This document shows, piece by piece, positions 1 through 64,000 of a DNA stretch of 64,000 bases. The notes below the pieces were generated by a model. That model worked only from the letters and a program-made list of their open reading frames with translations. It made no database searches and was not told where the DNA came from. Origin of the DNA: an uncultured Caulobacter sp. GTDB lineage: Bacteria; Pseudomonadota; Alphaproteobacteria; Caulobacterales; Caulobacteraceae. The number at the start of each line of letters is the position of its first letter. Position 1 is the first letter of the stretch. The DNA lies in contig NZ_CAMQSF010000017.1 in NCBI RefSeq assembly GCF_947036865.1, positions 1-64,000 on the forward strand, given 5' to 3'. Position numbers and translations under genes: made by a program.

Positions 1-222
1 GGCGCGTTCAGCCGGGGCGGCGCTCGGGGGCCTGGCGATCGCGGCCGGCGGCGGCCGGCGGCGCTCGGGATCGGGCGACGCCTCCGGGCGCTCCAGAGAC
101 ACGATGATGGCCGGCGGCGGGGTCGGCGGGGGTCCCGGATCCAGGTCCAACACGAGCAGCACGACGAGCAGCGCGTGGACCGCCACCGAGCCCAGCACGA
201 CTCCCCAACGCGATCGCCGCAC
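1..222 (-). CDS. TonB-like energy transducer, N-terminal fragment (runs off left edge)
   Basis: Not in the ORF track because the start is GTG (222-220) and the window edge cuts the gene. The visible 74 codons read a short basic start (VRRSRWG), one hydrophobic segment (about residues 8-23, VVLGSVAVHALLVVLLVL), then a proline-rich stretch with PPPTPPP and RRRPPPAA. A signal anchor followed by a Pro-rich periplasmic spacer is the N-terminal layout of TonB-family proteins, which couple the inner-membrane proton gradient to outer-membrane receptors. The C-terminal TonB domain would lie outside the window, so the family is inferred from layout only. The track ORF at 8-208 is a shadow in another frame. 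Confidence 0.6.
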   Translation of the reverse strand, partial: MRRSRWGVVLGSVAVHALLVVLLVLDLDPGPPPTPPPAIIVSLERPEASPDPERRRPPPAAIARPPSAAPAERA

Positions 223-313
223 CGCCCGCCCCTCTAAACCCCCGGTCGCGGCACTAGCGCGGAGGTCGATGGCGGAAGTCGGACCGAAACGTGGCCTTTA
301 GCGGCGCCGCGCG

Positions 314-664
314 TCAGGCCTGGCCCAATTGCTTGATCACCCGGGCCAGCTGGCGCGGGTCGATCGGCTTGGACAGGATGGGCGCGTCTCGCAGGTCCGG
401 CCGCACGCCCTGGTCGCCATAGCCGGTGACGAAAGCGAAGGGCACGCCGCGCGCGCGCAGGACCTCGGCGGTCTCGAACGAGGTCTCGCCGTCGCCGAGA
501 TTGACGTCCAACAGGGCGATATCGAACTGCTCGGCCTTGGCGGCGGCCAAGGCCTCGCCCGCCGACGCGGCCGGCCCGACGATCTCGCAGCCCATATCGA
601 ACAGCAGGTCCTCGACCAGCATGGCCACGAACAGCTCGTCCTCGACGACGAGGATCCGCCTTAT
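314..664 (-). CDS. Single-domain response regulator (receiver), start codon unclear
   Basis: About 116 residues forming one receiver domain: ILVVEDE acidic pocket at the N-terminus, phospho-acceptor Asp in ALLDVNLG, and conserved Lys in LSKPI. No output domain follows, so it probably acts through protein contacts or as a phosphate sink for the kinase just upstream on the same strand. The kinase stop TGA (668-666) overlaps the start region. In this frame the only codon near the expected start is ATA (664-662). The nearest ordinary start is TTG at 775, which would add a 37-residue tail out of frame inside the kinase gene. The track ORF from 850 is mostly kinase shadow. The coding assignment is sure; the start is not. 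Confidence 0.85.
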   Translation of the reverse strand: MRRILVVEDELFVAMLVEDLLFDMGCEIVGPAASAGEALAAAKAEQFDIALLDVNLGDGETSFETAEVLRARGVPFAFVTGYGDQGVRPDLRDAPILSKPIDPRQLARVIKQLGQA

Positions 665-665
665 T

Positions 666-1715
666 TCAGGCCGCGCCTCGGATGAACCGGTTCGACTCCC
701 CGGTTCGTCCCAACTGCGCGTTGATCTCGCAGACGAGGCCGGAAGCCAGGTAGTCGAGCGTGACGGCGCCGCCAAGCTCTCGGGCCAGGCCTCCGGTAAT
801 GAGACGGCTGCCAAAGCCCTGGCGACTGGGGGGCGAAACAACAGGCCCATCGGTTTCTTCCCACTTCAGATGCAGCACCTCGCCCGTCTCGCCCTTGATC
901 CGCCGCCAGGTGAGCAGCACCCGGCCGACCTCGTTGGAGAGCGCGCCATATTTCGCCGCGTTCGTCATCAATTCGTGCAGCGCCATCGACAAGGCCAGCG
1001 TCGCCTTCGGCGCCAGGCGCACCGCGGGACCGTCGAGCACGAAGCGCCCGGGCTCGCCGTGCGCCGAGACCACCGCGTCGACGATGTCGACAAGCTCCGC
1101 GCCGTCCCAGCTCTCGCGCGTCAGAATGTCGTGGCCTCGCGCCAGGGCCAGCAGGCGGATGGTCAGGTTCTCGCGCGCATCCTCCAGCCCTTCCGCGTTG
1201 CGGAGGGTCTGTCCGGCGACCGACTGGACCGTGGCCAGGGTGTTCTTCACCCGGTGATTCAGCTCGTTGATCATCAGGCGCTGCAACTCGTCGGCCCGCT
1301 TGCGCGCGGTGACGTCGCGCATCACGCCGGTGAAGAAGCGCTTGCCGTTCTCGCGCCACTCGGCGATCGAGAGCTCCAGCGGAAAGGTGGAGCCGTCGCT
1401 ACGGCGGCCATTGACCTCGCGACCGATCCCGATGATCCGGCGCTCGCCCGTCTGGCGATAGCGCTCGAGATAGGCGTCATGCTCGCCGTGATAGGGCTCG
1501 GGCATCAGCCGGTTGACGTTTTGGCCGACCATCTCGGCGGCCGCATAGCCAAACAATCGCTCGGCGGCGGGGTTGAAGGCCGCGATACGGCCCGACTCGT
1601 CGATGACCACGATAGCGTCGACGGCGGTATCGACGATGGCCCTGTACCGGGCGTCCGACGCGGCCGACTTGGACGCGCCTCGCCCGCCTTCGGTCGTCTT
1701 ACGCGCTCCCGCCAT
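666..1715 (-). CDS. PAS-HWE family sensor histidine kinase
   Basis: 349 residues. A PAS domain (about 25-140, YRAIVDTAVDAIVVIDESG) is followed by an HWE-type kinase: phosphorylated His in NELNHRVKNTLATVQ, ATP-binding N-box HELMTNAAKYGALS, the WxE motif (LKWEET), and a GFGSRLI glycine loop. HWE kinases pass phosphate to stand-alone receivers, and one follows directly on the same strand. I chose the ATG at 1715, not the track start GTG at 1772, because a GGAG Shine-Dalgarno lies 6 bases upstream. No membrane segment is visible, so it is probably a cytoplasmic sensor; the ligand cannot be told from sequence. Confidence 0.92.
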   Translation of the reverse strand: MAGARKTTEGGRGASKSAASDARYRAIVDTAVDAIVVIDESGRIAAFNPAAERLFGYAAAEMVGQNVNRLMPEPYHGEHDAYLERYRQTGERRIIGIGREVNGRRSDGSTFPLELSIAEWRENGKRFFTGVMRDVTARKRADELQRLMINELNHRVKNTLATVQSVAGQTLRNAEGLEDARENLTIRLLALARGHDILTRESWDGAELVDIVDAVVSAHGEPGRFVLDGPAVRLAPKATLALSMALHELMTNAAKYGALSNEVGRVLLTWRRIKGETGEVLHLKWEETDGPVVSPPSRQGFGSRLITGGLARELGGAVTLDYLASGLVCEINAQLGRTGESNRFIRGAA

Positions 1716-1834
1716 CAACGACTCCGGCCTTCCCTGACTCGGACCGTATCGCCGAACCCACGCGTTGGCCACTCATTCCGGCCCACTCCGCCTATCGGGA
1801 GTTGAGTCCGCTTCCCCACCTTGGGGACACAACG

Positions 1835-1866
1835 AAAAAGGGAGCCGCGAGCACGGCTCCCCTTCG
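1835..1866 (-). terminator. Rho-independent terminator of the DUF4167 gene
   Basis: Read on the minus strand, an 8-bp stem GGGAGCCG / CGGCTCCC with a short loop is followed by five T residues. It lies 23 bases past the stop of the DUF4167 gene and before the kinase gene, so it separates the two units. Confidence 0.8.
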
Positions 1867-1888
1867 CTGATCGACCGATGTCGGACGA

Positions 1889-2965
1889 TCAGGCCTCTTC
1901 GGATTCCGAACCGGCCGGAGCGCCCTCGCCCGCCTCGAAGCTGCGCGGCGCGCGGCGGCGACGGGGCTTCTTGACCTCTTCGGCTTCCGGCGGGGCGGAC
2001 GGCGCCTCGGCGGCCGGCGCGGCTTCGGCGGCGCGTTCGGTCTTGCGGCCCAGGAAGGCGGGGGCATGGCTGACGGCGCCGTCCTGGCCGCGCAGCATCG
2101 GCGAGCTCTCGGCCGGCGCCTCGGCGGTCAGGGGCGAGGCTTCCGGCTCGATCACGGCCAGCGGGTCGCGGTCGCCGCGCGGTTGCCAGTCACGGTCCCG
2201 GTCGCGGTTGCGGTCGCGATTGCGGCGGCGGCCCTCGCGGAACTCGCCGCCTTCGCCCTGGAAGCCGCCCTGCGGCTGATCGCCTTCGGCGGCCGGGCGG
2301 TCGTCGCGCGGACGCTCCTCGCGCGGACGATCGTCGCGGTCGCGGAAACGATCTTCGCGGGGCCGGTCGTCGCGCGGGCGATCGTCCCGGGGGCGATCGT
2401 CGCGATTGCGGTCGCGGTCGTCGCGGTCGCGCCAGCGGTCGCGGCGGCCTTCGCCGTCGCGGTTGTCGCGGTTGCGATCACGGTCGCGGTTCTCGAAGTT
2501 GCGGTCGCGATCGCGATCGCGGTTGCGGTCGCGGGTCTCGAAGCGGTCGCGGCGCGGTTCGCCGCCCTCGCCCTCGCCGCCCTCGCCCTGGCTCTCGGCC
2601 GGCGTCTCGGCGACTTCGGGCTCCTCCGGCGGCTCGGCCTCGAAGTCGATCTCGTAGGCCGCGTAGGCGTCCTTGCCGATGATGTCGGCCACCGGCCGAT
2701 TCGGCTGGATGGCCCGCAGGACGCGGAAATAGTGCTCGGCGTGCTGCAGATAGTTCTCGGCCAGAACCCGGTCGCCCGACGAGGCGGCGTCGCGCGCCAG
2801 CTGCTGGTACTTCTCGTAGACGCTCTGGGCCGCGCCGCGAACCTTGACGCCCTCGGGGCCGTTCGAGTCGAACGCGCGGTTGGCGTTGTGCTGCTGAGGC
2901 TTGCCGCCATTGCCGCCGCGATTGTTGCGACCGCGCTGGCGCTTCATGCCTTTGAAATCTCTCAT
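1889..2965 (-). CDS. DUF4167 domain protein with long Arg/Asp/Asn-rich disordered tail
   Basis: 358 residues from ATG 2965, preceded by a purine-rich AGAAGAGA ribosome site; the track start at 3184 is an upstream extension. The N-terminal 90 or so residues carry the DUF4167 pattern (MKRQRGRNNRG, then SVYEKYQQLARDAASSGD and AENYLQHAEHYFRV). An acidic stretch follows, then about 100 residues made almost wholly of R, D, N and E (RDRNRDRDRDRN, DDRPRDDRPRDDRP), and a basic KKPRRRRAPRSF tail. DUF4167 typically sits next to prmC in alphaproteobacteria, as here. The composition suggests RNA or ribosome association, which is inference; no function is established from sequence. The 256 bases upstream (2966-3221) hold no gene I can support. 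Confidence 0.93.
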   Translation of the reverse strand: MRDFKGMKRQRGRNNRGGNGGKPQQHNANRAFDSNGPEGVKVRGAAQSVYEKYQQLARDAASSGDRVLAENYLQHAEHYFRVLRAIQPNRPVADIIGKDAYAAYEIDFEAEPPEEPEVAETPAESQGEGGEGEGGEPRRDRFETRDRNRDRDRDRNFENRDRDRNRDNRDGEGRRDRWRDRDDRDRNRDDRPRDDRPRDDRPREDRFRDRDDRPREERPRDDRPAAEGDQPQGGFQGEGGEFREGRRRNRDRNRDRDRDWQPRGDRDPLAVIEPEASPLTAEAPAESSPMLRGQDGAVSHAPAFLGRKTERAAEAAPAAEAPSAPPEAEEVKKPRRRRAPRSFEAGEGAPAGSESEEA

Positions 2966-3221
2966 GTTCTCTTCTGAACCTGTCCGGAGGTCAGTCTTGC
3001 GCTGGCGCGTCCGGCCTTGCTGGTCTCTGGGCGGGTCCAACCCTGGGTGCGTTTCAGAGACACTGGTTTCCGTAGAGCCCCCGCCCTGCTCTTGCGGCGC
3101 GGCCATCGGCGAACCGAGCGCGCCTGCCAGGGGAGCCTCGCCAGCGCCCGACGCCTTCGCGTCAAAGCTGGCTTTTCCCGTCACCCGGCGATCTGGAAGG
3201 AGACAGGACTCGTCTAGCGGT

Positions 3222-4091
3222 TCACGCCCCGGTTTCCAAGGGATTTTTCACCCCGGTCACCACGCGGTCGTGCGTCGACAGGTCCTTGACCGTCCGAACC
3301 CCCTGCGCGCCCGCCTCGCGGAACAGCGCCTCGACGGCCTGGGACTGGTCGTAGCCGATCTCGACGGCGAACATGCCGCCGGCCTTCAGCACGCGCAGGA
3401 TCTCCGGCGCCAGCAGCCTATAGGCGTCCAGCCCGTCGGGGCCGCCGTCCAGGGCGAAGCGCGGCTCGTGGTCGCGAACCTCGGGCTCCAGGGTATCGAT
3501 CACCGCCGTCGGGATGTAGGGCGGGTTGGAGACCACCAGATCGAAGCTCGCGTCGGCCAGGCCCGCCGTCCAGTCGCCGTGCAGGAAGGCGGCGCGATTG
3601 TTCAGGTCGAGATTGGCGGCGTTGTCGCGCGCCACGGCCAGGGCCTCGGACGAGGCGTCGACGCCCAGCCCCTTGGCCGCCGGCCGCTCGGCCAGCACCG
3701 CCAGGAGGATCGTGCCCGAGCCGACGCCCAGGTCCAGCATCGAGAAGGCCATGTTTTCCGGATAGGCCTTCAGCACCTCGTCGACGATGACCTCGGTCTC
3801 GGGGCGCGGGGTCAGGACGTTCTTGTTCACCTGCAGCAGGATCTTCCAGAAGCCCTTGCGGCCGATGATGTGGCTGACCGGCTCGCGGCGCTCGCGGCGC
3901 GTCAGGAACTGGTCGAGCGTCGCCTCCTGCTCGGCGGTCAGGTCGCGATAGGGATCGGTGACGATCTCGGTGCGGGTGACATTGGCGGCCACCTCCAACA
4001 GCAGCCGGGCGTCGATCGAGGGCTGATCGATGCCGACGGCCTTCAGGCGATCCTTGGCGGCGGTCCAGGCTTTGACGAGGGTCAGGGTCAT
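3222..4091 (-). CDS. prmC: Release factor glutamine methyltransferase PrmC (HemK)
   Basis: 289 residues, usual length. It methylates the GGQ glutamine of peptide-chain release factors using S-adenosylmethionine. The helical N-terminal substrate domain (1-95) ends in EPVSHIIGRKGFW; the Rossmann methyltransferase domain has the SAM loop LDLGVGSGTILLAVL and the diagnostic NPPY motif (VVSNPPYIP). It is followed by the DUF4167 gene in the usual order, but its substrate gene prfA, normally the immediate neighbour, is 9.3 kb away in opposite orientation. Confidence 0.97.
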   Translation of the reverse strand: MTLTLVKAWTAAKDRLKAVGIDQPSIDARLLLEVAANVTRTEIVTDPYRDLTAEQEATLDQFLTRRERREPVSHIIGRKGFWKILLQVNKNVLTPRPETEVIVDEVLKAYPENMAFSMLDLGVGSGTILLAVLAERPAAKGLGVDASSEALAVARDNAANLDLNNRAAFLHGDWTAGLADASFDLVVSNPPYIPTAVIDTLEPEVRDHEPRFALDGGPDGLDAYRLLAPEILRVLKAGGMFAVEIGYDQSQAVEALFREAGAQGVRTVKDLSTHDRVVTGVKNPLETGA

Positions 4092-4139
4092 GGGCCGGCA
4101 TTTAGCGCGTCGCGCGCCGGGAGGCGAGATTGAATGAGG

Positions 4140-4154
4140 TACCAGATTTTGGTA
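4140..4154. promoter_or_regulatory. Inverted repeat upstream of parDE (probable autoregulatory operator)
   Basis: TACCA-GATTT-TGGTA is a perfect 5-bp inverted repeat with a 5-base centre, ending 23 bases before the parD start. ParD-type antitoxins bind inverted repeats in their own promoters, so this is the best operator candidate. Function is inferred from position. Confidence 0.5.
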
Positions 4155-4177
4155 AATCGGATCATTCGGAGCGCGTC

Positions 4178-4429
4178 ATGAGTAAGAACACCTCGATCGT
4201 GCTCAGCGAGCACTTTCAGGCCTTCATCGCCGAGCAGGTCGAGAAGGGCCGCTACGGCTCCGCGAGCGAGGTGGTTCGGGCGGGCTTGCGATTGCTGGAA
4301 GACCGCGAAGCGCGGCTGGCCCGGCTGCGCGCGGCGCTCATCGAGGGCGAACAAAGCGGTGTCGCCGAGGCCTTCGATATCGGCGCCTTTATTGCTGAAC
4401 GCGCAAAGGAAGAAGGCATTGAGGAGTGA
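4178..4429 (+). CDS. parD: ParD-family antitoxin
   Basis: 83 residues from ATG 4178; the track start at 4130 lies in the promoter and operator. The N-terminus (NTSIVLSEHFQAFIAEQV) matches the ribbon-helix-helix DNA-binding fold of ParD, followed by GRYGSASEVVRAGLRLLE and a charged C-terminal helix that would cover the toxin. The stop overlaps the GTG of the downstream toxin (GTGA), the usual translational coupling. The length is typical of ParD. It should repress its own operon together with ParE. Confidence 0.93.
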   Translation: MSKNTSIVLSEHFQAFIAEQVEKGRYGSASEVVRAGLRLLEDREARLARLRAALIEGEQSGVAEAFDIGAFIAERAKEEGIEE

Positions 4430-4719
4430 GCGCTTATCGGCTCAAGCCAAGGGCTAAGCGCGACCTCGATGAAATCTGGATCTACTCCAAGGCCAAGTGG
4501 GGGCCGCGACGCGCGCTCGCTTATCTGCGGGATATCGAAGCCACGATCATGATGATCGCAAGAAACCCGGACCTTGGCCCCATCAACGACGCTCTACCAG
4601 ACGGTTACCGACAACGCAGCGCCGGGTCGCATCTTGTTTTCTATCGACGGCGGGACGGCTTCATAGAGGTCGTTCGGATACTGCATCGGAATGTGGACTT
4701 CGACAGCCACCTGCCCTGA
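4426..4719 (+). CDS. parE: ParE-family toxin
   Basis: 97 residues, GTG start overlapping the parD stop. The pattern YRLKPRAKRDLDEIWIYS, the central RNPDLG and the C-terminal VVRILHRNVDFDSHLP are those of the RelE/ParE fold. Most characterised ParE proteins inhibit DNA gyrase; the target here is not shown by sequence. It is paired with parD in one operon. The conserved C-terminal R/H/D residues are present, so the toxin looks intact. Confidence 0.92.
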   Translation: MSAYRLKPRAKRDLDEIWIYSKAKWGPRRALAYLRDIEATIMMIARNPDLGPINDALPDGYRQRSAGSHLVFYRRRDGFIEVVRILHRNVDFDSHLP

Positions 4720-4789
4720 CGACCTTTGCGTCGAACGCTCCGGGAACGCCGCCCGCCTGACCGGGTTTCCTGGCCAGGAGGGCGTAACC

Positions 4790-6004
4790 ATGGCCGACGC
4801 GAAGAGGCGTCCGATCCTGACTTGGCTGAAGTCCCGGCCCTATCACCTGGCGCCGTGGATCGTGCTGCTGGCGGCCGCGCCGCTGGTGCTGCCGCGCAAG
4901 AAGACGGCCGAGACCCGCATCGTCGATCCGCCGGGTCTTTCCGAGGACCGCCGCATGCCGCCGGCGGAATTCGACACCGCCGAGCCCCTGCGCGGCCGGG
5001 CGGCGCGTCATCCCGTGGCCATCCCGCCGCTGGGCTGGCGCGACATCGCCTGGCGCACGGCGCGGGAGATCAGCGTCGATCGCCTGCCCGCCGTCGCCGG
5101 GGGCGTCACCTTCTACACCCTGCTGGCCCTGATCCCGGCCATCGGCGCCTTCGTCTCGCTCTACGGTCTGGTCGCCGATGTCGGCGAGGTCGAAAAGCAG
5201 CTGCGTGGCATGGCGCTGGTCTTTCCGCCCAGCGTCATCCAGATCGTCGGCGAACAGATGACCCGGCTGGCCGAGCAGAAGAGCGGCAAGCTGGGCGTGG
5301 CGTTCCTGATCAGCCTGCTGCTCTCGGTGTGGAGCGCCAACGCCAGCATGCGCGCCCTCTTCGACGGGCTGAACGTGGCCTATGACGAGACGGAAAAGCG
5401 GCCGCTGGCCCCGCGCATCCTGCTGACCTACGGCTTTACCCTGTGCGCGTTGATCTACGCCGCCGCGGTGGCGGGCGTGCTGATCGCCACGCCCGTCCTG
5501 CTGAAGCTCGCGCGGCTGTCGGCGCTGGAGCCGCTGCTCGCGCCGGTGCGCTGGCTGACCGTGATGGCCATGACCGCGTTCGCCTTCGCCGTGCTCTATC
5601 GCTTCGGCCCCAGCCGCGCCCGCGCCCGCTGGCGCTGGGTCTGGATGGGGGCGGTGTTCGGCGCGGCGGCCTGGCTTCTGGGGTCGCTGGGCTTTTCGGT
5701 CTATGTCAATAACATCGCCCATTACGACGTTGCCTATGGCCCGCTGGGCGCGGTGATCGCCTTCATGGTCTGGGTCTGGTTCTCGATCATGGCCATCCTG
5801 GTCGGCGCCGAGCTGAACGCCGAGATCGAGCACCAGACCGCCGTCGACTCCACCACCGGCCCGGAGCAGCCGATGGGCGCGCGCGGCGCGGCCATGGCCG
5901 ACACGGTGGGGCTCGCCTTCGATCCCTGGGAAATGCTGCGACGCGAGGCCAAGGGCGTGCGACGCCTGGCCGGCGCGGCCTGGCGGCGGGCGCGCGGCCG
6001 GTGA
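4790..6004 (+). CDS. YihY/BrkB-family inner-membrane protein
   Basis: 404 residues from ATG 4790 with AGGAGGGC upstream; the earlier track start at 4691 runs back through parE. An extended N-terminal part of about 85 residues with one hydrophobic stretch precedes the family core, which begins DRLPAVAGGVTFYTLLALIPAIGAF and contains about six membrane segments. AHYDVAYGPLGAVIAFMVWVWFS and the LVGAELNAEIEHQT end are family hallmarks. The proteins were once called ribonuclease BN by mistake; the transport or structural role is unknown. Confidence 0.92.
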   Translation: MADAKRRPILTWLKSRPYHLAPWIVLLAAAPLVLPRKKTAETRIVDPPGLSEDRRMPPAEFDTAEPLRGRAARHPVAIPPLGWRDIAWRTAREISVDRLPAVAGGVTFYTLLALIPAIGAFVSLYGLVADVGEVEKQLRGMALVFPPSVIQIVGEQMTRLAEQKSGKLGVAFLISLLLSVWSANASMRALFDGLNVAYDETEKRPLAPRILLTYGFTLCALIYAAAVAGVLIATPVLLKLARLSALEPLLAPVRWLTVMAMTAFAFAVLYRFGPSRARARWRWVWMGAVFGAAAWLLGSLGFSVYVNNIAHYDVAYGPLGAVIAFMVWVWFSIMAILVGAELNAEIEHQTAVDSTTGPEQPMGARGAAMADTVGLAFDPWEMLRREAKGVRRLAGAAWRRARGR

Positions 6005-6090
6005 ACATTGTTCGGCTTGACGGCCGGAATCGGCTTGTCGGCGCCGACCACCGTTCCTAGCTTCCGGCCGCCCGCCCGCGAGGAAGCCTC

Positions 6091-6618
6091 ATGCCGCTGC
6101 CGACCGCCTACAAGGACGACGAACTCGCCGACATCGCGGCCCTGGTGAACTCGGCCTATCGCGGCGAACTGGCGACCAAGGGCTGGACCAGCGAAAGCTA
6201 TCTGCTCGGCGGTCAGCGCACGGACGAGGAGACCCTTCGCGCCGACCTCGCCGCCGCGCCCGGCGCGACCATCCTGACCTTCCGCGACGCCCCCGGCGAA
6301 AAACCCCATGCCTGCGCCTGGCTGGAGCCGGCGGGCGACGACGCCTGGTACGTCGGCATGGTCACGGTCTCGCCGCTGCGCCAGGACGGCGGCCTGGGCC
6401 GCGCCATGCTCGAAGCCTGCGAGGCCCACGCCAAGGCGCGCGGCGGCAAGACGATGCGCATGACCGTCATCTCGGTCCGCGACACCCTGATCGCCTGGTA
6501 CCAGCGTCGCGGCTATCGCCTGACCGGCGAGACCCAGCCCTTCCCCTATGGCGACGAGCGCTTCGGCGTGCCCCAGCGCGACGACCTGACCTTCGTGGTG
6601 ATGGAAAAGGCGCTTTAG
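6091..6618 (+). CDS. GNAT-family N-acetyltransferase
   Basis: 175 residues. The acetyl-CoA binding signature is visible as VGMVTVSPLRQDGGLGRAML (about 90-110), followed by EACEAHAKARGGKTMRMTVI and a C-terminal WYQRRGYRLTGE, all typical GNAT elements. The acceptor is unknown. The YihY gene lies 86 bases upstream on the same strand, so it may be a single unit or separately transcribed. Confidence 0.92.
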   Translation: MPLPTAYKDDELADIAALVNSAYRGELATKGWTSESYLLGGQRTDEETLRADLAAAPGATILTFRDAPGEKPHACAWLEPAGDDAWYVGMVTVSPLRQDGGLGRAMLEACEAHAKARGGKTMRMTVISVRDTLIAWYQRRGYRLTGETQPFPYGDERFGVPQRDDLTFVVMEKAL

Positions 6619-6653
6619 GCGGGTACAATCAACAACGGACGCGCCGCTCCCCG

Positions 6654-7016
6654 TCAGCCTATGATTTGCTCAAGGGCCTGACGCAAAGCTTGCTGATCCT
6701 CGGCTTTAAGGACGCCTAGGCTACGGATCAACAAGCGTTGTTCGAGGGTGGCTATAACGGGCTTCACCGCGGAGGGCTTAAGAAGACCTGCCGCTTGCCA
6801 GTGTCTCAGCCACACCTCCCCAACAAGCGGTGTAGGTCTGAGCTGGCTCGTGATCGCCATCATGATCACATCGGGCCGCTCGATGTTGTAGGCGCGACTA
6901 GAGACGACCACCGCCGGTCGCTGCTTGGAAGCCGCCTGACTGGTAAAGGGGAACGGGACGAGGACGACGTGTGCGAAGTCGAGGGAAGCGACCTCAGAGA
7001 TCATCGTAGACGTCAT
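6654..7016 (-). CDS. PemK/MazF-like toxin
   Basis: About 120 residues (an internal ATG at 7004 is equally possible). The start LDFAHVVLVPFPFTSQAASKQ followed by RPAVVVSS matches the PemK/MazF pattern of a strand-rich endoribonuclease fold, and PVIATLEQRLLIRSLGVL resembles the family C-terminus. The family cleaves mRNA at short sequences. Its start overlaps the end of the upstream small gene, which is the likely antitoxin. The family call rests on the N-terminal motif. Confidence 0.8.
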   Translation of the reverse strand: MTSTMISEVASLDFAHVVLVPFPFTSQAASKQRPAVVVSSRAYNIERPDVIMMAITSQLRPTPLVGEVWLRHWQAAGLLKPSAVKPVIATLEQRLLIRSLGVLKAEDQQALRQALEQIIG

Positions 7017-7191
7017 CCTCGGGGTTGCTCCACACCTCGGCGAAGGCGGGACCGCTGGCCGCCATCGCCGCGCGCGTGATCGCGCGATCCTGATCGCGCT
7101 GGTGGATGAAATCCACGAAGTCCTCCACTTCGGACAGGCGTTCCGAAGGCAGGGCGTTAATCTTCTCTATCAGGGCCCGGTTAGCGGCCAT
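6994..7191 (-). CDS. Small antitoxin-like protein paired with the MazF-like toxin
   Basis: 65 residues from ATG 7191; the long track ORF 6994-7656 is only real at this end. The pattern LIEKINALPSERLSEVEDFVDFIHQRDQ resembles DUF2281-type small proteins often found before PIN or MazF toxins, with an acidic tail (NPEDDVYDDL). It overlaps the toxin start by up to 23 bases, so the two are translationally linked. The role is inferred from size and arrangement. Confidence 0.75.
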   Translation of the reverse strand: MAANRALIEKINALPSERLSEVEDFVDFIHQRDQDRAITRAAMAASGPAFAEVWSNPEDDVYDDL

Positions 7192-7295
7192 GGGGACTCC
7201 TATTGGCGTCACCCGGACAGCATAGCGCCGATTGCGTCGACCGTCTTGCCTCGAGCCGGGGTGCGCACCTTGACGCCTGGGGGCCGGAAATTCCC

Positions 7296-8678
7296 CTAGA
7301 TCACCGCCCGCGAACGCTCGCCGACCTCGCTGGAGAGCGCGGCGGCGACGATCTCCAGGCCCCGCCGCAGGGTCTGCTGGTCGGCGACGGCGCCCAGGCA
7401 GACGCGCACGCCGGACTCCAGGCCGGGCTCGACGCCGGGAGCGTCCGGCGGCGTGACCTCGGCCCCGCCGCGCAGGGCCCGGCCGGACAAGCGCTCGGCC
7501 GCCAGTTCGCCCATCGGCAGCCAGACGTGCGGGGCCGTGTCGGAGCGCGGCGTCTCGATGGCCTCGCCCAGGACCTCGCGGGCGATGGCCAGGCGCGCGG
7601 CCGCCTCGGCGCGGACCTCGGCGACGATGGTCTCGGCCGCGCCGTCCTCGATCCACTGGGTGGCGACCAGCCCGCCGAAGCCGGAAGGGGCGTAGGTGGT
7701 GGCGCCGACCGCGCTCAGCACGCGTTCGAAAGCCTCCGCCGTGGGCGCGACCAGAAAGCCGGCCCGCAGACCGGGCCCGAGGGTCTTGGAGACGCTGGTC
7801 ACATGGAAGGTCCGCTCCGGGGCCAGCAAGGCGAGCGGCGGCGGGGCGTTCGGCACATAAACGCCATAGACGTCGTCCTCGACGATGGTCAGGTCATGCC
7901 GGCGGGCGATGACCACGATCGCCTGGCGACGGGCCAGACTCATGATCCGGCCCGTGGGGTTCTGCAGGGTGGGAATGGTCGACAGCACGCGCGCCCCGGT
8001 CGCGCGGATGGCGGCCTCCAGCGCGTCGGGATCCAAGCCCTCGGCGTCCATGGCCACGCCCTTCAGTCGCCAGCCCGCGTGCGCCGCCAGCGCCTTGACC
8101 CCGCCATAGGTCGAGGCCTCGCACAGCACGGTGTCGCCGGCCCGCGCGACGGCGGCCGTGGCGAAGGCCAGGCCCTGCTGGGCGCCGCCGCAACAGACGA
8201 TCCGCCGCCAGTCCGCGCCCGCGAAGCCGCCGGTCATGGCCAGCCACTTGGCCCCGGCCCGCCGCTGGGCCTCGTGGCCCGCCGCCGGGGCGTAGGCCAG
8301 ATGCTCCAGGAGGTCCGGCCGCCGCCGCAGCCGCGCCAGGGCCTCGGCGATCCGGGTGGCCGCGGGGCCGGCCGGCGCGATGTTCTGAGCTAGGTTGATC
8401 GGCCCTTCGCGCCCGTACGGCCGATGCTCGGCCGGCGCGTTGACGAAGCTGCCGCGCCCGACATGGGCGCTGACCAGCCCCGCCTTCTCGGCCTCGACAT
8501 AGGCGCGGGTCACCGTGCCAAGGCCGACGCCCAGGCGATAGGCCAGGTCGCGCTGCGGCGGCAGGCGCGTTCCCGCCGCCAGCGCTCCGGACGCGATATC
8601 GGCGCGCAGGGCCGCCACCAGCCGCTCGTACAGCGGCGCGGAGCCTTCGGGCACGACAGGGGTCCAGGGGCTGGACAC
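7296..8678 (-). CDS. MocR-type transcriptional regulator (GntR helix-turn-helix plus aminotransferase domain)
   Basis: 460 residues from GTG 8678. Residues about 15-80 form a GntR winged helix (LYERLVAALRADIASGALAAG, then LPPQRDLAYRLGVGLGTVTRAY). The rest is a fold-type I PLP domain with PLP-contact motifs NPTGRIMS and VEDDVYG and the Schiff-base Lys in SVSKTLGPGLRAGF. MocR proteins use PLP or amino compounds as effectors and usually control a divergent gene. Here a perfect palindrome starts 12 bases upstream of this start, and a LysE-type exporter lies on the other side, so self-regulation and control of the exporter are likely. Confidence 0.95.
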   Translation of the reverse strand: MSSPWTPVVPEGSAPLYERLVAALRADIASGALAAGTRLPPQRDLAYRLGVGLGTVTRAYVEAEKAGLVSAHVGRGSFVNAPAEHRPYGREGPINLAQNIAPAGPAATRIAEALARLRRRPDLLEHLAYAPAAGHEAQRRAGAKWLAMTGGFAGADWRRIVCCGGAQQGLAFATAAVARAGDTVLCEASTYGGVKALAAHAGWRLKGVAMDAEGLDPDALEAAIRATGARVLSTIPTLQNPTGRIMSLARRQAIVVIARRHDLTIVEDDVYGVYVPNAPPPLALLAPERTFHVTSVSKTLGPGLRAGFLVAPTAEAFERVLSAVGATTYAPSGFGGLVATQWIEDGAAETIVAEVRAEAAARLAIAREVLGEAIETPRSDTAPHVWLPMGELAAERLSGRALRGGAEVTPPDAPGVEPGLESGVRVCLGAVADQQTLRRGLEIVAAALSSEVGERSRAVI

Positions 8679-8690
8679 GCGACATCTCCA

Positions 8691-8711
8691 ATATTGTCAT
8701 CATGACAATAT
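8691..8711. promoter_or_regulatory. 21-bp perfect palindromic operator between mocR-type gene and LysE exporter
   Basis: ATATTGTCAT-C-ATGACAATAT is a perfect 10-bp inverted repeat around one base, in the divergent promoter region. Its core (ATTGTC-N5-GACAAT) recurs at 57013-57031 in another divergent exporter locus. The natural reading is the operator of the adjacent MocR-type regulator. Confidence 0.8.
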
Positions 8712-8774
8712 GCGGCTTTGACTCTCGATACAATCGAAATCATCACGGTGACATTCCGGTCGAAGGAGCCCGAG

Positions 8775-9440
8775 ATGACCTCCCAGCTGCTGCTCGCCTA
8801 CGTGCTGTTCTGCTTCGCCACCGCCGGCACGCCGGGCCCGAACAACATGATGCTGCTGGCTTCGGGCGCGAACTTCGGCTTCCGCCGCACGATCCTGCAC
8901 ATCCTGGGGATCAGCGCGGGCCTGGGCTTCATGGTGCTGGCGATGGGACTTGGGCTGGGCGGGGTGTTTCGCGCCTATCCGGTGCTGCACGAGATCCTGC
9001 GCTGGGTTGGCGGGGCCTACATGCTGTGGCTGGCGTGGAAGATCGGGACCTCGACCTCGATCAGCGACAGGGCCGTGGGCGCCAAGCCGATGACCTTCGC
9101 CCAGGCCGCGGCCTTCCAGTGGGTCAATCCCAAGGCCTGGGCCATGGCGCTGGGCGCGGCGACCACCTACGCGCCGGAAGGGGGCGGCTGGACGGTCGTG
9201 CCGCTGCTGGCGGGAACCTTCATGCTGGTCGGCGCGCCGTGCAGCGCCGCCTGGGCCGGCTTTGGCCAGGGCCTGCGGCCGTTCCTCGACCGGCCGGCGA
9301 TCCTGCGGACCTTCAACATCGTCATGGCGCTGCTGCTGGTCGCCTCGCTCTATCCGCTGGTGGTCGAGCGGCCGAACGCCTCGACGCCGAACCTGGCCGT
9401 CGCGGGGCACGGCGCCCCGACGCCGCGCTCGCGCGGATAA
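8775..9440 (+). CDS. LysE/RhtB-family amino-acid exporter
   Basis: 221 residues from ATG 8775 with AAGGAG upstream; the track start TTG 8718 lies in the promoter region. The N-terminus (LLLAYVLFCFATAGTPGPNN) carries the LysE TPGPNN motif, followed by GxxxG-rich hydrophobic segments and about six membrane helices. The C-terminal 15 or so residues are hydrophilic. It is divergent from a MocR-type regulator and sits behind its palindrome, so expression probably responds to an amino compound sensed by that PLP protein. The substrate is not known. Confidence 0.93.
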   Translation: MTSQLLLAYVLFCFATAGTPGPNNMMLLASGANFGFRRTILHILGISAGLGFMVLAMGLGLGGVFRAYPVLHEILRWVGGAYMLWLAWKIGTSTSISDRAVGAKPMTFAQAAAFQWVNPKAWAMALGAATTYAPEGGGWTVVPLLAGTFMLVGAPCSAAWAGFGQGLRPFLDRPAILRTFNIVMALLLVASLYPLVVERPNASTPNLAVAGHGAPTPRSRG

Positions 9441-9499
9441 CCAGGCTGGACAGTCGCCGCGATCCGGGAAACCGTGAGTGACCCGAAATCGAGGCCGCC

Positions 9500-10345
9500 A
9501 TGACTGACCTTTCGATGAACCGCCGCGGCGTGCTGGCCGCTGGCCTGGCCTTCGCCGCGACGCCCGCCCTGGCGCGCGCCGCCCTGACGACCACGACGAT
9601 CAAGGTCGGCGACCGCGACGTCGAGCTGACCGTCGCCAGGCCGGACGCGCCCAAGGGCGTGATCGTCTTCTCCCATGGCGCGGGCAGCGCGCCGGACGCC
9701 TATCCGGGCCTGTTCGAGGCCTGGGCCAAGGCGGGTTTCCTGGTGGTCGAGCCGATGCACGTCGACTCGCTGAAGCATCCCAAGCACGCCGACTATGATC
9801 TGCGGGCGGCCTTCCCGCTGCGGATCGCCGACCTGGCCGCGACGCGGGCCTGGGCCGCCCAGGCGGCGCCGGGCCTGCCGATGGCGGCCGCCGGCCATTC
9901 CTACGGCTCGCTGATGTCGATGATCGAGGGCGGCGCCCTCGACGCCATGCTGCACGCCCGGGACCCGAACCTGAAGGCGGTGGTGAGCTTCTCGAGCGCG
10001 GGGCTGATCCCCGGCCTGATCGGCCCCTCGGCCTACGCCACCCTGACGCCGCCGTTCCTGATGATCACCGGCGACAGGGACGTCCTGCAGGGCAATTTCG
10101 ACGACTGGCACGACCATCTTCGGCCGTTCGAGACCAGTCCGGCCGGCGACAAGTACGCCTGGATCGGCAAGGACGTCGATCACGGCCTGGCCCACGGCCG
10201 CGACGCCACGAAGGCCAGCGCCTTCGCCGACGCCGCGGCGCTCAGCGTCACCTTCCTGAAGGCGACGATGCTGGCCGACGCCGAGGCCAAGGCCGCCCTG
10301 GCGGCCCGGACCTCGACGCCGATCGCCGAGTTCAGGCGGCGCTAG
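9500..10345 (+). CDS. Exported alpha/beta hydrolase
   Basis: 281 residues. An N-terminal MNRRGVLAAGLAFAATPALARA looks like a signal peptide with a twin-arginine start. The hydrolase fold has the oxyanion-region VIVFSHGAGS, the nucleophile elbow AAGHSYGS with Ser about residue 135, an Asp in ITGDRDVL, and a C-terminal His in DVDHGLAHG, giving a complete candidate triad. It resembles dienelactone-hydrolase or lipase-like periplasmic enzymes; the substrate is unknown. The last 14 bases overlap the 3-prime end of the convergent DUF1993 gene. Confidence 0.88.
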   Translation: MTDLSMNRRGVLAAGLAFAATPALARAALTTTTIKVGDRDVELTVARPDAPKGVIVFSHGAGSAPDAYPGLFEAWAKAGFLVVEPMHVDSLKHPKHADYDLRAAFPLRIADLAATRAWAAQAAPGLPMAAAGHSYGSLMSMIEGGALDAMLHARDPNLKAVVSFSSAGLIPGLIGPSAYATLTPPFLMITGDRDVLQGNFDDWHDHLRPFETSPAGDKYAWIGKDVDHGLAHGRDATKASAFADAAALSVTFLKATMLADAEAKAALAARTSTPIAEFRRR

Positions 10346-10871
10346 GCGCGGCCCGCACCCGTTCGGCCGGGATGTTCAGGAAGTCGCGCTTGCCCAGCGG
10401 CACGCCCTTGTGGCGCAGGATGTCGTAGGCGGTCACGACGTGGAACTGGAAGTTCGGCAGGGCGAACTCCAGCAGGAACTGACCGCCGTCAAAGCCGAGA
10501 CTGAAGGTCGGCAGGGTCATCACGATCTCGCGGCCCTCGGCGCCGTCATAGGCCGAGGCCGGCACGCTCTGGACGAAGTCCAGGGTCTTGGCGACGCGCG
10601 CTTGCAGCTCGGCGAAGGTCTTCTCCTCGTCGGGCATGGCCGGGGCGGCCACGCCGGTCAGCCGGGCGACCGCGCCCTTGGCCGCGTCCGAGGCCCGCTG
10701 GATCTGGCCCGACAGCGGCAGCATGTCGTCGAACAGACGCGCCTCGACATAGGCGTCGGGGTCGACCCCGGTCGCCTCGGCGTGGGCCTTGGCCTTTTCG
10801 AGCAGGGACGACAGCGTCGCGAGGCCGCGCGAGATCGACGTGACGGCCACGTGTTGAACGGAGAAGGACAT
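10332..10871 (-). CDS. DUF1993 family protein
   Basis: 179 residues from ATG 10871 with GGAGAAGG-type purines upstream on the coding strand not evident, so the start rests on family fit (MSFSVQHVAVTSISRGLATLSSLLEKA). The pattern VEARLFDDMLPLSGQIQRASDAAKGAVARL and C-terminal PNFQFHVVTAYDILRHKGVPLGKRDFL are those of DUF1993, a four-helix DinB-like fold. The biochemical function is unknown. It is convergent with, and overlaps by 14 bases, the hydrolase gene. Confidence 0.92.
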   Translation of the reverse strand: MSFSVQHVAVTSISRGLATLSSLLEKAKAHAEATGVDPDAYVEARLFDDMLPLSGQIQRASDAAKGAVARLTGVAAPAMPDEEKTFAELQARVAKTLDFVQSVPASAYDGAEGREIVMTLPTFSLGFDGGQFLLEFALPNFQFHVVTAYDILRHKGVPLGKRDFLNIPAERVRAAPSAA

Positions 10872-10994
10872 GGGAAGCTTCCTGGCTGAGCCCGACCCCT
10901 CCGGTCGAGCTCCCGGGAAGTTGGGCGGCCGCCGAAGCGTTTTCAATCGCTACGGATGACGATGAGTGTCAGCAGCGACGCGCACCGGCCGTGT

Positions 10995-13202
10995 TCAGGC
11001 CTCGGCGGTGAGGCGGACACGGCCGCCTTCGGCGACCAGCGCGTCGATCGCGTCGGCGGCCACCGGCGCGCTGAACAGGAAGCCCTGGGCCTGGGCGCAG
11101 CCGATGTCCTTCAGCCGCTGACGCTGCTCGTCGGTCTCGACGCCCTCGGCGATCACCGACAAGTGCAGGGCCTTGGCCAGGCGCACGATCGCCGCGACCA
11201 CCGCGCCGGCCTCCTTGTCGTCGCCCAGCGGCGTGATGAAGCTGCGGTCGATCTTGATCTTGTCGATCGGATAGCGCCGCAGATAGCTCAGCGAGCTGTA
11301 GCCGGTGCCGAAGTCGTCGAGCGCCAGGGAGAAACCCATCTTGCGCAGGCGGCTGATGGCGTCGTGCGTGGCCTCGTCGTCGCCCAGCAGGGCGCCTTCG
11401 GTGATCTCCAGTTCGATGGCGTGGGCGTGGGCGCCGGTCTCGCGCAGGATCTCCGCCACCTGTTCGGGGAAGTCCGGTTGCCGCATCTGCAACACCGAGA
11501 CATTGACAGCCACCTTCAGGTCCTTCCAGCGACGGCTGTCGGCGAAGGCGCGGCGCATGATCAGGCGGCCCAGGTCGTCGATCAGGCCGCAGTCCTCGGC
11601 CAGCGGCACGAAGGCGGCCGGCGAGATGGCGCCCTTGGTCGGGTGGGTCCAGCGAGCCAGGGCCTCGACCGCGACGACCCGACCGATCGCGTCCACCTGC
11701 GGCTGATAGGCCACCCAGACGCCGCCGTCGCGCAAGGCCGCGCGCAGGTCCGCCTCGAGGCCGCGCCGGGCCTTCAGCGCCGAGTCCATCTCGGCCTCGA
11801 AGAAGCAGTAGCGCCCGCGCCCCTCTTCCTTGGCCCGGTACATGGCCACGTCCGCCCGGCGCGCGGCTTCGACGGCGCCGACATGGGCCTCGGCATGGTC
11901 GATCAGCGCGATGCCGATCGAGCCGCCGACGAAGACGGTGCCGCAGGACAGATCGACCGGAGCGCTCAAGGCCGCCACCAGGCGATCGGCCGCGGCCGCC
12001 GCGCCGCGCGGATCGAGATCGACGGCCACGACGCCGAATTCGTCGCCGCCCAGGCGCGCCACCGTCTCGCCGGCGCGACAAAGGGCGGCCAGACGCTTGG
12101 CCACGATCTGGATCAGCTCGTCGCCGGCGGCGTGTCCGTGGGTGTCGTTGACCGCCTTGAAGCGATCCAGGTCGATGGCCAGCACGGCGACCGCGCCGCG
12201 ACGCCGCGAGAGGCCGTCTATGGCCTGACGCAGGCGCTCCTCGAACAGGACGCGGTTGGCGAGCCCGGTGAGGGCGTCGTGAAGCGCCATGTGCTTGGCC
12301 CGCGCCTCGCTCGCGATCAGGCCCTCGGCGATCTTGCGGCTGCGGCGCGCGAGGATGCCCACGGCCACGACCAGGCCGCCGACCACCAGCAGGATCGGCA
12401 GCACGGCCTTGCGCAGCAGGCGCTGGCCGGGATGCACCGGCGCCCAGTCCAGCGTCGCGATGATCCGGCCGGACAGGTCGCGCAGCGGCACATGGGCGTC
12501 GTTCGGTTGGTTGGTGGCGTCGCCCCGGTGCAGGTGGATGCCCTTCAGCAGGAAGCGGCTGGCCAGATTGTCCAGGAACAGGGCGTCGATCTTCAGCGCG
12601 GTGACCACCACCGGCGCACGGGGATTTCGGATCAAGGCCTTGCCGAAGTCGGGCTGCACCAGGCTGGCGGTGATCAGATAGGTGGCGCCGTTGATATCTT
12701 CGAGCGCGCTCACCTGAACGGGGCGCGACACGAGGCCGCCGTCGGCGCGCGGACCGGTGGGACGCGCCAGCCCGCGCTCGGCGGCCCGCAGCTGGGCCAG
12801 CACCGGGCCGAGGTCGGCGGCGTAAGGCTGATACTCGTCCGGCGAGGTCTCCAGGCCCGCCTTCTCGGCGTACAAGGGCCGATCGTGCTGGTCGACGATG
12901 AAGATCAGGTCGAAGCCCGCCTGGCCCAGCAGATAGGCGCCGATGTTCTCGCGCGCCCAGGCCGGATCGAACCGGTTGTCCAGATGCTCGACCGCCTCGT
13001 CCCAGGTCGTCTGCGGCGAGATGACACGCTGGATGTCGCCGGTGCGCGCCTGCAGGCCGCGCGCGACCAGCGCCTCGTCGTGCTTCAGCGCGCCTTCGTC
13101 AACGCGCCCGGCGATCATGAACAGCATGAGCAGCAGGGCGGCGACGGTCAGCAGCCCCATGCCGATCAGCGGGGCGGAAAGCCGGGTCTCGATGCGCTTC
13201 AT
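10995..13202 (-). CDS. Membrane CHASE4-GGDEF-EAL cyclic-di-GMP enzyme
   Basis: 735 residues from ATG 13202 (the track start at 13256 adds 18 residues of no known family). Order: membrane segment (about 9-31), periplasmic CHASE4-like sensor (about 40-190, TTWDEAVEHLDNRFDPAWARENIGAYL), second membrane segment (about 263-283, LPILLVVGGLVVAVGILA), GGDEF (ALTGLANR, active-site RLGGDEFGVV), and EAL (VAVEALARW, DDFGTGYSSL, AEGVET). Both catalytic signatures are intact, so synthesis and breakdown of cyclic-di-GMP are both possible. It senses something outside the cytoplasm; the ligand is unknown. Confidence 0.94.
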   Translation of the reverse strand: MKRIETRLSAPLIGMGLLTVAALLLMLFMIAGRVDEGALKHDEALVARGLQARTGDIQRVISPQTTWDEAVEHLDNRFDPAWARENIGAYLLGQAGFDLIFIVDQHDRPLYAEKAGLETSPDEYQPYAADLGPVLAQLRAAERGLARPTGPRADGGLVSRPVQVSALEDINGATYLITASLVQPDFGKALIRNPRAPVVVTALKIDALFLDNLASRFLLKGIHLHRGDATNQPNDAHVPLRDLSGRIIATLDWAPVHPGQRLLRKAVLPILLVVGGLVVAVGILARRSRKIAEGLIASEARAKHMALHDALTGLANRVLFEERLRQAIDGLSRRRGAVAVLAIDLDRFKAVNDTHGHAAGDELIQIVAKRLAALCRAGETVARLGGDEFGVVAVDLDPRGAAAAADRLVAALSAPVDLSCGTVFVGGSIGIALIDHAEAHVGAVEAARRADVAMYRAKEEGRGRYCFFEAEMDSALKARRGLEADLRAALRDGGVWVAYQPQVDAIGRVVAVEALARWTHPTKGAISPAAFVPLAEDCGLIDDLGRLIMRRAFADSRRWKDLKVAVNVSVLQMRQPDFPEQVAEILRETGAHAHAIELEITEGALLGDDEATHDAISRLRKMGFSLALDDFGTGYSSLSYLRRYPIDKIKIDRSFITPLGDDKEAGAVVAAIVRLAKALHLSVIAEGVETDEQRQRLKDIGCAQAQGFLFSAPVAADAIDALVAEGGRVRLTAEA

Positions 13203-13398
13203 CTCTCGCGAAGGTCCAGGCGCGGGGGCAGCTAAGGCCAAGAGATTGAAAGGCAATGGCTAAGCTGGGCCTAACGCCGCCCCCGCCTCGTCCCCGACTT
13301 GGGTTCGCCTCGACCGACGGTATCGCGTCATTTATCCCGCGCCGACGATTTCATCCGAAGCCGAAAGGTTCTACAGAGACCGACCGTTCTTCCCAGCC

Positions 13399-14484
13399 TT
13401 GCGACGACTTCCCTTGCGACTGCCCCAGGCCCGACTCGACCAGGTTCTCGACCGTTTCCGCGAAGTGGAGGCCCGCATGGGCGCGGCCACCGACGGGAGC
13501 GAGATCGTCAAGCTCTCCAAGGAGCACGCCGAGCTGAAGCCGGTGGCCGAGGCCGTCGAGCGCCTGGCCAAGCTGACCGCCGAGCGCGCCGAGCTCGACG
13601 CCCTGGCCGCCGATCCCGAAATGGCCGACATGGTCCGCGACGAGATGGACGCGCTCGACGAGAAGCTGCCCGTCCTGGAGCGCGAGCTGGCCCTGATGCT
13701 GGCGCCCAAGGACAAGGACGAGAACGCCTCGGCCATTCTGGAAGTGCGCGCGGGCACCGGCGGCGACGAGGCGGCGCTGTTCGCGGGCGACCTCTTCCGC
13801 ATGTACCAGCGCTACGCCCAGCTGCACGGCTGGCGGGTCGAGGTCGACAGCGTCTCGGAAGGCGAAATGGGCGGCTTCAAGGAAATCGTCGCCTCGATCA
13901 CCGGCGACGGCGTGTTCGGCCGGCTGAAGTTCGAGAGCGGCGTGCACCGGGTGCAGCGCGTGCCGGCCACCGAGGCGCAAGGCCGCATCCACACCTCGGC
14001 CGCCACGGTCGCGGTGCTGCCCGAGGCCGAGGACGTCGAGATCGAGATCAAGGAAAGCGACCTGCGGATCGACACCTACCGCTCGTCGGGCGCGGGCGGT
14101 CAGCACGTCAACAAGACCGACTCGGCCGTGCGCATCACCCACTTGCCGACCGGCGTGGTGGTGACCAGCTCGGAAAAGTCGCAGCACCAGAACCGCGCCC
14201 GGGCGATGAAGAACCTGAAGGCGCGCCTCTACGACATGCAGCGCGAGGCGCTGGACAGCGCCCGCTCCGAGGCCCGCAAGAGCCAGGTCGGCAGCGGCGA
14301 TCGCTCCGAACGCATCCGCACCTACAACTTCCCGCAAGGCCGGGTGACCGATCACCGGATCAACCTGACCCTCTACAACCTGTCGCGGATCATGGAGGGC
14401 GACGCCCTGGACGACGTGATCAACCCGCTGATCGCCGAGGACCAGGCCGAGCGTCTGGCCAGCCTGGAAGAAAGCTTTAGCTAG
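13399..14484 (+). CDS. prfA: Peptide chain release factor 1
   Basis: About 361 residues. The domain with the GGQ motif ([22 protein letters not shown]) enters the ribosomal peptidyl-transferase centre to release proteins at UAA and UAG; the decoding domain lies before it, and [20 protein letters not shown] follows. No ATG or GTG is at the expected start: TTG 13399 or TTG 13414 are the candidates, with no obvious Shine-Dalgarno, so initiation may be weak or nearly leaderless. Its usual neighbour prmC is on the other strand 9 kb away. A pseudouridine synthase gene begins 4 bases after the stop. Confidence 0.96.
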
Positions 14485-14487
14485 GCC

Positions 14488-15255
14488 ATGGCTTGGACCC
14501 GCACCTATGACGAGGCCGAGCCCCAGCGGGTCAATAAATGGCTGGCCCAGAGCGGCGTGTGCTCGCGCCGCGAGGCCGAGCAGCTGATCGCCGACGGCCT
14601 GGTGTCGATCGACGGCGCGGTGGTCGAGGACGTCGGCCGCAAGATCCAGCTGGGCCAGACCCTGACGCTGGCCGACCGCGCCACCGCCAAGCTCGACGGC
14701 ACGCCGACCTATCTGATCCACAAGCCGCGCGGCGTGGTCTCGGCGCAGCCCGATCCTGGCCAGACGCCGGCGGCGCGCCTGCTGACCCGCGCGAACCTAT
14801 GGGGCGACGCGGCGGGCGTGGCGATCCCGCAATCGGGCGACCTGATCCCGCCGGTCGGACGGCTGGACAAGGACTCGCGCGGCCTGCTCCTGCTGTCGCA
14901 GGACGGCGTGGTGGCCAAGGCCGTGATCGGGCCTCAGTCGGACCTGGAAAAGGAATATCGCGTCGCCGTGATGGGCGAGCTGACCGAAGAGAAGCTGGAG
15001 CTCCTGCGCTTCGGTCTGGAATTGGATGGCCGCGAGCTCAGGCCGGCGGACGTCGAGGTGATCTCCGACCAGCGCCTGAAGTTCGTCCTGCGCGAGGGCC
15101 GCAACCGGCAGATCCGCCGAATGTGCGAGCTCGTGGATCTGAAGGTGGTGGACCTGTTCCGCGTGCGGATCGGTCCGCTGGACCTGGGCGACATGCCCGA
15201 AGGCCGCTGGCGGCCGCTGACGGCCGCCGAGCGGGCGGCGCTGATCGGGGGTTAG
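14488..15255 (+). CDS. RsuA/RluB/RluF-family rRNA pseudouridine synthase
   Basis: 255 residues. An S4 RNA-binding domain (RVNKWLAQSGVCSRREAEQLIADGLV) precedes the catalytic domain, where the nucleophilic Asp is in GRLDKDSRGLLLLSQDG and REGRNRQIRRMCELV closes the family pattern. It isomerises uridine in rRNA; the RluF-like features (short S4 start, RLDKDSRGLLLL) are suggestive, but the target position cannot be fixed. It starts 4 bases after prfA, so both are one operon of translation genes. Confidence 0.93.
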   Translation: MAWTRTYDEAEPQRVNKWLAQSGVCSRREAEQLIADGLVSIDGAVVEDVGRKIQLGQTLTLADRATAKLDGTPTYLIHKPRGVVSAQPDPGQTPAARLLTRANLWGDAAGVAIPQSGDLIPPVGRLDKDSRGLLLLSQDGVVAKAVIGPQSDLEKEYRVAVMGELTEEKLELLRFGLELDGRELRPADVEVISDQRLKFVLREGRNRQIRRMCELVDLKVVDLFRVRIGPLDLGDMPEGRWRPLTAAERAALIGG

Positions 15256-15416
15256 CCGATCTGGTCGATGACCTCGGCGCGCAACTCGGCGCGGGTCATG
15301 CCGGGCCAGGCCCAGTCGGTCTGGGCCGGACGAACCGCCGACAGCGCGACGCGACGCGGCGTTTGGGTGCGAGGCTCGGGCCGGACGGCGGCCTCGCGGT
15401 GGGTAACGGTTTTCAT
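15252..15416 (-). CDS. Small hypothetical protein
   Basis: 54 residues from ATG 15416 (the track extends to 15491 with no support). It is rich in Arg, Ala and Pro with RRVALSAVRPAQTDWAWPGMTRAELRAEVIDQIG at the end. I do not recognise a family. It overlaps the 3-prime end of the pseudouridine synthase gene by 4 bases, tail to tail. GC-rich shadow ORFs are common here, so it may not be expressed. Confidence 0.35.
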   Translation of the reverse strand: MKTVTHREAAVRPEPRTQTPRRVALSAVRPAQTDWAWPGMTRAELRAEVIDQIG

Positions 15417-15619
15417 GAAGTTCCAAACAGGGGCCGGCGAATTGGCGGGCCCAAAACAATAGAAAGATGGGAAATCGCCCCGGGCGGTCATTGACGGCGC
15501 GGGCCGAGCGAAGCGCGGCCTTGCGTCAGGGGACGCTTGAGCGGCGAGCGCGCATGGATGACAGATGGGGCGCCGCGTGTCCAGTTCAAGAGGCGCGACC
15601 GAGACGCCAAGCCGCGGCC

Positions 15620-16027
15620 TCAGCGCTTGACCTTGGAATACGGCACGAACGGGCCCAGGCTGACGAAGCCGCGCGGGAAGTGCGAGATCGAGTCGAGCAG
15701 CTGAACCGTCTCGGGCGCGCAGAGCTGGTTGCCGTAGGTCTTGGTCAGCAGCACGTCGTCCTCGCGCAACGAGGAAGCGCCGCCGCGCGGGCGGTTCACC
15801 AGGAGCTGGTTGCCCGGCAAGTGGTAGACGATCGCCACGCCCTCGATGATCTCGCTGCCCTGGATGTCGCTGAGGCTGACGCAGGCGACCGGCTTGCCGG
15901 CCACGCGGCCTTCCAGGCGCTGGGCCAGCTCGGCCTCGCCGGAGAGCCGTTCGCGCGGCGCGGCCGACGCGCTCGCCGCCGCCGCCAGGATCGCCGCCAG
16001 CGTCAAGCTTCTCGCCAAGCCTCGCAT
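15620..16027 (-). CDS. Secreted small protein, DUF6491-like
   Basis: 135 residues from ATG 16027. A signal peptide (MRGLARSLTLAAILAAAASASAAP) is followed by a domain with two Cys (GKPVACVSLSDIQ and GNQLCAPETVQLL) that could form a disulfide, and a C-terminal SLGPFVPYSK. The CVxLxxI...I..G.AIVY pattern recalls small periplasmic DUF6491 proteins, but I hold that loosely. It lies 14 bases beyond the end of ispG on the same strand and may be cotranscribed. The 203 bases to the next gene on the left hold nothing I can support. Confidence 0.7.
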   Translation of the reverse strand: MRGLARSLTLAAILAAAASASAAPRERLSGEAELAQRLEGRVAGKPVACVSLSDIQGSEIIEGVAIVYHLPGNQLLVNRPRGGASSLREDDVLLTKTYGNQLCAPETVQLLDSISHFPRGFVSLGPFVPYSKVKR

Positions 16028-16040
16028 CACGTGTCTCTCC

Positions 16041-17180
16041 CTATTCGGCCGCCAGGGTCTCCGCGGCCTTCGCGGCCTGGATCTCGGCCGCCTTCTTCTC
16101 AACGAGTTCGACGATGTGATCGATCATCCCGTCGTTGGATTGTTTGTGGTCGGGCTTGCCGGCCATGTAGACCATGCCCGCCCCGGCCCCGCCGCCGGTG
16201 AAGCCGATGTCGGTCATCAGCGCCTCGCCGGGGCCGTTGACCACGCAGCCGATGATCGACAGCGACATCGGCGTGGCGATGTGGGCTAGGCGCTCTTCCA
16301 GCGCCTCGACGGTCTTGATGACGTTGAAGCCCTGCCGCGCGCAGGACGGGCAGGCGATGATGTTGACGCCCCGGTGGCGCAGGCCCAGCGACTTCAGGAT
16401 GTCGAAGCCGACCTTGACCTCCTCGACCGGATCGGCGGCCAGCGACACGCGGATGGTGTCGCCGATGCCGGCCCACAGCATCGAGCCGATGCCGATCGCG
16501 CTCTTCACCGTGCCCGTGCGCGTGGCCCCGGCCTCGGTGACGCCCAGGTGCAGCGGGCAGTCGATGGCCTCGGCCAGCTGGTAGTAGGCGGCGACGGTCA
16601 GGAACGGGTCGGAGGCCTTCACCGAGATCTTGAACTCGTGGAAGTCGTGGTCCTGCAGGATGCGGGCGTGGTTCAGCGCGCTCTCGACCATCGCCTCGGG
16701 GCACGGCTCGCCGTACTTTTCCAGGAGTTCCCGTTCGAGCGAGCCGGCGTTGACGCCGATCCGCATCGAGCAGCCGTGGTCGCGGGCGGCCTGGATGACC
16801 TCGCGGACGCGGTCGGGCGAGCCGATATTGCCCGGATTGATCCGCAGGCAGGCCGCGCCGGCCTGCGCCGCCTCGACGCCGCGCTTGTAGTGGAAGTGGA
16901 TGTCGGCCACGAGCGGGACCTTGGCCTCCCGCGCGATGGTCTTGAACGCCGCCGTGCTCTCGACGTCGGGACAGCTGACGCGGACGATATCGGCGCCGGC
17001 CTCCTCCAACTGACGGATCTGCTCCAGCGTCGCCTTGGCGTCGCTGGTGGGCGTGTTGGTCATCGACTGCACCGAGATCGGCGCGTCGCCGCCGACCTCG
17101 ACGGAGCCGACGCGGATCTTGCGCGACGGGCGGCGCGTGATCTGGCGCCAGGGACGGACGTGGGTGTGGTCAGCGGCCAT
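16041..17180 (-). CDS. ispG: 4-hydroxy-3-methylbut-2-enyl-diphosphate synthase (flavodoxin type)
   Basis: 379 residues. It carries out the penultimate step of the MEP isoprenoid pathway, using a 4Fe-4S cluster. Cluster Cys are seen in [14 protein letters not shown] (two) and [13 protein letters not shown] (third). The TIM-barrel start is [19 protein letters not shown] and [11 protein letters not shown]. The single-domain length fits the bacterial enzyme. It is downstream of the RodZ-like gene on the same strand with a 90-base gap holding a GC hairpin (CGCCCGCG-ATTT-CGCGGGCG), which may modulate readthrough. Confidence 0.97.
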
Positions 17181-17270
17181 GCCGCTAATTTAGAGCCTAC
17201 CGGCGCGGAACTGAAGGGTCCTTCCCGCTGATCGCCCGCGATTTCGCGGGCGAAGGCCGGGTCGATCGGC

Positions 17271-18326
17271 CTAGGGGCGGGGCGGCGCGACGGCGGGCGA
17301 GGCCGGCGCGGCGGCCTTGGGCGGCGGGATCAGCTTGGCGACCACCTGCACGCCGCCCGGCAGGCGGCTGCTCAGGGCGCCGCCGACATAGACGTCGAAC
17401 GCGCCGGCGTCCGCCGCCTCGACCGACAGGCCGGGCGTGCGCGGCGCGCGATAGGCCTCGCCGGCCGAGAACCAGCGGGACAGATAGATCGCGCCGTCGG
17501 CGCCGCGCACCGTCAGGGCGGTGGCCTTTCGGGCCTGCAGCAGGACGCCGGAAGCCTCGGCCGGGGTCGCGCCCAGCACGGCGCCGCGCGCCTTGAACGG
17601 CGCGCCGAGCTTGAAGTCGTCGGCGGCGGCGCCGGCCTTGGCCTCGGCCTCCTCACGCGCCTTGGCCGCGACGTTCGCCGCGTCCACCGAACCGCCGTTG
17701 GCGGCGGCGTCATCGAGACCGGGAGTCTTGTAGGGCTCGGGCGTCGTCGACTCGACCGGCGCCGGCAGGGGCGCGCCCAGGGCGACGGAGCTGTTGTTGG
17801 CGTGCGCCTGGACCTGGGTCGAGGCGGCCGGCGGGGCGATCTGCGGCGGCGGCGCGTCCTTGGCGATGGCGCGCTGGGCCACGTTCCACAGCAGGATGGC
17901 GCCGACCACCAAGAGGCCGCCGGCCAGGATCAGGGCCAGGCGCGGGTCGCGCTCGCGACGCACGCCGACCGGCGCGCGCAGCTCGGCGCCCTCGTCGGGC
18001 GCGTCGTTCTTGAAGCGGGTGACGGCCGCCTCGGCGTCCAGGCCCAGCAGCGCCGCATAGGCGCGGACATAGCCGATGGTGAACGGACGCGACGGCAGGT
18101 CCTCGAGCCGCATGTCCTCCAGGGCCTCGATATAGCCCTGACGGATCCGCGTGCCGTCGGCGATGTCCTGGGTGGTCAAGCCGCGGAATTCACGGGCGGC
18201 CTTCAGGGCCATGCCGATGTCGGCGCCCTCGTCCAGCGAGGGTTGGGAGACGGCGACCGGCGCTTCGTCACGATCGGCGTCGGCGACGAGATGCAAACGC
18301 CTCACGTTGCCCGTATCCAGCGGCAT
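17271..18326 (-). CDS. RodZ-like protein (helix-turn-helix, membrane segment, DUF4115)
   Basis: 351 residues. The N-terminal helix-turn-helix (about 36-100, GMALKAAREFRGLTTQDIADGTRIRQGYIEALE) is the RodZ-type fold that contacts MreB, not mainly DNA. A single membrane segment (about 128-147, LALILAGGLLVVGAILLW) follows, then a long Pro/Ala-rich linker and a C-terminal DUF4115 domain (LTVRGADGAIYLSRWFSAGEAY, then DVYVGGALSS). RodZ helps keep rod shape. RodZ next to ispG is a common bacterial pairing. A sigma70-like promoter is seen upstream. Confidence 0.9.
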   Translation of the reverse strand: MPLDTGNVRRLHLVADADRDEAPVAVSQPSLDEGADIGMALKAAREFRGLTTQDIADGTRIRQGYIEALEDMRLEDLPSRPFTIGYVRAYAALLGLDAEAAVTRFKNDAPDEGAELRAPVGVRRERDPRLALILAGGLLVVGAILLWNVAQRAIAKDAPPPQIAPPAASTQVQAHANNSSVALGAPLPAPVESTTPEPYKTPGLDDAAANGGSVDAANVAAKAREEAEAKAGAAADDFKLGAPFKARGAVLGATPAEASGVLLQARKATALTVRGADGAIYLSRWFSAGEAYRAPRTPGLSVEAADAGAFDVYVGGALSSRLPGGVQVVAKLIPPPKAAAPASPAVAPPRP

Positions 18327-18416
18327 GTCGACTTAACGCCCCCACAATTCGCGCGGCGCGCGAAGCGCGACGCTCCCCCCACTCCGCGTCCGCGCGGAGT
18401 TCTTAACAACTCTTGT

Positions 18417-18445
18417 TGAATATCAAACTAAGTAGCGGGATTCAA
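18417..18445 (-). promoter_or_regulatory. Possible sigma70 promoter for the RodZ-like gene
   Basis: On the minus strand TTGAAT (18445-18440) and TATTCA (18422-18417) are spaced by 17 bases, about 90 bases before the rodZ-like start. An AACAA-CTC-TTGTT inverted repeat lies just downstream (18406-18418). The match is by eye only. Confidence 0.45.
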
Positions 18446-18485
18446 TGTACTAAACGGTGACGCTTGGTTAACGGCGAAGCTCTGG

Positions 18486-20750
18486 TCACACGGCGACGTA
18501 AAGCTTGCGCGCCAAGGTCTCGATCTCGCCGCGCAGCGAGCCGCCGGAGCCCTTCAGCAGCGCCTCGACGTTGCGTCGGGCGGCCTCGCGATCCAGCGAC
18601 AGCACCATCTGCTTGACGGGACCGATGCCGGCCGGCGGCATCGACAGGCCCTCGAACCCCAAGGCCACCAGGGCGAAGGCCTCCAGGGGACGGCCGGCCA
18701 TCTCGCCGCACACGGACACCGGCGTGCCGGTGTCGGCGCAGGCCTGCTGGATGGTCTTAAGGGCCCGCAGCGCGGCCGGCGACAACGGGTCGTAGCGGTC
18801 GGAGACGCGCGGATTGCCCCGGTCCGCCGCGAACAGATACTGCATCAGGTCGTTGGTGCCGACCGAGACGAAGTCGGTCATCGGCAGAAGCGCGTCGAGA
18901 TGCCACAGCAGCGACGGCGCCTCGACCATGGCCCCGACGTCCAGGCGGGCCGGCGCGGGACGCCCGCGCTTCAGGGCCCAGGCCACCTCCTGGTCGACGA
19001 ACGCGCGGGCGGCGCGGAACTCGTCCACATTGGCCACCAGCGGGAACATGATCCGCAGCGGCCGGCCGGCGGCGGCCTTGACCAGGGCGCGGATCTGCAT
19101 GCGCAGCAGGGCCGGGCGGTCCAGGCCCATGCGCACCGCGCGCCAGCCCAGGGCCGGATTGTCCTCGCGCTCCAGCTCCATGTACGGCAGCAGCTTGTCG
19201 CCGCCGAGATCCAGCGTGCGGAAGGTGACCGGCATGCCGTTGGCGGCCTCCAGCACCTTCTCGTAGAGCGCGGTCTGGGCCTCCAGACGCGGCAGCTCCT
19301 CGGCCACCATGAACTGGAACTCGGTGCGGAACAGGCCGATGCCCTCCGCGCCGGTCTCGGCCAGGATGTCGAGATCGACGGCCAGGCCCGCGTTCATCAG
19401 GAGCGTGATCTTGGCCCCGTCCTTGGTGATCGGCGGGGTGTCGCGCAGGCGGGCGAACTCGGCCTTGCGCTGGGCGCGGACCTCCATCCGGGCCTTCAGC
19501 GCCTTGACCACGTCGGGCCGCGGCCGCAGCCAAGCCTCCTGCGTCTCGGCGTCGACGACCACGGGGTCGCCCTCGTTGACCCGGTCGCGCAGGCCGGCCA
19601 GGCGGCCGACGCAGGGGATGTCCAGCGCGCGGGCCACGATGCCGGCGTGGCTGGCGGCGCTGCCCTCCTCCAGGAGGATGCCCTTCAGCTTGGTGCGGTC
19701 GTATTCCAGCAGGTCGGCGGGACCCAGGTTCCGGGCGATCAGGATCGCGTCGTCGGGCAGCACCCGCACGGCATGCACGTCGCCCGACAGGTGGCGCAGC
19801 AGGCGGTCGTTCAGGTCTTCCAGATCGTGCAGCCGCTCGCGCAGATAGGGGTCCCGCGCCTGGCCCAGCCGCGCGCGGTGCTCGGAGCGGACCCGCTCGA
19901 CCGCCGCCTCGGCGGTCAGGCCCGAGCGCACGGCCTCCTGCAGGCCCCGGTTCCAGCCCCGGTCGTGGGCGAACAGCCGATAGGTCTCCAGCACCTCGTA
20001 GGAGGCGCCGACCAGGCCGTGCTGGCCCTCCAGCATCTCGTCGATCTGGGTCTGCAGCTGCTCGATGGCGTAGTTCAGCCGCGCTTCCTCGGCCAGGGCG
20101 TCGTCGGACAGCAGGGTCTCGGGCGCGACCGGCGCCTCGTGCAGCACCGCCACGCCATAGGCCAGACCCTCGGCGAAGCGCGAGCCCTTCAGACGCTCGG
20201 GCTTGTGCGGCGCCAGCTCGACGTCCTTCAGCTCGTCGGCGCCCAGAAGCTCGCTGGAGCTGACCATCTCGGCCAGCACCATGGCGATGATCTGGAGGTC
20301 CTCGACCTCCTCCTCGTCATAGATCCGCTCGGTGCGGTTCTGGACAACCAGCACGCCGATCGCCCGCCCGCCGCGCAGCAGCGGCACGGCCAGGAAGGCG
20401 TGATAGGGATCTTCGCCGGTTTCCGGACGGTACGAGAACGAGGGGTGGCTGGCGGCGTCCGACAGGTTCAGCGGCCGGCCCAGGCGCATGGTCTCGCCGA
20501 CCAGGCCCTCGCCTGGCTTCAGCCGGGTGACGTGCACCGCCTCGCGCGCCAGGCCCTCGGTGGCGAACAGCTCGAGATCGCCCGAAGCGCGGCGCAGATA
20601 GATCGAGCAGACCTCGGCCACCATCGAGATGGCGATGGTGCGCACCACCATGTCGAGCTTGGCCTGGGCGGGTCCGCCGCCAGCCATGGCCTCGCGGATC
20701 TGCCGCAGCAGACTGCGTGGTCCTCGAACGGCGATGCCGGATGCGGCCAT
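18486..20750 (-). CDS. ptsP: PTS phosphoenolpyruvate-protein phosphotransferase of the nitrogen PTS (EI-Ntr)
   Basis: 754 residues. An N-terminal GAF domain (about 15-160) is followed by enzyme I: the phosphorylated His in EEGSAASHAGIVARALDIPCVG, PEP-binding TGAEGIGLFRTEFQFM, and ALGWRAVRMGLDRP, FVSVGTNDLMQYLFAADR and the C-terminal VSVCGEMAGRP. The enzyme uses PEP to start the Ntr phosphorelay to NPr and EIIA-Ntr. GAF plus EI is diagnostic for PtsP and not sugar EI. In alphaproteobacteria it lies between lysC and prfA; here rodZ-ispG follows it. Confidence 0.97.
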   Translation of the reverse strand: MAASGIAVRGPRSLLRQIREAMAGGGPAQAKLDMVVRTIAISMVAEVCSIYLRRASGDLELFATEGLAREAVHVTRLKPGEGLVGETMRLGRPLNLSDAASHPSFSYRPETGEDPYHAFLAVPLLRGGRAIGVLVVQNRTERIYDEEEVEDLQIIAMVLAEMVSSSELLGADELKDVELAPHKPERLKGSRFAEGLAYGVAVLHEAPVAPETLLSDDALAEEARLNYAIEQLQTQIDEMLEGQHGLVGASYEVLETYRLFAHDRGWNRGLQEAVRSGLTAEAAVERVRSEHRARLGQARDPYLRERLHDLEDLNDRLLRHLSGDVHAVRVLPDDAILIARNLGPADLLEYDRTKLKGILLEEGSAASHAGIVARALDIPCVGRLAGLRDRVNEGDPVVVDAETQEAWLRPRPDVVKALKARMEVRAQRKAEFARLRDTPPITKDGAKITLLMNAGLAVDLDILAETGAEGIGLFRTEFQFMVAEELPRLEAQTALYEKVLEAANGMPVTFRTLDLGGDKLLPYMELEREDNPALGWRAVRMGLDRPALLRMQIRALVKAAAGRPLRIMFPLVANVDEFRAARAFVDQEVAWALKRGRPAPARLDVGAMVEAPSLLWHLDALLPMTDFVSVGTNDLMQYLFAADRGNPRVSDRYDPLSPAALRALKTIQQACADTGTPVSVCGEMAGRPLEAFALVALGFEGLSMPPAGIGPVKQMVLSLDREAARRNVEALLKGSGGSLRGEIETLARKLYVAV

Positions 20751-20906
20751 GACGCCCTTACGCGCTCCCTCTCCCGAAACCGACTTAGCCCAGCTTCAAG
20801 CGCGAGGGGTTAAGACGGCGTCGTCCTCTAGATGGGGGCTAGCGCAGATTCCGCTCGCGGGATAGCCGCTGGCGTCAACCGAACGGCGATTAGGTGTGAA
20901 GGCGCG

Positions 20907-20937
20907 GAAAAGCGCCGCCCCGGGGTCGGGGCGGCGC
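20907..20937 (-). terminator. Terminator of the glycine-zipper gene
   Basis: Minus strand: GCGCCGCCCC / GGGGCGGCGC stem of 10 bp, then TTTT. It follows the glycine-zipper gene stop by about 40 bases and shields ptsP from readthrough. Confidence 0.85.
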
Positions 20938-20975
20938 AGGTCGCGCTAGAGGAGGGATCAGGACTCCAGCGGCGT

Positions 20976-21395
20976 TTAGCGGCGATAGCCGTAGGCGTAG
21001 CGGTTGTCGTAACGGGCGTCATAGCGGTTGTCGTACCGGTCATAGCGCGCGTCGTAGCGATCGTAGCGGCGGCCGTAGGCGTCGTAGGCGTAGCGCCCGT
21101 TGTCGTAGCGCCCGTTGTCGTAGCGCGGCGCGTAGCGGTGCTCGTAGCCGTAGCGGCGGTCGTCATACTTGTCCCGGGCCGTGGTGGCGCCGAGGGCGGC
21201 GCCGGCGACGGCGCCGATGGCGACCGCGTCGCCCTTGCCGTGGCCCAGGGCCGCGCCGGCGACGCCGCCGAGCACCGCGCCGATGATGGCGCGATCGGTC
21301 TTCTCGCCAGCGAAGGCGGCGGTGGCGGGGGCGACCAGCGCGCCGGTGACGGCGACGGCCAGGACGGTCTTGGTGATCTTGCCGAAGGTGTTCAT
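20976..21395 (-). CDS. Secreted glycine-zipper protein with Tyr/Asp/Arg-rich tail
   Basis: 139 residues. A signal peptide (KTVLAVAVTGALVAPATAAFA) precedes a glycine-zipper segment (IIGAVLGGVAGAALGHGKGDAVAIGAVAGAALG), then a tail built almost entirely of short Y, D, R and N units such as RYDNGRYDNGRY and RYDRYDARYDRYDN. Glycine zippers of this type insert in the envelope; the tail looks disordered and cationic. It has its own terminator. The role is unknown. It resembles the gene at 27677 in zipper and composition. Confidence 0.88.
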   Translation of the reverse strand: MNTFGKITKTVLAVAVTGALVAPATAAFAGEKTDRAIIGAVLGGVAGAALGHGKGDAVAIGAVAGAALGATTARDKYDDRRYGYEHRYAPRYDNGRYDNGRYAYDAYGRRYDRYDARYDRYDNRYDARYDNRYAYGYRR

Positions 21396-21464
21396 GGCGG
21401 GGCTCCTATCTCCGTTGATAGGGGTTGTAGGCCCCCGCGTCTGAATGGGGTCGGGACCGGTCGT

Positions 21465-22139
21465 TCAGGTGGCGTTTAGGTTCGGACACGCGCTCTCCGC
21501 GCCCGCGTCCCAGGTCAGATAGCCGAACACCGCCCGTTCCAGCCGCCGCGACAGGCTTTCGCGATCGGGCGCGCGCTCGCGGCCCTCGGCGTCGACCAAG
21601 GCGCGGGTCAGGCGCAGGAGATCGGCCGCCGCTTGGCTCAGGTCCAGATGGGCGAGCGCGCCGCCGCCGCGGCGCAGGACGCCGACGATCGCCGACAGAA
21701 TCGACCGCTCGGCGGCCTCGGTCTCGTCGTCCAGCGGCAGGCGCGCCTCCTCGAAGTCCAGGATGCGCGCCAGATTGGGGAAATCCAGCTGATGGCCCAC
21801 GGCCACGGCGATCAGCCGCGACACCGCCGCGCGCCAGTCCTCGCCGGGCCGCTCGACCACCGCGGCGGCGACCTCGGCGGAAAAGCGGCCGGCGTCGCGG
21901 CGCACCAGGGCGGCCATCAGCGCGTCCTTGCCCGGGAAGTACTGGTACAGCGAACCGACACTGACACCGGCGACGGCGGCCACGGCGTTGGTGTTGAAAC
22001 GCTCCAGCCCCTCGCGCTCCAGAATGCGAGCCGCCCCGTCCAGGATCACCTCCACCGTGGCGCTCGAACGCTTCTGGCGCGGGCGTTTGCGCGGGCTCAG
22101 AGGGTCCCGCCCCCGCCCCTCCGGATGCGAGTAGGCCAT
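21465..22139 (-). CDS. TetR-family transcriptional regulator
   Basis: 224 residues from ATG 22139; the track start GTG 22157 lies inside the operator-like repeat, so I prefer 22139. The helix-turn-helix is EVILDGAARILEREGLERFNTNAVAAVAGVSVGSLYQYFPGKDAL (motif shown in parts). The C-terminal half is the variable ligand domain. It is divergent from the darcynin-like gene, and the inverted repeat between them is the likely operator for both. Confidence 0.92.
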   Translation of the reverse strand: MAYSHPEGRGRDPLSPRKRPRQKRSSATVEVILDGAARILEREGLERFNTNAVAAVAGVSVGSLYQYFPGKDALMAALVRRDAGRFSAEVAAAVVERPGEDWRAAVSRLIAVAVGHQLDFPNLARILDFEEARLPLDDETEAAERSILSAIVGVLRRGGGALAHLDLSQAAADLLRLTRALVDAEGRERAPDRESLSRRLERAVFGYLTWDAGAESACPNLNAT

Positions 22140-22159
22140 ATGTGATGGAAAGCTCACAT
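22140..22159. promoter_or_regulatory. Inverted repeat operator between tetR-type and darcynin genes
   Basis: ATGTGA-N8-TCACAT is a perfect 6-bp inverted repeat directly at the start of the TetR gene and 39 bases before the darcynin gene. The spacing is 8, not the 6 of a CRP site. It fits a TetR dimer operator. Confidence 0.6.
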
Positions 22160-22198
22160 TCGTGGCGCGGTCAATGACGGCCGCGACCGGAGACGAAC

Positions 22199-22552
22199 AT
22201 GAGCACCGATCCTCAAACCATGACGCTCTTCATGCTGGTGCGGACCTCGCCCGCCTGGCTGGCCCTGCCGCCGCCGGAGCGCTTCGCCTTCTTCCACGCC
22301 CATGTCGAGCCGTTGCTGACGGCCCAGCCCGCCGTCAAGCTGCGGTTCTACGACGCCGAGTTCTACGACGCCCGCGTCTCGGACGTGCTGGTCTGGGAGA
22401 CCGCCGACCAGGCCGCCTATCGCGCGATCGTCGAGGGCCTGCGCGAGACGCCGTTCTGGGATCACTACTTCCACATCGTCGACATCATCCCGGCGATCGA
22501 GAACGCCTACGCCGACCACTACGACGCCAAGGTGATCGGCGCGGCGGCTTGA
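22199..22552 (+). CDS. Darcynin-family protein
   Basis: 117 residues. The pattern TMTLFMLVRTSPAWLALPPPERFAFF, FYDAEFYDARVSDVLVWET and ETPFWDHYFHIVDIIPAIENAYA is that of the small darcynin family, probably a ferredoxin-like (YCII/Dabb-like) fold, with no established activity. It is divergent from a TetR regulator and so probably inducible. The stop is 4 bases from the end of the convergent EamA gene. Confidence 0.85.
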   Translation: MSTDPQTMTLFMLVRTSPAWLALPPPERFAFFHAHVEPLLTAQPAVKLRFYDAEFYDARVSDVLVWETADQAAYRAIVEGLRETPFWDHYFHIVDIIPAIENAYADHYDAKVIGAAA

Positions 22553-22555
22553 CGA

Positions 22556-23479
22556 TCAGGCCCTATGCAGCCGCGCCGACCAAGATACGCCAGCCAGCAT
22601 CAGCACCATGGCCGCGCTCTCCAGGGGGCGCGGCCAGCGGGCCTCGTGCAGGAAGCCGTACAGCAGGGCGAACACCGTCTCGAACACGATCAGTTGGCCC
22701 GAGAGGCTGAGCGGCAGCAGCCGGCTGGCGGCGTTCCACAGACCGTTGCCGATCACCGAGGCCCCGATCGCCACCGCGAAGCTGACGCCCCAGAACAGGC
22801 CCCAGGCGCCGGCGGCGTGCGCCTTGCCGGCGACCGCGAAGGCCGGAACCACCAGGACCAGCGACAACAGGCCCGTGGCGACGCCGGTGAGCAGCGACCA
22901 CTCGTGGCTGGTGAACTTCGGCGTGGCGGCCAGGCGCCGGGCGTTCCAGACGGCGTAGGCGGTCCAGACGGCCAGGGCCAGCAGCGCGCCCAGCAGCCCG
23001 ACCAGCGTCCGCCCCGCGCCCGCGCGACCGGCGGCGGCGAAGGCGTCGAGATTGATGCATACCCCGCCGGCGACGATTAGGGCCAGCGGCCAGATCAGCC
23101 GGCGCAACGGCGTCCCCTCTCCCGGCCGCGCCCCGACCAGCGTGATGGTGACGGGCAGCAGCCCGATGACCAGCGAGGCCAGGGCGACCCCGGCGGTCTG
23201 CACCGCCACCGCAAGGCCGACATAGTAGACGAGGTTGCCCAGCAGGCTGAGCAGCAGGAGATCGCGCCAGTCGCGCCCGTCCATCCGGGCCATGACGCCC
23301 TTCCAGCTCGGGACCAGCAGCACGCCCGCCGCCAGCCCGTAGGCCAGGTACCGCCCGGCCGTCGCCTGCAGCGGCGTGAAATCGGCCAGCAGCCTCGGCG
23401 CCAGGAACACCCCGCCCCAGAACGCGCCGGCGATCACACCGCACAGCAGGCCGAGCAAGAGGTTGCGGGAGGGGGTCAT
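22556..23479 (-). CDS. EamA-family drug/metabolite transporter
   Basis: 307 residues with ten hydrophobic segments in two EamA repeats. The first starts LLLGLLCGVIAGAFWGGVFLAP, the second ends RPLESAAMVLMLAGVSWSA. It probably exports small metabolites; the substrate is not readable from sequence. It starts 47 bases from the hypothetical gene upstream on the same strand and could share its transcript. Confidence 0.9.
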   Translation of the reverse strand: MTPSRNLLLGLLCGVIAGAFWGGVFLAPRLLADFTPLQATAGRYLAYGLAAGVLLVPSWKGVMARMDGRDWRDLLLLSLLGNLVYYVGLAVAVQTAGVALASLVIGLLPVTITLVGARPGEGTPLRRLIWPLALIVAGGVCINLDAFAAAGRAGAGRTLVGLLGALLALAVWTAYAVWNARRLAATPKFTSHEWSLLTGVATGLLSLVLVVPAFAVAGKAHAAGAWGLFWGVSFAVAIGASVIGNGLWNAASRLLPLSLSGQLIVFETVFALLYGFLHEARWPRPLESAAMVLMLAGVSWSARLHRA

Positions 23480-23526
23480 GAAGACGTGTTAGCAAATCCT
23501 CTCGCCATCGGGGGAGGATCTAGGCG

Positions 23527-23991
23527 TCAACCATGCCCCGGCATCGCCAGCGGCTGGCTCGCGTCGGCCACCAGGCGGCGGGCCTGTTCCAGGGCCGCGT
23601 CGATGTCGTTCTCGATGAACTCGACCTCCAGGTCGGTCAGCGGATGCGGCGCCGCGATGGTGCCCCGCAGGTATTCGCGGCGCTCGGCCTCGGTCATCGA
23701 CCACCAGCCGACGGTGTGGCCCTCCTCGATCACCGCGTCGCCCATGGCCAAGAGGTCGTCGGTGTCGAAGATCGGCTGGCCGATCTTTTCCGGAAAGCGC
23801 GGCTCGGCGTCGTTGACCACCCGGTCGAGGCGCTTGAGCAGGGCCGCCAGCCACGGGCTGATCAGCAGCGGCTTCTCGTAGCCGTCGCCGAACTTGGCGC
23901 GCAGCAGGAGGTCGAACAGGACCTTCAGCCCCTCGTCGCCCTGGAAGGTGACGGTCTTGGCCTCGGGATCGAACTTGAAGACGTCGGGCAT
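23527..23991 (-). CDS. Hypothetical cytoplasmic protein
   Basis: 154 residues from ATG 23991 (the track start at 24087 runs into a repeat-flanking region). No signal peptide or membrane segment. Acidic and helix-rich: DVFKFDPEAKTVTFQGDEGLKVLFDLL, LDRVVNDAEPRFPEKIGQPI, GWWSMTEAERREYLRGTIAAP, EVEFIENDIDAALEQARRL. I do not recognise the family. The regular codon use and a conserved-looking core argue it is a real gene. Confidence 0.65.
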   Translation of the reverse strand: MPDVFKFDPEAKTVTFQGDEGLKVLFDLLLRAKFGDGYEKPLLISPWLAALLKRLDRVVNDAEPRFPEKIGQPIFDTDDLLAMGDAVIEEGHTVGWWSMTEAERREYLRGTIAAPHPLTDLEVEFIENDIDAALEQARRLVADASQPLAMPGHG

Positions 23992-24054
23992 GAGGGCTCC
24001 GTGGGCTCCGGCCCTGATAACGTCCGAACGCGACGTTTTCTTGCGGAAGACGGG

Positions 24055-24159
24055 TGCGTCCTTCGAGGCACGCTCAGGAGCGCGCACCTCAGGATGAGGA
24101 CGTCTGTACTGAATTCCTCATCCTGAGGCGTGAGCCGAAGGCGAGCCTCGAAGGACGCA
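24055..24159. repeat. Long palindromic intergenic element, family B
   Basis: Outer arms TGCGTCCTTCGAGGC / GCCTCGAAGGACGCA are perfect over 15 bp; inner arms CCTCAGGATGAGGA / TCCTCATCCTGAGG pair as well. The element lies just before the lysC stop on the coding strand side. A related copy is at 26574. Such elements form long RNA hairpins and may act as terminators. Confidence 0.85.
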
Positions 24160-24164
24160 GCGAA

Positions 24165-25412
24165 CTACAGCTGGTCCAGCCCGTACGCCGCGTGCAGCGC
24201 CCGCACGGCGAGCTCGGTATAGGCCGCGTCGATCAGCACCGAGATCTTGATCTCCGAGGTCGAGATGACCTGGATGTTGATGTTCTTCTCGGCCAGGGCG
24301 GCGAACATCGACTGGGCGACGCCGGCGTGGCTGCGCATGCCGACCCCGATCACCGAGACCTTGGCGACGTCCTCGTTGACCGCGACGGCCTCGAAGCCGA
24401 TCTCCTTCTGGGCGGCCTGGACGATCTCGACCGCGCGGGCGGCGTCGCGCTTGCCGACCGTGAACTCCATGTTGGCGGTGTCGGCGCTGCGGGCGCGCGA
24501 CTGCACGATCATGTCCACGTTCACATTGGCGTCAGCCAGGCGGCCGAAGATCTGCGAGGACACGCCCGGATGGTCGGGCAGCCCCAGCAGGGTGATCTTG
24601 GCTTCGTCGCGGCTGTAGGCGACGCCCGAGACGATGCGCTTTTCCATGATTTCTTCCTCGTCGCAGACGATCGTACCTTGGCCCGGCGCTTCACCGGGTT
24701 CGACGAAACTCGACAGCACCCGCACCGGCACGCGATGGGCCATGGCCATCTCGACCGAGCGGGTCTGCAGCACCTTGGCCCCCAGCGAGGCCATTTCAAG
24801 CATCTCTTCGTAGCTGATCTTGGCCAGGCGCTTGGCCTTGCTCTCGATCCGCGGGTCGGTCGTGTAGACGCCGTCCACGTCGGTATAGATGTCGCAGTCG
24901 CCCTTGACCGCCGCGGCGATCGCCACCGCCGAGGTGTCCGAGCCGCCCCGGCCCAGGGTGGTGATGCGGCGGTCGGGGGTCACGCCCTGGAAGCCGGCGA
25001 TCACGGCGATCTCGCCGCTGGCGAAGCAGGCCTCGAGGTTCTCCGGCGGGATCTCCTCGATCCGCGCGCGGCCGTGGGCGGCGTCGGTCAGGATCGGCAC
25101 CTGCCAGCCCAGGAACGAGCGGGCCTTGTGGCCCATGTTGCGCAGGGTCATGGCCAGGAGGCCGGCGGTCACCTGCTCGCCCGAGGCGACGACGGCGTCG
25201 TACTCGTCGTCCGACTCCGGCAGGCCTTGGGCCGCGCGGCCGGCGCCGTCGGTCCAGGCGACGAGCTCGTTGGTCTTGCCCGACATGGCCGAGACGACCA
25301 CGGCCACCTGTTTGCCGGTGGCGACCTCGGCGGCGACCAGGCGCGCCACGCGGCGAATGCGCTCCAGGTCGGCGACCGACGTGCCGCCGAACTTCATCAC
25401 CAACCGAGACAC
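24165..25412 (-). CDS. lysC: Aspartate kinase
   Basis: 415 residues from GTG 25412, with GAGG about 11 bases upstream; the track start adds a tail (MTGFRGGRH). It phosphorylates L-aspartate, first step to Lys, Thr, Met and diaminopimelate. The catalytic domain starts VSRLVMKFGGTSVADLERI and has TLGRGGSDTSAVAIAAAV and DVDGVYTTDPRI. Two ACT domains at the C-terminus (KITLLGLPDHPGVSSQIF; KVSVIGVGMRSHAGVAQSMF) give feedback control. It normally precedes ptsP in this clade; here a 3.4-kb accessory stretch separates them. Confidence 0.97.
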   Translation of the reverse strand: MSRLVMKFGGTSVADLERIRRVARLVAAEVATGKQVAVVVSAMSGKTNELVAWTDGAGRAAQGLPESDDEYDAVVASGEQVTAGLLAMTLRNMGHKARSFLGWQVPILTDAAHGRARIEEIPPENLEACFASGEIAVIAGFQGVTPDRRITTLGRGGSDTSAVAIAAAVKGDCDIYTDVDGVYTTDPRIESKAKRLAKISYEEMLEMASLGAKVLQTRSVEMAMAHRVPVRVLSSFVEPGEAPGQGTIVCDEEEIMEKRIVSGVAYSRDEAKITLLGLPDHPGVSSQIFGRLADANVNVDMIVQSRARSADTANMEFTVGKRDAARAVEIVQAAQKEIGFEAVAVNEDVAKVSVIGVGMRSHAGVAQSMFAALAEKNINIQVISTSEIKISVLIDAAYTELAVRALHAAYGLDQL

Positions 25413-25528
25413 GTGCCTGCCACCTCGAAAACCGGTCAATTCTTGCGCGGAAGCCGGCTCATCGCCCCCGCCCGCGCAAGCCGCCGCCTTCTAGCGGCGT
25501 TGTCCAGGCGCCGCAATGCGTCATCGCA

Positions 25529-26353
25529 TCATTTTCGCGCCGCGTGATCGTCCAGGACCGGCGGAAGCTTGAAGGCCACCACCTGACGGGTGGCGCGGTT
25601 GACGCCCCAGACCACGCGCGGCTGATAGGGGTCCCACGCGATCGCCTGGCCCTCGACCGGGATCGCCAGGGTCGCGACGAGGTCCAGCGTCGCCCCGCCC
25701 TCGGTCGGGACCCGCAGCGCGTACATCTCGGGCCGGTCGTGGCCGGTGACATAGAGCAGGCCGTCGTCGCCGAACGCCCCGCCCGAGCTGCTGTAGGGGG
25801 CCATGCGCTCTAGCACCGGCGCGGGCAGCAGCCACGCCCCGACCCGCCGCCACTGGTCGTCGAACTTGACCAGCGTCGTCCATCGATGGTCGCGCCCGGG
25901 CTCGCCGCCCTTGGCGTCGTAATTGGCGAACATCCCCCACCAGAAGCCGTCGTGGCGATCGACCCAGGTCAGCGACCCGGTCCCCGGCCCCAGCGGCACG
26001 ACGCGCTTGTGGGTCATTTTCACCGGGTCGAAGATCTCGACCGAGCTGGTCTGGGGCACGCTGGGATAGTTGGAGCCGGCGCAGACCAGATCCTTGCCGA
26101 CGATCAGGCAGGCGTTCAGGTGCTTGAAGCGGACGGGGTCGCCCTTCCACTCGGCCTGCTTGACGGCGGTCGCCTTGTCGTAGCGGGCGATGGTCCCGTT
26201 ATCGATCGCGAAGAGGTGGGTCTTGTCGACCGCCACGCCCTGATTGGCCTCGGGCGCTTCCAGGCGGCGCGCCTCGGTCGTCTTCAGGCTCGGCTCCTGG
26301 GCCAGGGCCGGAGCGGCGGCCAGCAGCGCGGCCAGGATCGAAAGACGCTTCAT
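25529..26353 (-). CDS. Secreted protein, probably beta-propeller
   Basis: 274 residues from ATG 26353; the track N-terminus comes from a repeat. The signal peptide is MKRLSILAALLAAAPALAQ. The body has strand-rich repeats such as GVAVDKTHLFAIDNGTIARYD, LNACLIVGKDLVCAGSNYPSVPQTSSVEIFD, SLTWVDRHDGFWWGMFANYD and GDDGLLYVTGHDRPEMYAL, the alternation of a propeller. The two Cys in LNACLIVGKDLVCAG may bond. I cannot name the family or substrate; it likely acts in the periplasm. Confidence 0.75.
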   Translation of the reverse strand: MKRLSILAALLAAAPALAQEPSLKTTEARRLEAPEANQGVAVDKTHLFAIDNGTIARYDKATAVKQAEWKGDPVRFKHLNACLIVGKDLVCAGSNYPSVPQTSSVEIFDPVKMTHKRVVPLGPGTGSLTWVDRHDGFWWGMFANYDAKGGEPGRDHRWTTLVKFDDQWRRVGAWLLPAPVLERMAPYSSSGGAFGDDGLLYVTGHDRPEMYALRVPTEGGATLDLVATLAIPVEGQAIAWDPYQPRVVWGVNRATRQVVAFKLPPVLDDHAARK

Positions 26354-26427
26354 GCGCGGAACCATCAGCCCGGACTCGGACGAAGTCGCAACTTGGACCA
26401 GGATTGTGACGATCAAACCTACTCCGG

Positions 26428-26528
26428 TCTTCCCCGCGCAAGCGGGATCCAAGCCGAGTTTGCGGCATAGTCCCCCGCGCGCGCCGCGACGTCGGACTCA
26501 GCCTGGGTCCCCGCTTTCGCGGGGAAAA
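26428..26528. repeat. Palindromic intergenic element, family C (CCCCGCG..CGCGGGG)
   Basis: Left arm CTTCCCCGCGCAAGCGGGATCC and right arm GGGTCCCCGCTTTCGCGGGGAAA pair across the element, and each arm is itself a small hairpin. It sits in the 440-base gene-free stretch between the propeller gene and ubiG, together with the element at 26574. Confidence 0.8.
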
Positions 26529-26573
26529 CGGCAGGCGGGTTTAGCCTTGAGTGTTGATAGCCTCTTCAGTGCC

Positions 26574-26662
26574 GTCCTCGCCCTTCGACAGGCTCAGGGT
26601 GAGGACGACTATAGGCCCCGCGGGCACAAAATCCTCATCCTGAGCCTGTCGAAGGACGAGGA
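26574..26662. repeat. Palindromic intergenic element, family B copy 2
   Basis: GTCCTCGCCCTTCGACAGG... pairs with ...CCTGTCGAAGGACGAGGA over about 30 bases with few mismatches. It shares CCTTCGA, CAGG and TGAGGA blocks with the element at 24055. Confidence 0.85.
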
Positions 26663-26795
26663 TTTCCATCCGGACCAACCTCCACACGCAACGTGAACTC
26701 AGCCCAACGGAGTAGGTGTTTTCGCGGTGAAGACGACGTAGGCGTGGGGGACGAGGATGATGCGCCGGCGGCCAAATCCCTCTAAACAAGCGCGC

Positions 26796-27548
26796 ATGAC
26801 AGACGCCGCCTCGCCCTCCTGGAGCATCGACCCCGCCGACGTGGCGCGGTTCTCGGCCATCGCCGCCGAATGGTGGGATCCCAAGGGCAAGTTCGCGCCG
26901 CTGCACGTGTTCAATCCCTGCCGCCTGGCCTTCATCCGCGAGCAGGCCCTGACGCGCTTCGGCCGCGACGGCGCCGCCCGCGCGCCGTTCGAGGACCTGT
27001 CCCTGCTCGACATCGGCTGCGGCGGCGGCCTGCTGTCCGAGCCGATGGCCCGGCTGGGCTTCTCGGTCACGGGCATCGACGCCTCGGAGAAGAACATCAA
27101 GACCGCCGCCACCCACGCGGCCGAGCAGGGCCTGGAGATCGCCTACCGCCCCGCCACCGCCGAACAGCTGCTGGCCGAGGGCGCGGGGCCGTTCGACGTC
27201 GTGCTGACCATGGAGGTCATCGAGCATGTCGCCGATCCGGGCGAATTCCTGCGGACCTGCTCCAAGCTGCTCAAGCCCGGCGGCCTGATGGTCGTGGCCA
27301 CCCTGAACCGCACGCTGAAGGCCCTGGCCCTGGCCAAGATCGGCGCCGAGTACGTGCTGCGCTGGGTGCCGGCGGGCACGCACGACTGGCGCCAGTTCCT
27401 GAAACCCGAGGAGCTGCGCGCCTTCCTGGCCGGCGAGCCGGTCGAGATGCAGGGCCCGTTCGGCGTCAGCTACAGCCCTCTGACCGGCCGCTGGAGCCGC
27501 TCGACCGACACCGACATCAACTACATGATGACCGTCACCAAGGCCTGA
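26796..27548 (+). CDS. ubiG: Ubiquinone biosynthesis O-methyltransferase
   Basis: 250 residues from ATG 26796. UbiG makes both O-methylations in ubiquinone synthesis. The start [37 protein letters not shown] is a UbiG signature, followed by the SAM loop [19 protein letters not shown] and [24 protein letters not shown] and DTDINYMMT complete the family. It is divergent from lysC, its usual neighbour, with a secreted protein and two palindromic elements between them. Confidence 0.96.
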
Positions 27549-27676
27549 AACGCGGGCCTTCGGGGAACTTCGCCGCGCCGGGAGCTTTTCCCATCCCAGG
27601 GACAAGAACCCGGATTGGCGACCCACCGTCGGGGGGTCGGACGTCGATCCGTTCGCGTGGGAACGGAGACCATCTC

Positions 27677-28696
27677 ATGACTTGCAAGACCTTGGCCGCG
27701 ATGCTGGCCGCGACGGTGGCGTGCGGCGCGATCGCCCCCGCCTTCGCCCAGGACTCGGCCTATCAGCGGAACCTGAGCGCCTACGACCAGCAGCGCTCGA
27801 ACTATTACGATCGCGTCGCCGAGTATCAGGACCGCCAGGACGCCTACGAGCGCGATCGCGCCAACTACCTGCGGGCCCGCGACGAATACGACCGCCGCTA
27901 CGGCCGCGGGGCCTATGACCGCCGCTATCCCAGCTACGCCGACCGCTACCGCGTGGCCCAGTATCGCGACAGCAACGCCTATTACGGCGAGCAGGCCGAT
28001 TTCGAGCGCGCCCGCGCCAGCTACGAGCGCGCCCGCTACGACTATGACCGCCGCTATGGCGAGGGCGCCTATGACCGCCGCCATCCCGGCGAGGCCGACC
28101 GCTTCCGGGTCAGCGGCGTCAGCCAGGCCTCGGGCTACGACACGCGCTATGACACCGGCCGCGCCCAATGGGAGCGGGACCGCGATCGCTACTTCGCCGC
28201 CCGCGACGACTATGACCGCCGCTACGGCGCCGGCGCCTATGACCGTCGCAATCCGGGCGAGAGCGCCCGTTACGCCACGCCCTATGCCGGCGGCGCCTAC
28301 AGCATCGACACCAACGCCAATGTCGGCGTCGACACCTGCCGTCAGGACGCCAAGCGCAACGCCACGGTCGGCGGCGTGATCGGCGCCCTGGCCGGCGCGG
28401 CCCTGGGCTCGAACGTCGCGGCCCGCAACGCGCGCCCCGAGGGCACCGTGCTGGGCGCCCTGGTCGGCGCGGGCGTCGGCGCGGCGGTCGGCAACGCCTC
28501 GGCCAAGTGCGACACGCGCGGCGCCTACTACACCTACGACCAGACCCAGCCCTATCGCTACAGCGACGGCCGCTACGCCAGCGCGGGCGAACGCTGCCGC
28601 CTGGCCCCGGCCCCGACCGAGTACAACGGCCGCGTCGAGCAGCGCTATGTCCGCGTCTGCCCCGACGCCGACGGCCGCTATCGCGTCGAGAGCTGA
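27677..28696 (+). CDS. Secreted glycine-zipper protein with three 40-residue YDRRYG repeats
   Basis: 339 residues from ATG 27677; the track ORF 26870 reads a ubiG shadow before this. Signal peptide: TLAAMLAATVACGAIAPAFAQ. Then three tandem units of about 40 residues, each with ER.R..Y..AR..YDRRYG.GAYDRR, at about residues 55-95, 110-150 and 170-210. A Cys (DTCRQDAKRN) precedes a glycine zipper (GGVIGALAGAALG, then EGTVLGALVGAGVGAAVG), ending ASAKC. Envelope location is likely; function unknown. The next gene carries the same Cys-bracketed zipper. Confidence 0.88.
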   Translation: MTCKTLAAMLAATVACGAIAPAFAQDSAYQRNLSAYDQQRSNYYDRVAEYQDRQDAYERDRANYLRARDEYDRRYGRGAYDRRYPSYADRYRVAQYRDSNAYYGEQADFERARASYERARYDYDRRYGEGAYDRRHPGEADRFRVSGVSQASGYDTRYDTGRAQWERDRDRYFAARDDYDRRYGAGAYDRRNPGESARYATPYAGGAYSIDTNANVGVDTCRQDAKRNATVGGVIGALAGAALGSNVAARNARPEGTVLGALVGAGVGAAVGNASAKCDTRGAYYTYDQTQPYRYSDGRYASAGERCRLAPAPTEYNGRVEQRYVRVCPDADGRYRVES

Positions 28697-28810
28697 TCCC
28701 GGCTCGCGCCCAGGCTCGAGCGTCGGGGATCCGACCAGCGGGAAACCCGTCGCCAGCTTGGGCGTTAAGACGCCGAGGGATTTCAACAGGGTAAGAACGG
28801 AGAGCTCGCC

Positions 28811-29110
28811 ATGCGCGCCCATCTGAAAGCCGCCATCCTGGCCACCGTCGTCGGATTCACCGTCAGCAGCGTGGCCGTCACCGCCGCCGACGCCCAAGGC
28901 CGCCGCTATCGCGTGATGGTCTGCGACAAGTCCAAGGCCAAGAACGGCGCCATCATCGGCGGCCTGTCGGGCGCCCTGCTGGGCAACGTCGTCGCCGGCC
29001 ACGGCGCCCGCACCGAAGGCACGCTGCTGGGCGGCGCGGTCGGCGCCGTCGCCGGTCACGAGATCGGCAAGGGCAAGCGCAAGTGTCACTACGAGTACCG
29101 GTATCGGTAA
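28811..29110 (+). CDS. Small secreted Cys-bracketed glycine-zipper protein
   Basis: 99 residues. A signal peptide (HLKAAILATVVGFTVSSVAVTAADA) is followed by VMVCDKSKAKNG, a glycine zipper (IIGGLSGALLGNVVAGHG, then EGTLLGGAVGAVAGHEIG) and KGKRKCHYEYRYR. The spacing of the two Cys around the zipper and the EGT(V/L)LG block match the upstream gene, so the two are paralogous in this module. A strong terminator follows. Envelope role unknown. Confidence 0.85.
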   Translation: MRAHLKAAILATVVGFTVSSVAVTAADAQGRRYRVMVCDKSKAKNGAIIGGLSGALLGNVVAGHGARTEGTLLGGAVGAVAGHEIGKGKRKCHYEYRYR

Positions 29111-29136
29111 GGCGTAGAGCTTCTTGAGACGAACGA

Positions 29137-29169
29137 GGGCGGCGGATCGAAAGATCCGCCGCCCTTTTT
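29137..29169 (+). terminator. Rho-independent terminator after the glycine-zipper genes
   Basis: GGGCGGCGGATC-GAAA-GATCCGCCGCCC is a 12-bp perfect stem with a tetraloop, followed by TTTTT. Confidence 0.95.
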
Positions 29170-29272
29170 CATGCGGTCTCCGCCGAACGCCCGAAGGCGA
29201 CGCGCGGCCAGAGCGTGATAGCCGAAAGTGTGAGCGGTTTTCGCGGCTAGCACGTTCTAAAGGTTTGAAATC

Positions 29273-29320
29273 GAGCCTGTTTATCCGTTTCGAATGAGTC
29301 CATTCGAGACAGGCAGGCTC
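29273..29320. repeat. Nested inverted repeat at the chemoreceptor 3-prime end
   Basis: TCGAATG-AGTC-CATTCGA is a perfect 7-bp hairpin, enclosed by a wider GAGCCTG / CAGGCTC pair. The outer right arm touches the stop of the globin-coupled chemoreceptor. There is no T-run, so it may be a 3-prime stabiliser or a weak terminator on the minus strand. Confidence 0.55.
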
Positions 29321-30804
29321 TAAGCGGCGGCCCTTCGCGCCGTCTCGCCCGCGCCGCCGCCGGTGTCGAAGCCCGCCACCAGAGCGGCCAGTTCGCCCGC
29401 GCCGCGCCGAAGGCTGGCGGCCTCGCTCGTCGCCTGGGAGACGCGCTGCGCGTTCTGCTGCGTGGTGGCGTCCATCTGCGTCATCGCGCCATTGACGTCG
29501 CCGAGATTGGCGGCCTGGCCGGAGGCGGCGTCGGCGATCCCCTGGATCAGCGTGTCGATCTCGGAGATTTGGCCGGTGATGTCGATCAGCGCTTCTCCCG
29601 TGCGCCCCACCAGCTCGACGCCGCGGGTCACCTGCATCGTGCTCTGGGCGATCACCGACTTGATCTCCTTGGCGGCCTCGGCGCTGCGCTGGGCCAAGGC
29701 GCGAACCTCGGACGCCACCACCGCGAAGCCGCGTCCCGCGTCCCCGGCCCGCGCGGCCTCCACGCCCGCGTTCAGGGCCAGAAGATTGGTCTGGAACGCG
29801 ATCTCGTCGATGACGCCGATGATCTGGGCGATCTGGCCCGCGCCCTTCTCGATCTCGTCCATCGCCGAGACCGCGTCGCGGACCAGGTCGCTGGATAGCT
29901 CGGCCTTGCCCCGCGCGGCCGAGGCCGAAGCGGCGACCTGCTTGGCGCCTTGAGCGCTGGTCTTCACCGCCTTGGTGATCTCGTCGATGGCGGTGGCGGC
30001 CTTGACGATGTCGGCGGCCTGGCGCTCGGTGCGATGGGTCAGATCCTCGCAGGCCTGGGCGATCGCGACCGACCCGCGCTCGACATTGGTCGAGGCCCCG
30101 GCGATGCCCTTGATCGTGGACTCGAGCGTCTGGATCGCGGCGTTGAAGTCTTCGCGCAGCTGGGCGTATTCGGCGGGCAGGTCGTCGTTCAGGCGGTAGT
30201 TCAGCAGCCCCTCGCTGAGCGCGGCCAGCGCATGGCCCACGCTCTTGACGATCGCCTCCCGCTCCGTGCGGATCGCCTCGATCTCGGCCTTTCGCCGCGC
30301 CTCCTCGGCCGCGTGCAGATAGACCGACAGCGCGTAGTCGATGTCGAGCATCGCGGCCTTCACCAGGGCGCCCAGCTCGGCGGAGACCTCGGCGGGGCTA
30401 GCCCCCTTGCTCATGAAGCCCCGCGACCAGCGCGCCTCGACCAGCGCGTCGATCAGGCTCTCGACCACCACGGCGTAGCCGCCGATGTACCAGCGCGGTT
30501 CCAGACCGATCCGGGCGTGGACCTCGCCGATCGCGGTGACCGCGTTGACATAGCCCTGATCGAAGTCGCCCGTCAGGATGCGCTCCCAGTGGGCGACCTG
30601 CTTCTGCTTGGCGTGTTCGATCGCCGCCTGGTTCGGGAAGAACCGGATCGTCTCCGGGTTGTTTCGGACCTTGGCATAGAAACCGTCCATAGCCTGGCTC
30701 AAGCGCGCTCGGATCGTCGGTCCGATGGCCTTGATGCGGGCGCGAGCCTGGGCGTTCAGCCCCATGAAGCCCAGGCGCTCTTCGATCGTCTTGACGTCCG
30801 CCAC
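29320..30804 (-). CDS. Globin-coupled chemoreceptor (soluble MCP)
   Basis: 494 residues from GTG 30804. The N-terminal protoglobin sensor (about 1-170; GFMGLNAQARARIKAIGP, FFPNQAAIEHAKQKQVAHWERILTG with His in the proximal region, EVHARIGLEPRWYIGGY) has no membrane segment. It is followed by a linker and a methyl-accepting signalling domain with the conserved hairpin ([32 protein letters not shown]). Such proteins sense oxygen by haem and control chemotaxis. It is divergent from the LOV-like PAS gene, with a CtrA box in between. Confidence 0.94.
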   Translation of the reverse strand: MADVKTIEERLGFMGLNAQARARIKAIGPTIRARLSQAMDGFYAKVRNNPETIRFFPNQAAIEHAKQKQVAHWERILTGDFDQGYVNAVTAIGEVHARIGLEPRWYIGGYAVVVESLIDALVEARWSRGFMSKGASPAEVSAELGALVKAAMLDIDYALSVYLHAAEEARRKAEIEAIRTEREAIVKSVGHALAALSEGLLNYRLNDDLPAEYAQLREDFNAAIQTLESTIKGIAGASTNVERGSVAIAQACEDLTHRTERQAADIVKAATAIDEITKAVKTSAQGAKQVAASASAARGKAELSSDLVRDAVSAMDEIEKGAGQIAQIIGVIDEIAFQTNLLALNAGVEAARAGDAGRGFAVVASEVRALAQRSAEAAKEIKSVIAQSTMQVTRGVELVGRTGEALIDITGQISEIDTLIQGIADAASGQAANLGDVNGAMTQMDATTQQNAQRVSQATSEAASLRRGAGELAALVAGFDTGGGAGETARRAAA

Positions 30805-30944
30805 GTCGGGATCTCGCTGTTATGGAGTGGAGCCTCCACTGGAGCGCCTGGAGCGTAAAGAAAGGCCTAATTGACACGTAGAGGGCGCTACATTTCGCGG
30901 GCTTTTACGACCTAAAGCCTTGTTTTGTGCGCATTCCGGGGAAG

Positions 30945-30959
30945 TTAATCAGACATTAA
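30945..30959. promoter_or_regulatory. CtrA-type binding box TTAA-N7-TTAA
   Basis: TTAATCAGACATTAA matches the full CtrA consensus (TTAA, seven bases, TTAA). It lies in the divergent region between the globin-coupled chemoreceptor and the PAS gene, 37 bases before the preferred PAS start. CtrA is the cell-cycle master regulator of Caulobacterales. Confidence 0.7.
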
Positions 30960-30996
30960 TTAGCGATGCGGCACCATGGACTCTCGGGAGACCTCG

Positions 30997-31386
30997 ATGC
31001 TGGACCACCTCGTTAAGATCTATGCCGATAGCGACATCGCTGTCATCGTGACGGACGCCAACTTCTCCGACGAGGGGCCGACGATCCTGTTCGCCAACGC
31101 GGCGGCTCAGCGCATGACCGGCTATGCGCGCGCGGAGATGGTGGGGCGCTCGCCCCGGATGCTGCAGGGCGCGGAGACCAGCCTTGCCTCGCGCAAGGCC
31201 TTGGCCAGGGCGATCCGCCAGAACGATCATTCGGCGGTAGTGCTGCGGAACTATCGCAAGAACGGAGAGCCCTACGACTGCGCGATCTCGGTGGAGGTGC
31301 TGCGCAACCGGGCCGGCGCGCCGGAACTGGCGATCGCCTTCGAACAGGAACGCCCCATCCGAGCGGGCCGCCGCCGGGCCGTCTGA
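30997..31386 (+). CDS. Short LOV-like PAS protein without the photoactive cysteine
   Basis: 129 residues from ATG 30997, chosen for the GGGAG seven bases upstream; ATG 30976 is also in frame. One PAS domain: VIVTDANFSDEGPTILFANAAAQRMTGYARAEMVGRSPRMLQGAETS. The LOV hallmark GRNCRFLQG is replaced by GRSPRMLQG, so the flavin-binding Cys position is changed and light sensing is unlikely by that chemistry. There is no output domain. With a CtrA box and a neighbouring oxygen-type chemoreceptor, a cell-cycle-timed signalling role is an inference. Confidence 0.85.
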   Translation: MLDHLVKIYADSDIAVIVTDANFSDEGPTILFANAAAQRMTGYARAEMVGRSPRMLQGAETSLASRKALARAIRQNDHSAVVLRNYRKNGEPYDCAISVEVLRNRAGAPELAIAFEQERPIRAGRRRAV

Positions 31387-31393
31387 GCCCCCC

Positions 31394-31828
31394 TCAGTTC
31401 ACCTGCGTCTTCTTCGGCGCGGCCGGCGGCAGCGGGGCCACGCGCACGCCGTCCTCGATCAGCGCCTTGACCTCGGTCGGCGAGGCCTCGCCATAGATGC
31501 CGCGCTCCTCGGACTTGCCCTCGTGGATGGCGCGGGCCTCCTTGGCGAAGGCGTCGCCGACATAGTCGAAATTGTCCTCGACGTGGCGGCGGACCTCGGT
31601 CATGGCGGTCATCATCATCTCGCGCGTCTTGGCGTCGACGGCGGGGGCGGCGCGCTGAGCCTTGGTGCCGGTGACGGCCGGGGCCATGATCTGCTTGGAC
31701 ACCCCGTGCGAGCCGCATACCGGGCATTCGACGAGGCCCCGAGCGGCCTGGTCGTCATAGTCCGCCGACGAGCCGAACCAGCCCTCGAATTGATGAGCCT
31801 GATCGCACTGGAGCGCGTACTTGATCAT
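31394..31828 (-). CDS. DUF1178 family protein
   Basis: 144 residues. MIKYALQCDQAHQFEGWFGSSADYD and CPVCGSHGVSKQIMAPAV give the DUF1178 pattern, with a CxxC pair and an upstream Cys that may bind zinc. Function unknown. In alphaproteobacteria DUF1178 follows the nitrilase gene, as here, and forms one minus-strand operon with comF, grxC and the nitrilase. Confidence 0.95.
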   Translation of the reverse strand: MIKYALQCDQAHQFEGWFGSSADYDDQAARGLVECPVCGSHGVSKQIMAPAVTGTKAQRAAPAVDAKTREMMMTAMTEVRRHVEDNFDYVGDAFAKEARAIHEGKSEERGIYGEASPTEVKALIEDGVRVAPLPPAAPKKTQVN

Positions 31829-31840
31829 GGTTGGTCGTGG

Positions 31841-32695
31841 TCAGGGTCCGACGAAAGACCGGGCGTTCTGGAGCGCCGGGATCGCCGCCCGCGCCGACAA
31901 AGCAGCGGGCAGGTCGAGGTCGGCCATCAACACGCCCGGCGCGTCGTGGTCAAGCCTGGCGATCACCTCGCCCCAGGGACCGACCACGATCGAGCGGCCC
32001 CAGGTGCCGCGACCGTCCTCGTGGACGCCGCCCTGGGCGGGCGCCAGCACGAAGGAGCCGGTCTCGATGGCGCGGGCGCGCAGCAGCACTTCCCAATGGG
32101 CCTCGCCGGTCGGCCGGGTGAAGGCGGCCGGAACCGTCAGCACCGTGGCGCCGGCCAGGGCCAGGGCGCGGTGCAGGGCCGGAAAGCGCACATCGTAGCA
32201 GATGGTCAGGCCGAGCCTGGCCCAGGGCGTGTCGACCGTCACCGCCCGCTCGCCCGGCGCGTAGGCCGACGACTCGCGCGCCGTCTCGCCCGGCTTGCCG
32301 TCCTTGGGGGGCAGGTCGACGTCGAACATGTGCAGCTTGTCGTAGGTCGCGACGATCGCGCCGGTGGGGTCGATGACCACCTGGCGGTTGGCGGCCTTGC
32401 CTTCGCCGTCCTCGCGCCGCACCAGAGCCGAGCCGATGTCGATCCAGGTCCCGGTCTCGGCGGCGATGGCGCGCAGGCCCTGGACGACGGGGTCGTCCTC
32501 CAGCGCCGTCAGGGCCGGCAGCAGCTTGGCGCGGTCCCTCTGCACGACATTTGTGCATTCGGGGGTCAGCACTAGTTGGGCCCCCTGCCCGATCGCCTCG
32601 CGCACCGGCGGCGCGACATGGTCCAGCGCCGCGGCGTGGGTCGCCGGCGTGCGGGTCTGGACGAGACCGACTCTCAAGCCCCCCTTGGTCGTCAT
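31841..32695 (-). CDS. Carbon-nitrogen hydrolase (nitrilase superfamily, Nit1/NitA-like)
   Basis: 284 residues. The Glu-Lys-Cys triad is visible: Glu in LTPECTNVV, Lys in YDKLHMFDVD, Cys in TICYDVRFPALHRAL. Close members remove the deaminated form of glutathione or cleave small amides, but the exact substrate is not certain. It overlaps the grxC stop by 4 bases (ATGA) and is cotranscribed with it. Confidence 0.93.
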   Translation of the reverse strand: MTTKGGLRVGLVQTRTPATHAAALDHVAPPVREAIGQGAQLVLTPECTNVVQRDRAKLLPALTALEDDPVVQGLRAIAAETGTWIDIGSALVRREDGEGKAANRQVVIDPTGAIVATYDKLHMFDVDLPPKDGKPGETARESSAYAPGERAVTVDTPWARLGLTICYDVRFPALHRALALAGATVLTVPAAFTRPTGEAHWEVLLRARAIETGSFVLAPAQGGVHEDGRGTWGRSIVVGPWGEVIARLDHDAPGVLMADLDLPAALSARAAIPALQNARSFVGP

Positions 32696-32946
32696 GCGGC
32701 GAGCAGGCCGTCCAGCTTGCCCTCGCGCTCCAGAGCCATCATGTCGTCGCAGCCGCCGATGTGCCGGTCGCCGACGAAGATCTGCGGGAAGGTCGAGCGG
32801 CCCGACCGCTCCATCATCTCCTGGCGCAGCTTGGGATCCATGCCGGCCTCGATCTCGGTGAAGTCGGCGCCCTTTTCGCTCAAGAGAGCCAGGGCGCGGG
32901 CGCAGTAGCCGCAGAAGGGGCGGGTGTAGATGGTGACGTGGGCCAT
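32692..32946 (-). CDS. grxC: Glutaredoxin 3
   Basis: 84 residues, usual length. The redox motif CGYC is in YTRPFCGYCARAL, glutathione contacts in STFPQIFVGDRHIGGCDDMMAL. It reduces disulfides using glutathione. It sits between comF and the nitrilase, with an ATGA overlap with the latter. Confidence 0.97.
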   Translation of the reverse strand: MAHVTIYTRPFCGYCARALALLSEKGADFTEIEAGMDPKLRQEMMERSGRSTFPQIFVGDRHIGGCDDMMALEREGKLDGLLAA

Positions 32947-32973
32947 GCTCGAACTCGGAATCCTTGGTGAAGC

Positions 32974-33702
32974 TTATATAGGGCGCGCCTGGGTTTCTGT
33001 AACGCGCGCGACGACAGATAGGCTCACGGCCGCCGCGCCGGCCGCCAGAAGCGCCCGCGCGCAGCCCTCGGCCGTGGCGCCGGTGGTCAGAACGTCATCG
33101 ATCAGGACGAGCCGCCGACCTTCGATCTGGCGCCGCCGGGACGGGGGCACGGCGAAGGCCGCGGCCACGTTGCGCCGCCGGCCCGAGGCGGACTTGCCGC
33201 CCTGGCTGTCGGTGTCGCGCCGGCGGACCAGGGCGTCGGGCAGATACTCGAGCCCCGCCATGCGGGCCAGCGGCCTCGCGATCTCGGCGGCCTGGTTGTA
33301 GCGACGGCGCAGCAGGCGGGCGCGGTGGACCGGCACGGGAACCACCGCCTCGGCTTCGGCCAGCAGGTCGGCGGCCGAGCGCGACAGCCAGCGGGCGAAC
33401 AGGCCGGCCAGGTCGGCGCGGTCGGCATGCTTCAGCTTCAAAACGAGCTCGCGCGAGTGCTCGTCATAGACGCAGGCGGCGCGGGCCCGCTGGAAGGCCT
33501 TGGGCTTGGCCTGGCAGCCGGGACAACGGTCCAGCGCCGCCTCGGCATAGGGCATGGCCAGGCCGCAGCCGTCGCAGACCGGATCGTCCAGGAAGGTGAT
33601 CTTCGAGAAGGCGCGAGGGGACAGGCCGCGGCTCAGCGCCGCCTCGCCGTCCAGGGTCGCCGGCGGCAGGATCAGGTCCAGCAGATCCCGCCCGAGGCTC
33701 AT
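32974..33702 (-). CDS. comF: ComF family phosphoribosyltransferase-like protein
   Basis: 242 residues from ATG 33702; the track start 33756 overlaps the divergent methyltransferase. A zinc-binding-like CDGCGLAMPYAEAALDRCPGCQ precedes the PRTase fold (VVPVPVHRARLLRRRYNQA, and the PRPP loop VLIDDVLTTGATAEGC). ComF proteins support DNA uptake in some bacteria; here the role is uncertain. It leads the comF-grxC-nitrilase-DUF1178 operon. Confidence 0.93.
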   Translation of the reverse strand: MSLGRDLLDLILPPATLDGEAALSRGLSPRAFSKITFLDDPVCDGCGLAMPYAEAALDRCPGCQAKPKAFQRARAACVYDEHSRELVLKLKHADRADLAGLFARWLSRSAADLLAEAEAVVPVPVHRARLLRRRYNQAAEIARPLARMAGLEYLPDALVRRRDTDSQGGKSASGRRRNVAAAFAVPPSRRRQIEGRRLVLIDDVLTTGATAEGCARALLAAGAAAVSLSVVARVTETQARPI

Positions 33703-33754
33703 AAGACGCGGGCCGCCTTTCCAGATCGGTCCGGAATCGCCATGTTCCGCGCGC

Positions 33755-34666
33755 ATGACCGCCTCGCCCCTGCTCTTCGACCGCGCCCTGCATCGCCAGC
33801 GCCTGGACCGCGCTGCGCCCGACTACGCGTCCGCCGACTTTCTGAAGGCGCGGGCGGCGCAGGACGTGGTCATGCGGCTGGAGACCATCCTGCGACGCTT
33901 TCCGGTCGCCGTCGACCTCGGCGCCAGAAACGGACATTTTTTCAATGCCTTGAGCGACAGCGACGCCCGCGCCAATCTCGACATCCTGATCGAGGCCGAC
34001 CTGTCGGGACGGATGCTGGCCGGACGCGAGGGCCCGCGCGTGGTCGCCGACGAGGAGCGCCTGCCGTTCGGCGACGCGACGCTGGATCTGGTGGTCTCGA
34101 CCCTGTCGCTGCACTGGACCAATGACCTGGTCGGCGCGCTGATCCAGATCCGCCGCGCCCTGCGGCCCGACGGCCTGTTCGTCGGCGCGCTGTTCGGCGG
34201 CGCGACGCTGACCGAGCTGCGCCAGTGCCTGCTGGCGGCCGAGGCCGAGCTGTCGGACGGGGCCTCGATGCGGGTCTCGCCGTTCGCCGACGCCATCGAC
34301 GCCGCGGGCCTGCTGCAGCGCGCCGGCTTCGCCCTGCCGGTGGCCGATGTCGATCGGGTCAAGGTGCGCTACGCCCACCCGCTGAAGCTGCTCCAGGACC
34401 TGCGGGCCATGGGCGAGACCAGCGTGCTGCTGGACCGCTCGCGCAAGCCGCTGACGCGGCGCGTGCTGTTCCGGGCGATGGAGCTCTATGTCGAGCGCTT
34501 CGCCGAGCCGGACGGCCGCGTGCCCGCGACGTTCGAGATCGTCGCCGTCACCGGCTGGGCCCCGCACGAGAGCCAGCAGAAGCCGCTGCGGCCGGGCTCG
34601 GCCAAGATGCGGCTGGCCGACGCCCTGGGGGTCCAGGAGCAGCCGGCGGGGGATAAGGCCGGTTAG
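33755..34666 (+). CDS. SAM-dependent methyltransferase (BioC/NDUFAF5-like)
   Basis: 303 residues from ATG 33755, the track start at 33554 is in a comF shadow. LFDRALHRQRLDRAAPDY, the SAM loop AVDLGARNGHFFNALS, DEERLPFGDATLDLVVSTLSLHW and NDLVGALIQIRRALRPDGLFVGALFGGATLTELR match the family that sits near comF in alphaproteobacteria, with resemblance to NDUFAF5, an arginine hydroxylase of complex I, or BioC. The exact reaction is not certain. It is divergent from comF and its end overlaps the Flp gene by 4 bases. Confidence 0.9.
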   Translation: MTASPLLFDRALHRQRLDRAAPDYASADFLKARAAQDVVMRLETILRRFPVAVDLGARNGHFFNALSDSDARANLDILIEADLSGRMLAGREGPRVVADEERLPFGDATLDLVVSTLSLHWTNDLVGALIQIRRALRPDGLFVGALFGGATLTELRQCLLAAEAELSDGASMRVSPFADAIDAAGLLQRAGFALPVADVDRVKVRYAHPLKLLQDLRAMGETSVLLDRSRKPLTRRVLFRAMELYVERFAEPDGRVPATFEIVAVTGWAPHESQQKPLRPGSAKMRLADALGVQEQPAGDKAG

Positions 34667-34821
34667 GTGCCGCTCAGCGTCGTGGCGGTCTTGGTGAAGG
34701 CGGTCTTGATGCCGCCGCTGACCAGGTTCAGGGCGCTGATGATGGCGATCGAGATCAGGACCACGAACAGGCCGACCTCGACGGCCGTGGCGCCCGATTG
34801 ATCAGCCCAGAAGGCCTTCAG
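34663..34821 (-). CDS. Flp/PilA-like pilin, no canonical start
   Basis: About 52 residues. LKAFWADQSGATAVEVGLFVVLISIAIISALNLV is the Flp pilin pattern: a short basic leader, G-A-T-A-x-E cleavage region and the hydrophobic spine. No ATG, GTG or TTG is in frame close by; CTG at 34821 overlaps the mutT stop (CTGA), giving 4 bases of overlap. It could be translated by coupling to mutT, or be a remnant. The convergent methyltransferase overlaps its stop by 4 bases. Confidence 0.7.
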   Translation of the reverse strand: MKAFWADQSGATAVEVGLFVVLISIAIISALNLVSGGIKTAFTKTATTLSGT

Positions 34822-35222
34822 AGCACGTCGCGCAGCCAGGCGACCAGGGGCTCGTCCGCGGGCGGCATCGGATAGTCCGCGAGCTTGTCCGGTTTCACCC
34901 ATGCCAGCGCCTCGTGCTCCCTGCGCGTCACCTGGCCCTCCCAGCGACGGAGCAGATAGAGTGGCATCAGGAGGTGAAAAGACTCGTAAGAGTGGGACGC
35001 GAAAACGAACGGCGCGAGACAGGCCTGGGCGACCTTGATCCCCAGCTCCTCGTCGAGCTCGCGGATCAGGCAGGCCTCGGGCGTCTCGCCGGCCTCGACC
35101 TTGCCGCCGGGAAACTCCCACAGGCCTGCCAGCTGCTTGCCCCTCGGCCGCTGGCAGATCAGCACCCGGCCGTCGACATCGATCAAGGCGGCGGCGGCGA
35201 CGAGGACGATGGGCTTGGTCAT
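34818..35222 (-). CDS. mutT: NUDIX hydrolase, MutT-type 8-oxo-dGTP diphosphatase
   Basis: 134 residues from ATG 35222. The Nudix box is GGKVEAGETPEACLIRELDEELG, complete. The N-terminus VLVAAAALIDVDGRVLICQRPRGKQLAGLWEFP matches MutT, which removes oxidised dGTP. The track extension to 35468 runs into a palindromic element. In this clade mutT follows argJ; here argJ is 12 kb away. Its stop overlaps the Flp-like gene. Confidence 0.93.
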   Translation of the reverse strand: MTKPIVLVAAAALIDVDGRVLICQRPRGKQLAGLWEFPGGKVEAGETPEACLIRELDEELGIKVAQACLAPFVFASHSYESFHLLMPLYLLRRWEGQVTRREHEALAWVKPDKLADYPMPPADEPLVAWLRDVL

Positions 35223-35268
35223 GGGGCGGGTTTGGCCTCTGTCGCCGCGGACCGCAAGGGCGGATCGC

Positions 35269-35408
35269 CTCTCCTCCCCCGCCTGGGGGAGGTGTCGCGG
35301 CCGCGAAGCGCGCCGTGACGGAGGGGGTTGGTCATGAGTCAGCAGCGCCGGCGCTGAACCCCCTCCACCGGCTTCGCCGGTCCCCCTCCCCCAAGAGGGG
35401 GAGGAGAG
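35269..35408. repeat. Long palindromic intergenic element, family D
   Basis: CTCTCCTCCCCCGCCTGGGGGAGGTG pairs with CCCCCTCCCCCAAGAGGGGGAGGAGAG across a 140-base element, and inner GGAGGGGGTT / AACCCCCTCC also pair. Related copies: 52717 and 59342. The rest of the 424-base gap up to rhlE (35409-35646) holds no gene and would be its leader region. Confidence 0.85.
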
Positions 35409-35646
35409 CATCGCCTTGCCCCTTCCTTGACTTTCGCACCGCAACAAGCGATATCGGCGTTGCGCCACTTCGGCGCTATTGGCGCTCCAGCCGCGTGAGG
35501 GTCCGTTTTCGGGCCAGCCTGTCGAGCGCCTTGAGAGCTTTTCTCACCCGATCGCCCGTGCACGCGGGGCGCTCCCCTAACGATAGCCGAGGGGCCGCCG
35601 TGCGAGAACGCATGGGCCGCGTCGGCGCACGAAAGAACCAACACAC

Positions 35647-37038
35647 GTGACTCAATTTTCCGACCTTGGCCTGGCCAAGCCGCTGCTGAAGGCGCTGGCC
35701 GAGAAGGGCTACAAGGAACCGACCCCGATCCAGGCCCAGGCGATCCCGGTGGTGCTGCAGGGCAAGGACCTCCTGGGCATCGCCCAGACGGGCACCGGCA
35801 AGACCGCCGCCTTCGCCCTGCCGATCCTGCAGCGCCTGGCCGAGGACCGCAAACCCGCGCCGCGCCGCGGCTTCCGCTGCCTGGTGCTGTCGCCCACCCG
35901 CGAACTGGCGACCCAGATCGCCGAGAACTTCAAGGCCTACGCCGTCCACATGGGCCTGTCGGTCCACACCATCTATGGCGGCGTGAAGTACGGCCCGCAG
36001 ATGAAGGCCCTGGCCGGCGGCATCGACGTGCTGGTCGCCACGCCCGGCCGCCTGATGGACCACATGGCCGAGAAGTCGGCTACGGTCTCGGGCACGGAGA
36101 TCTTCGTCCTCGACGAAGCCGACCAGATGCTGGACCTGGGCTTCGTGGTGCCGATCCGCAAGATCGCCGCCCAGCTGACCAAGAACCGCCAGAACCTGTT
36201 CTTCTCGGCCACCATGCCCAGCGAGATCGGCAAGCTGGCCGGCGAGCTGCTGAAGGATCCGGTGCAGGTCTCGGTGGCCCCGCAGGCCACCACGGTCGAG
36301 CGCATCGACCAGCGCGTGCTTTTCATCGAGGCCCAGCGCAAGCGTCCGCTGCTGGCCGAGCTGTTCGCCGATAGCAGCTTCTCGCGCACCATCGTCTTCA
36401 CCCGCACCAAGCGCGGCGCCGACCGGGTGGCCAAGTACCTGAACGCCGCCGGCGTCGAGGCCGCCTCGATCCACGGCGACAAGACGCAAGGCCAGCGCGA
36501 GCGGGCCCTGGCCGCCTTCAAGGCCGGCGAGATGCGGGCCCTGGTGGCGACGGACATCGCCGCGCGCGGCATCGACGTCAACGACGTCAGCCACGTGATC
36601 AATTACGAGCTGCCCAACGTGCCGGAGGCCTATGTCCACCGGATCGGCCGCACCGCCCGCAAGGGCAAGGACGGCATCGCCATCAGCTTCTGCGCCGACG
36701 ACGAACGCAGCCTGCTGAAGGACATCCAGAAGGCCACCCGCCAGACGATCCCGTCCTTCGACCGCCGCAACGACAAGCAGCTGGCGGCGGCCGCCGCGGT
36801 GGCCGACAAGCTGGTCCCGGCCGATCGTCATGTGGATCCGCGCAAGGCCGATCCGCGCAACGACGTGCCGTCCGAGCTGCGCCGCAAGCGCAACCGCAAC
36901 CGGTCCGGCGGTCAGGCCGCCCAGGGTCAGAATCAGGGTCGCGGCCAGGCCAAGAAGGCCGCGCCCGCCCAAAACCAGTTCCGCGGCCCCAAGCGCCAAG
37001 CCGCCCCCGCGGCCAAGAGCTGGACCCCGCTGGACTAG
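35647..37038 (+). CDS. rhlE: DEAD-box RNA helicase, RhlE type
   Basis: 463 residues from GTG 35647. Motifs in order: Q motif PTPIQAQAIPVV, Walker A AQTGTGKTAAF, PTRELA, TPGRLMD, DEADQML, SATMP, then helicase C with IVFTRTKRGADR, ALVATDIAARGID and YVHRIGRTARKG. A basic tail (RRKRNRNRSGGQAAQ...) suits RNA binding. It unwinds RNA in turnover or ribosome assembly. The long leader of about 240 bases past the repeat may carry control. A GC hairpin (37056-37085) follows the stop with no T-run. Confidence 0.96.
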   Translation: MTQFSDLGLAKPLLKALAEKGYKEPTPIQAQAIPVVLQGKDLLGIAQTGTGKTAAFALPILQRLAEDRKPAPRRGFRCLVLSPTRELATQIAENFKAYAVHMGLSVHTIYGGVKYGPQMKALAGGIDVLVATPGRLMDHMAEKSATVSGTEIFVLDEADQMLDLGFVVPIRKIAAQLTKNRQNLFFSATMPSEIGKLAGELLKDPVQVSVAPQATTVERIDQRVLFIEAQRKRPLLAELFADSSFSRTIVFTRTKRGADRVAKYLNAAGVEAASIHGDKTQGQRERALAAFKAGEMRALVATDIAARGIDVNDVSHVINYELPNVPEAYVHRIGRTARKGKDGIAISFCADDERSLLKDIQKATRQTIPSFDRRNDKQLAAAAAVADKLVPADRHVDPRKADPRNDVPSELRRKRNRNRSGGQAAQGQNQGRGQAKKAAPAQNQFRGPKRQAAPAAKSWTPLD

Positions 37039-37189
37039 CTGTCCGATCAAGACCGCGGTCGCGGACGCCGGAGCGGCGCCCGCGACACCGCGCCGTACCC
37101 AATCTTCAAGGCGGCGCTTGAATCCTCGCCATTGATGCGCTCACCTGAGGTCAGGGCCGGTCCTCTGACCGGACGGGGGACCGGAGGAC

Positions 37190-39454
37190 ATGGGCGAGGG
37201 CAAGCCGCGCGCCGCGCCTGCGCTGACCAGGATCGCCGGCGGCGAAATGGCCGAGCGCGTGCGCGCGTTCGACTGGTCGACGACGCCCATCGGCCCGCGA
37301 GACGCCTGGTCGCCCGCCCTGCGCATGGCCGTGGACATGATCCTGGCCACGAACTTCCCGATGGCCCTGCGCTGGGGTCCCGACCTGGTGCTGATCTATA
37401 ACGACGCCTACGCGCCGGCCCTGCACGCGCTGCACCCCGCCGCCCTGGGCATGAGGCTGGACCAGGCCTCGCCCGACTTCCAGGCCTCGATCCGGTCCTT
37501 CCACCAGGACATTCTGAGCGGGGCCAGCGGCGGGCTGGCCTTCGCCGAACTGCCGTTGAAGGTCACGCGCGGCGGCGGCCAGGAGACCGGCTACTTCCGG
37601 ATCAGCTACAGCCCGGTCCCCGACGACACCGCCGAGAACGGCATCGGCGGCGTCCTGGTCACGGCGGTCGAGATCTCCGAGACCGTCGCGACCGAGAGAA
37701 CGCTGCGCGCCACCCAGGAACGCTACGACATGGCCCGCCAGGCCGCCGGCGTGGTCGGCGCGTGGGAGTGGGACATCAAGACCAACAAGGTCTATGCCGA
37801 CGCCCGGTACGCCGAGCTGCACAACGTCCCCCCGGAATTGGCCGAGGCCGGCCTGCCGGTCCAGGCCTATACGCCGGCCTTGCATCCCGACGACCGGGAC
37901 CGCGTTCGCGACCTCGCCCTGGAGGCGGCGGCGGCGGGGACCGAGTTCTCGGCCGAGTATCGTCTGGTCCAGGCGAACGGCGCCGAGCGCTGGATCTACA
38001 CCCGGGGCCGCGCCTATCTGGACGACGACGGCCAGCCGCTGCGCAACACCGGCGTGGTCGTCGACATCACCGAGCGCAAGCAGGTCGAGGTGGAGTTGGC
38101 CCAGGCGCGGCTGGGCCTGGATTTGGCCGCCCAGGCCGCTGGCCTCGGCCGCTGGGATCACAGCCCCACCGCCGGCGCGCGGTTCTGGGACCAGCGGGCG
38201 CGCGACATCTTCGGGCTGCGGCCCGACGACGAGCCGACCTGGGAGCTGCTCGACCAACTGATCCATCCGGACGATCGCGGCATGGTCACGGGGGCCGTGG
38301 CGATGGTTCTGGATCCGGCCGGCCCCGGCACGATCAATCTGGAATACCGCATCCATCGCCGCACCGACGGCGCCTTGCGCTGGGTCGAGGCGTTCGGGCG
38401 AACCTTCTTCGAGGACGGCCAGCCCTTGCGCTTCGTCGGCGTGATCTCCGACGTCACCGACCGCCGCGAAGCGGTCAATCACCTGCTGCGGCAGGAAGAG
38501 ACCCTGCGCCAGGCCGTCGACGCCGCCGATGTCGGCACCTGGGATCTGGACGTCGACACCGGCGCCCTGACCTGGTCCGAGCGCTGCTACCCGATGTTCG
38601 GTCTGCCGGCCGGCGAACCGGTGGACATCGAGACGGCCTTCTCGCTGATCCATCCCGGCGACGAGGCCCGGGTGCGCGAGGCCACGCGCCAGGCCATGGA
38701 TCCCGCCGTCAGGGCCGACTACGCGGTGGAGTTCCGGGCCACGGGCCGCGACGATCATGTCGAACGCTGGCTGGCCGTGAAGGGCAAGGTGTTCTTCGGC
38801 GACGACGGCCGCGCGCACCGCTTCGTCGGCGCCGTGGTCAACATCACCGACCGCAAGCGGGCCGAGCTGCACTTGCGCCTGCTGGTCAACGAGCTGAACC
38901 ACCGCGTGAAGAACAGCCTGGCCACGATCCAGGCCATCGCGTCGCAGAGCTTCAACGGCCAGCGCTCGATGGACGAGGCGCGCGAGGCGTTCTCCAACCG
39001 CGTCGTCGCCCTGGCCGAGGCGCACGACCTGCTGACCCGCGAGAACTGGGAAGGCGCCGACCTGCAGGACGTGGTCGACCGCGTCGCGACACTGCACGGG
39101 GGCGTCGATCGTTTCACCCTGTCGGGCCCGTCGGTGCGTCTGTCCCCCAAGACGGCCCTGTCCCTGTCGATGGCCCTGCACGAACTGGCCACCAACGCCA
39201 TGAAATACGGCGCCCTCTCGACCCCGGAGGGCGAGGTCGCCATCGCCTGGGCTCTGGCCCCCGACGCGGGGCCGGTCCGGCTGGACCTGACCTGGACCGA
39301 AAGGGGCGGCCCCCCTGTCGCCGCGCCCAGCGACCGCGGCTTCGGCTCGCGCCTGATCGAGCGCGGCTTGGCCGCCGAGCTCTCCGGCTCGGCGACGATC
39401 GACTTCCAGCCCGAGGGCGTGGTCTGCCGAATCCGGGCGCTGCTGGAGGCCTAA
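37190..39454 (+). CDS. Multi-PAS HWE histidine kinase
   Basis: 754 residues. Four sensor domains in a row: an N-terminal PAS-like (about 25-160, TNFPMALRWGPDLVLIYNDAY), and three PAS-PAC (about 175-300, 310-425, 440-560), each ending in a VxDITERK or DVTDR element. Then the HWE kinase: NELNHRVKNSLATIQAIASQ, HELATNAMKYGALS, WTER. There is no membrane segment, so it senses inside the cell. No receiver is adjacent, unlike the kinase at 666. Its end overlaps the convergent ABC permease gene by 4 bases. Confidence 0.93.
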   Translation: MGEGKPRAAPALTRIAGGEMAERVRAFDWSTTPIGPRDAWSPALRMAVDMILATNFPMALRWGPDLVLIYNDAYAPALHALHPAALGMRLDQASPDFQASIRSFHQDILSGASGGLAFAELPLKVTRGGGQETGYFRISYSPVPDDTAENGIGGVLVTAVEISETVATERTLRATQERYDMARQAAGVVGAWEWDIKTNKVYADARYAELHNVPPELAEAGLPVQAYTPALHPDDRDRVRDLALEAAAAGTEFSAEYRLVQANGAERWIYTRGRAYLDDDGQPLRNTGVVVDITERKQVEVELAQARLGLDLAAQAAGLGRWDHSPTAGARFWDQRARDIFGLRPDDEPTWELLDQLIHPDDRGMVTGAVAMVLDPAGPGTINLEYRIHRRTDGALRWVEAFGRTFFEDGQPLRFVGVISDVTDRREAVNHLLRQEETLRQAVDAADVGTWDLDVDTGALTWSERCYPMFGLPAGEPVDIETAFSLIHPGDEARVREATRQAMDPAVRADYAVEFRATGRDDHVERWLAVKGKVFFGDDGRAHRFVGAVVNITDRKRAELHLRLLVNELNHRVKNSLATIQAIASQSFNGQRSMDEAREAFSNRVVALAEAHDLLTRENWEGADLQDVVDRVATLHGGVDRFTLSGPSVRLSPKTALSLSMALHELATNAMKYGALSTPEGEVAIAWALAPDAGPVRLDLTWTERGGPPVAAPSDRGFGSRLIERGLAAELSGSATIDFQPEGVVCRIRALLEA

Positions 39455-41001
39455 ACCGACGCCGCCCGCAGGGCCTGGGCGATCTGCTCGTCCGTGCGGC
39501 GCAGAGCCATCATCAGCGCGCCCGCGACGATCAACGGCAGCGGCGCCCAGGCCAGCAGGCCGGCCACCGCCAGGCCCGTGGCGACGCCGATCAGCAGGGT
39601 GATCATCGTCTCGGCGAGCGCCGTCAGCACCGACCCGCCGCGCCGGCGGCGGAAGTCGGCGCGCTTGCCGGGCTTCTGGCGCCAAACATTGATCAGGCCC
39701 GCGCTCCAGGCGGCCAGACCCGCGCCCAGCGCGGCCCAGAACGCGGCCAGGGGCGCGAACCACGCCATCACGGCGATCGGAATGGCCAGCAACAACGCCA
39801 CCGGAACGAGGGCCGCCGTCAGCTTGGCGCGATTCAGCACGCCGATCGGGGTCGGCGAGATGGCCAGGAGGTCGGGCGTGTCCTCGGCCGAGATGGTGAT
39901 CCAGGCCAGGCTTCCGGCCACCTGGCCCGCCAGGAAGGTGACGGCCGCGGCCGGACCGGCCAGGGCCCAGGCCGGCATGTGCGCGGCGTTGCGGGCCAGC
40001 ACGAAGGCCAGGGGCAGCATGTAGAGCACCCTCAGCAGCACTTGCGACAGCAGCGCCGCGTCGCGCGCGACCAGGCGCAGCTCCTTGCGCACCGTCGCCT
40101 GGAACGCGCCGGCGGCGAAGGCGCGGGTCGGGCCCTTGGCCGCCTTGCGGGTCTCGGCCCCGGCGGTGGCGGCGGCCGCGTCCGCGAAGCGGCGGCCCAG
40201 GGTCTGGGCGGCGAAGAGGAAGAGGCCCAGGCCGATCGCGGCCACGATCAGCAGCGGCAGCGGCTGGCCCAGGGCCGCGCGCAGGGGAATGTCGGCGAAG
40301 GGCGGCGGCTTGAACGCCCCGTGGCTGGCCTCCTTGGCGACCCGGGCGAACAGGGTCTCGCTGGCCTGGCGGCCCATCAGGTTGCGATACTGGCTGGCCA
40401 GGAAGAAGGCCGCGCCGATCAGCGCCGCCATCACCTGGGCCACGGTCCGCGTGCGACGCGGGCCGATCAGCGCGAACAGCGCCATGGCCAGCAGCAGGCC
40501 CACGCCCGAGGCCGCCAGCGACGCGGCGGCCAGCAGCACGAACAGACCGGCCCAGGCGGGATGCCCCAGAACGATCGACGGCGTCACCAGCAGCACCGCC
40601 GGGACCATGAAGAAGAGACCCGCGTTGACCGCCATGGCCAGGGCGCGCACGAACAGCACCTTGCGCGGCGTCAGGGGCGACGAAAACAGCAAGTCGAGGT
40701 CCCCGCGCTCGTAGAGCGCGTCGGCCGAGGCGGCCAGGGTCGTCGACAGCATCAGGGTCATGATCACCGCCAGGACCAGATCGCTGATCGCGACCGACAG
40801 CGGGATGACCGGAATCTGGTGGCCGCGCAGACCCAGGCCGGCGGCGATCCCGCCGATCAGCATCATACCGCCCAGGATCGCGAAGGCGATGAGCGAGCCG
40901 ACCCCGCGCGAGGCGCGCTTCGACCAGACGCCGCGCCAAGCCAGGCGCAGCTCGTGGGCCAGCAGCCACGGCGTGCTGGCGGGCTTGAACGGCAGGCTCA
41001 C
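39451..41001 (-). CDS. ABC transporter permease (about 12 membrane segments)
   Basis: 516 residues from GTG 41001; the track ORF start at 41772 reads through the ATPase gene. About twelve hydrophobic segments in two halves, from SLIAFAILGGMMLIGGIAAG to LLIGVATGLAVAGLLAW, with ALYERGDLDLLFSSPLTPRKVLFVRAL typical of ABC-2-type permeases. It makes an export complex with the ATPase encoded just before it (4-base GTGA overlap). The cargo is unknown. Confidence 0.9.
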   Translation of the reverse strand: MSLPFKPASTPWLLAHELRLAWRGVWSKRASRGVGSLIAFAILGGMMLIGGIAAGLGLRGHQIPVIPLSVAISDLVLAVIMTLMLSTTLAASADALYERGDLDLLFSSPLTPRKVLFVRALAMAVNAGLFFMVPAVLLVTPSIVLGHPAWAGLFVLLAAASLAASGVGLLLAMALFALIGPRRTRTVAQVMAALIGAAFFLASQYRNLMGRQASETLFARVAKEASHGAFKPPPFADIPLRAALGQPLPLLIVAAIGLGLFLFAAQTLGRRFADAAAATAGAETRKAAKGPTRAFAAGAFQATVRKELRLVARDAALLSQVLLRVLYMLPLAFVLARNAAHMPAWALAGPAAAVTFLAGQVAGSLAWITISAEDTPDLLAISPTPIGVLNRAKLTAALVPVALLLAIPIAVMAWFAPLAAFWAALGAGLAAWSAGLINVWRQKPGKRADFRRRRGGSVLTALAETMITLLIGVATGLAVAGLLAWAPLPLIVAGALMMALRRTDEQIAQALRAASV

Positions 41002-41753
41002 GCCCGCGCCCCCTCGGACGAGGCGTCCGACGTCAGTTGCAGGAAGACGTCTTCCAGCGTCCGGCCGCTGGCCTCGCCGGCGCGGTTGCGCAGCTCCTCC
41101 AGCGTGCCCTCGGCCAGCAGGCGACCGCCGGCGATGATGCCGATCCGGTCGGCCATCCGCTCGGCGACCTCGAGGATGTGGGTGGTCAGGATCACCGTGC
41201 CGCCGGCGTCGACCCGGGCTTGCAGCATGTCCTTGACCAGGCGGGCGGCGGCGGCGTCGAGGCCTGTCAGCGGCTCGTCCAGGATCAGGAGCTTGGGGTC
41301 GTGGATCAGCGCGCCGGCCAGGGCGACCTTCTGCTTCATGCCGCGCGAGAAGCCCTCGCAGCGGCGCCGCGCCTCGCTGATCAGGCCCAGGGTGGCCAGC
41401 AACTCCTCGGCCCGGGTCTTGGCGGCCTTGGGCTCGACGTTCCAGAGGCCGGCGACGAACTCCAGGTATTCGAGCGGCGTCAGCTTGTCGTAGATCATCG
41501 CCTCGTCGGGCGCCCAGGCCAGCAGGGCCTTGGCCGCCGCCGGATCCTTGCGGGCGTCGACGCCGAAGATCGACACCTCGCCCTTGTCCGGCTGGGTCAG
41601 CCCCGCCACCATCCGCAAGGTCGTGGTCTTGCCGGCTCCGTTGGGGCCCAGCAGCGCGTAGAGCTCCCCCGCGTGAACCGTCAGGTCCAGGTCCGTCACC
41701 GCGGGCTTGGCGAACGTCTTGTTCAGCCCACGCACAATCAACGCTTCCGTCAC
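40998..41753 (-). CDS. ABC transporter ATP-binding protein
   Basis: 251 residues from GTG 41753. Walker A LLGPNGAGKTTTLRMV, signature GFSRGMKQKVALAGAL, Walker B LLILDEPLTGLD and the H-loop His in ILTTHILEVAE are all present. It is the CcmA-type (ABC-2) class and pairs with the permease downstream. Together they probably export a lipid, peptide or drug. Confidence 0.95.
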   Translation of the reverse strand: MTEALIVRGLNKTFAKPAVTDLDLTVHAGELYALLGPNGAGKTTTLRMVAGLTQPDKGEVSIFGVDARKDPAAAKALLAWAPDEAMIYDKLTPLEYLEFVAGLWNVEPKAAKTRAEELLATLGLISEARRRCEGFSRGMKQKVALAGALIHDPKLLILDEPLTGLDAAAARLVKDMLQARVDAGGTVILTTHILEVAERMADRIGIIAGGRLLAEGTLEELRNRAGEASGRTLEDVFLQLTSDASSEGARA

Positions 41754-41931
41754 GCCATCTCCCCTTACTCAACCCTACTCAACGTGATTGGAGCCGCTCG
41801 CGCAATCCCTGCTCGCCGATCGCGAGCGACGCGCGCGGGATGGATGCGACAGTCGGTCGCGGCCGCTCCCCAGGGCGGGTTAGTCTTCGTTCACCAGTCC
41901 ATTGAATCCTTTAACCTCAACTTCGAGGACC

Positions 41932-44145
41932 ATGACCGTGACTGGCGCGCGACCTAAGTCTCTTCGCATCACCTTGGTCATTGCTGTCGGCGTACTCTTG
42001 ATGGCGATGGGGCTGGGCATCACGGTGTCCGGCTGGGCGGTGATCCAGGCCGACGCGCATCGGCAGGCGACGGCCCAGGCTCGCGCCCTGCTGGACGCTT
42101 ATGGTCAACGGGTGGGCCGGGAAGTCGGCCTGGCCATCAAGAACGCCCAGTCCGGCGCGTCGGCGGTGGAGTCCCTGGCGCGGGATCCGGCGCGGGTGGA
42201 CCGCGATCAGGTCGGCGAGTTGGTCAAGCACATGATCCAGGCCAACCCCCAGTTCGTCGGCATGACGCCGGTGTTTGACGCCAACGCCCTGGACGGCCGG
42301 GACGCGGCCTTCACCAATCACCCGATGTCGGACGCCGCCGGACGGTTCGTGCCGTACTACTCGTGGACGCCGCAGCGGACGATCGGCCTCGACAAGCTGG
42401 TGATGACCGCCGACGCCGGGATCGACGCCTGGTACACCAAGCCGATGCGCGAGAACCGCGACCAGGTCACGCCCGCCTATCTCTATCCCGTCAACGGCGA
42501 GAAGATCCTGATGACCTCGGCGGTGTCGATCGTCCGCCGGGCGGGACGGCCGATCGGGGTCGTGACCACCGACGTGGCCCTCACCGATCTGGTCAAGCGC
42601 ACCGAGACCCTGCGTCCGTTCGGCACGGGCCGAGCCTCGATCATCGGCGGCGGCGGCGTCTGGGTGGCCAACGCCGACAAGACCAAGCTCGGCGCGGCCG
42701 TCGACGACAAGGCCCTGCTGCGCCTGATCGCCGAGGCCGACAAGACCGGCTTCGCCGAGGCGGTCGTGGACGGCCCCCAGGGCAAGATGCTTCGCGCCGT
42801 CGCGCCGGCGGCCCTGCCGGGCGTCGCCGACACCTGGCACGTCGTCATCGAAGCGCCGATGTCGGCGGTGCTGGCGGGGGCCAACAGCGCCCTGGCGATC
42901 ATGCTGGCGGCCGGCGTCGCCGTCATGGCCGCCACGCTCGCCGCCCTGTGGTACGGATCGCGCTTGCTGATCGACCCCGTCCGCAAGATGACGACCTATA
43001 TGGACGGCCTGGCCGCCGGCGACTACGCGGCCGAGCCGCCGTTCCGCGCGCGGGGCGACGAGATCGGCGCCATGGCGCGTTCGGTCGGGGTCTTCCGCGA
43101 CGCCCTCGTCGATCGCCAGAACGCCCGCCGGCGCGAGGAAGAGGAGCGCCAGCGCGCCGAAGGCGAGCGCGGCGAGCGCGAGGCCGCCCGCCGCCAGGAC
43201 GCCGCCGAGCGCGAGCGCGTGATGAGCGCCCTGGCCGACGGCCTCTCGCGGCTGTCCGCCGGTGACCTGACCTGGCGGATCAACGACAGCTTCCCGCCGA
43301 CCTTCGAGGCCCTGCGCCACGATTTCAACACCGCGATCGGCGGCCTCGAGCGCACGGTCGGCGTGCTGGCCCACTGCGCTCAGGCCGTGCGCGCCGGCTC
43401 CGGCGAGATCACGGCCGCCGCCGACGACCTGTCCCGCCGGACCGAACAGCAAGCCGCCCGGATCGAGGAGACGGCCGCCGCCCTGGACGAGATCACGGCC
43501 ACGGTGCGCCAGACCGCTCAAGGGGCCGAGGAGGCGCGCCGCGCGGTGGCCTCCAGCCGCGAGTCGACGGAACAATCGCGCCAGGTCGTCGCCAACGCCA
43601 TCGACGCGATGCGCAAGATCGAGGCCTCGTCCCAAGAGATCGGCCAGATCGTCGGGGTGATCGACGAGATCGCCTTCCAGACCAATCTGCTGGCGCTGAA
43701 CGCCGGCGTCGAGGCGGCTCGCGCCGGCGAGGCCGGCAGGGGCTTCGCGGTCGTGGCCCAGGAGGTCCGGGCCCTGGCCCAGCGCTCGGCCGAGGCGGCC
43801 AAGGAGATCAAGACCCTGATCAGCGACTCGTCGCGCAATGTCGAAGACGGCGTCGAGCTCATCGACCGCGCCGGCGGCGCCCTGGAGACGGTGACGCGCC
43901 AGGCGGCCCACATCGACGAGCTGGTGGCGACGATCTCGTCCTCGGCGCGCGAGCAGGCCACCGGCCTGGCCGAGGTCAATACGGCCGTCAATCAGATGGA
44001 CCAGGTGACCCAGCAGAACGCCGCCATGGTGGAGCAGACCAACGCCGCCAGCCACAACCTGGCGAGCGAGGCCCAGCAATTGGGCGAACTGGTCGCGCGG
44101 TTCCGTCACGGCCGGGTCGAACAGGCCGCCGCTCGGGCCGCCTGA
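41932..44145 (+). CDS. Membrane chemoreceptor with dCache-type sensor
   Basis: 737 residues from ATG 41932 with GAGGA upstream. First membrane segment about 12-38; periplasmic dCache-like sensor (about 40-300) with [27 protein letters not shown] and [19 protein letters not shown]; second segment about 320-345; HAMP ([19 protein letters not shown]); and a signalling domain with [27 protein letters not shown]. It senses an external ligand, perhaps amino acids as in other dCache proteins, and drives chemotaxis. A GC hairpin follows the stop. Methylation sites cannot be fixed by eye. Confidence 0.94.
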
Positions 44146-44200
44146 CCACGAAGTCGGGCCGCGCATTGACAGCGGCCCGGCCCCGAGGCCTGCTCGCGCC

Positions 44201-44596
44201 ATGTCCGAGCCCGTCGCCGCCCGCCTCGCCAGCGCCACGCCGATCCTCTTCGTGCGCGACGTCACGCGCGCGGCCCATTTCTGGCGCGACGTCCTGGGGT
44301 TCGCCGTCGACTTTCTGCATGGCGAGCCGCCGTTCTACGGCGCGGTGTCGCGCGACGGGGCCTGCCTGCATCTGCGCCACGTCCATGCGCCGAACTTCGC
44401 CGCCCTGGCCGCGCGAGAGCCGTCGCTGATCCTGGCGACGATCGAGACCACCGCGGTCGAGGCTCTGTTCGCCGAGTTCGAGACGCGCGGGGCGGACTTC
44501 CCCCAGCGCCTGGTCCGTCAGCCCTGGGGCGGCCTGGACTTCCACGTCCGCGATCCCGACGGCAACGTCGTGTCGTTCGTCGCGTTCGATCGCTGA
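44201..44596 (+). CDS. VOC-family (glyoxalase/bleomycin-resistance-like) protein
   Basis: 131 residues. ATPILFVRDVTRAAHFWRDVLGFAVDFLHG and the C-terminal WGGLDFHVRDPDGNVVSFV form the VOC pattern of paired beta-alpha-beta-beta-beta units. Metal ligands are likely His in CLHLRHVHA and Glu or Asp near the end. The reaction is unknown. It starts 55 bases after the chemoreceptor. Confidence 0.88.
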   Translation: MSEPVAARLASATPILFVRDVTRAAHFWRDVLGFAVDFLHGEPPFYGAVSRDGACLHLRHVHAPNFAALAAREPSLILATIETTAVEALFAEFETRGADFPQRLVRQPWGGLDFHVRDPDGNVVSFVAFDR

Positions 44597-44737
44597 GGCG
44601 TCCTTTCGCGCCGCGCTCTGGAGGATCGTGCAAGAGCTTCGCAGGATCCGCCTAACGCGAAGCGGCCGTGACGTGGCAGAACCCGGAGCGTTCGATCCTC
44701 CCCGAACGCACCTCCCCGAACTCAAGGATTTCTCCGC

Positions 44738-45781
44738 ATGGCTGCCGCCAAAGGTTATGCCGCGCCCGCCGCCGGCGCCCCCCTCGCCCCGTTCAGCTTC
44801 GAGCGCCGCGAGCCCAACGACGACGACGTCGTCATCGCCATCAAGTACTGCGGCGTCTGCCACTCCGACATCCACATGGTCGACAACGGCTGGGGTCAGA
44901 GCGTCTATCCGATCGTCCCCGGCCACGAGATCGCCGGCGTGGTCACCGCCGTCGGGTCGAAGGTCACCCGCTTCAAGGAAGGCGACCATGTGGGCGTCGG
45001 CTGCTTCGTCGACAGCTGCGTCAACTGCAAGGCCGCCCGCGATCTGGATCGCGAGCAGTACCAGCCGGGCCTCGTCCTGACCTACAGCGGCTTCGAGCCG
45101 GGCTCGGACGTCCCGACCTACGGTGGCTATTCCGATCACATCGTGGTCAAGGACGACTACGTCCTGTCGATCCCCGAGAACCTGCCGCTGGACGCCGCCG
45201 CGCCGCTGCTGTGCGCCGGCATCACGCTCTATTCGCCGCTGCGCCACTGGAACGCGGGTCCCGGCAAGAAGGTCGCGATCCTGGGCATGGGCGGCCTCGG
45301 CCACATGGGCGTCAAGCTGGCCCACGCGATGGGCGCCGAGGTGACGGTGCTGAGCCAGACCCTGTCCAAGCAGGCCGACGGCCTGCGCCTGGGCGCCGAC
45401 CACTACCACGCCACCAACGACCCCAGGACCTTCGAGACCCTGGCCGACACCTTCGACCTGATCATCTGCACCGTCTCGGCCGGCATCGACTGGGGCGCTT
45501 ACCTGGCGCTGCTGAAGGTGGACGGAACCATGGTCCTGGTGGGCGCGCCGGAGGAGCCGGTGCCGCTGAACGCCTTCGCCCTGATCCCCGGCCGCCGCAC
45601 CCTGGCCGGCTCGATGATCGGCTCGATCAAGGAGACCCAGGAGATGCTCGACTTCTGCGGCGAGAACAACATCGTCGCCGAGATCGAGACCATCGCGATC
45701 GACCAGATCAACGAGGCCTACCAGCGCATGCACAGGAGCGACGTGCGGTATCGCTTCGTGATCGACATGAGCACGCTGTAG
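44738..45781 (+). CDS. Zinc-type NAD(P)-dependent alcohol dehydrogenase with altered structural zinc site
   Basis: 347 residues, medium-chain dehydrogenase. The catalytic zinc ligands are CGVCHSD (Cys), GHEIAG (His-Glu) and C in [12 protein letters not shown]. The cofactor loop is [20 protein letters not shown]. It resembles YahK/cinnamyl-alcohol-type enzymes. The structural zinc loop normally has four Cys, but [19 protein letters not shown] keeps only two: the third is Ala and the fourth Gln. This may be a subfamily trait. It has no operon partner; the VOC gene is 141 bases upstream. Confidence 0.9.
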
Positions 45782-45800
45782 GGCGTCCGCACACCTCTCC

Positions 45801-45905
45801 GTGTCATCCCGGAAGCCTCGCGGAGGCTATCCGGGACCCAGGGGCCGACGCACCGCCCTTGGCTCCTGGGTCCCGGCTCTCCGCTACGCTGCGGCCGGGA
45901 TGACA
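45801..45905. repeat. Palindromic intergenic element, family A
   Basis: Outer arms TGTCATCCCGG / CCGGGATGACA; inner GGGACCCAGGGGCC / GGCTCCTGGGTCCC. It follows the alcohol dehydrogenase stop. Very similar to 58011-58120 in sequence, including TCTCCGCTACGCT. Confidence 0.9.
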
Positions 45906-45942
45906 AGGCTAAGGGAGTGAAAACGCTTTTGAGGCCAGCCCC

Positions 45943-46467
45943 CTAAAACCGCGTCTTGCAGCCCTGTTTCAGGTGCACGCCGCGCAGGAAGCCGCGGCGG
46001 GCCAGGCCCGCGTCGACGGCGGCGTTCATCCGGCGATCGGCCGGCGCCGCGCCGGTGACCTCGCGGACCAGGCCGCGGAACGGGATGATGCTGTTGACCA
46101 GCGCCGAGCCGCCGGCCTCTGCCAGCTTGCCGGCGCGGCTTTCCTCGTACGCGTTGACGGTCCCGTAGTCGGGACCCAGCACGGCGTTGAGGCCCGTGAC
46201 CTCGGCGGCCAGGGCCTTGCAGGTCTTCAGACCCTTCAGGCTGTAGGGGTCCTCGAAGGCCTTCTCCAGGATCGGCGGGATCTCGCGCTTGGCGATGCCC
46301 ACGTCGCGCGCCGGCTGCGAACCGATGTCGACCGCCTTCTTGCGCGCCTCGCTCCAGCGGCCCGCGGGCTCGTCCGGCTTCTCGGGCGGCTTGACCTGGG
46401 CCCGCGCCGACCCGGCCGCCAGCAGCAGCAGCGCCGCGCCGACCGCCATCCGAAGCCTACGACCCAT
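45943..46467 (-). CDS. Secreted hypothetical protein
   Basis: 174 residues with a signal peptide (RMAVGAALLLLAAGSARAQ). The mature part has KKAVDIGSQPARDVGIAKREIPPILEKAFEDPYSL, one Cys in KTCKALAAEV and a C-terminal GCKTRF. I do not recognise the family. The conserved-looking blocks LNAVLGPDYGTVNAYEESRAGKL and IIPFRGLVREVTGA suggest a real envelope protein. Confidence 0.75.
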   Translation of the reverse strand: MGRRLRMAVGAALLLLAAGSARAQVKPPEKPDEPAGRWSEARKKAVDIGSQPARDVGIAKREIPPILEKAFEDPYSLKGLKTCKALAAEVTGLNAVLGPDYGTVNAYEESRAGKLAEAGGSALVNSIIPFRGLVREVTGAAPADRRMNAAVDAGLARRGFLRGVHLKQGCKTRF

Positions 46468-46535
46468 CGTGACACCCTCCGTGGAATACGCAGCAGGAAC
46501 GAGAAGCTTGGCCGTCGGTTCCGACCGATAACCCG

Positions 46536-47015
46536 TCAGTTCGGCGGCGTCGCCGCCTCCAGGTCAAAGGCCGCGTCGAAGGCGTCCTCGCCGGGGACGG
46601 TTCCCGACAGCGCGGTTTCGAACAGGTCCTCCAGCGCGTCCCAGACGAACGACAGCTGCTCCAGCACCGCCGGAACCTTGCCGGCCTCGAAGCCGGGATA
46701 GAGATCCTCGATCAGCCACAGGCCCGACCCCGGGTCGAAGCCGAAGCGGCAGCCGATCAGGCGGAACTGCGCGCGGGCCACGGTCTCGAACAGGGCGGTC
46801 AGGTCGCGCGCCTCGTCCAGGTCCTCGGGGTCCAGCACCAGGCAGCGCGCCTGCAGCCAGCCGTGATCCGGCAGCAGATAGAAGGCCCCCTCCTCCTCGC
46901 CGCCGGAGACCTCCAGGCCCCGGTCGATCGCCTCGACGACATAGCCGGCCTCGCGGCAGGCGGCGGCGAGCTCGGCCAGCAGGGCGGCTTCCTGGTCGGG
47001 GGTCAGGGTGGTCAT
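46536..47015 (-). CDS. Hypothetical acidic cytoplasmic protein
   Basis: 159 residues from ATG 47015; the track start 47063 lies in the flank of a palindromic element. Very acidic (EAIDRGLEVSGGEEEGAFYL, DPEDLDEARDLTALFE, a C-terminal DAFDAAFDLE). FDPGSGLWLIEDLYPGF and the alternating strand and helix recall the secretion-chaperone or YbjN-like fold, but this is a guess from pattern. No domain is assigned. Confidence 0.65.
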   Translation of the reverse strand: MTTLTPDQEAALLAELAAACREAGYVVEAIDRGLEVSGGEEEGAFYLLPDHGWLQARCLVLDPEDLDEARDLTALFETVARAQFRLIGCRFGFDPGSGLWLIEDLYPGFEAGKVPAVLEQLSFVWDALEDLFETALSGTVPGEDAFDAAFDLEAATPPN

Positions 47016-47042
47016 GGGTCCAGTCCGGCTAAAGCATTTCCG

Positions 47043-47161
47043 CGTCGTCATCCCGCGCGTCATGCGCGGGACCCATGGGTCAGCTTACACGTGAGCGCGT
47101 TATTCCGCCCGCCCTTGCGGCGGAAAAATGGGTCCCGCGCATGAAGCGCGGGATGACGACG
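47043..47161. repeat. Palindromic intergenic element, family A (diverged)
   Basis: CGTCGTCATCCCGCGC pairs perfectly with GCGCGGGATGACGACG, and inner GCGCGGGACCCAT with ATGGGTCCCGCGC. It lies between the acidic protein gene and argJ. Confidence 0.9.
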
Positions 47162-47185
47162 TGTAGAGCGGCAGCCGCCCGCCCC

Positions 47186-48652
47186 CTAGCTCCGGTAATC
47201 CCCGTTGATCGCCACGTACTGCTTGGTCAGGTCGCAGGTCCACACCGTGGCCGAGCCCTTGCCGACGCCGACGTCCACCGAGACCTCGAACTCCTGGTTC
47301 TTGACGTAGGCGCTCATCTTGGCCTCGTCGTATTCGGGCGAGATCAGGCCGTCGCGGGCGGCGTAGAGGTCGCCGAACTTGACGCTGATCTTCTCGCGCG
47401 CGACCGGCTCGTCGGCGCGGCCGACGGCCATGACGATGCGGCCCCAGTTGGCGTCCTCGCCGGCGAAGGCGGTCTTGACCAGCGGGCTCTCGGCGATGGT
47501 GCGGGCGATCTTGCGGGCGCTGGCCGGGCTCTCGGCGCCGTTGACGGTGATCTTGACGAACTTGGTCGCCCCCTCGCCGTCGCGGACCAGCTGCAAGGCC
47601 AGATCCAGCAGCACGTGCTCCAGCTTGTCGCGGAAGTCGGCCAGACGCTTGTCGCCGGCGCGGTGGATCTTCGGCGCGCCCGACTGGCCGGTGGCGAACA
47701 GCAGCAGGGTGTCGTTGGTCGAGCGGTCGCCGTCCACGGTCACGCAGTTGAAGGTCGTGCGCGTGTAGAGGCTGACCAGGGTCTGCAGCGCGGCCGGGGC
47801 GATCGCCGCGTCGGTGGCCACGAAGGCCAGCATCGTCGCCATGTCGGGCGCGATCATCCCCGAGCCCTTGCAGATGCCGGCGATCTTGACCTCGACGCCG
47901 TCGATCATGGCGGTGGCGTAAGCGCCCTTCGGGAAGGTGTCGGTGGTCATGATCGCCCGGCCGGCCTCGGCCCAGGCGTCGGCCTTCAGGCGGCTTTCGA
48001 CCTCGGGCAGGCGGGCGGTGATCTTGCTGTCGTCCAGGATCACGCCGATGACGCCGGTCGAGGCCATCATCACGTCGCGCTGGCGGCAGTCCAGGCGCTT
48101 GCCGACGGCGGTGGCGACCCGGCGAACCGCGTCCGCGCCGGGCTTGCCGGTGAAGCTGTTGGCGCAGCCGGCGTTGACCACCAGGGCCCGCACGTCCGCG
48201 CCGCCGGTGGCGGCCAGCTGCCGCTTGCACCAGTCCACCGGCGCCGAGCCGACGCCGTGCCGGGTGAAGACGCCCGCCGCCGAGGTGCCCTCGGCGAAGC
48301 TCATCAGGAGCAGGTCCTCGCGCTCGTGCTTGTAGAAACCGGCGCGGCCGGTGGCGATCTCGACGCCGGGGATCGGCGGAATGGTCGGGAACGGCACGGC
48401 CAGGGGCGAGACGGCCAGGCCGGGCTTGCCCGGCGCGGCCGAGGGGGCCTTGGCCGGCGGGGCGGGCGCGGTCGGCGCGCCCTCGCCGGCGGACTTCTGG
48501 GCGCGGCGCAGGCCGGCGCGCTTCAGGGCCGAGGCCAGCGGATCGACCAGGGCGCGCTCGATCGCGGCGCCGGCGGCCGCCACCGGGTTCGGCGCGGCGT
48601 CTTGCGCCTTCGCGGCGGGAGTCTGGCCGGAAGTCTTGGAGGTCTTGGTCAT
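47186..48652 (-). CDS. argJ: Bifunctional glutamate N-acetyltransferase / amino-acid acetyltransferase
   Basis: 488 residues. ArgJ recycles acetyl groups in arginine synthesis and self-cleaves into two chains. The cleavage site is MMASTGVIG, with the Thr nucleophile. The enzyme proper begins PFPTIPPIPGVEIATGRAGFY (about residue 86); the preceding 85 residues are an Ala/Pro-rich extension not seen in the usual enzyme. It follows the parvulin gene on the same strand, as in other alphaproteobacteria. The usual next genes (GNAT, mutT) are not here. Confidence 0.96.
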   Translation of the reverse strand: MTKTSKTSGQTPAAKAQDAAPNPVAAAGAAIERALVDPLASALKRAGLRRAQKSAGEGAPTAPAPPAKAPSAAPGKPGLAVSPLAVPFPTIPPIPGVEIATGRAGFYKHEREDLLLMSFAEGTSAAGVFTRHGVGSAPVDWCKRQLAATGGADVRALVVNAGCANSFTGKPGADAVRRVATAVGKRLDCRQRDVMMASTGVIGVILDDSKITARLPEVESRLKADAWAEAGRAIMTTDTFPKGAYATAMIDGVEVKIAGICKGSGMIAPDMATMLAFVATDAAIAPAALQTLVSLYTRTTFNCVTVDGDRSTNDTLLLFATGQSGAPKIHRAGDKRLADFRDKLEHVLLDLALQLVRDGEGATKFVKITVNGAESPASARKIARTIAESPLVKTAFAGEDANWGRIVMAVGRADEPVAREKISVKFGDLYAARDGLISPEYDEAKMSAYVKNQEFEVSVDVGVGKGSATVWTCDLTKQYVAINGDYRS

Positions 48653-48671
48653 GACGGCCGCTCTTGCTGGT

Positions 48672-49682
48672 CTATTTTTTCGCGGGTGGGGCGGGTTGGG
48701 CGGACGGCGGTTGAGGCGGGGCCGAGGCCGGCGCGCCGCCCTGCAGCTCGGGCGGCGCGGAAGCCGGCTCCTGGGCGCCGGTCGCGCCGGTCGCCTCCTG
48801 AGGCTTGCCGATCAGCATCTCGACCTTGGCCGAGCCGCGCAGCTTCTCGAGAATGTCGCGCACCTGGTCATAGGTCAGGAAGCGCACGATCTGGGGACGC
48901 GCGGCCTCCAGCGTGATCGGCTCCTCGGTGCGCTTGTCCTCGACCTTGACGAGGACCCAGCCGCCCTCGGCCGCGAACGGTCCGACCAGCTGGCCCTTCT
49001 GGGCGTCCTTCAACGCCGCGCCATAGGGCTCGGGCATCACGTCCAGGGTGAAATAGCCGAGATCCCCGCCGTTGAACTTGGTGGCTTGGTCGGTCGAGCG
49101 CTCCATGGCCAGGGCGTCGAACGAGGCGCCGGTGGCCAGCAGCTTCTTGAGGCTCTCGGCCTCGGCCTGGTTGCCGACGATGATCTGGCGGGCGCGGATC
49201 TCCTCCGAGCGCTTGGAGAGCTTCTGCTGCTCGGCGTAGAGCTTGCGGATGGCGTCCTCGGTGACGGCCTTCTCGACCACGCCCTCGACCAGCATGTCGC
49301 CCAGGATCCGCTCGCGCGCGGCGGCGAGGCGGCGCTGGGCGATCGGATCCTTGTCCAGCTTGCGCTTGGCGGCCTCGGCGGCCAGCAGCTTCTGGTCGAT
49401 CACCTCGTCCAGGCGCTGGCGGAACACCTCGCTGGAGATGTCCAGCGGCTCGCCCTCGCTGATCAGGCCCTGGGCCACGGCCTCGCGCTTGACGTCGCTG
49501 GCCCAGATCACCTGGCCATTGACGCGGGCCACGGCGGTGTCGCCGGGCTCGGGCGGCTTCTCGGCGACCTTATTCTGGCCGCACGCCGCCAGCAGAAGCG
49601 CGACCGCCACCGCCAGACCGACGCCGCCGAGGGAGAAGAACCCGCCTTGCCCGCCCCGTGCCCGGCCTTGCGAACCCGCCAT
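48672..49682 (-). CDS. Parvulin-type peptidyl-prolyl isomerase lipoprotein
   Basis: 336 residues from ATG 49682. A hydrophobic signal with lipobox LLLAACGQNK makes it a lipoprotein. An N-terminal SurA/PrsA-like helical domain (VNGQVIWASDVKREA, LDEVIDQKLLAAEA) precedes the PpiC domain (IRARQIIVGNQAEAESLKKLL, STDQATKFNGGDLGYFTLD). The tail is Ala/Pro-rich. It folds envelope proteins. It sits next to argJ and divergent from secA, a common alphaproteobacterial arrangement. Confidence 0.92.
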   Translation of the reverse strand: MAGSQGRARGGQGGFFSLGGVGLAVAVALLLAACGQNKVAEKPPEPGDTAVARVNGQVIWASDVKREAVAQGLISEGEPLDISSEVFRQRLDEVIDQKLLAAEAAKRKLDKDPIAQRRLAAARERILGDMLVEGVVEKAVTEDAIRKLYAEQQKLSKRSEEIRARQIIVGNQAEAESLKKLLATGASFDALAMERSTDQATKFNGGDLGYFTLDVMPEPYGAALKDAQKGQLVGPFAAEGGWVLVKVEDKRTEEPITLEAARPQIVRFLTYDQVRDILEKLRGSAKVEMLIGKPQEATGATGAQEPASAPPELQGGAPASAPPQPPSAQPAPPAKK

Positions 49683-49734
49683 GCGCGTTACCCGTTTTCC
49701 GTCCAGCGTTGTGGGAATAGAAAAACCCATCGCG

Positions 49735-49763
49735 TTGACAGGTCTTTGACCGGTGCTTAAGTC
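49735..49763 (+). promoter_or_regulatory. Possible sigma70 promoter for secA
   Basis: TTGACA (49735-49740), 17-base spacer, TAAGTC (49758-49763), 120 bases before secA. The -35 is perfect, the -10 weak. Confidence 0.4.
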
Positions 49764-49883
49764 TCGCGCGCGTGCAAGTCGAGCGGTTTTTCCGTCGCTC
49801 CGCGCGCCCCGAAAAACCCCGTAGTCAAGGCCGCCAAAGCCTTTGCGCCGGCCTCATAAATAAACGCTCCGGATTTCCTCTTC

Positions 49884-52655
<2,772 letters not shown>

Positions 52656-52681
52656 GCCTGGATTGAGATTTGAAATTGAAG

Positions 52682-52713
52682 CGCCCGTCCCGGGAGATCG
52701 GGGCGGGCGTTTT
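52682..52713 (+). terminator. Terminator of secA
   Basis: CGCCCGTCCCG / CGGGGCGGGCG stem followed by TTTT, 27 bases after the secA stop. Confidence 0.85.
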
Positions 52714-52716
52714 CGT

Positions 52717-52848
52717 CTTCCCCTCTCCCCTTGCGGGTGGCCCCGGCCAAAGCCGGGGGGCGGGTGAGGGGTCGCGCCGTCGCCGGAAAAGCCTTTCAAC
52801 CCCTCATCCGGCGCTGCGCGCCACCTTCTCCCGCAAGGGGAGAAGGAG
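52717..52848. repeat. Palindromic intergenic element, family D copy, overlapping the MFS gene
   Basis: CTTCCCCTCTCCCCTTGCGGG pairs with CCCGCAAGGGGAGAAGGAG, with inner CGGGTGAGGGGT / ACCCCTCATCCG. The right arm (52804-52848) lies inside the MFS reading frame and encodes its last residues. Confidence 0.8.
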
Positions 52849-54168
52849 AATGACCGCCGCCGCGACCAGCATGACGGCCGCGACCAAGCCCGACGCGCGC
52901 AACCCCGTCACCAGGTCCGCCCCCGCCAGCGCCCCGAAGATCGCCACCCCCGCCGCGCCGCCGACCTGGCGGCAGGCGTTGAGCGTCCCCGACGCCGCGC
53001 CGGCCTCGGACCGGTCGACGCTGGCCAGCAGGCCGCTGGTCAGGGCGGGGATGGCCAGGCCCATGCCGCCGGGGATCAAGGCGAAGCCCGGCAGCATGTC
53101 GAGAAAGCCGCTCGCCGCGCCCAGCCGCGCGGTCAGGGCGTAGCCGCAGGCCGCGATCAGCACCCCGCCGGCGGTGACCGCCCCCGCGCCCAGCCGCGCG
53201 ACCAGAGCGCCGCTCAAGAGGTTCGAGACGACGAAGGTCGCCGTCAGCGGCAGGAAGGCCAGGCGCGCCCGCGATGGGCTCCAGCCCAGCGCTCGCGACA
53301 GATAGAGTCCCAGCACGAAGATCAGGCCGTAATAGGTGAAGTTCAGGGTCGAGCCGACGACCACCGCCGTCCAGGCCGGACGCCGGCGGAACACGGCCGG
53401 CGGCATGGCCGGGTGCGGGGCTTGGCGCTCGTACAGCCCGAAGACCAAGGCCAGGGCCACGCCCGCGATCAGGCAGGCGGTCGGCGCGCCGCTCCAGCCC
53501 CGATGGCCGCCCTCGATCAGCCCACCGACCAGCAGGGTGACGGCGGCGACGGCCAGGGCCTGGCCGGGCGCATCGAACGGGACCTTGGGCCTGGGCGGCG
53601 TCGTGGGCGCGACGATGGCCGTCAGGGCGGCGCCGATCGCGCAGAGCGGCAGGTTGACGAAGAACACCCAGCGCCAGCCGAGACTCTCCACCAGCAGGCC
53701 GCCCAGCACCGGTCCGGCGGCGATCGACACCCCGCCGGCGGCGGTCCACCAGCCCACGGCGGCGGCGCGCTTCTTGTCGTCGCCATGGGCGGCGTGGGCG
53801 ATCAGGGCCAGGGACGGCGGGATCAACAACGCGCCGGCCGCGCCCTGGGCCACCCGCCCGCCGATCAGGGCCGCCGGGCTCGTCGCGAGGCCGCAGGCCG
53901 CCGAGGCCAGGCCGAACAGCACGAGCCCCGCGATGAACGCCCGCTTGGGCCCGACCCGATCGCCGATCGCGCCCGCCGACAGCAGCATCGCCGCCAGCGC
54001 CAGCACATAGGCGTCCACCACCCATTGCAGCGCCGCCGTCCGCGCGCCCAGCGCTCGGCCCAGGGCGTCGAGCGCGACATTGACGATGGTCACGTCCAGC
54101 TGGGTGACCAGGAAGCCGAAGCTGGCGGCGGCCGTGATCCAGGCCAGGCGGGAAGACGCGGTGCTCAT
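52804..54168 (-). CDS. MFS transporter, DHA2 (14-segment) type
   Basis: 454 residues with about 14 membrane segments. Motif A-like GAIGDRVGPKRAF and the DHA2 start TQLDVTIVNVALDALG, QWVVDAYVLALAAMLLSAGA are present, and SRSLGWRWVFFVNLP follows. It is a proton-driven exporter of drugs or metabolites. The last residues LPLREKVARSAG are encoded by a palindromic element, so the natural C-terminus may have been altered. It is divergent from an ArsR-type regulator. Confidence 0.93.
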   Translation of the reverse strand: MSTASSRLAWITAAASFGFLVTQLDVTIVNVALDALGRALGARTAALQWVVDAYVLALAAMLLSAGAIGDRVGPKRAFIAGLVLFGLASAACGLATSPAALIGGRVAQGAAGALLIPPSLALIAHAAHGDDKKRAAAVGWWTAAGGVSIAAGPVLGGLLVESLGWRWVFFVNLPLCAIGAALTAIVAPTTPPRPKVPFDAPGQALAVAAVTLLVGGLIEGGHRGWSGAPTACLIAGVALALVFGLYERQAPHPAMPPAVFRRRPAWTAVVVGSTLNFTYYGLIFVLGLYLSRALGWSPSRARLAFLPLTATFVVSNLLSGALVARLGAGAVTAGGVLIAACGYALTARLGAASGFLDMLPGFALIPGGMGLAIPALTSGLLASVDRSEAGAASGTLNACRQVGGAAGVAIFGALAGADLVTGLRASGLVAAVMLVAAAVILLLPLREKVARSAG

Positions 54169-54242
54169 GCCCCGGTTTGACCCGCCGCGCGGCCCGATTG
54201 CTACACGCGTCGATGAACCATTCCGAGCGCGATGGGTCTAGG

Positions 54243-54956
54243 ATGCCGTCGATGGACGCCAATATCGCCTCCCCCGCCGCCCTGATCGGCGAGCCGACCC
54301 GCGCCGCCATGCTGCAGGCGCTGATGGACGGCCGCGCCCAGCCGGCCAGCGCCCTGGCCTGGGCCGCCGGCGTCACCGCCCAGGCCGCCAGCAACCACCT
54401 GGCCAGGCTGGTCGACGGCGGACTGCTGGCCGTCGAGCGCGAGGGGCGTCACCGCTATTATCGCCTGGCCTCGTCCGAGGTGGCGCACGCGCTGGAGGCG
54501 CTGGCGGTGCTGGCCGCCCCCGTCCGCTCCCTGGCGGTTCCCCGCTCGCCCAAGGCCCGCGCCTTGCGCGACGCCCGCTGCTGCTACGGACATCTGGCCG
54601 GACGGCTGGGCGTGAGGGTCTGCGAGGCCCTGGTCGCCCGCGACCTGATCCGCCCGGAACAGGACAAGCGCTACGCGGTCACGCCCGAAGGCCGCGACTG
54701 GTTCGAGGCGCTGGGCGTCGGGCTCGACGGGCTGCGGTCGCCGCGCGGCGTCGCGCGCCAGTGCCTGGACTGGACCGAGCGCCGCCATCACCTGGCCGGT
54801 CCTCTAGGCGTGGCGCTGTTGAACGCGATGGTCGCGCGCGGCTGGCTGGCGCTGGAGCCCAAGGGCCGCGCCGCCCGCCTGACGCCCGACGGCGCCGCGG
54901 CGCTGCGGACCTTGCTGGACGTCGGTCTGGACGACCTCGACCAGGCGGCCGCGTAG
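54243..54956 (+). CDS. ArsR-family transcriptional regulator
   Basis: 237 residues from ATG 54243 (54252 is also possible; the track start is 54177). The winged helix is AALIGEPTRAAMLQALMDGRAQPASALAWAAGVTAQAASNHLARLVDGGLL (shown in parts), then REGRHRYYRLAS. The C-terminal half (DARCCYGHLAGRLGVRVCEALV) has a Cys pair and is shared by ArsR proteins that control a divergent MFS or DMT exporter. It likely represses the MFS gene. The 260 bases that follow hold only the Abi leader. Confidence 0.9.
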   Translation: MPSMDANIASPAALIGEPTRAAMLQALMDGRAQPASALAWAAGVTAQAASNHLARLVDGGLLAVEREGRHRYYRLASSEVAHALEALAVLAAPVRSLAVPRSPKARALRDARCCYGHLAGRLGVRVCEALVARDLIRPEQDKRYAVTPEGRDWFEALGVGLDGLRSPRGVARQCLDWTERRHHLAGPLGVALLNAMVARGWLALEPKGRAARLTPDGAAALRTLLDVGLDDLDQAAA

Positions 54957-55215
54957 AGACGGTCCATTTTAGGTGGATTCGGACGCAGGCATCGACGACG
55001 CGCGTCGCGCGCGGACTTCTTCGTTGAAAAGTCGCGCGATAACAACCTAGAGTAATTCCGAGAAGCGGGTGGCCGGTCGGTCGAATTCAGCGCGCGAGCG
55101 GGCGCCGGGCCTGAAGACGAATTACCCCGGCCGCATGCTGACGCAGAGGCGAAACCGGGGTGTCCGAGGGGAAAGATAGATGAAACCCCGCCGCCTTGCA
55201 AGAATGGGCTGAGCC

Positions 55216-55869
55216 ATGGCGCGGATCGACGACATGGAAACGGCGCTCTCGCTTGAGCGGTTCGGCCGCTATGTCGCCTGGGCCGGCGGGGATCGCGAGC
55301 GGGCCTTGGACCTCTACACGCTCAACACCCGAGTGTCCGAGGCGCTCTACATCGCGCTCCAGACCCTGGAAGTCAGTCTGCGTAATCGCATCCACACCGT
55401 GATGGCGGCCAAGCACGGCGAGCGCTGGTTCCAGGACGCCGACCTGATCAAAGCGCCGCTCCAGCGAGCCCAGGTCGCCGAGGCGATCCGCGACCTGGAA
55501 GCCGAGGGCAAGGACACAACGGCGGGCCGGGTCGTGGCGGCCCTCAGCTTCAGCTTCTGGACGGCGATGTTCAGTCCCGCCTACGAGGACCTCTGGCGTT
55601 CGACCTTGCGGTTCATCGCCGTCCGCGAGGGCAAGGGTTTGACGCGCAAGGACTTCTCGCGACCGCTCACTCAGATCCGGCTGCTGCGCAACCGGGTCGC
55701 CCATCACGAGCCGATCCTGCACTGGGATCTCCATCGGCATCACCGCCTGCTGCGCGAGCTGACGCTGTGGCTGTCGCCCCCGGCGTTCGCCTGGAGCCGG
55801 GCCTTGGACCGGTTCGAAGCGGTCTATCCGGCTGAAGGCGCGCTGCTGGCCCGCGACGCCCAGGACTGA
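55216..55869 (+). CDS. Abi-like (AbiD/AbiF, Abi_2) HEPN protein
   Basis: 217 residues. The pattern LERFGRYVAWAGGDRERALDLYTLNTRVSEALYIALQTLEVSLRNRIH and the conserved LLRNRVAHHEPIL match the Abi_2 family. The RNxxxH box (RNRVAH) is the HEPN ribonuclease-type motif. Family members give abortive phage infection. It is alone, with no antitoxin, methyltransferase or other defence gene adjacent, and its upstream region is locally richer in A and T (GATAACAACCTAGAGTAATTCC). Confidence 0.88.
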   Translation: MARIDDMETALSLERFGRYVAWAGGDRERALDLYTLNTRVSEALYIALQTLEVSLRNRIHTVMAAKHGERWFQDADLIKAPLQRAQVAEAIRDLEAEGKDTTAGRVVAALSFSFWTAMFSPAYEDLWRSTLRFIAVREGKGLTRKDFSRPLTQIRLLRNRVAHHEPILHWDLHRHHRLLRELTLWLSPPAFAWSRALDRFEAVYPAEGALLARDAQD

Positions 55870-55878
55870 GAGTCGCCG

Positions 55879-56934
55879 CTACGGCCGCAGCACCATCCCC
55901 ACATCCGCCGCCGTCCCGCCATCGACCTGTTCCAGATAGGCCGCGCGGATGGCGTCCGGCCCCTGCCCGTCCCGCACCTTCAGCCAGCGCGGCGCGTCGG
56001 CGGCGAAGGGGGTCCAGGCCGCGCCGTAGCGGGTTTCGAACTCGCCCGGCGCCCAGTCGGTCCGGCGCTTGGCGATGCGGTCGGGGGCGAAGAAGAAGGC
56101 GGGCTTGGGGCCGGGCAGCGCCGCCTGGACGCGCGGGACCTCCCAGTGGGTGCCGCCGACCAGGATCGAGGCCTTCAGGGCGTCGCCGAACCGGTGGTGC
56201 ACCGCGCCGAGCACGGCGCTGTCGCCGGCGAAGTCGACGAACACCGCGCCGCCGTCGATCGCCGCTCCGGCGATATCGTCGTAGAGCACCACCTCGTCAT
56301 AGAAGCCGAGGCCCTCGACGAACGCCTGGTTGCGCGGCGAGGTCAGGCCGACGACCTTCACCGCCCCGCGCCGCTTCAACAGGGCCGCCAGGGCGATCGC
56401 GGTCTTGGACGAGGCGCTGGACAGGATCACGCGGGCCGCGCCGTGGAAGCCGGCCTCGTCCAGCTGGTCGTCGATCAGGAACGAGGTGACGAACAGCGGC
56501 TGCAGCAGGGCGCGATAGGCCTCCGACGCGTCCTCGGCCCCGACCGACTGGTACTGGTTGTAGACCACCGGCAGCGGCAGGCGGTGCGGCGCGACGTCGG
56601 TGAAGCCGCCCTTGCTGGCCTTGGCCTCCACGGTCAGGTGGGTGGACATCGGCCAATAGCCGTAGAACCGCTGGCCGACGGCCAGGTCCGGATGGGCCGA
56701 GGCCTCGACCCGGGCATAGCCCCAGACCGGCACGCGGCCAAAGCCGTCTGGGGCCGGGAAGAAGTCCCAGTAGCGCATCGCCTCGCCGAACACGGCGTAG
56801 GTGATGTTGTTGGCGGTCAGGGCGAAGCTCTCGATCGCCAGGCGCGCCTGGCCGTCGGCCAGCGGCGGCGGCTCGACCTCGCGGATCTCCGTCCGGCGCA
56901 GATCGGTCTTGGCGACCAGCAGATCCCAGGCCAT
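55879..56934 (-). CDS. DUF2855 family protein
   Basis: 351 residues. WDLLVAKTDLRRTEIREVEPPPL, FALTANNITYAVFGEAMRYWDFFP and the Rossmann-like AARVILSSASSKTAIALAALLKRRG define DUF2855, an MDR-like dehydrogenase relative with no established substrate. It is divergent from the EamA exporter, with the palindrome shared with the MocR locus in between. An enzyme and exporter pair is thus a plausible unit. Confidence 0.93.
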   Translation of the reverse strand: MAWDLLVAKTDLRRTEIREVEPPPLADGQARLAIESFALTANNITYAVFGEAMRYWDFFPAPDGFGRVPVWGYARVEASAHPDLAVGQRFYGYWPMSTHLTVEAKASKGGFTDVAPHRLPLPVVYNQYQSVGAEDASEAYRALLQPLFVTSFLIDDQLDEAGFHGAARVILSSASSKTAIALAALLKRRGAVKVVGLTSPRNQAFVEGLGFYDEVVLYDDIAGAAIDGGAVFVDFAGDSAVLGAVHHRFGDALKASILVGGTHWEVPRVQAALPGPKPAFFFAPDRIAKRRTDWAPGEFETRYGAAWTPFAADAPRWLKVRDGQGPDAIRAAYLEQVDGGTAADVGMVLRP

Positions 56935-57012
56935 GGCGTCTTCTCCCCGTGAGCCGCCAAGCTAGGCGGCGGGCGCGATGCCGTCAAACAAGCGTTCGAG
57001 GCGCGCCCGGCG

Positions 57013-57031
57013 CATTGTCATCGGGACAATG
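57013..57031. promoter_or_regulatory. Palindromic operator between DUF2855 and EamA genes
   Basis: CATTGTC-ATCGG-GACAATG, 7-bp arms and a 5-base centre. The core ATTGTC-ATC-NN-GACAAT is the same as the 8691-8711 operator. It lies 65 bases before the EamA start and 78 before the DUF2855 start. Confidence 0.75.
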
Positions 57032-57096
57032 TTTCGATTGCGGCGCGGCCAGCCAGGGGGCAAGCCGGACCGTGATCCCGGACGAACGGAGCGGTC

Positions 57097-57996
57097 ATGA
57101 CCCACGCGCCCCTGCCTCTGCGCCACCTGCTGCTGGCCCTGGCCGTGGTGGCCGTCTGGGGGACGAACTTCGTCGTCATCCGGATCGGCCTCAACCACCT
57201 GCCGCCGCTGCTGTTCGCCACCCTGCGCTTCACGCTGGTGCTGCTGCCGATGGCGTTCTTCGTCAAGCGGCCGGCCGTTCCGTGGAAGAACCTCGCCGCC
57301 TATGGCGTGCTGATCGGGGCCGGGCAGTTTGGCCTGCTGTTCGTGGCCATGAAGGGCCACATCTCGCCGGGCCTGGCGTCACTGGTGGTGCAGACCCAGG
57401 TGTTCTTCACCATCGGCATGGCCATGGCGATCAGCAAGGAGCAGGTGCGCGGCTTCCAGATCGTGGCCCTGCTGCTGGCCGCCTCGGGCATCCTGCTGAT
57501 CGCCGCGCACGGCGGCGGCTCGGCCACGCCGCTGGGCGTCTTGCTGGTGCTGCTGGCGGCCGCCAGTTGGTCGGGCGGCAACATCGTCGCGCGCCAAGCC
57601 GGGCCGGTGAACATGCTGGGCTATGTGGTCTGGGCGAGCCTGTTCTCGATCCCGCCGCTTTTCGCCATGTCGCTGTGGCTGGAGGGCTGGCCGGCCATCG
57701 TCAAGGGCGTGACGGGCGCGGACGCGGCGACCTGGGCCGCCGTCGCCTGGCAGGCGGTGGGCAACACGATGTTCGGCTACGCCGCCTGGGGCTGGCTGCT
57801 GGCCCGCCATCCGGCCGCGACGATCACGCCGATGGCCCTCCTGGTGCCCGTCTTCGGCATGGGCGCCTCGGCCCTTTTGCTGCACGAGGGCCTGCCGGCC
57901 TGGAAGCTGATCGCCGCGGCGCTGGTGCTGACGGGCTTGGCGGTGAATATCCTTTGGCCGAAGGTGCGGGCGAGAGTGGCGGCGGCGGCGGCTTGA
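57097..57996 (+). CDS. EamA-family transporter
   Basis: 299 residues with ten membrane segments in two EamA halves: VVAVWGTNFVVIRIGLNHLPPLLFATLR and the C-terminal WGWLLARHPAATITPMALLVPVFGMGASALLL, like E. coli YdeD/EamA, an exporter of cysteine-related metabolites. It stands behind the palindrome shared with the MocR-LysE locus and is divergent from DUF2855. Confidence 0.93.
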   Translation: MTHAPLPLRHLLLALAVVAVWGTNFVVIRIGLNHLPPLLFATLRFTLVLLPMAFFVKRPAVPWKNLAAYGVLIGAGQFGLLFVAMKGHISPGLASLVVQTQVFFTIGMAMAISKEQVRGFQIVALLLAASGILLIAAHGGGSATPLGVLLVLLAAASWSGGNIVARQAGPVNMLGYVVWASLFSIPPLFAMSLWLEGWPAIVKGVTGADAATWAAVAWQAVGNTMFGYAAWGWLLARHPAATITPMALLVPVFGMGASALLLHEGLPAWKLIAAALVLTGLAVNILWPKVRARVAAAAA

Positions 57997-58010
57997 GGTC
58001 CAAAATCCCG

Positions 58011-58120
58011 TGTCATCCCGGAAGCCTCGCAGAGGCTATCCGGGACCCAGGGGGTGAAAGAGCGCTGTGCTTGCGGCCCCTGGGTCCCGGCTCTCCGCTA
58101 CGCTCCGGCCGGGATGACAC
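58011..58120. repeat. Palindromic intergenic element, family A copy 2
   Basis: TGTCATCCCGGAAGCCTCGC... to ...CCGGGATGACA, arms perfect at the ends. Nearly identical to 45801-45905 over about 40 bases at each end, with a different middle (GTGAAAGAGCGCTGTGC). Confidence 0.92.
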
Positions 58121-58183
58121 AGTTTGATTTGACCTCCCTCGGGGAAAGAAGCCGACCCTCCCGCAAAACACGGGAGAGCCGCC

Positions 58184-59335
58184 ATGCCGACGCCGTTCGA
58201 GGTCAACTGGAGCCGCGAGGCCATCGACAAGGTGCTGGCCCAGGTTCGCGCCTACGACTTCCCCCCCGCGCCAGAAACCGGACAAGCGGGCGGCGGCTGG
58301 GCCTATGGCTGCGACGCCGACTTCCTCCGCGAGATCCGCGCCTACTGGACGGACGGCTTCGACATCGCCGCCGCCCAGGCCAACCTGAACCGCTTCCCGC
58401 AGTTCACCGCGACGATCGAGGATCTCGACATCCATTTCGTCCACGTGGTCGGCGAGGCGGGCGGGCGGCGGCCCCTGCTGATCAGCCACGGCTGGCCGGG
58501 CAGCCACTTCGAGTTCTGGGACGCCATCGAGCCCCTGGCCTTCCCGTCGCGCCACGGCGGCGATCCGGCCGACGCCTTCGACCTCGTCATCCCGTCGCTG
58601 CCGGGCTTCGGCTTCTCGGGCAAGCCGAAGCGCCCGCTGGGCCAGCGGGCCACGGCGCGCCTGTTCGACACGCTGATGACCCGCGAGCTCGGCTATTCGA
58701 GCTATCTGGCCCAAGGCGGCGACTGGGGCGGGCTCGTGACCTCGTGGCTGGGCCTCGACCAGGCCGCCCACGTCAAGGCCATCCACCTGAACATGATCGG
58801 CCTGCGCCCCGCCGGCCCGCCGACCACGCCCGAGGAGATCGCCTGGATCACCGGCTTCGGCGCCCAGATGGATCTCTGGGGGGCCTATTTCCGCCTGCAG
58901 GCCAGCAAGCCGCAGTCGGTCGCCTGGCTGGGCGCCAGCAACCCGGTCGGCCAGGCCGCCTGGATCCTGGAGCGCTTCCATGACTGGGCCGACTTGTCCG
59001 AGAAGCCCTTCGAGCGGGTGTTCAGTCGCGACCAGTTGCTGACCAACGTGATGATCTACGTGATGACGGGGTCCTTCACGACCGGCGCCTGGTACTATCG
59101 CGCCATGCTGGAGGAAGGCGGCCCGGTGCTGGCCGAGGGCCAGCGCTGCGAGACCCCGACCGCCTTCGCCAACTTCCCGGGCGAGAGCATCTACAAGCCC
59201 CCGCCCCGCTCGTGGGCCGACCGCGCGTACAACATCACCCGCTGGAGCGAGATGCCGCGCGGCGGCCACTTCGCGGCGATGGAGGAGCCGGGGCTGTTCG
59301 TCGAGGACGTGAGGGCCTGGGCTAGAGAACTCTAA
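58184..59335 (+). CDS. Epoxide hydrolase (EHN-type alpha/beta hydrolase)
   Basis: 383 residues. The EHN N-terminal domain (FEVNWSREAIDKVLAQVRAYDFP, FTATIEDLDIHFVHV) precedes the hydrolase: oxyanion HGWPGSHFEFW, nucleophile Asp in GGDWGGLVTSWLG, Tyr region and C-terminal His in PRGGHFAAMEEP. It probably opens epoxides, a microsomal-type enzyme. It lies after a palindromic element, with no partner gene. Confidence 0.92.
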   Translation: MPTPFEVNWSREAIDKVLAQVRAYDFPPAPETGQAGGGWAYGCDADFLREIRAYWTDGFDIAAAQANLNRFPQFTATIEDLDIHFVHVVGEAGGRRPLLISHGWPGSHFEFWDAIEPLAFPSRHGGDPADAFDLVIPSLPGFGFSGKPKRPLGQRATARLFDTLMTRELGYSSYLAQGGDWGGLVTSWLGLDQAAHVKAIHLNMIGLRPAGPPTTPEEIAWITGFGAQMDLWGAYFRLQASKPQSVAWLGASNPVGQAAWILERFHDWADLSEKPFERVFSRDQLLTNVMIYVMTGSFTTGAWYYRAMLEEGGPVLAEGQRCETPTAFANFPGESIYKPPPRSWADRAYNITRWSEMPRGGHFAAMEEPGLFVEDVRAWAREL

Positions 59336-59341
59336 AGCGCG

Positions 59342-59464
59342 CCCCCTTCCCCCTTGATGGGGGAAGGGTCGGGGATGGGGGTGAACCACTGAGGTCGGTC
59401 TGAGCACGGCTTCAAACGCCGCATCACCCCCACCCCTGCCCCTCCCCCATCGAGGGGGAGGGGA
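59342..59464. repeat. Palindromic intergenic element, family D copy
   Basis: CCCCCTTCCCCCTTGATGGGGGAAGGG and CCCCTGCCCCTCCCCCATCGAGGGGGAGGGG pair, with GGGATGGGGGTGA / TCACCCCCACCCC inside. It lies between the epoxide hydrolase and aldolase genes. Confidence 0.85.
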
Positions 59465-59529
59465 TATGGACGGAGGCGCCTTGGCGTGGCATCGGATCGG
59501 CCCTCCGAAAGCTTGCCCGTCGAGGACCC

Positions 59530-60549
59530 ATGGCCCGCTACGATTTCGCCTCCGACAATGTCGCCGGCGCCATGCCGGAAGTCATGGAGGCCCTGGTCGC
59601 CGCCAACGCCGGCGTCGCCTCGGGTTACGGGACCGACCATGTCAGCAAGGCCGCCGCCGACCGGATCCGCGCCCTGCTGGACGCCGACGCCGAGGTGCGG
59701 TTCACCGCCTCGGGCACGGCCGCCAACGCCTTCGCCCTCACCTTGCTGGCCCAACCGCACGAAGCGGTGCTGGCGCACGAGCACGCCCATATCTGCACCG
59801 ACGAGACCGGCGCGCCGGGGTTCTTTGGCCAGGGCGTCGGCCTGATCGGCCTGCCCGGCGCCTCGGGCCGGATCGACCTGCCCGGACTGGAGGCCGCCTT
59901 GGCTCGCCCCGAGGTGTCGTACAACCAGCCCGCCGCGGCCCTGTCCCTGACCACCGCCACCGAGTACGGCACGGTCTATACGGAAGCGCATCTCCGGTCG
60001 CTGATCGCCCCGGTCAAGGCCAAGGGCTACGGCGTCCACCTGGACGGCGCGCGGCTGGCCAACGCGGTCGCGGCCGGCTTCGACCTGAAGAGCGTCGCGA
60101 AGCTGGGCGTCGACGTCCTCGTCATCGGCGGGACCAAGGCCGGCTCCACCCCCACCGAGGCCGTGGTGTTCCTGAACCCGGACCACGCCCGCCGCCTCGA
60201 CGCCCGGCTCAAGCACGCCGGCCAGCTGGTCAGCAAGGGCCGGTTCCTGGCCGCGCCGTGGCTGGGTCTGCTGGGCGAGGACGGTGGGACGGGGCCCTGG
60301 GCCGCCCGCGCCGCCCACGCCAACGCCATGGCGCGCAAGCTGGCCGCGCTGATGCCCTTCCCGATCCGCCATCCGGTCGAGGCCAACGGGCTGTTCGTCG
60401 AGATGGACGAGCCCGCCCTGGAACGCCTGCGCGGCGAGGGCTGGTTCGTCTACCGGTTCCTGGACGGGACGGTGCGCTTCATGTGCTCCTGGGCCACGAC
60501 GCCGGAGATGGTCGAGGACCTGGGTGCGGCCTTGAGGCGAATCGCCTAA
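59530..60549 (+). CDS. Low-specificity threonine aldolase-like PLP enzyme
   Basis: 339 residues. FASDNVAGAMPEVMEALVAANAG, the PLP Lys in VLVIGGTKAGSTPTEAVVFL, and HLDGARLANAVAAG match the LtaE family, which splits L-threonine or allo-threonine to glycine and acetaldehyde. Length is close to usual. The stop is followed by a CCCAA-ACGC-TTGGG-TTTTT hairpin (60605-60624), a weak terminator candidate. Confidence 0.9.
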   Translation: MARYDFASDNVAGAMPEVMEALVAANAGVASGYGTDHVSKAAADRIRALLDADAEVRFTASGTAANAFALTLLAQPHEAVLAHEHAHICTDETGAPGFFGQGVGLIGLPGASGRIDLPGLEAALARPEVSYNQPAAALSLTTATEYGTVYTEAHLRSLIAPVKAKGYGVHLDGARLANAVAAGFDLKSVAKLGVDVLVIGGTKAGSTPTEAVVFLNPDHARRLDARLKHAGQLVSKGRFLAAPWLGLLGEDGGTGPWAARAAHANAMARKLAALMPFPIRHPVEANGLFVEMDEPALERLRGEGWFVYRFLDGTVRFMCSWATTPEMVEDLGAALRRIA

Positions 60550-60636
60550 ATTAACAACCTTAACGGGCTTTCTTCGCGCTTGCGGGCCGAAAATGGCCTA
60601 CCATTCCCAAACGCTTGGGTTTTTGGTAGTCTCGGC

Positions 60637-60903
60637 ATGGTCACGCTCTTGCGCCACGGTAAGGTCCGGGTCGTCATCTATTCGGAAGACCACCGTCCTA
60701 GCCATGTGCACGTCGTGGGCGTCGAGCAAGCCGCTGTCCTGCTGCTCGACTGCCAGGACGCGCCCCTTCCGCACGGACCCGTGACCCTTCGAGAGAACCA
60801 CGGCTTCCTGGCGCGGGAGCTGCGGCCCATCATCGAGCAGGTCGAGGCGAACCTCGAAATGCTCTGCGCCGAATGGAAACGCGTGCATGGCGATTACCGA
60901 TGA
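60637..60903 (+). CDS. DUF4160 family protein (toxin-like module)
   Basis: 88 residues from ATG 60637. VTLLRHGKVRVVIYSEDHRPSHVHVVGVEQAAVLLLD is DUF4160, followed by a charged helix (FLARELRPIIEQVEANLEMLCAEW). DUF4160 genes pair with DUF2442 genes, as here with a 17-base overlap, and the pairs are suspected toxin-antitoxin systems. Biochemical function is not known. Confidence 0.9.
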   Translation: MVTLLRHGKVRVVIYSEDHRPSHVHVVGVEQAAVLLLDCQDAPLPHGPVTLRENHGFLARELRPIIEQVEANLEMLCAEWKRVHGDYR

Positions 60904-61297
60904 GGAGATCGAAGCGGCGACGGCGCGAGGTGAAGCGCTGATCGCCACGCGGCCTCGGGCGGTGTCGGCGCGCTATGACGCTGTTCGAGATCTCGTCGAG
61001 ATCGCCTTCGGGAATGGGGCGTTCTTCAGCTTCCCGCCGAGCTTGACCCAGGCCCTCGCGGAGGCCGCGCCCCAGCAGCTGGCGGATATCGAGGTCGTCG
61101 GCGCGGGCATGGGCCTGTACTTCCCGGGCTGCGACGCCGATCTGTATATTCCTGCTTTGGTGGACGGCGTGTTCGGCTCCAAGGCGTGGATGGCGTCGCG
61201 ACTGGGTCAGGAAGGCGGACGCGTTCGGAGCGAACGCAAGGCCGCCGCCGCCCGCGCCAATGGCAAATTGGGCGGCAGGCCTCGAAAAGCCAGTTAA
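60887..61297 (+). CDS. DUF2442 family protein (antitoxin-like partner)
   Basis: 136 residues. ARYDAVRDLVEIAFGNGAFFSFPPSLTQAL and ADIEVVGAGMGLYFPGCDADLYIPALVDGVFGS match DUF2442; the C-terminal tail ARANGKLGGRPRKAS is basic and could bind nucleic acid. It overlaps the DUF4160 gene by 17 bases. The end of the gene is 8 bases from the stop of the convergent GGDEF-EAL gene. Confidence 0.9.
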   Translation: MAITDEEIEAATARGEALIATRPRAVSARYDAVRDLVEIAFGNGAFFSFPPSLTQALAEAAPQQLADIEVVGAGMGLYFPGCDADLYIPALVDGVFGSKAWMASRLGQEGGRVRSERKAAAARANGKLGGRPRKAS

Positions 61298-61304
61298 ACA
61301 GGCT

Positions 61305-63503
61305 CTAGGACGCGGCGCGGTCCAAGTCTTCAGCCTGGGGCGTGGACAAGCCTTTGGCTTCGGGCGTCAGCACCGTTACGGCTTGAGCCGGGCTCGCGAG
61401 AGGCTCCACCCCCAGCATCCGGGCGATCTCGGCCGCCGGGGCCGGGCGGCTGATGAAGTAGCCTTGGATCTCGGCGCAGCCCTGGCCGCGCAGGGCGTCC
61501 AGCTGGGCCTGGGTTTCGACGCCCTCGGCCGTGGTCACGACGCCCATCGACGCGCCCAGGTCCAGCACCGCCTTGATGATAGCCAGGGCGTCGCTGTCGT
61601 GCAGGATGTCGCGGACGAAGGTCTGGTCGATCTTGATCTTGTCGAACGGGAAGCTGCGCAGATAGCTCAGCGAGCTGTAGCCCGTGCCGAAGTCGTCCAT
61701 CGAGATGCGCACGCCCAGGGCCTTCAGGTCGTGCAGCATGGTCATGTTGGCCTGGCTGTCCTGCAGCAGGACCGACTCGGTGATCTCCAGCTCCAGGCGC
61801 TGGGCCGGCAGGCCCGAGGCGGCCAGGGCCGAGACGACGGTGCGCACCAGGCCCCGGTCGCGGAACTGGGCCGGCGACAGGTTGACGGCCAGTCGCACGT
61901 GGTCCGGCCACAGGGCGGCCTCGGCGCAGGCGTTGCGCAGCACCCACTCGCCCAGCGGGACGATCAGGCCGATCTCCTCGGCCAGCGGAATGAAGTCGGC
62001 CGGCGAGACCATGCCCCGCTCCGGATGGCGCCAGCGCAGCAGGGCCTCGCAGCCGGTCACCCGCTCGTCGCCCAGATTGTAGAGCGGCTGATAGAACAGC
62101 TCGAACTCGCCGGCCTGCAGCGCGCGGCGCAGATCCAGCTCCAGCGCGCGACGCGCCTGCAGCTGCTCGTCCATGGCGCGTTCGAAGAAGTGGAAGGCGC
62201 CGCGCCCGTCGGCCTTGGCGCGGTACAGGGCCATGTCGGCCTTCTTCAGCAGCTCGTCGGCGTCCTCGCCGTCCGAGGGCGCGACCGAGACGCCGACGCT
62301 GGCGCCGATCACCACCTGATGGCCCTGAAGATCGAACGGCGCGGACATGGCTTCGACGATGCGGCTGGCCAGGCGGGTGGCGCCCGTCATGTCCTTCAGA
62401 CCGGTCTGGACCACGGCGAACTCGTCGCCTCCCAGTCGGGCCACGGTGTCGCCCTCGCGCACGCAGCCGCGCAGGCGCTCGGCCGCGACGCGCAGCAGGG
62501 CGTCGCCCAGCGGGTGGCCCAGCGTGTCGTTGACGGTCTTGAAGCGGTCCAGGTCGATGAAGTGCACCGCCAGCTGCTGGCCATCGCGCGCTCGGCGGGC
62601 CAGGGCCTCGGACAGATGCTTCTGGAACAGCACCCGGTTGGGCAGCTCGGTCAGGGGATCGTAATGGGCCAGACGCGCGATCTGGGCCTCGGCCCGCTTG
62701 CGCTCGGCGATGTCCTCGGAGACGCCCAGCAGGTATTCGGGCTCGCCCTCGGCGTTGAGGATCGCGATCTTCTTGGTGCGGAGGATCGCCATGCTGCCGT
62801 CCTGGCGCGGCACGTGGTCTTCCTCGACGACCCTCACCTCGCCCGACTGCAGCACCTCGCGGTCGCGCTCGACATAGAGGGCGGCCAGCTCGGCGTCGTG
62901 GATGTCGGCGTCGGTCTTGCCGATCACCTGGTCGCGGCTGAAGCCCAGGGTCTTCTCGCCCGCGCGGTTCAGCAGGACATAGCTGTGGTCGTCGGCGCGC
63001 TTGACGAACACCATGGCGGGCATGGCCTCGACGATGGCGGTCATGAAGGTCTGGGCGCGCTCGACCTCGGCCTTGGCGGTGGCCAGGGCCTCGACGCCGC
63101 GGCGGTTGGTTTCGTTGGCGGCCTGCAGCAGGCCCAGCACCGTGCCGACGCCGATATAGCGGCCGCCCTCGGTGACGATGAAGCCGCGCAGCAGGTCCGA
63201 GGCGCGATAGGAAAGGCTGTCGGTGGTGAACGCCGCCAGCTCCATGTCGGCGTCGACGACCAGCGGCTCGCGGTCCATCAGCGTCGAGATCGGACGGTTG
63301 GCGTAGAGGGCGCGGCCGTACTCGGCGGCCATGCGCAGGAAGAAGGCGTTGCGTTCGACCAGGCCGATCGGGCGGTGATCGTCGTCGACCACGGGTACGA
63401 TCAGGGTGTCCGGCTCCTCGCGGAATCGGTCGTACAGCGCCTTGCCGAGATCCTCCTGCCGCGCGGGCGTCAGGGGGGAAACGGTGTCCCGCAGGGTGAA
63501 CAT
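61305..63503 (-). CDS. CBS-PAS-GGDEF-EAL cyclic-di-GMP enzyme
   Basis: 732 residues, soluble. Two CBS-like repeats (about 20-130, DTLIVPVVDDDHRPIGLVERNA; PLVVDADMELAAFTTD), then PAS (about 155-265, AMPAMVFVKRADDHSYVLLN), GGDEF (about 275-430, active site RLGGDEFAVV) and EAL (about 445-700, CEALLRW, ISMDDFGTGYSSL, TTAEGVET). Both catalytic signatures are intact. CBS pairs bind nucleotides, so the balance of synthesis and breakdown may follow energy state. The usual start is GTG/ATG 63503. A 185-base gap lies before the cut gene at the edge and contains no gene. Confidence 0.95.
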   Translation of the reverse strand: MFTLRDTVSPLTPARQEDLGKALYDRFREEPDTLIVPVVDDDHRPIGLVERNAFFLRMAAEYGRALYANRPISTLMDREPLVVDADMELAAFTTDSLSYRASDLLRGFIVTEGGRYIGVGTVLGLLQAANETNRRGVEALATAKAEVERAQTFMTAIVEAMPAMVFVKRADDHSYVLLNRAGEKTLGFSRDQVIGKTDADIHDAELAALYVERDREVLQSGEVRVVEEDHVPRQDGSMAILRTKKIAILNAEGEPEYLLGVSEDIAERKRAEAQIARLAHYDPLTELPNRVLFQKHLSEALARRARDGQQLAVHFIDLDRFKTVNDTLGHPLGDALLRVAAERLRGCVREGDTVARLGGDEFAVVQTGLKDMTGATRLASRIVEAMSAPFDLQGHQVVIGASVGVSVAPSDGEDADELLKKADMALYRAKADGRGAFHFFERAMDEQLQARRALELDLRRALQAGEFELFYQPLYNLGDERVTGCEALLRWRHPERGMVSPADFIPLAEEIGLIVPLGEWVLRNACAEAALWPDHVRLAVNLSPAQFRDRGLVRTVVSALAASGLPAQRLELEITESVLLQDSQANMTMLHDLKALGVRISMDDFGTGYSSLSYLRSFPFDKIKIDQTFVRDILHDSDALAIIKAVLDLGASMGVVTTAEGVETQAQLDALRGQGCAEIQGYFISRPAPAAEIARMLGVEPLASPAQAVTVLTPEAKGLSTPQAEDLDRAAS

Positions 63504-63688
63504 GGTTACGCCTCCACTCGCGGCGAATGAAGGACCATTTCCCGGCTAACGAGGTGCTAATACCGGCATTGAGGTAACGGCATTTCGCGAAAACTTCACG
63601 GCGCCGTCACAATGTTTGCGCCGGTGTTTACATTCCAGGCGCCTGGCCGGCGTTTGACCTGAAAGGACGCGTGGCGCGCCCGGGTTCT

Positions 63689-64000
63689 CTATTCGCGCTC
63701 GCGGCGGGCGTCGCCCACGGCCAGGTGGCCGACCCAGCTGACCACGCCGGTGACGATCGCCGCCTCGACCCCCGCCAGCAGGCCGTGAACCGCCAGCCCG
63801 TCCAGCAGCCACGCGACCAGCCCGATCATCGCGGCGTTCACCACCAGCAGGAACAGGCCCAGGGTCACGATCGTCAGCGGGAAGGTCAGCAGAGTCACCA
63901 CCGGCCGCACGACGGCGTTGACGATCCCCAACAGGAAGCCGGCGATCAGCAAGGTCTTCCAGCCGTCGGCGGTGACGCCCGGCACGATGCGCGCCGCCAG
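63689..64000 (-). CDS. YvlD-like (Phage_holin_4_2) small membrane protein, cut at right edge
   Basis: The track start GTG 63985 is not the true start: upstream in frame the window reads LAARI before VPGVTADGWK, matching the family start ...LWLAARLVPGV. So the 5-prime end is beyond 64000. Three to four membrane segments (LLIAGFLLGIVNAVVRPVVTLLTFPLTIV, LFLLVVNAAMIGLVAWLL) and a hydrophilic end (LAVGDARRERE). Role unknown; not a true phage gene. Confidence 0.85.
   Translation of the reverse strand: MAARIVPGVTADGWKTLLIAGFLLGIVNAVVRPVVTLLTFPLTIVTLGLFLLVVNAAMIGLVAWLLDGLAVHGLLAGVEAAIVTGVVSWVGHLAVGDARRERE

Follow-up and report, generated by a model that had tools for sequence, protein, structure and literature searches.

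Gene content of the two palindrome-bearing loci

The stretch of DNA analyzed here (the window, 64 kb of contig C17 of an uncultured Caulobacter assembly) carries two palindromes with the same arms, 48 kb apart, each in front of an exporter gene (Table 1). The first lies between a divergently transcribed mocR gene and lysE; the second, CATTGTC-ATCGG-GACAATG, is present as the initial annotation had described it, and Pfam matches bear out its statement that exporters stand beside both sites. The mocR product combines an N-terminal GntR-type winged helix-turn-helix (wHTH) domain (PF00392, residues 16–79) with a C-terminal fold-type-I aminotransferase domain (PF00155), which places it in the MocR/GabR subfamily, and K298 (SVSK298TLGPG), which aligns with the aminotransferase SK motif, is its putative PLP-binding lysine. 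Its matches to NCBIfam equivalogs of the EhuR, PdxR, GabR and YczR types all fall below the respective cut-offs (EhuR, the best, 378 against 480; PdxR, 178.9 against 320; GabR, 59.6 against 600). A conserved candidate operator is present in mocR’s own divergent promoter region. For lysE, ATG 8775, which has GGAG upstream, is a better start than TTG 8718, and with this start operator 1 ends 65 bp before the gene, close to the distances found at the other two targets described below (66 and 60 bp).

Table 1 Features of the two loci within the 64-kb window.
Feature	Positions	Strand	Description
mocR	7296..8678	-	Proposed regulator; GntR-type wHTH plus fold-type-I aminotransferase domain (Pfam GntR 1.8e-15, Aminotran_1_2 1.5e-25)
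Operator 1	8691..8711	.	Perfect palindrome ATATTGTCAT-C-ATGACAATAT (10-1-10) between mocR and lysE
Operator 1 core	8693-8709		ATTGTC-N5-GACAAT, kept at orthologous mocR/lysE regions
-35-like element, lysE side	8717..8724	+	TTTGACTC; identity of 90% or higher across 22 orthologous regions; 7 bp downstream of operator 1
lysE	8775..9440	+	LysE/RhtB-type exporter gene, proposed target (Pfam LysE 7.2e-17)
DUF2855 gene	55879..56934	-	Divergent from eamA, regulon membership doubtful (Pfam DUF2855 1.9e-103)
Operator 2	57013..57031	.	7-bp perfect arms, 5-bp spacer; 66 bp upstream of eamA
Operator 2 core	57014-57030		
-35-like element, eamA side	57037..57042	+	ATTGCG, conserved (A/G)TTGC element 6 bp downstream of operator 2; kept in G001
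eamA	57097..57996	+	EamA-type (DMT) exporter gene, proposed trans target (Pfam EamA 4.5e-28)

The second locus had been described as lacking a regulator gene. None flanks it directly. About 2 kb from the site is an ArsR-type HTH gene (54177-54956), which diverges from an MFS transporter gene; the pair (52804-54956) is without the palindrome. A gene for an Abi_2-like protein of the abortive-infection type (55216-55869) adjoins the DUF2855 gene, and an imperfect inverted repeat, GTGTCATCCCGG...CCGGGATGACAC, follows eamA at 58010-58118. Strings resembling gggatgaca near sites in related genomes suggest a dispersed intergenic repeat.

Three perfect sites in the genome

Within the window, ATTGTCATCNNGACAAT has two perfect plus-strand matches, compared with a mean of 0.20 in shuffled sequences even when three mismatches are allowed. 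A pattern scan of the whole 4.25-Mb assembly for ATTGTC-N5-GACAAT returned three perfect, no one-mismatch and 33 two-mismatch matches, where base composition predicts about 0.017 perfect matches per genome. All three perfect sites (C17:8693, C17:57014 and C49:8511) lie upstream of genes; the motif did not turn out to be common outside promoters, an outcome that the initial annotation had named as one that would count against it. The annotation had also read the shared sequence as ATTGTC-ATC-NN-GACAAT. Its arms hold, and the two sites are one operator, but ATC is not part of the motif because the spacer is variable at orthologous sites, with a length of 6 bp in some of them.

The third operator (C49:8511-8527, L003:1501-1517) lies outside the window, 60 bp upstream of a PhzF-family gene (Pfam PhzC-PhzF 6e-51) that comes after thiD and a nucleotidyltransferase (NTP_transf_6) gene. 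Judged by the sequence comparisons below, this phzF gene is the third predicted target of the regulator and the most consistently conserved member of the putative regulon.

Conservation across Caulobacter and related genera

Across 61 Caulobacter genomes we found 48 perfect sites in 28 genomes, against a single match for the reversed pattern. Locating the reference proteins around each site placed 46 of the 48 beside genes of the proposed regulon: mocR/lysE accounts for 15, eamA for 12 and phzF itself for 17, and the other two stand upstream of a DJ-1/PfpI gene with phzF behind it. At unchanged distances from the start codon, orthologous promoters also have sites with one mismatch and sites with a 6-bp spacer. 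The two remaining perfect sites, one each in G042 and G045, have no related gene nearby, and these, together with the 33 two-mismatch matches in our genome, which show that weak matches are common, are what speaks for operator 2 being a chance match. The low expectation per genome and the retention of the site, at almost the same distance, in front of the orthologous eamA genes of about 21 genomes make that reading exceedingly improbable; conservation excludes it.

Sites and regulator occur together. Orthologs of mocR (63–83% identity) are found in 37 other genomes, one of them (G004) as a fragment; five further genomes hold a relative at 48–57% identity and 18 hold none. When we scored phzF genes for the operator, allowing an N5 or N6 spacer and no more than one mismatch, all 37 scored in genomes with mocR carried a site, compared with none of 11 in genomes without mocR. 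Of these 37, 31 have it directly (29 were scored by script, and G007 and G036 add N6 sites) and six have it through a DJ-1/PfpI-phzF operon. The eamA gene carries a site in 21 of 33 genomes with mocR and in 0 of 11 without. The Fisher values of 8e-4 and 3e-6 ignore phylogeny, and because the genomes without mocR are mostly deep lineages these counts are not independent events, G001 alone being a clearly independent loss. Since about one-third of the mocR-bearing genomes with eamA have a siteless copy, the eamA link is lineage-specific. Among the genomes compared, lysE was found only alongside this mocR.

Gene order elsewhere brings regulator and target together. Divergent mocR and phzF genes flank the operator in G037, where the site has one mismatch, and in other genera (L190 and L222). 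In those other genera of the family, the perfect site separates mocR from phzF at L222, from a GNAT-phzF pair at L208 and L213 and from lysE at L212 and L219 (L220 is similar), and at L209 and L223 it stands upstream of phzF after thiD and the nucleotidyltransferase gene. By these comparisons, the predicted trans link between mocR and phzF turns into a cis link in other lineages, which marks phzF as the most constant target.

Several variants of the arrangement were also seen. In the G004/G022 clade (C. endophyticus-radicis type; L206:1580-2277, L031:820-1517), a DJ-1/PfpI gene is inserted between the operator and phzF, and the two genes apparently form an operon. Two tandem operator copies, 20 bp apart, precede phzF in G054 (L054) and G008 (L167). 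Four deep-branching genomes, G019, G038, G049 and G040 (L193, L194, L195 and L196), encode a 54–56% MocR divergent from an approximately 50% PhzF relative (at L193 a GFA-like gene separates them) and carry an altered palindrome, ATTGA-N7-TCAAT; here operator and wHTH have possibly changed together.

Loss of mocR and the identity of the binder

The strongest single case for the link between mocR and the operator is G001, a complete assembly nested with good support in the mocR-bearing clade. It lacks both mocR and lysE and retains eamA (approximately 90%) and phzF (80%). Both retained promoters have a decayed palindrome next to preserved -35-like and -10-like bases (the intact stretches are GTTTCGGTTGC and CTTTGC...GCATAAC), a pattern predicted by loss of the binding protein.

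A different regulator, either a MocR paralog or another GntR or TetR protein, could in principle bind the palindrome and leave the adjacency of mocR incidental, and this genome does offer candidates, with 14 tblastn matches to the MocR query. We consider this very unlikely. Five genomes without this mocR (G001, G009, G013, G050 and G051) keep a paralog of about 42% identity, yet their target promoters are siteless, and across genera the site stays with mocR whether its divergent partner is lysE, phzF or GNAT-phzF. The MocR paralog on contig C65 has a palindrome of its own upstream, CATACAT-N10-ATGTATG (L204:1220-1243), a candidate operator for that protein; as this differs from ATTGTC-N5-GACAAT, we rejected the C65 paralog as the binder.

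Genome-wide uniqueness, placement, conservation at orthologous promoters and loss together with mocR thus lend strong in silico support to trans control, and we are highly confident in the prediction that this MocR controls lysE, eamA and phzF in trans. The initial annotation’s proposal of trans control by the MocR protein, as the likely binder of both palindromes, stands on the same evidence.

Promoter architecture and predicted mode of control

A simple scan found no consensus σ70 promoter, a result that is uninformative for Caulobacter, and we read promoter positions from conservation. At each target the operator lies 6–7 bp upstream of a conserved element (TTTGACTC at lysE, (A/G)TTGC at eamA, CTTTGC at phzF), with CATAAC 17 bp further on at phzF. 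On the opposite side of operator 1, only 14 bp separate its end from the mocR start codon. Three-box MocR motifs exist, and the (A/T)TTG(A/C)C sequence 6–7 bp downstream might have been a third MocR half-site. We disfavor that assignment: the element survives in G001, where MocR is missing and the palindrome has decayed, and is therefore more likely a -35 element.

Together, these features suggest the following model. ATTGTC-N5(6)-GACAAT would be the operator of the MocR/GabR-type regulator encoded beside it and would mark three promoters, those of the mocR/lysE divergon, of eamA at a distance of 48 kb and, on a separate contig, of phzF. MocR bound to operator 1 would block mocR transcription or its early leader and so repress its own gene, whereas the position of the operator just upstream of the -35 element at lysE, eamA and phzF, together with the precedent of GabR and PdxR, would suit activation. 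The aminotransferase-like domain may sense an amino compound or a PLP adduct, and effector-sensing MocR would then switch on two exporters and a PhzF-like enzyme as an efflux or clearance response.

We judge that MocR probably activates rather than represses its three targets. Where GabR- and PdxR-type MocRs have divergent targets, they switch these on and repress their own gene (PMC5320631). The opposite arrangement, in which MocR represses all three promoters and leaves them on binding its effector, so that the exporters are derepressed, draws on the overlap of the operator with the mocR start region and on EnuR and PtsJ, known MocR-type repressors according to excerpts of PMC8739950 and PMC6522883, respectively. 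It sits less well with a palindrome that at lysE, eamA and phzF lies upstream of the -35-like element and not over the -10 or the start, with the survival of the promoter elements in G001, and with the GabR/PdxR precedent, and we regard it as rather unlikely.

Doubtful membership of DUF2855

The regulon as first proposed joined LysE, EamA and DUF2855 in one detoxification unit. Its lysE and eamA parts agree with our data, phzF had been missed, and the inclusion of DUF2855 fares poorly. In this strain the DUF2855 gene diverges from eamA with operator 2 only 80 bp from its start, and the two genes are also adjacent in nine other site-bearing genomes. This brings adjacency to 10 of 21 site-bearing eamA loci; at the other 11, a TetR gene (L049) or other genes take the DUF2855 position, and G045 has the DUF2855-eamA adjacency with no site there. 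A literature search for DUF2855 gave nothing. Operator 2 may affect DUF2855 in this strain, with no sign of a conserved role; we find co-regulation of this gene doubtful, and the LysE, EamA and DUF2855 unit as a whole slightly more so.

Comparison with known MocR systems and possible function

MocR regulons that include DMT and LysE/YggA transporters together with PhzF-like enzymes have been predicted before, as has a link between PhzF and DMT proteins across MocR regulons (Suvorova & Rodionov 2016, PMC5320631). The PdxQ groups of that study resemble the present system in pairing a MocR with DMT-type and LysE/YggA-type transporters and a PhzF-like (COG384) enzyme. Here, however, the operator is one inverted repeat with a 5–6-bp spacer, no pdxH- or pdxO-type gene carries the site, and neither gene was found beside any of the three sites. 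We therefore rejected a PdxQ assignment: the defining PLP-metabolic genes are absent, although the transporters and PhzF are present. Like GabR of B. subtilis and the PdxR activators, this MocR sits in a divergon, combines a wHTH with an aminotransferase domain and is expected to repress itself and activate its targets; GabR, however, binds direct repeats, whereas here the site is an inverted repeat at three unlinked promoters and the targets include exporters.

The best NCBIfam matches of the two transporters are to the E. coli EamA (YdeD) and EamB (YfiK) families. EamA matches PRK11453 (O-acetylserine/cysteine exporter) at 199.9 bits against an equivalog cut-off of 472, and LysE matches PRK10323 (cysteine/O-acetylserine transporter, EamB type) at 83.8 bits against 193, scores so far below the cut-offs that substrates are not transferable. 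The E. coli proteins export cysteine (PMC11050555). The PhzF protein is homologous to the solved PhzF and YddE structures of the PhzF/YddE isomerase family; no phenazine genes were seen around phzF, whose neighbors are the ThiD and nucleotidyltransferase genes. From this gene content, a role in amino-compound efflux appears likely, and the detoxification or export function suggested by the initial annotation is plausible. A more specific and distinctly speculative reading, which we hold to be improbable, is that a PLP-sensing MocR detects a PLP-reactive compound of the cysteine/O-acetylserine type, as the best matches of both exporters suggest, and turns on the EamA-like and EamB-like exporters and the PhzF-like enzyme to relieve PLP adducts.

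Implications for MocR regulons

To our knowledge, neither targets nor an effector have been identified for most MocR regulators. We found no paper on a Caulobacter MocR regulon in the open-access literature, and the present one could already be listed in RegPrecise or in the supplementary tables of PMC5320631. Because regulons of this kind were predicted in that study, the kind is known and the Caulobacter example is new. A three-site operator, together with a lineage that has lost regulator and operators together, points to a small, complete regulon in a tractable genus. The association of PhzF-like enzymes with DMT exporters, so far predicted and unexplained, receives independent support from it, and a LysE-type exporter joins that association. 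If true, the PLP-guarding reading would give a function to the recurrent association of MocR, DMT and PhzF proteins.
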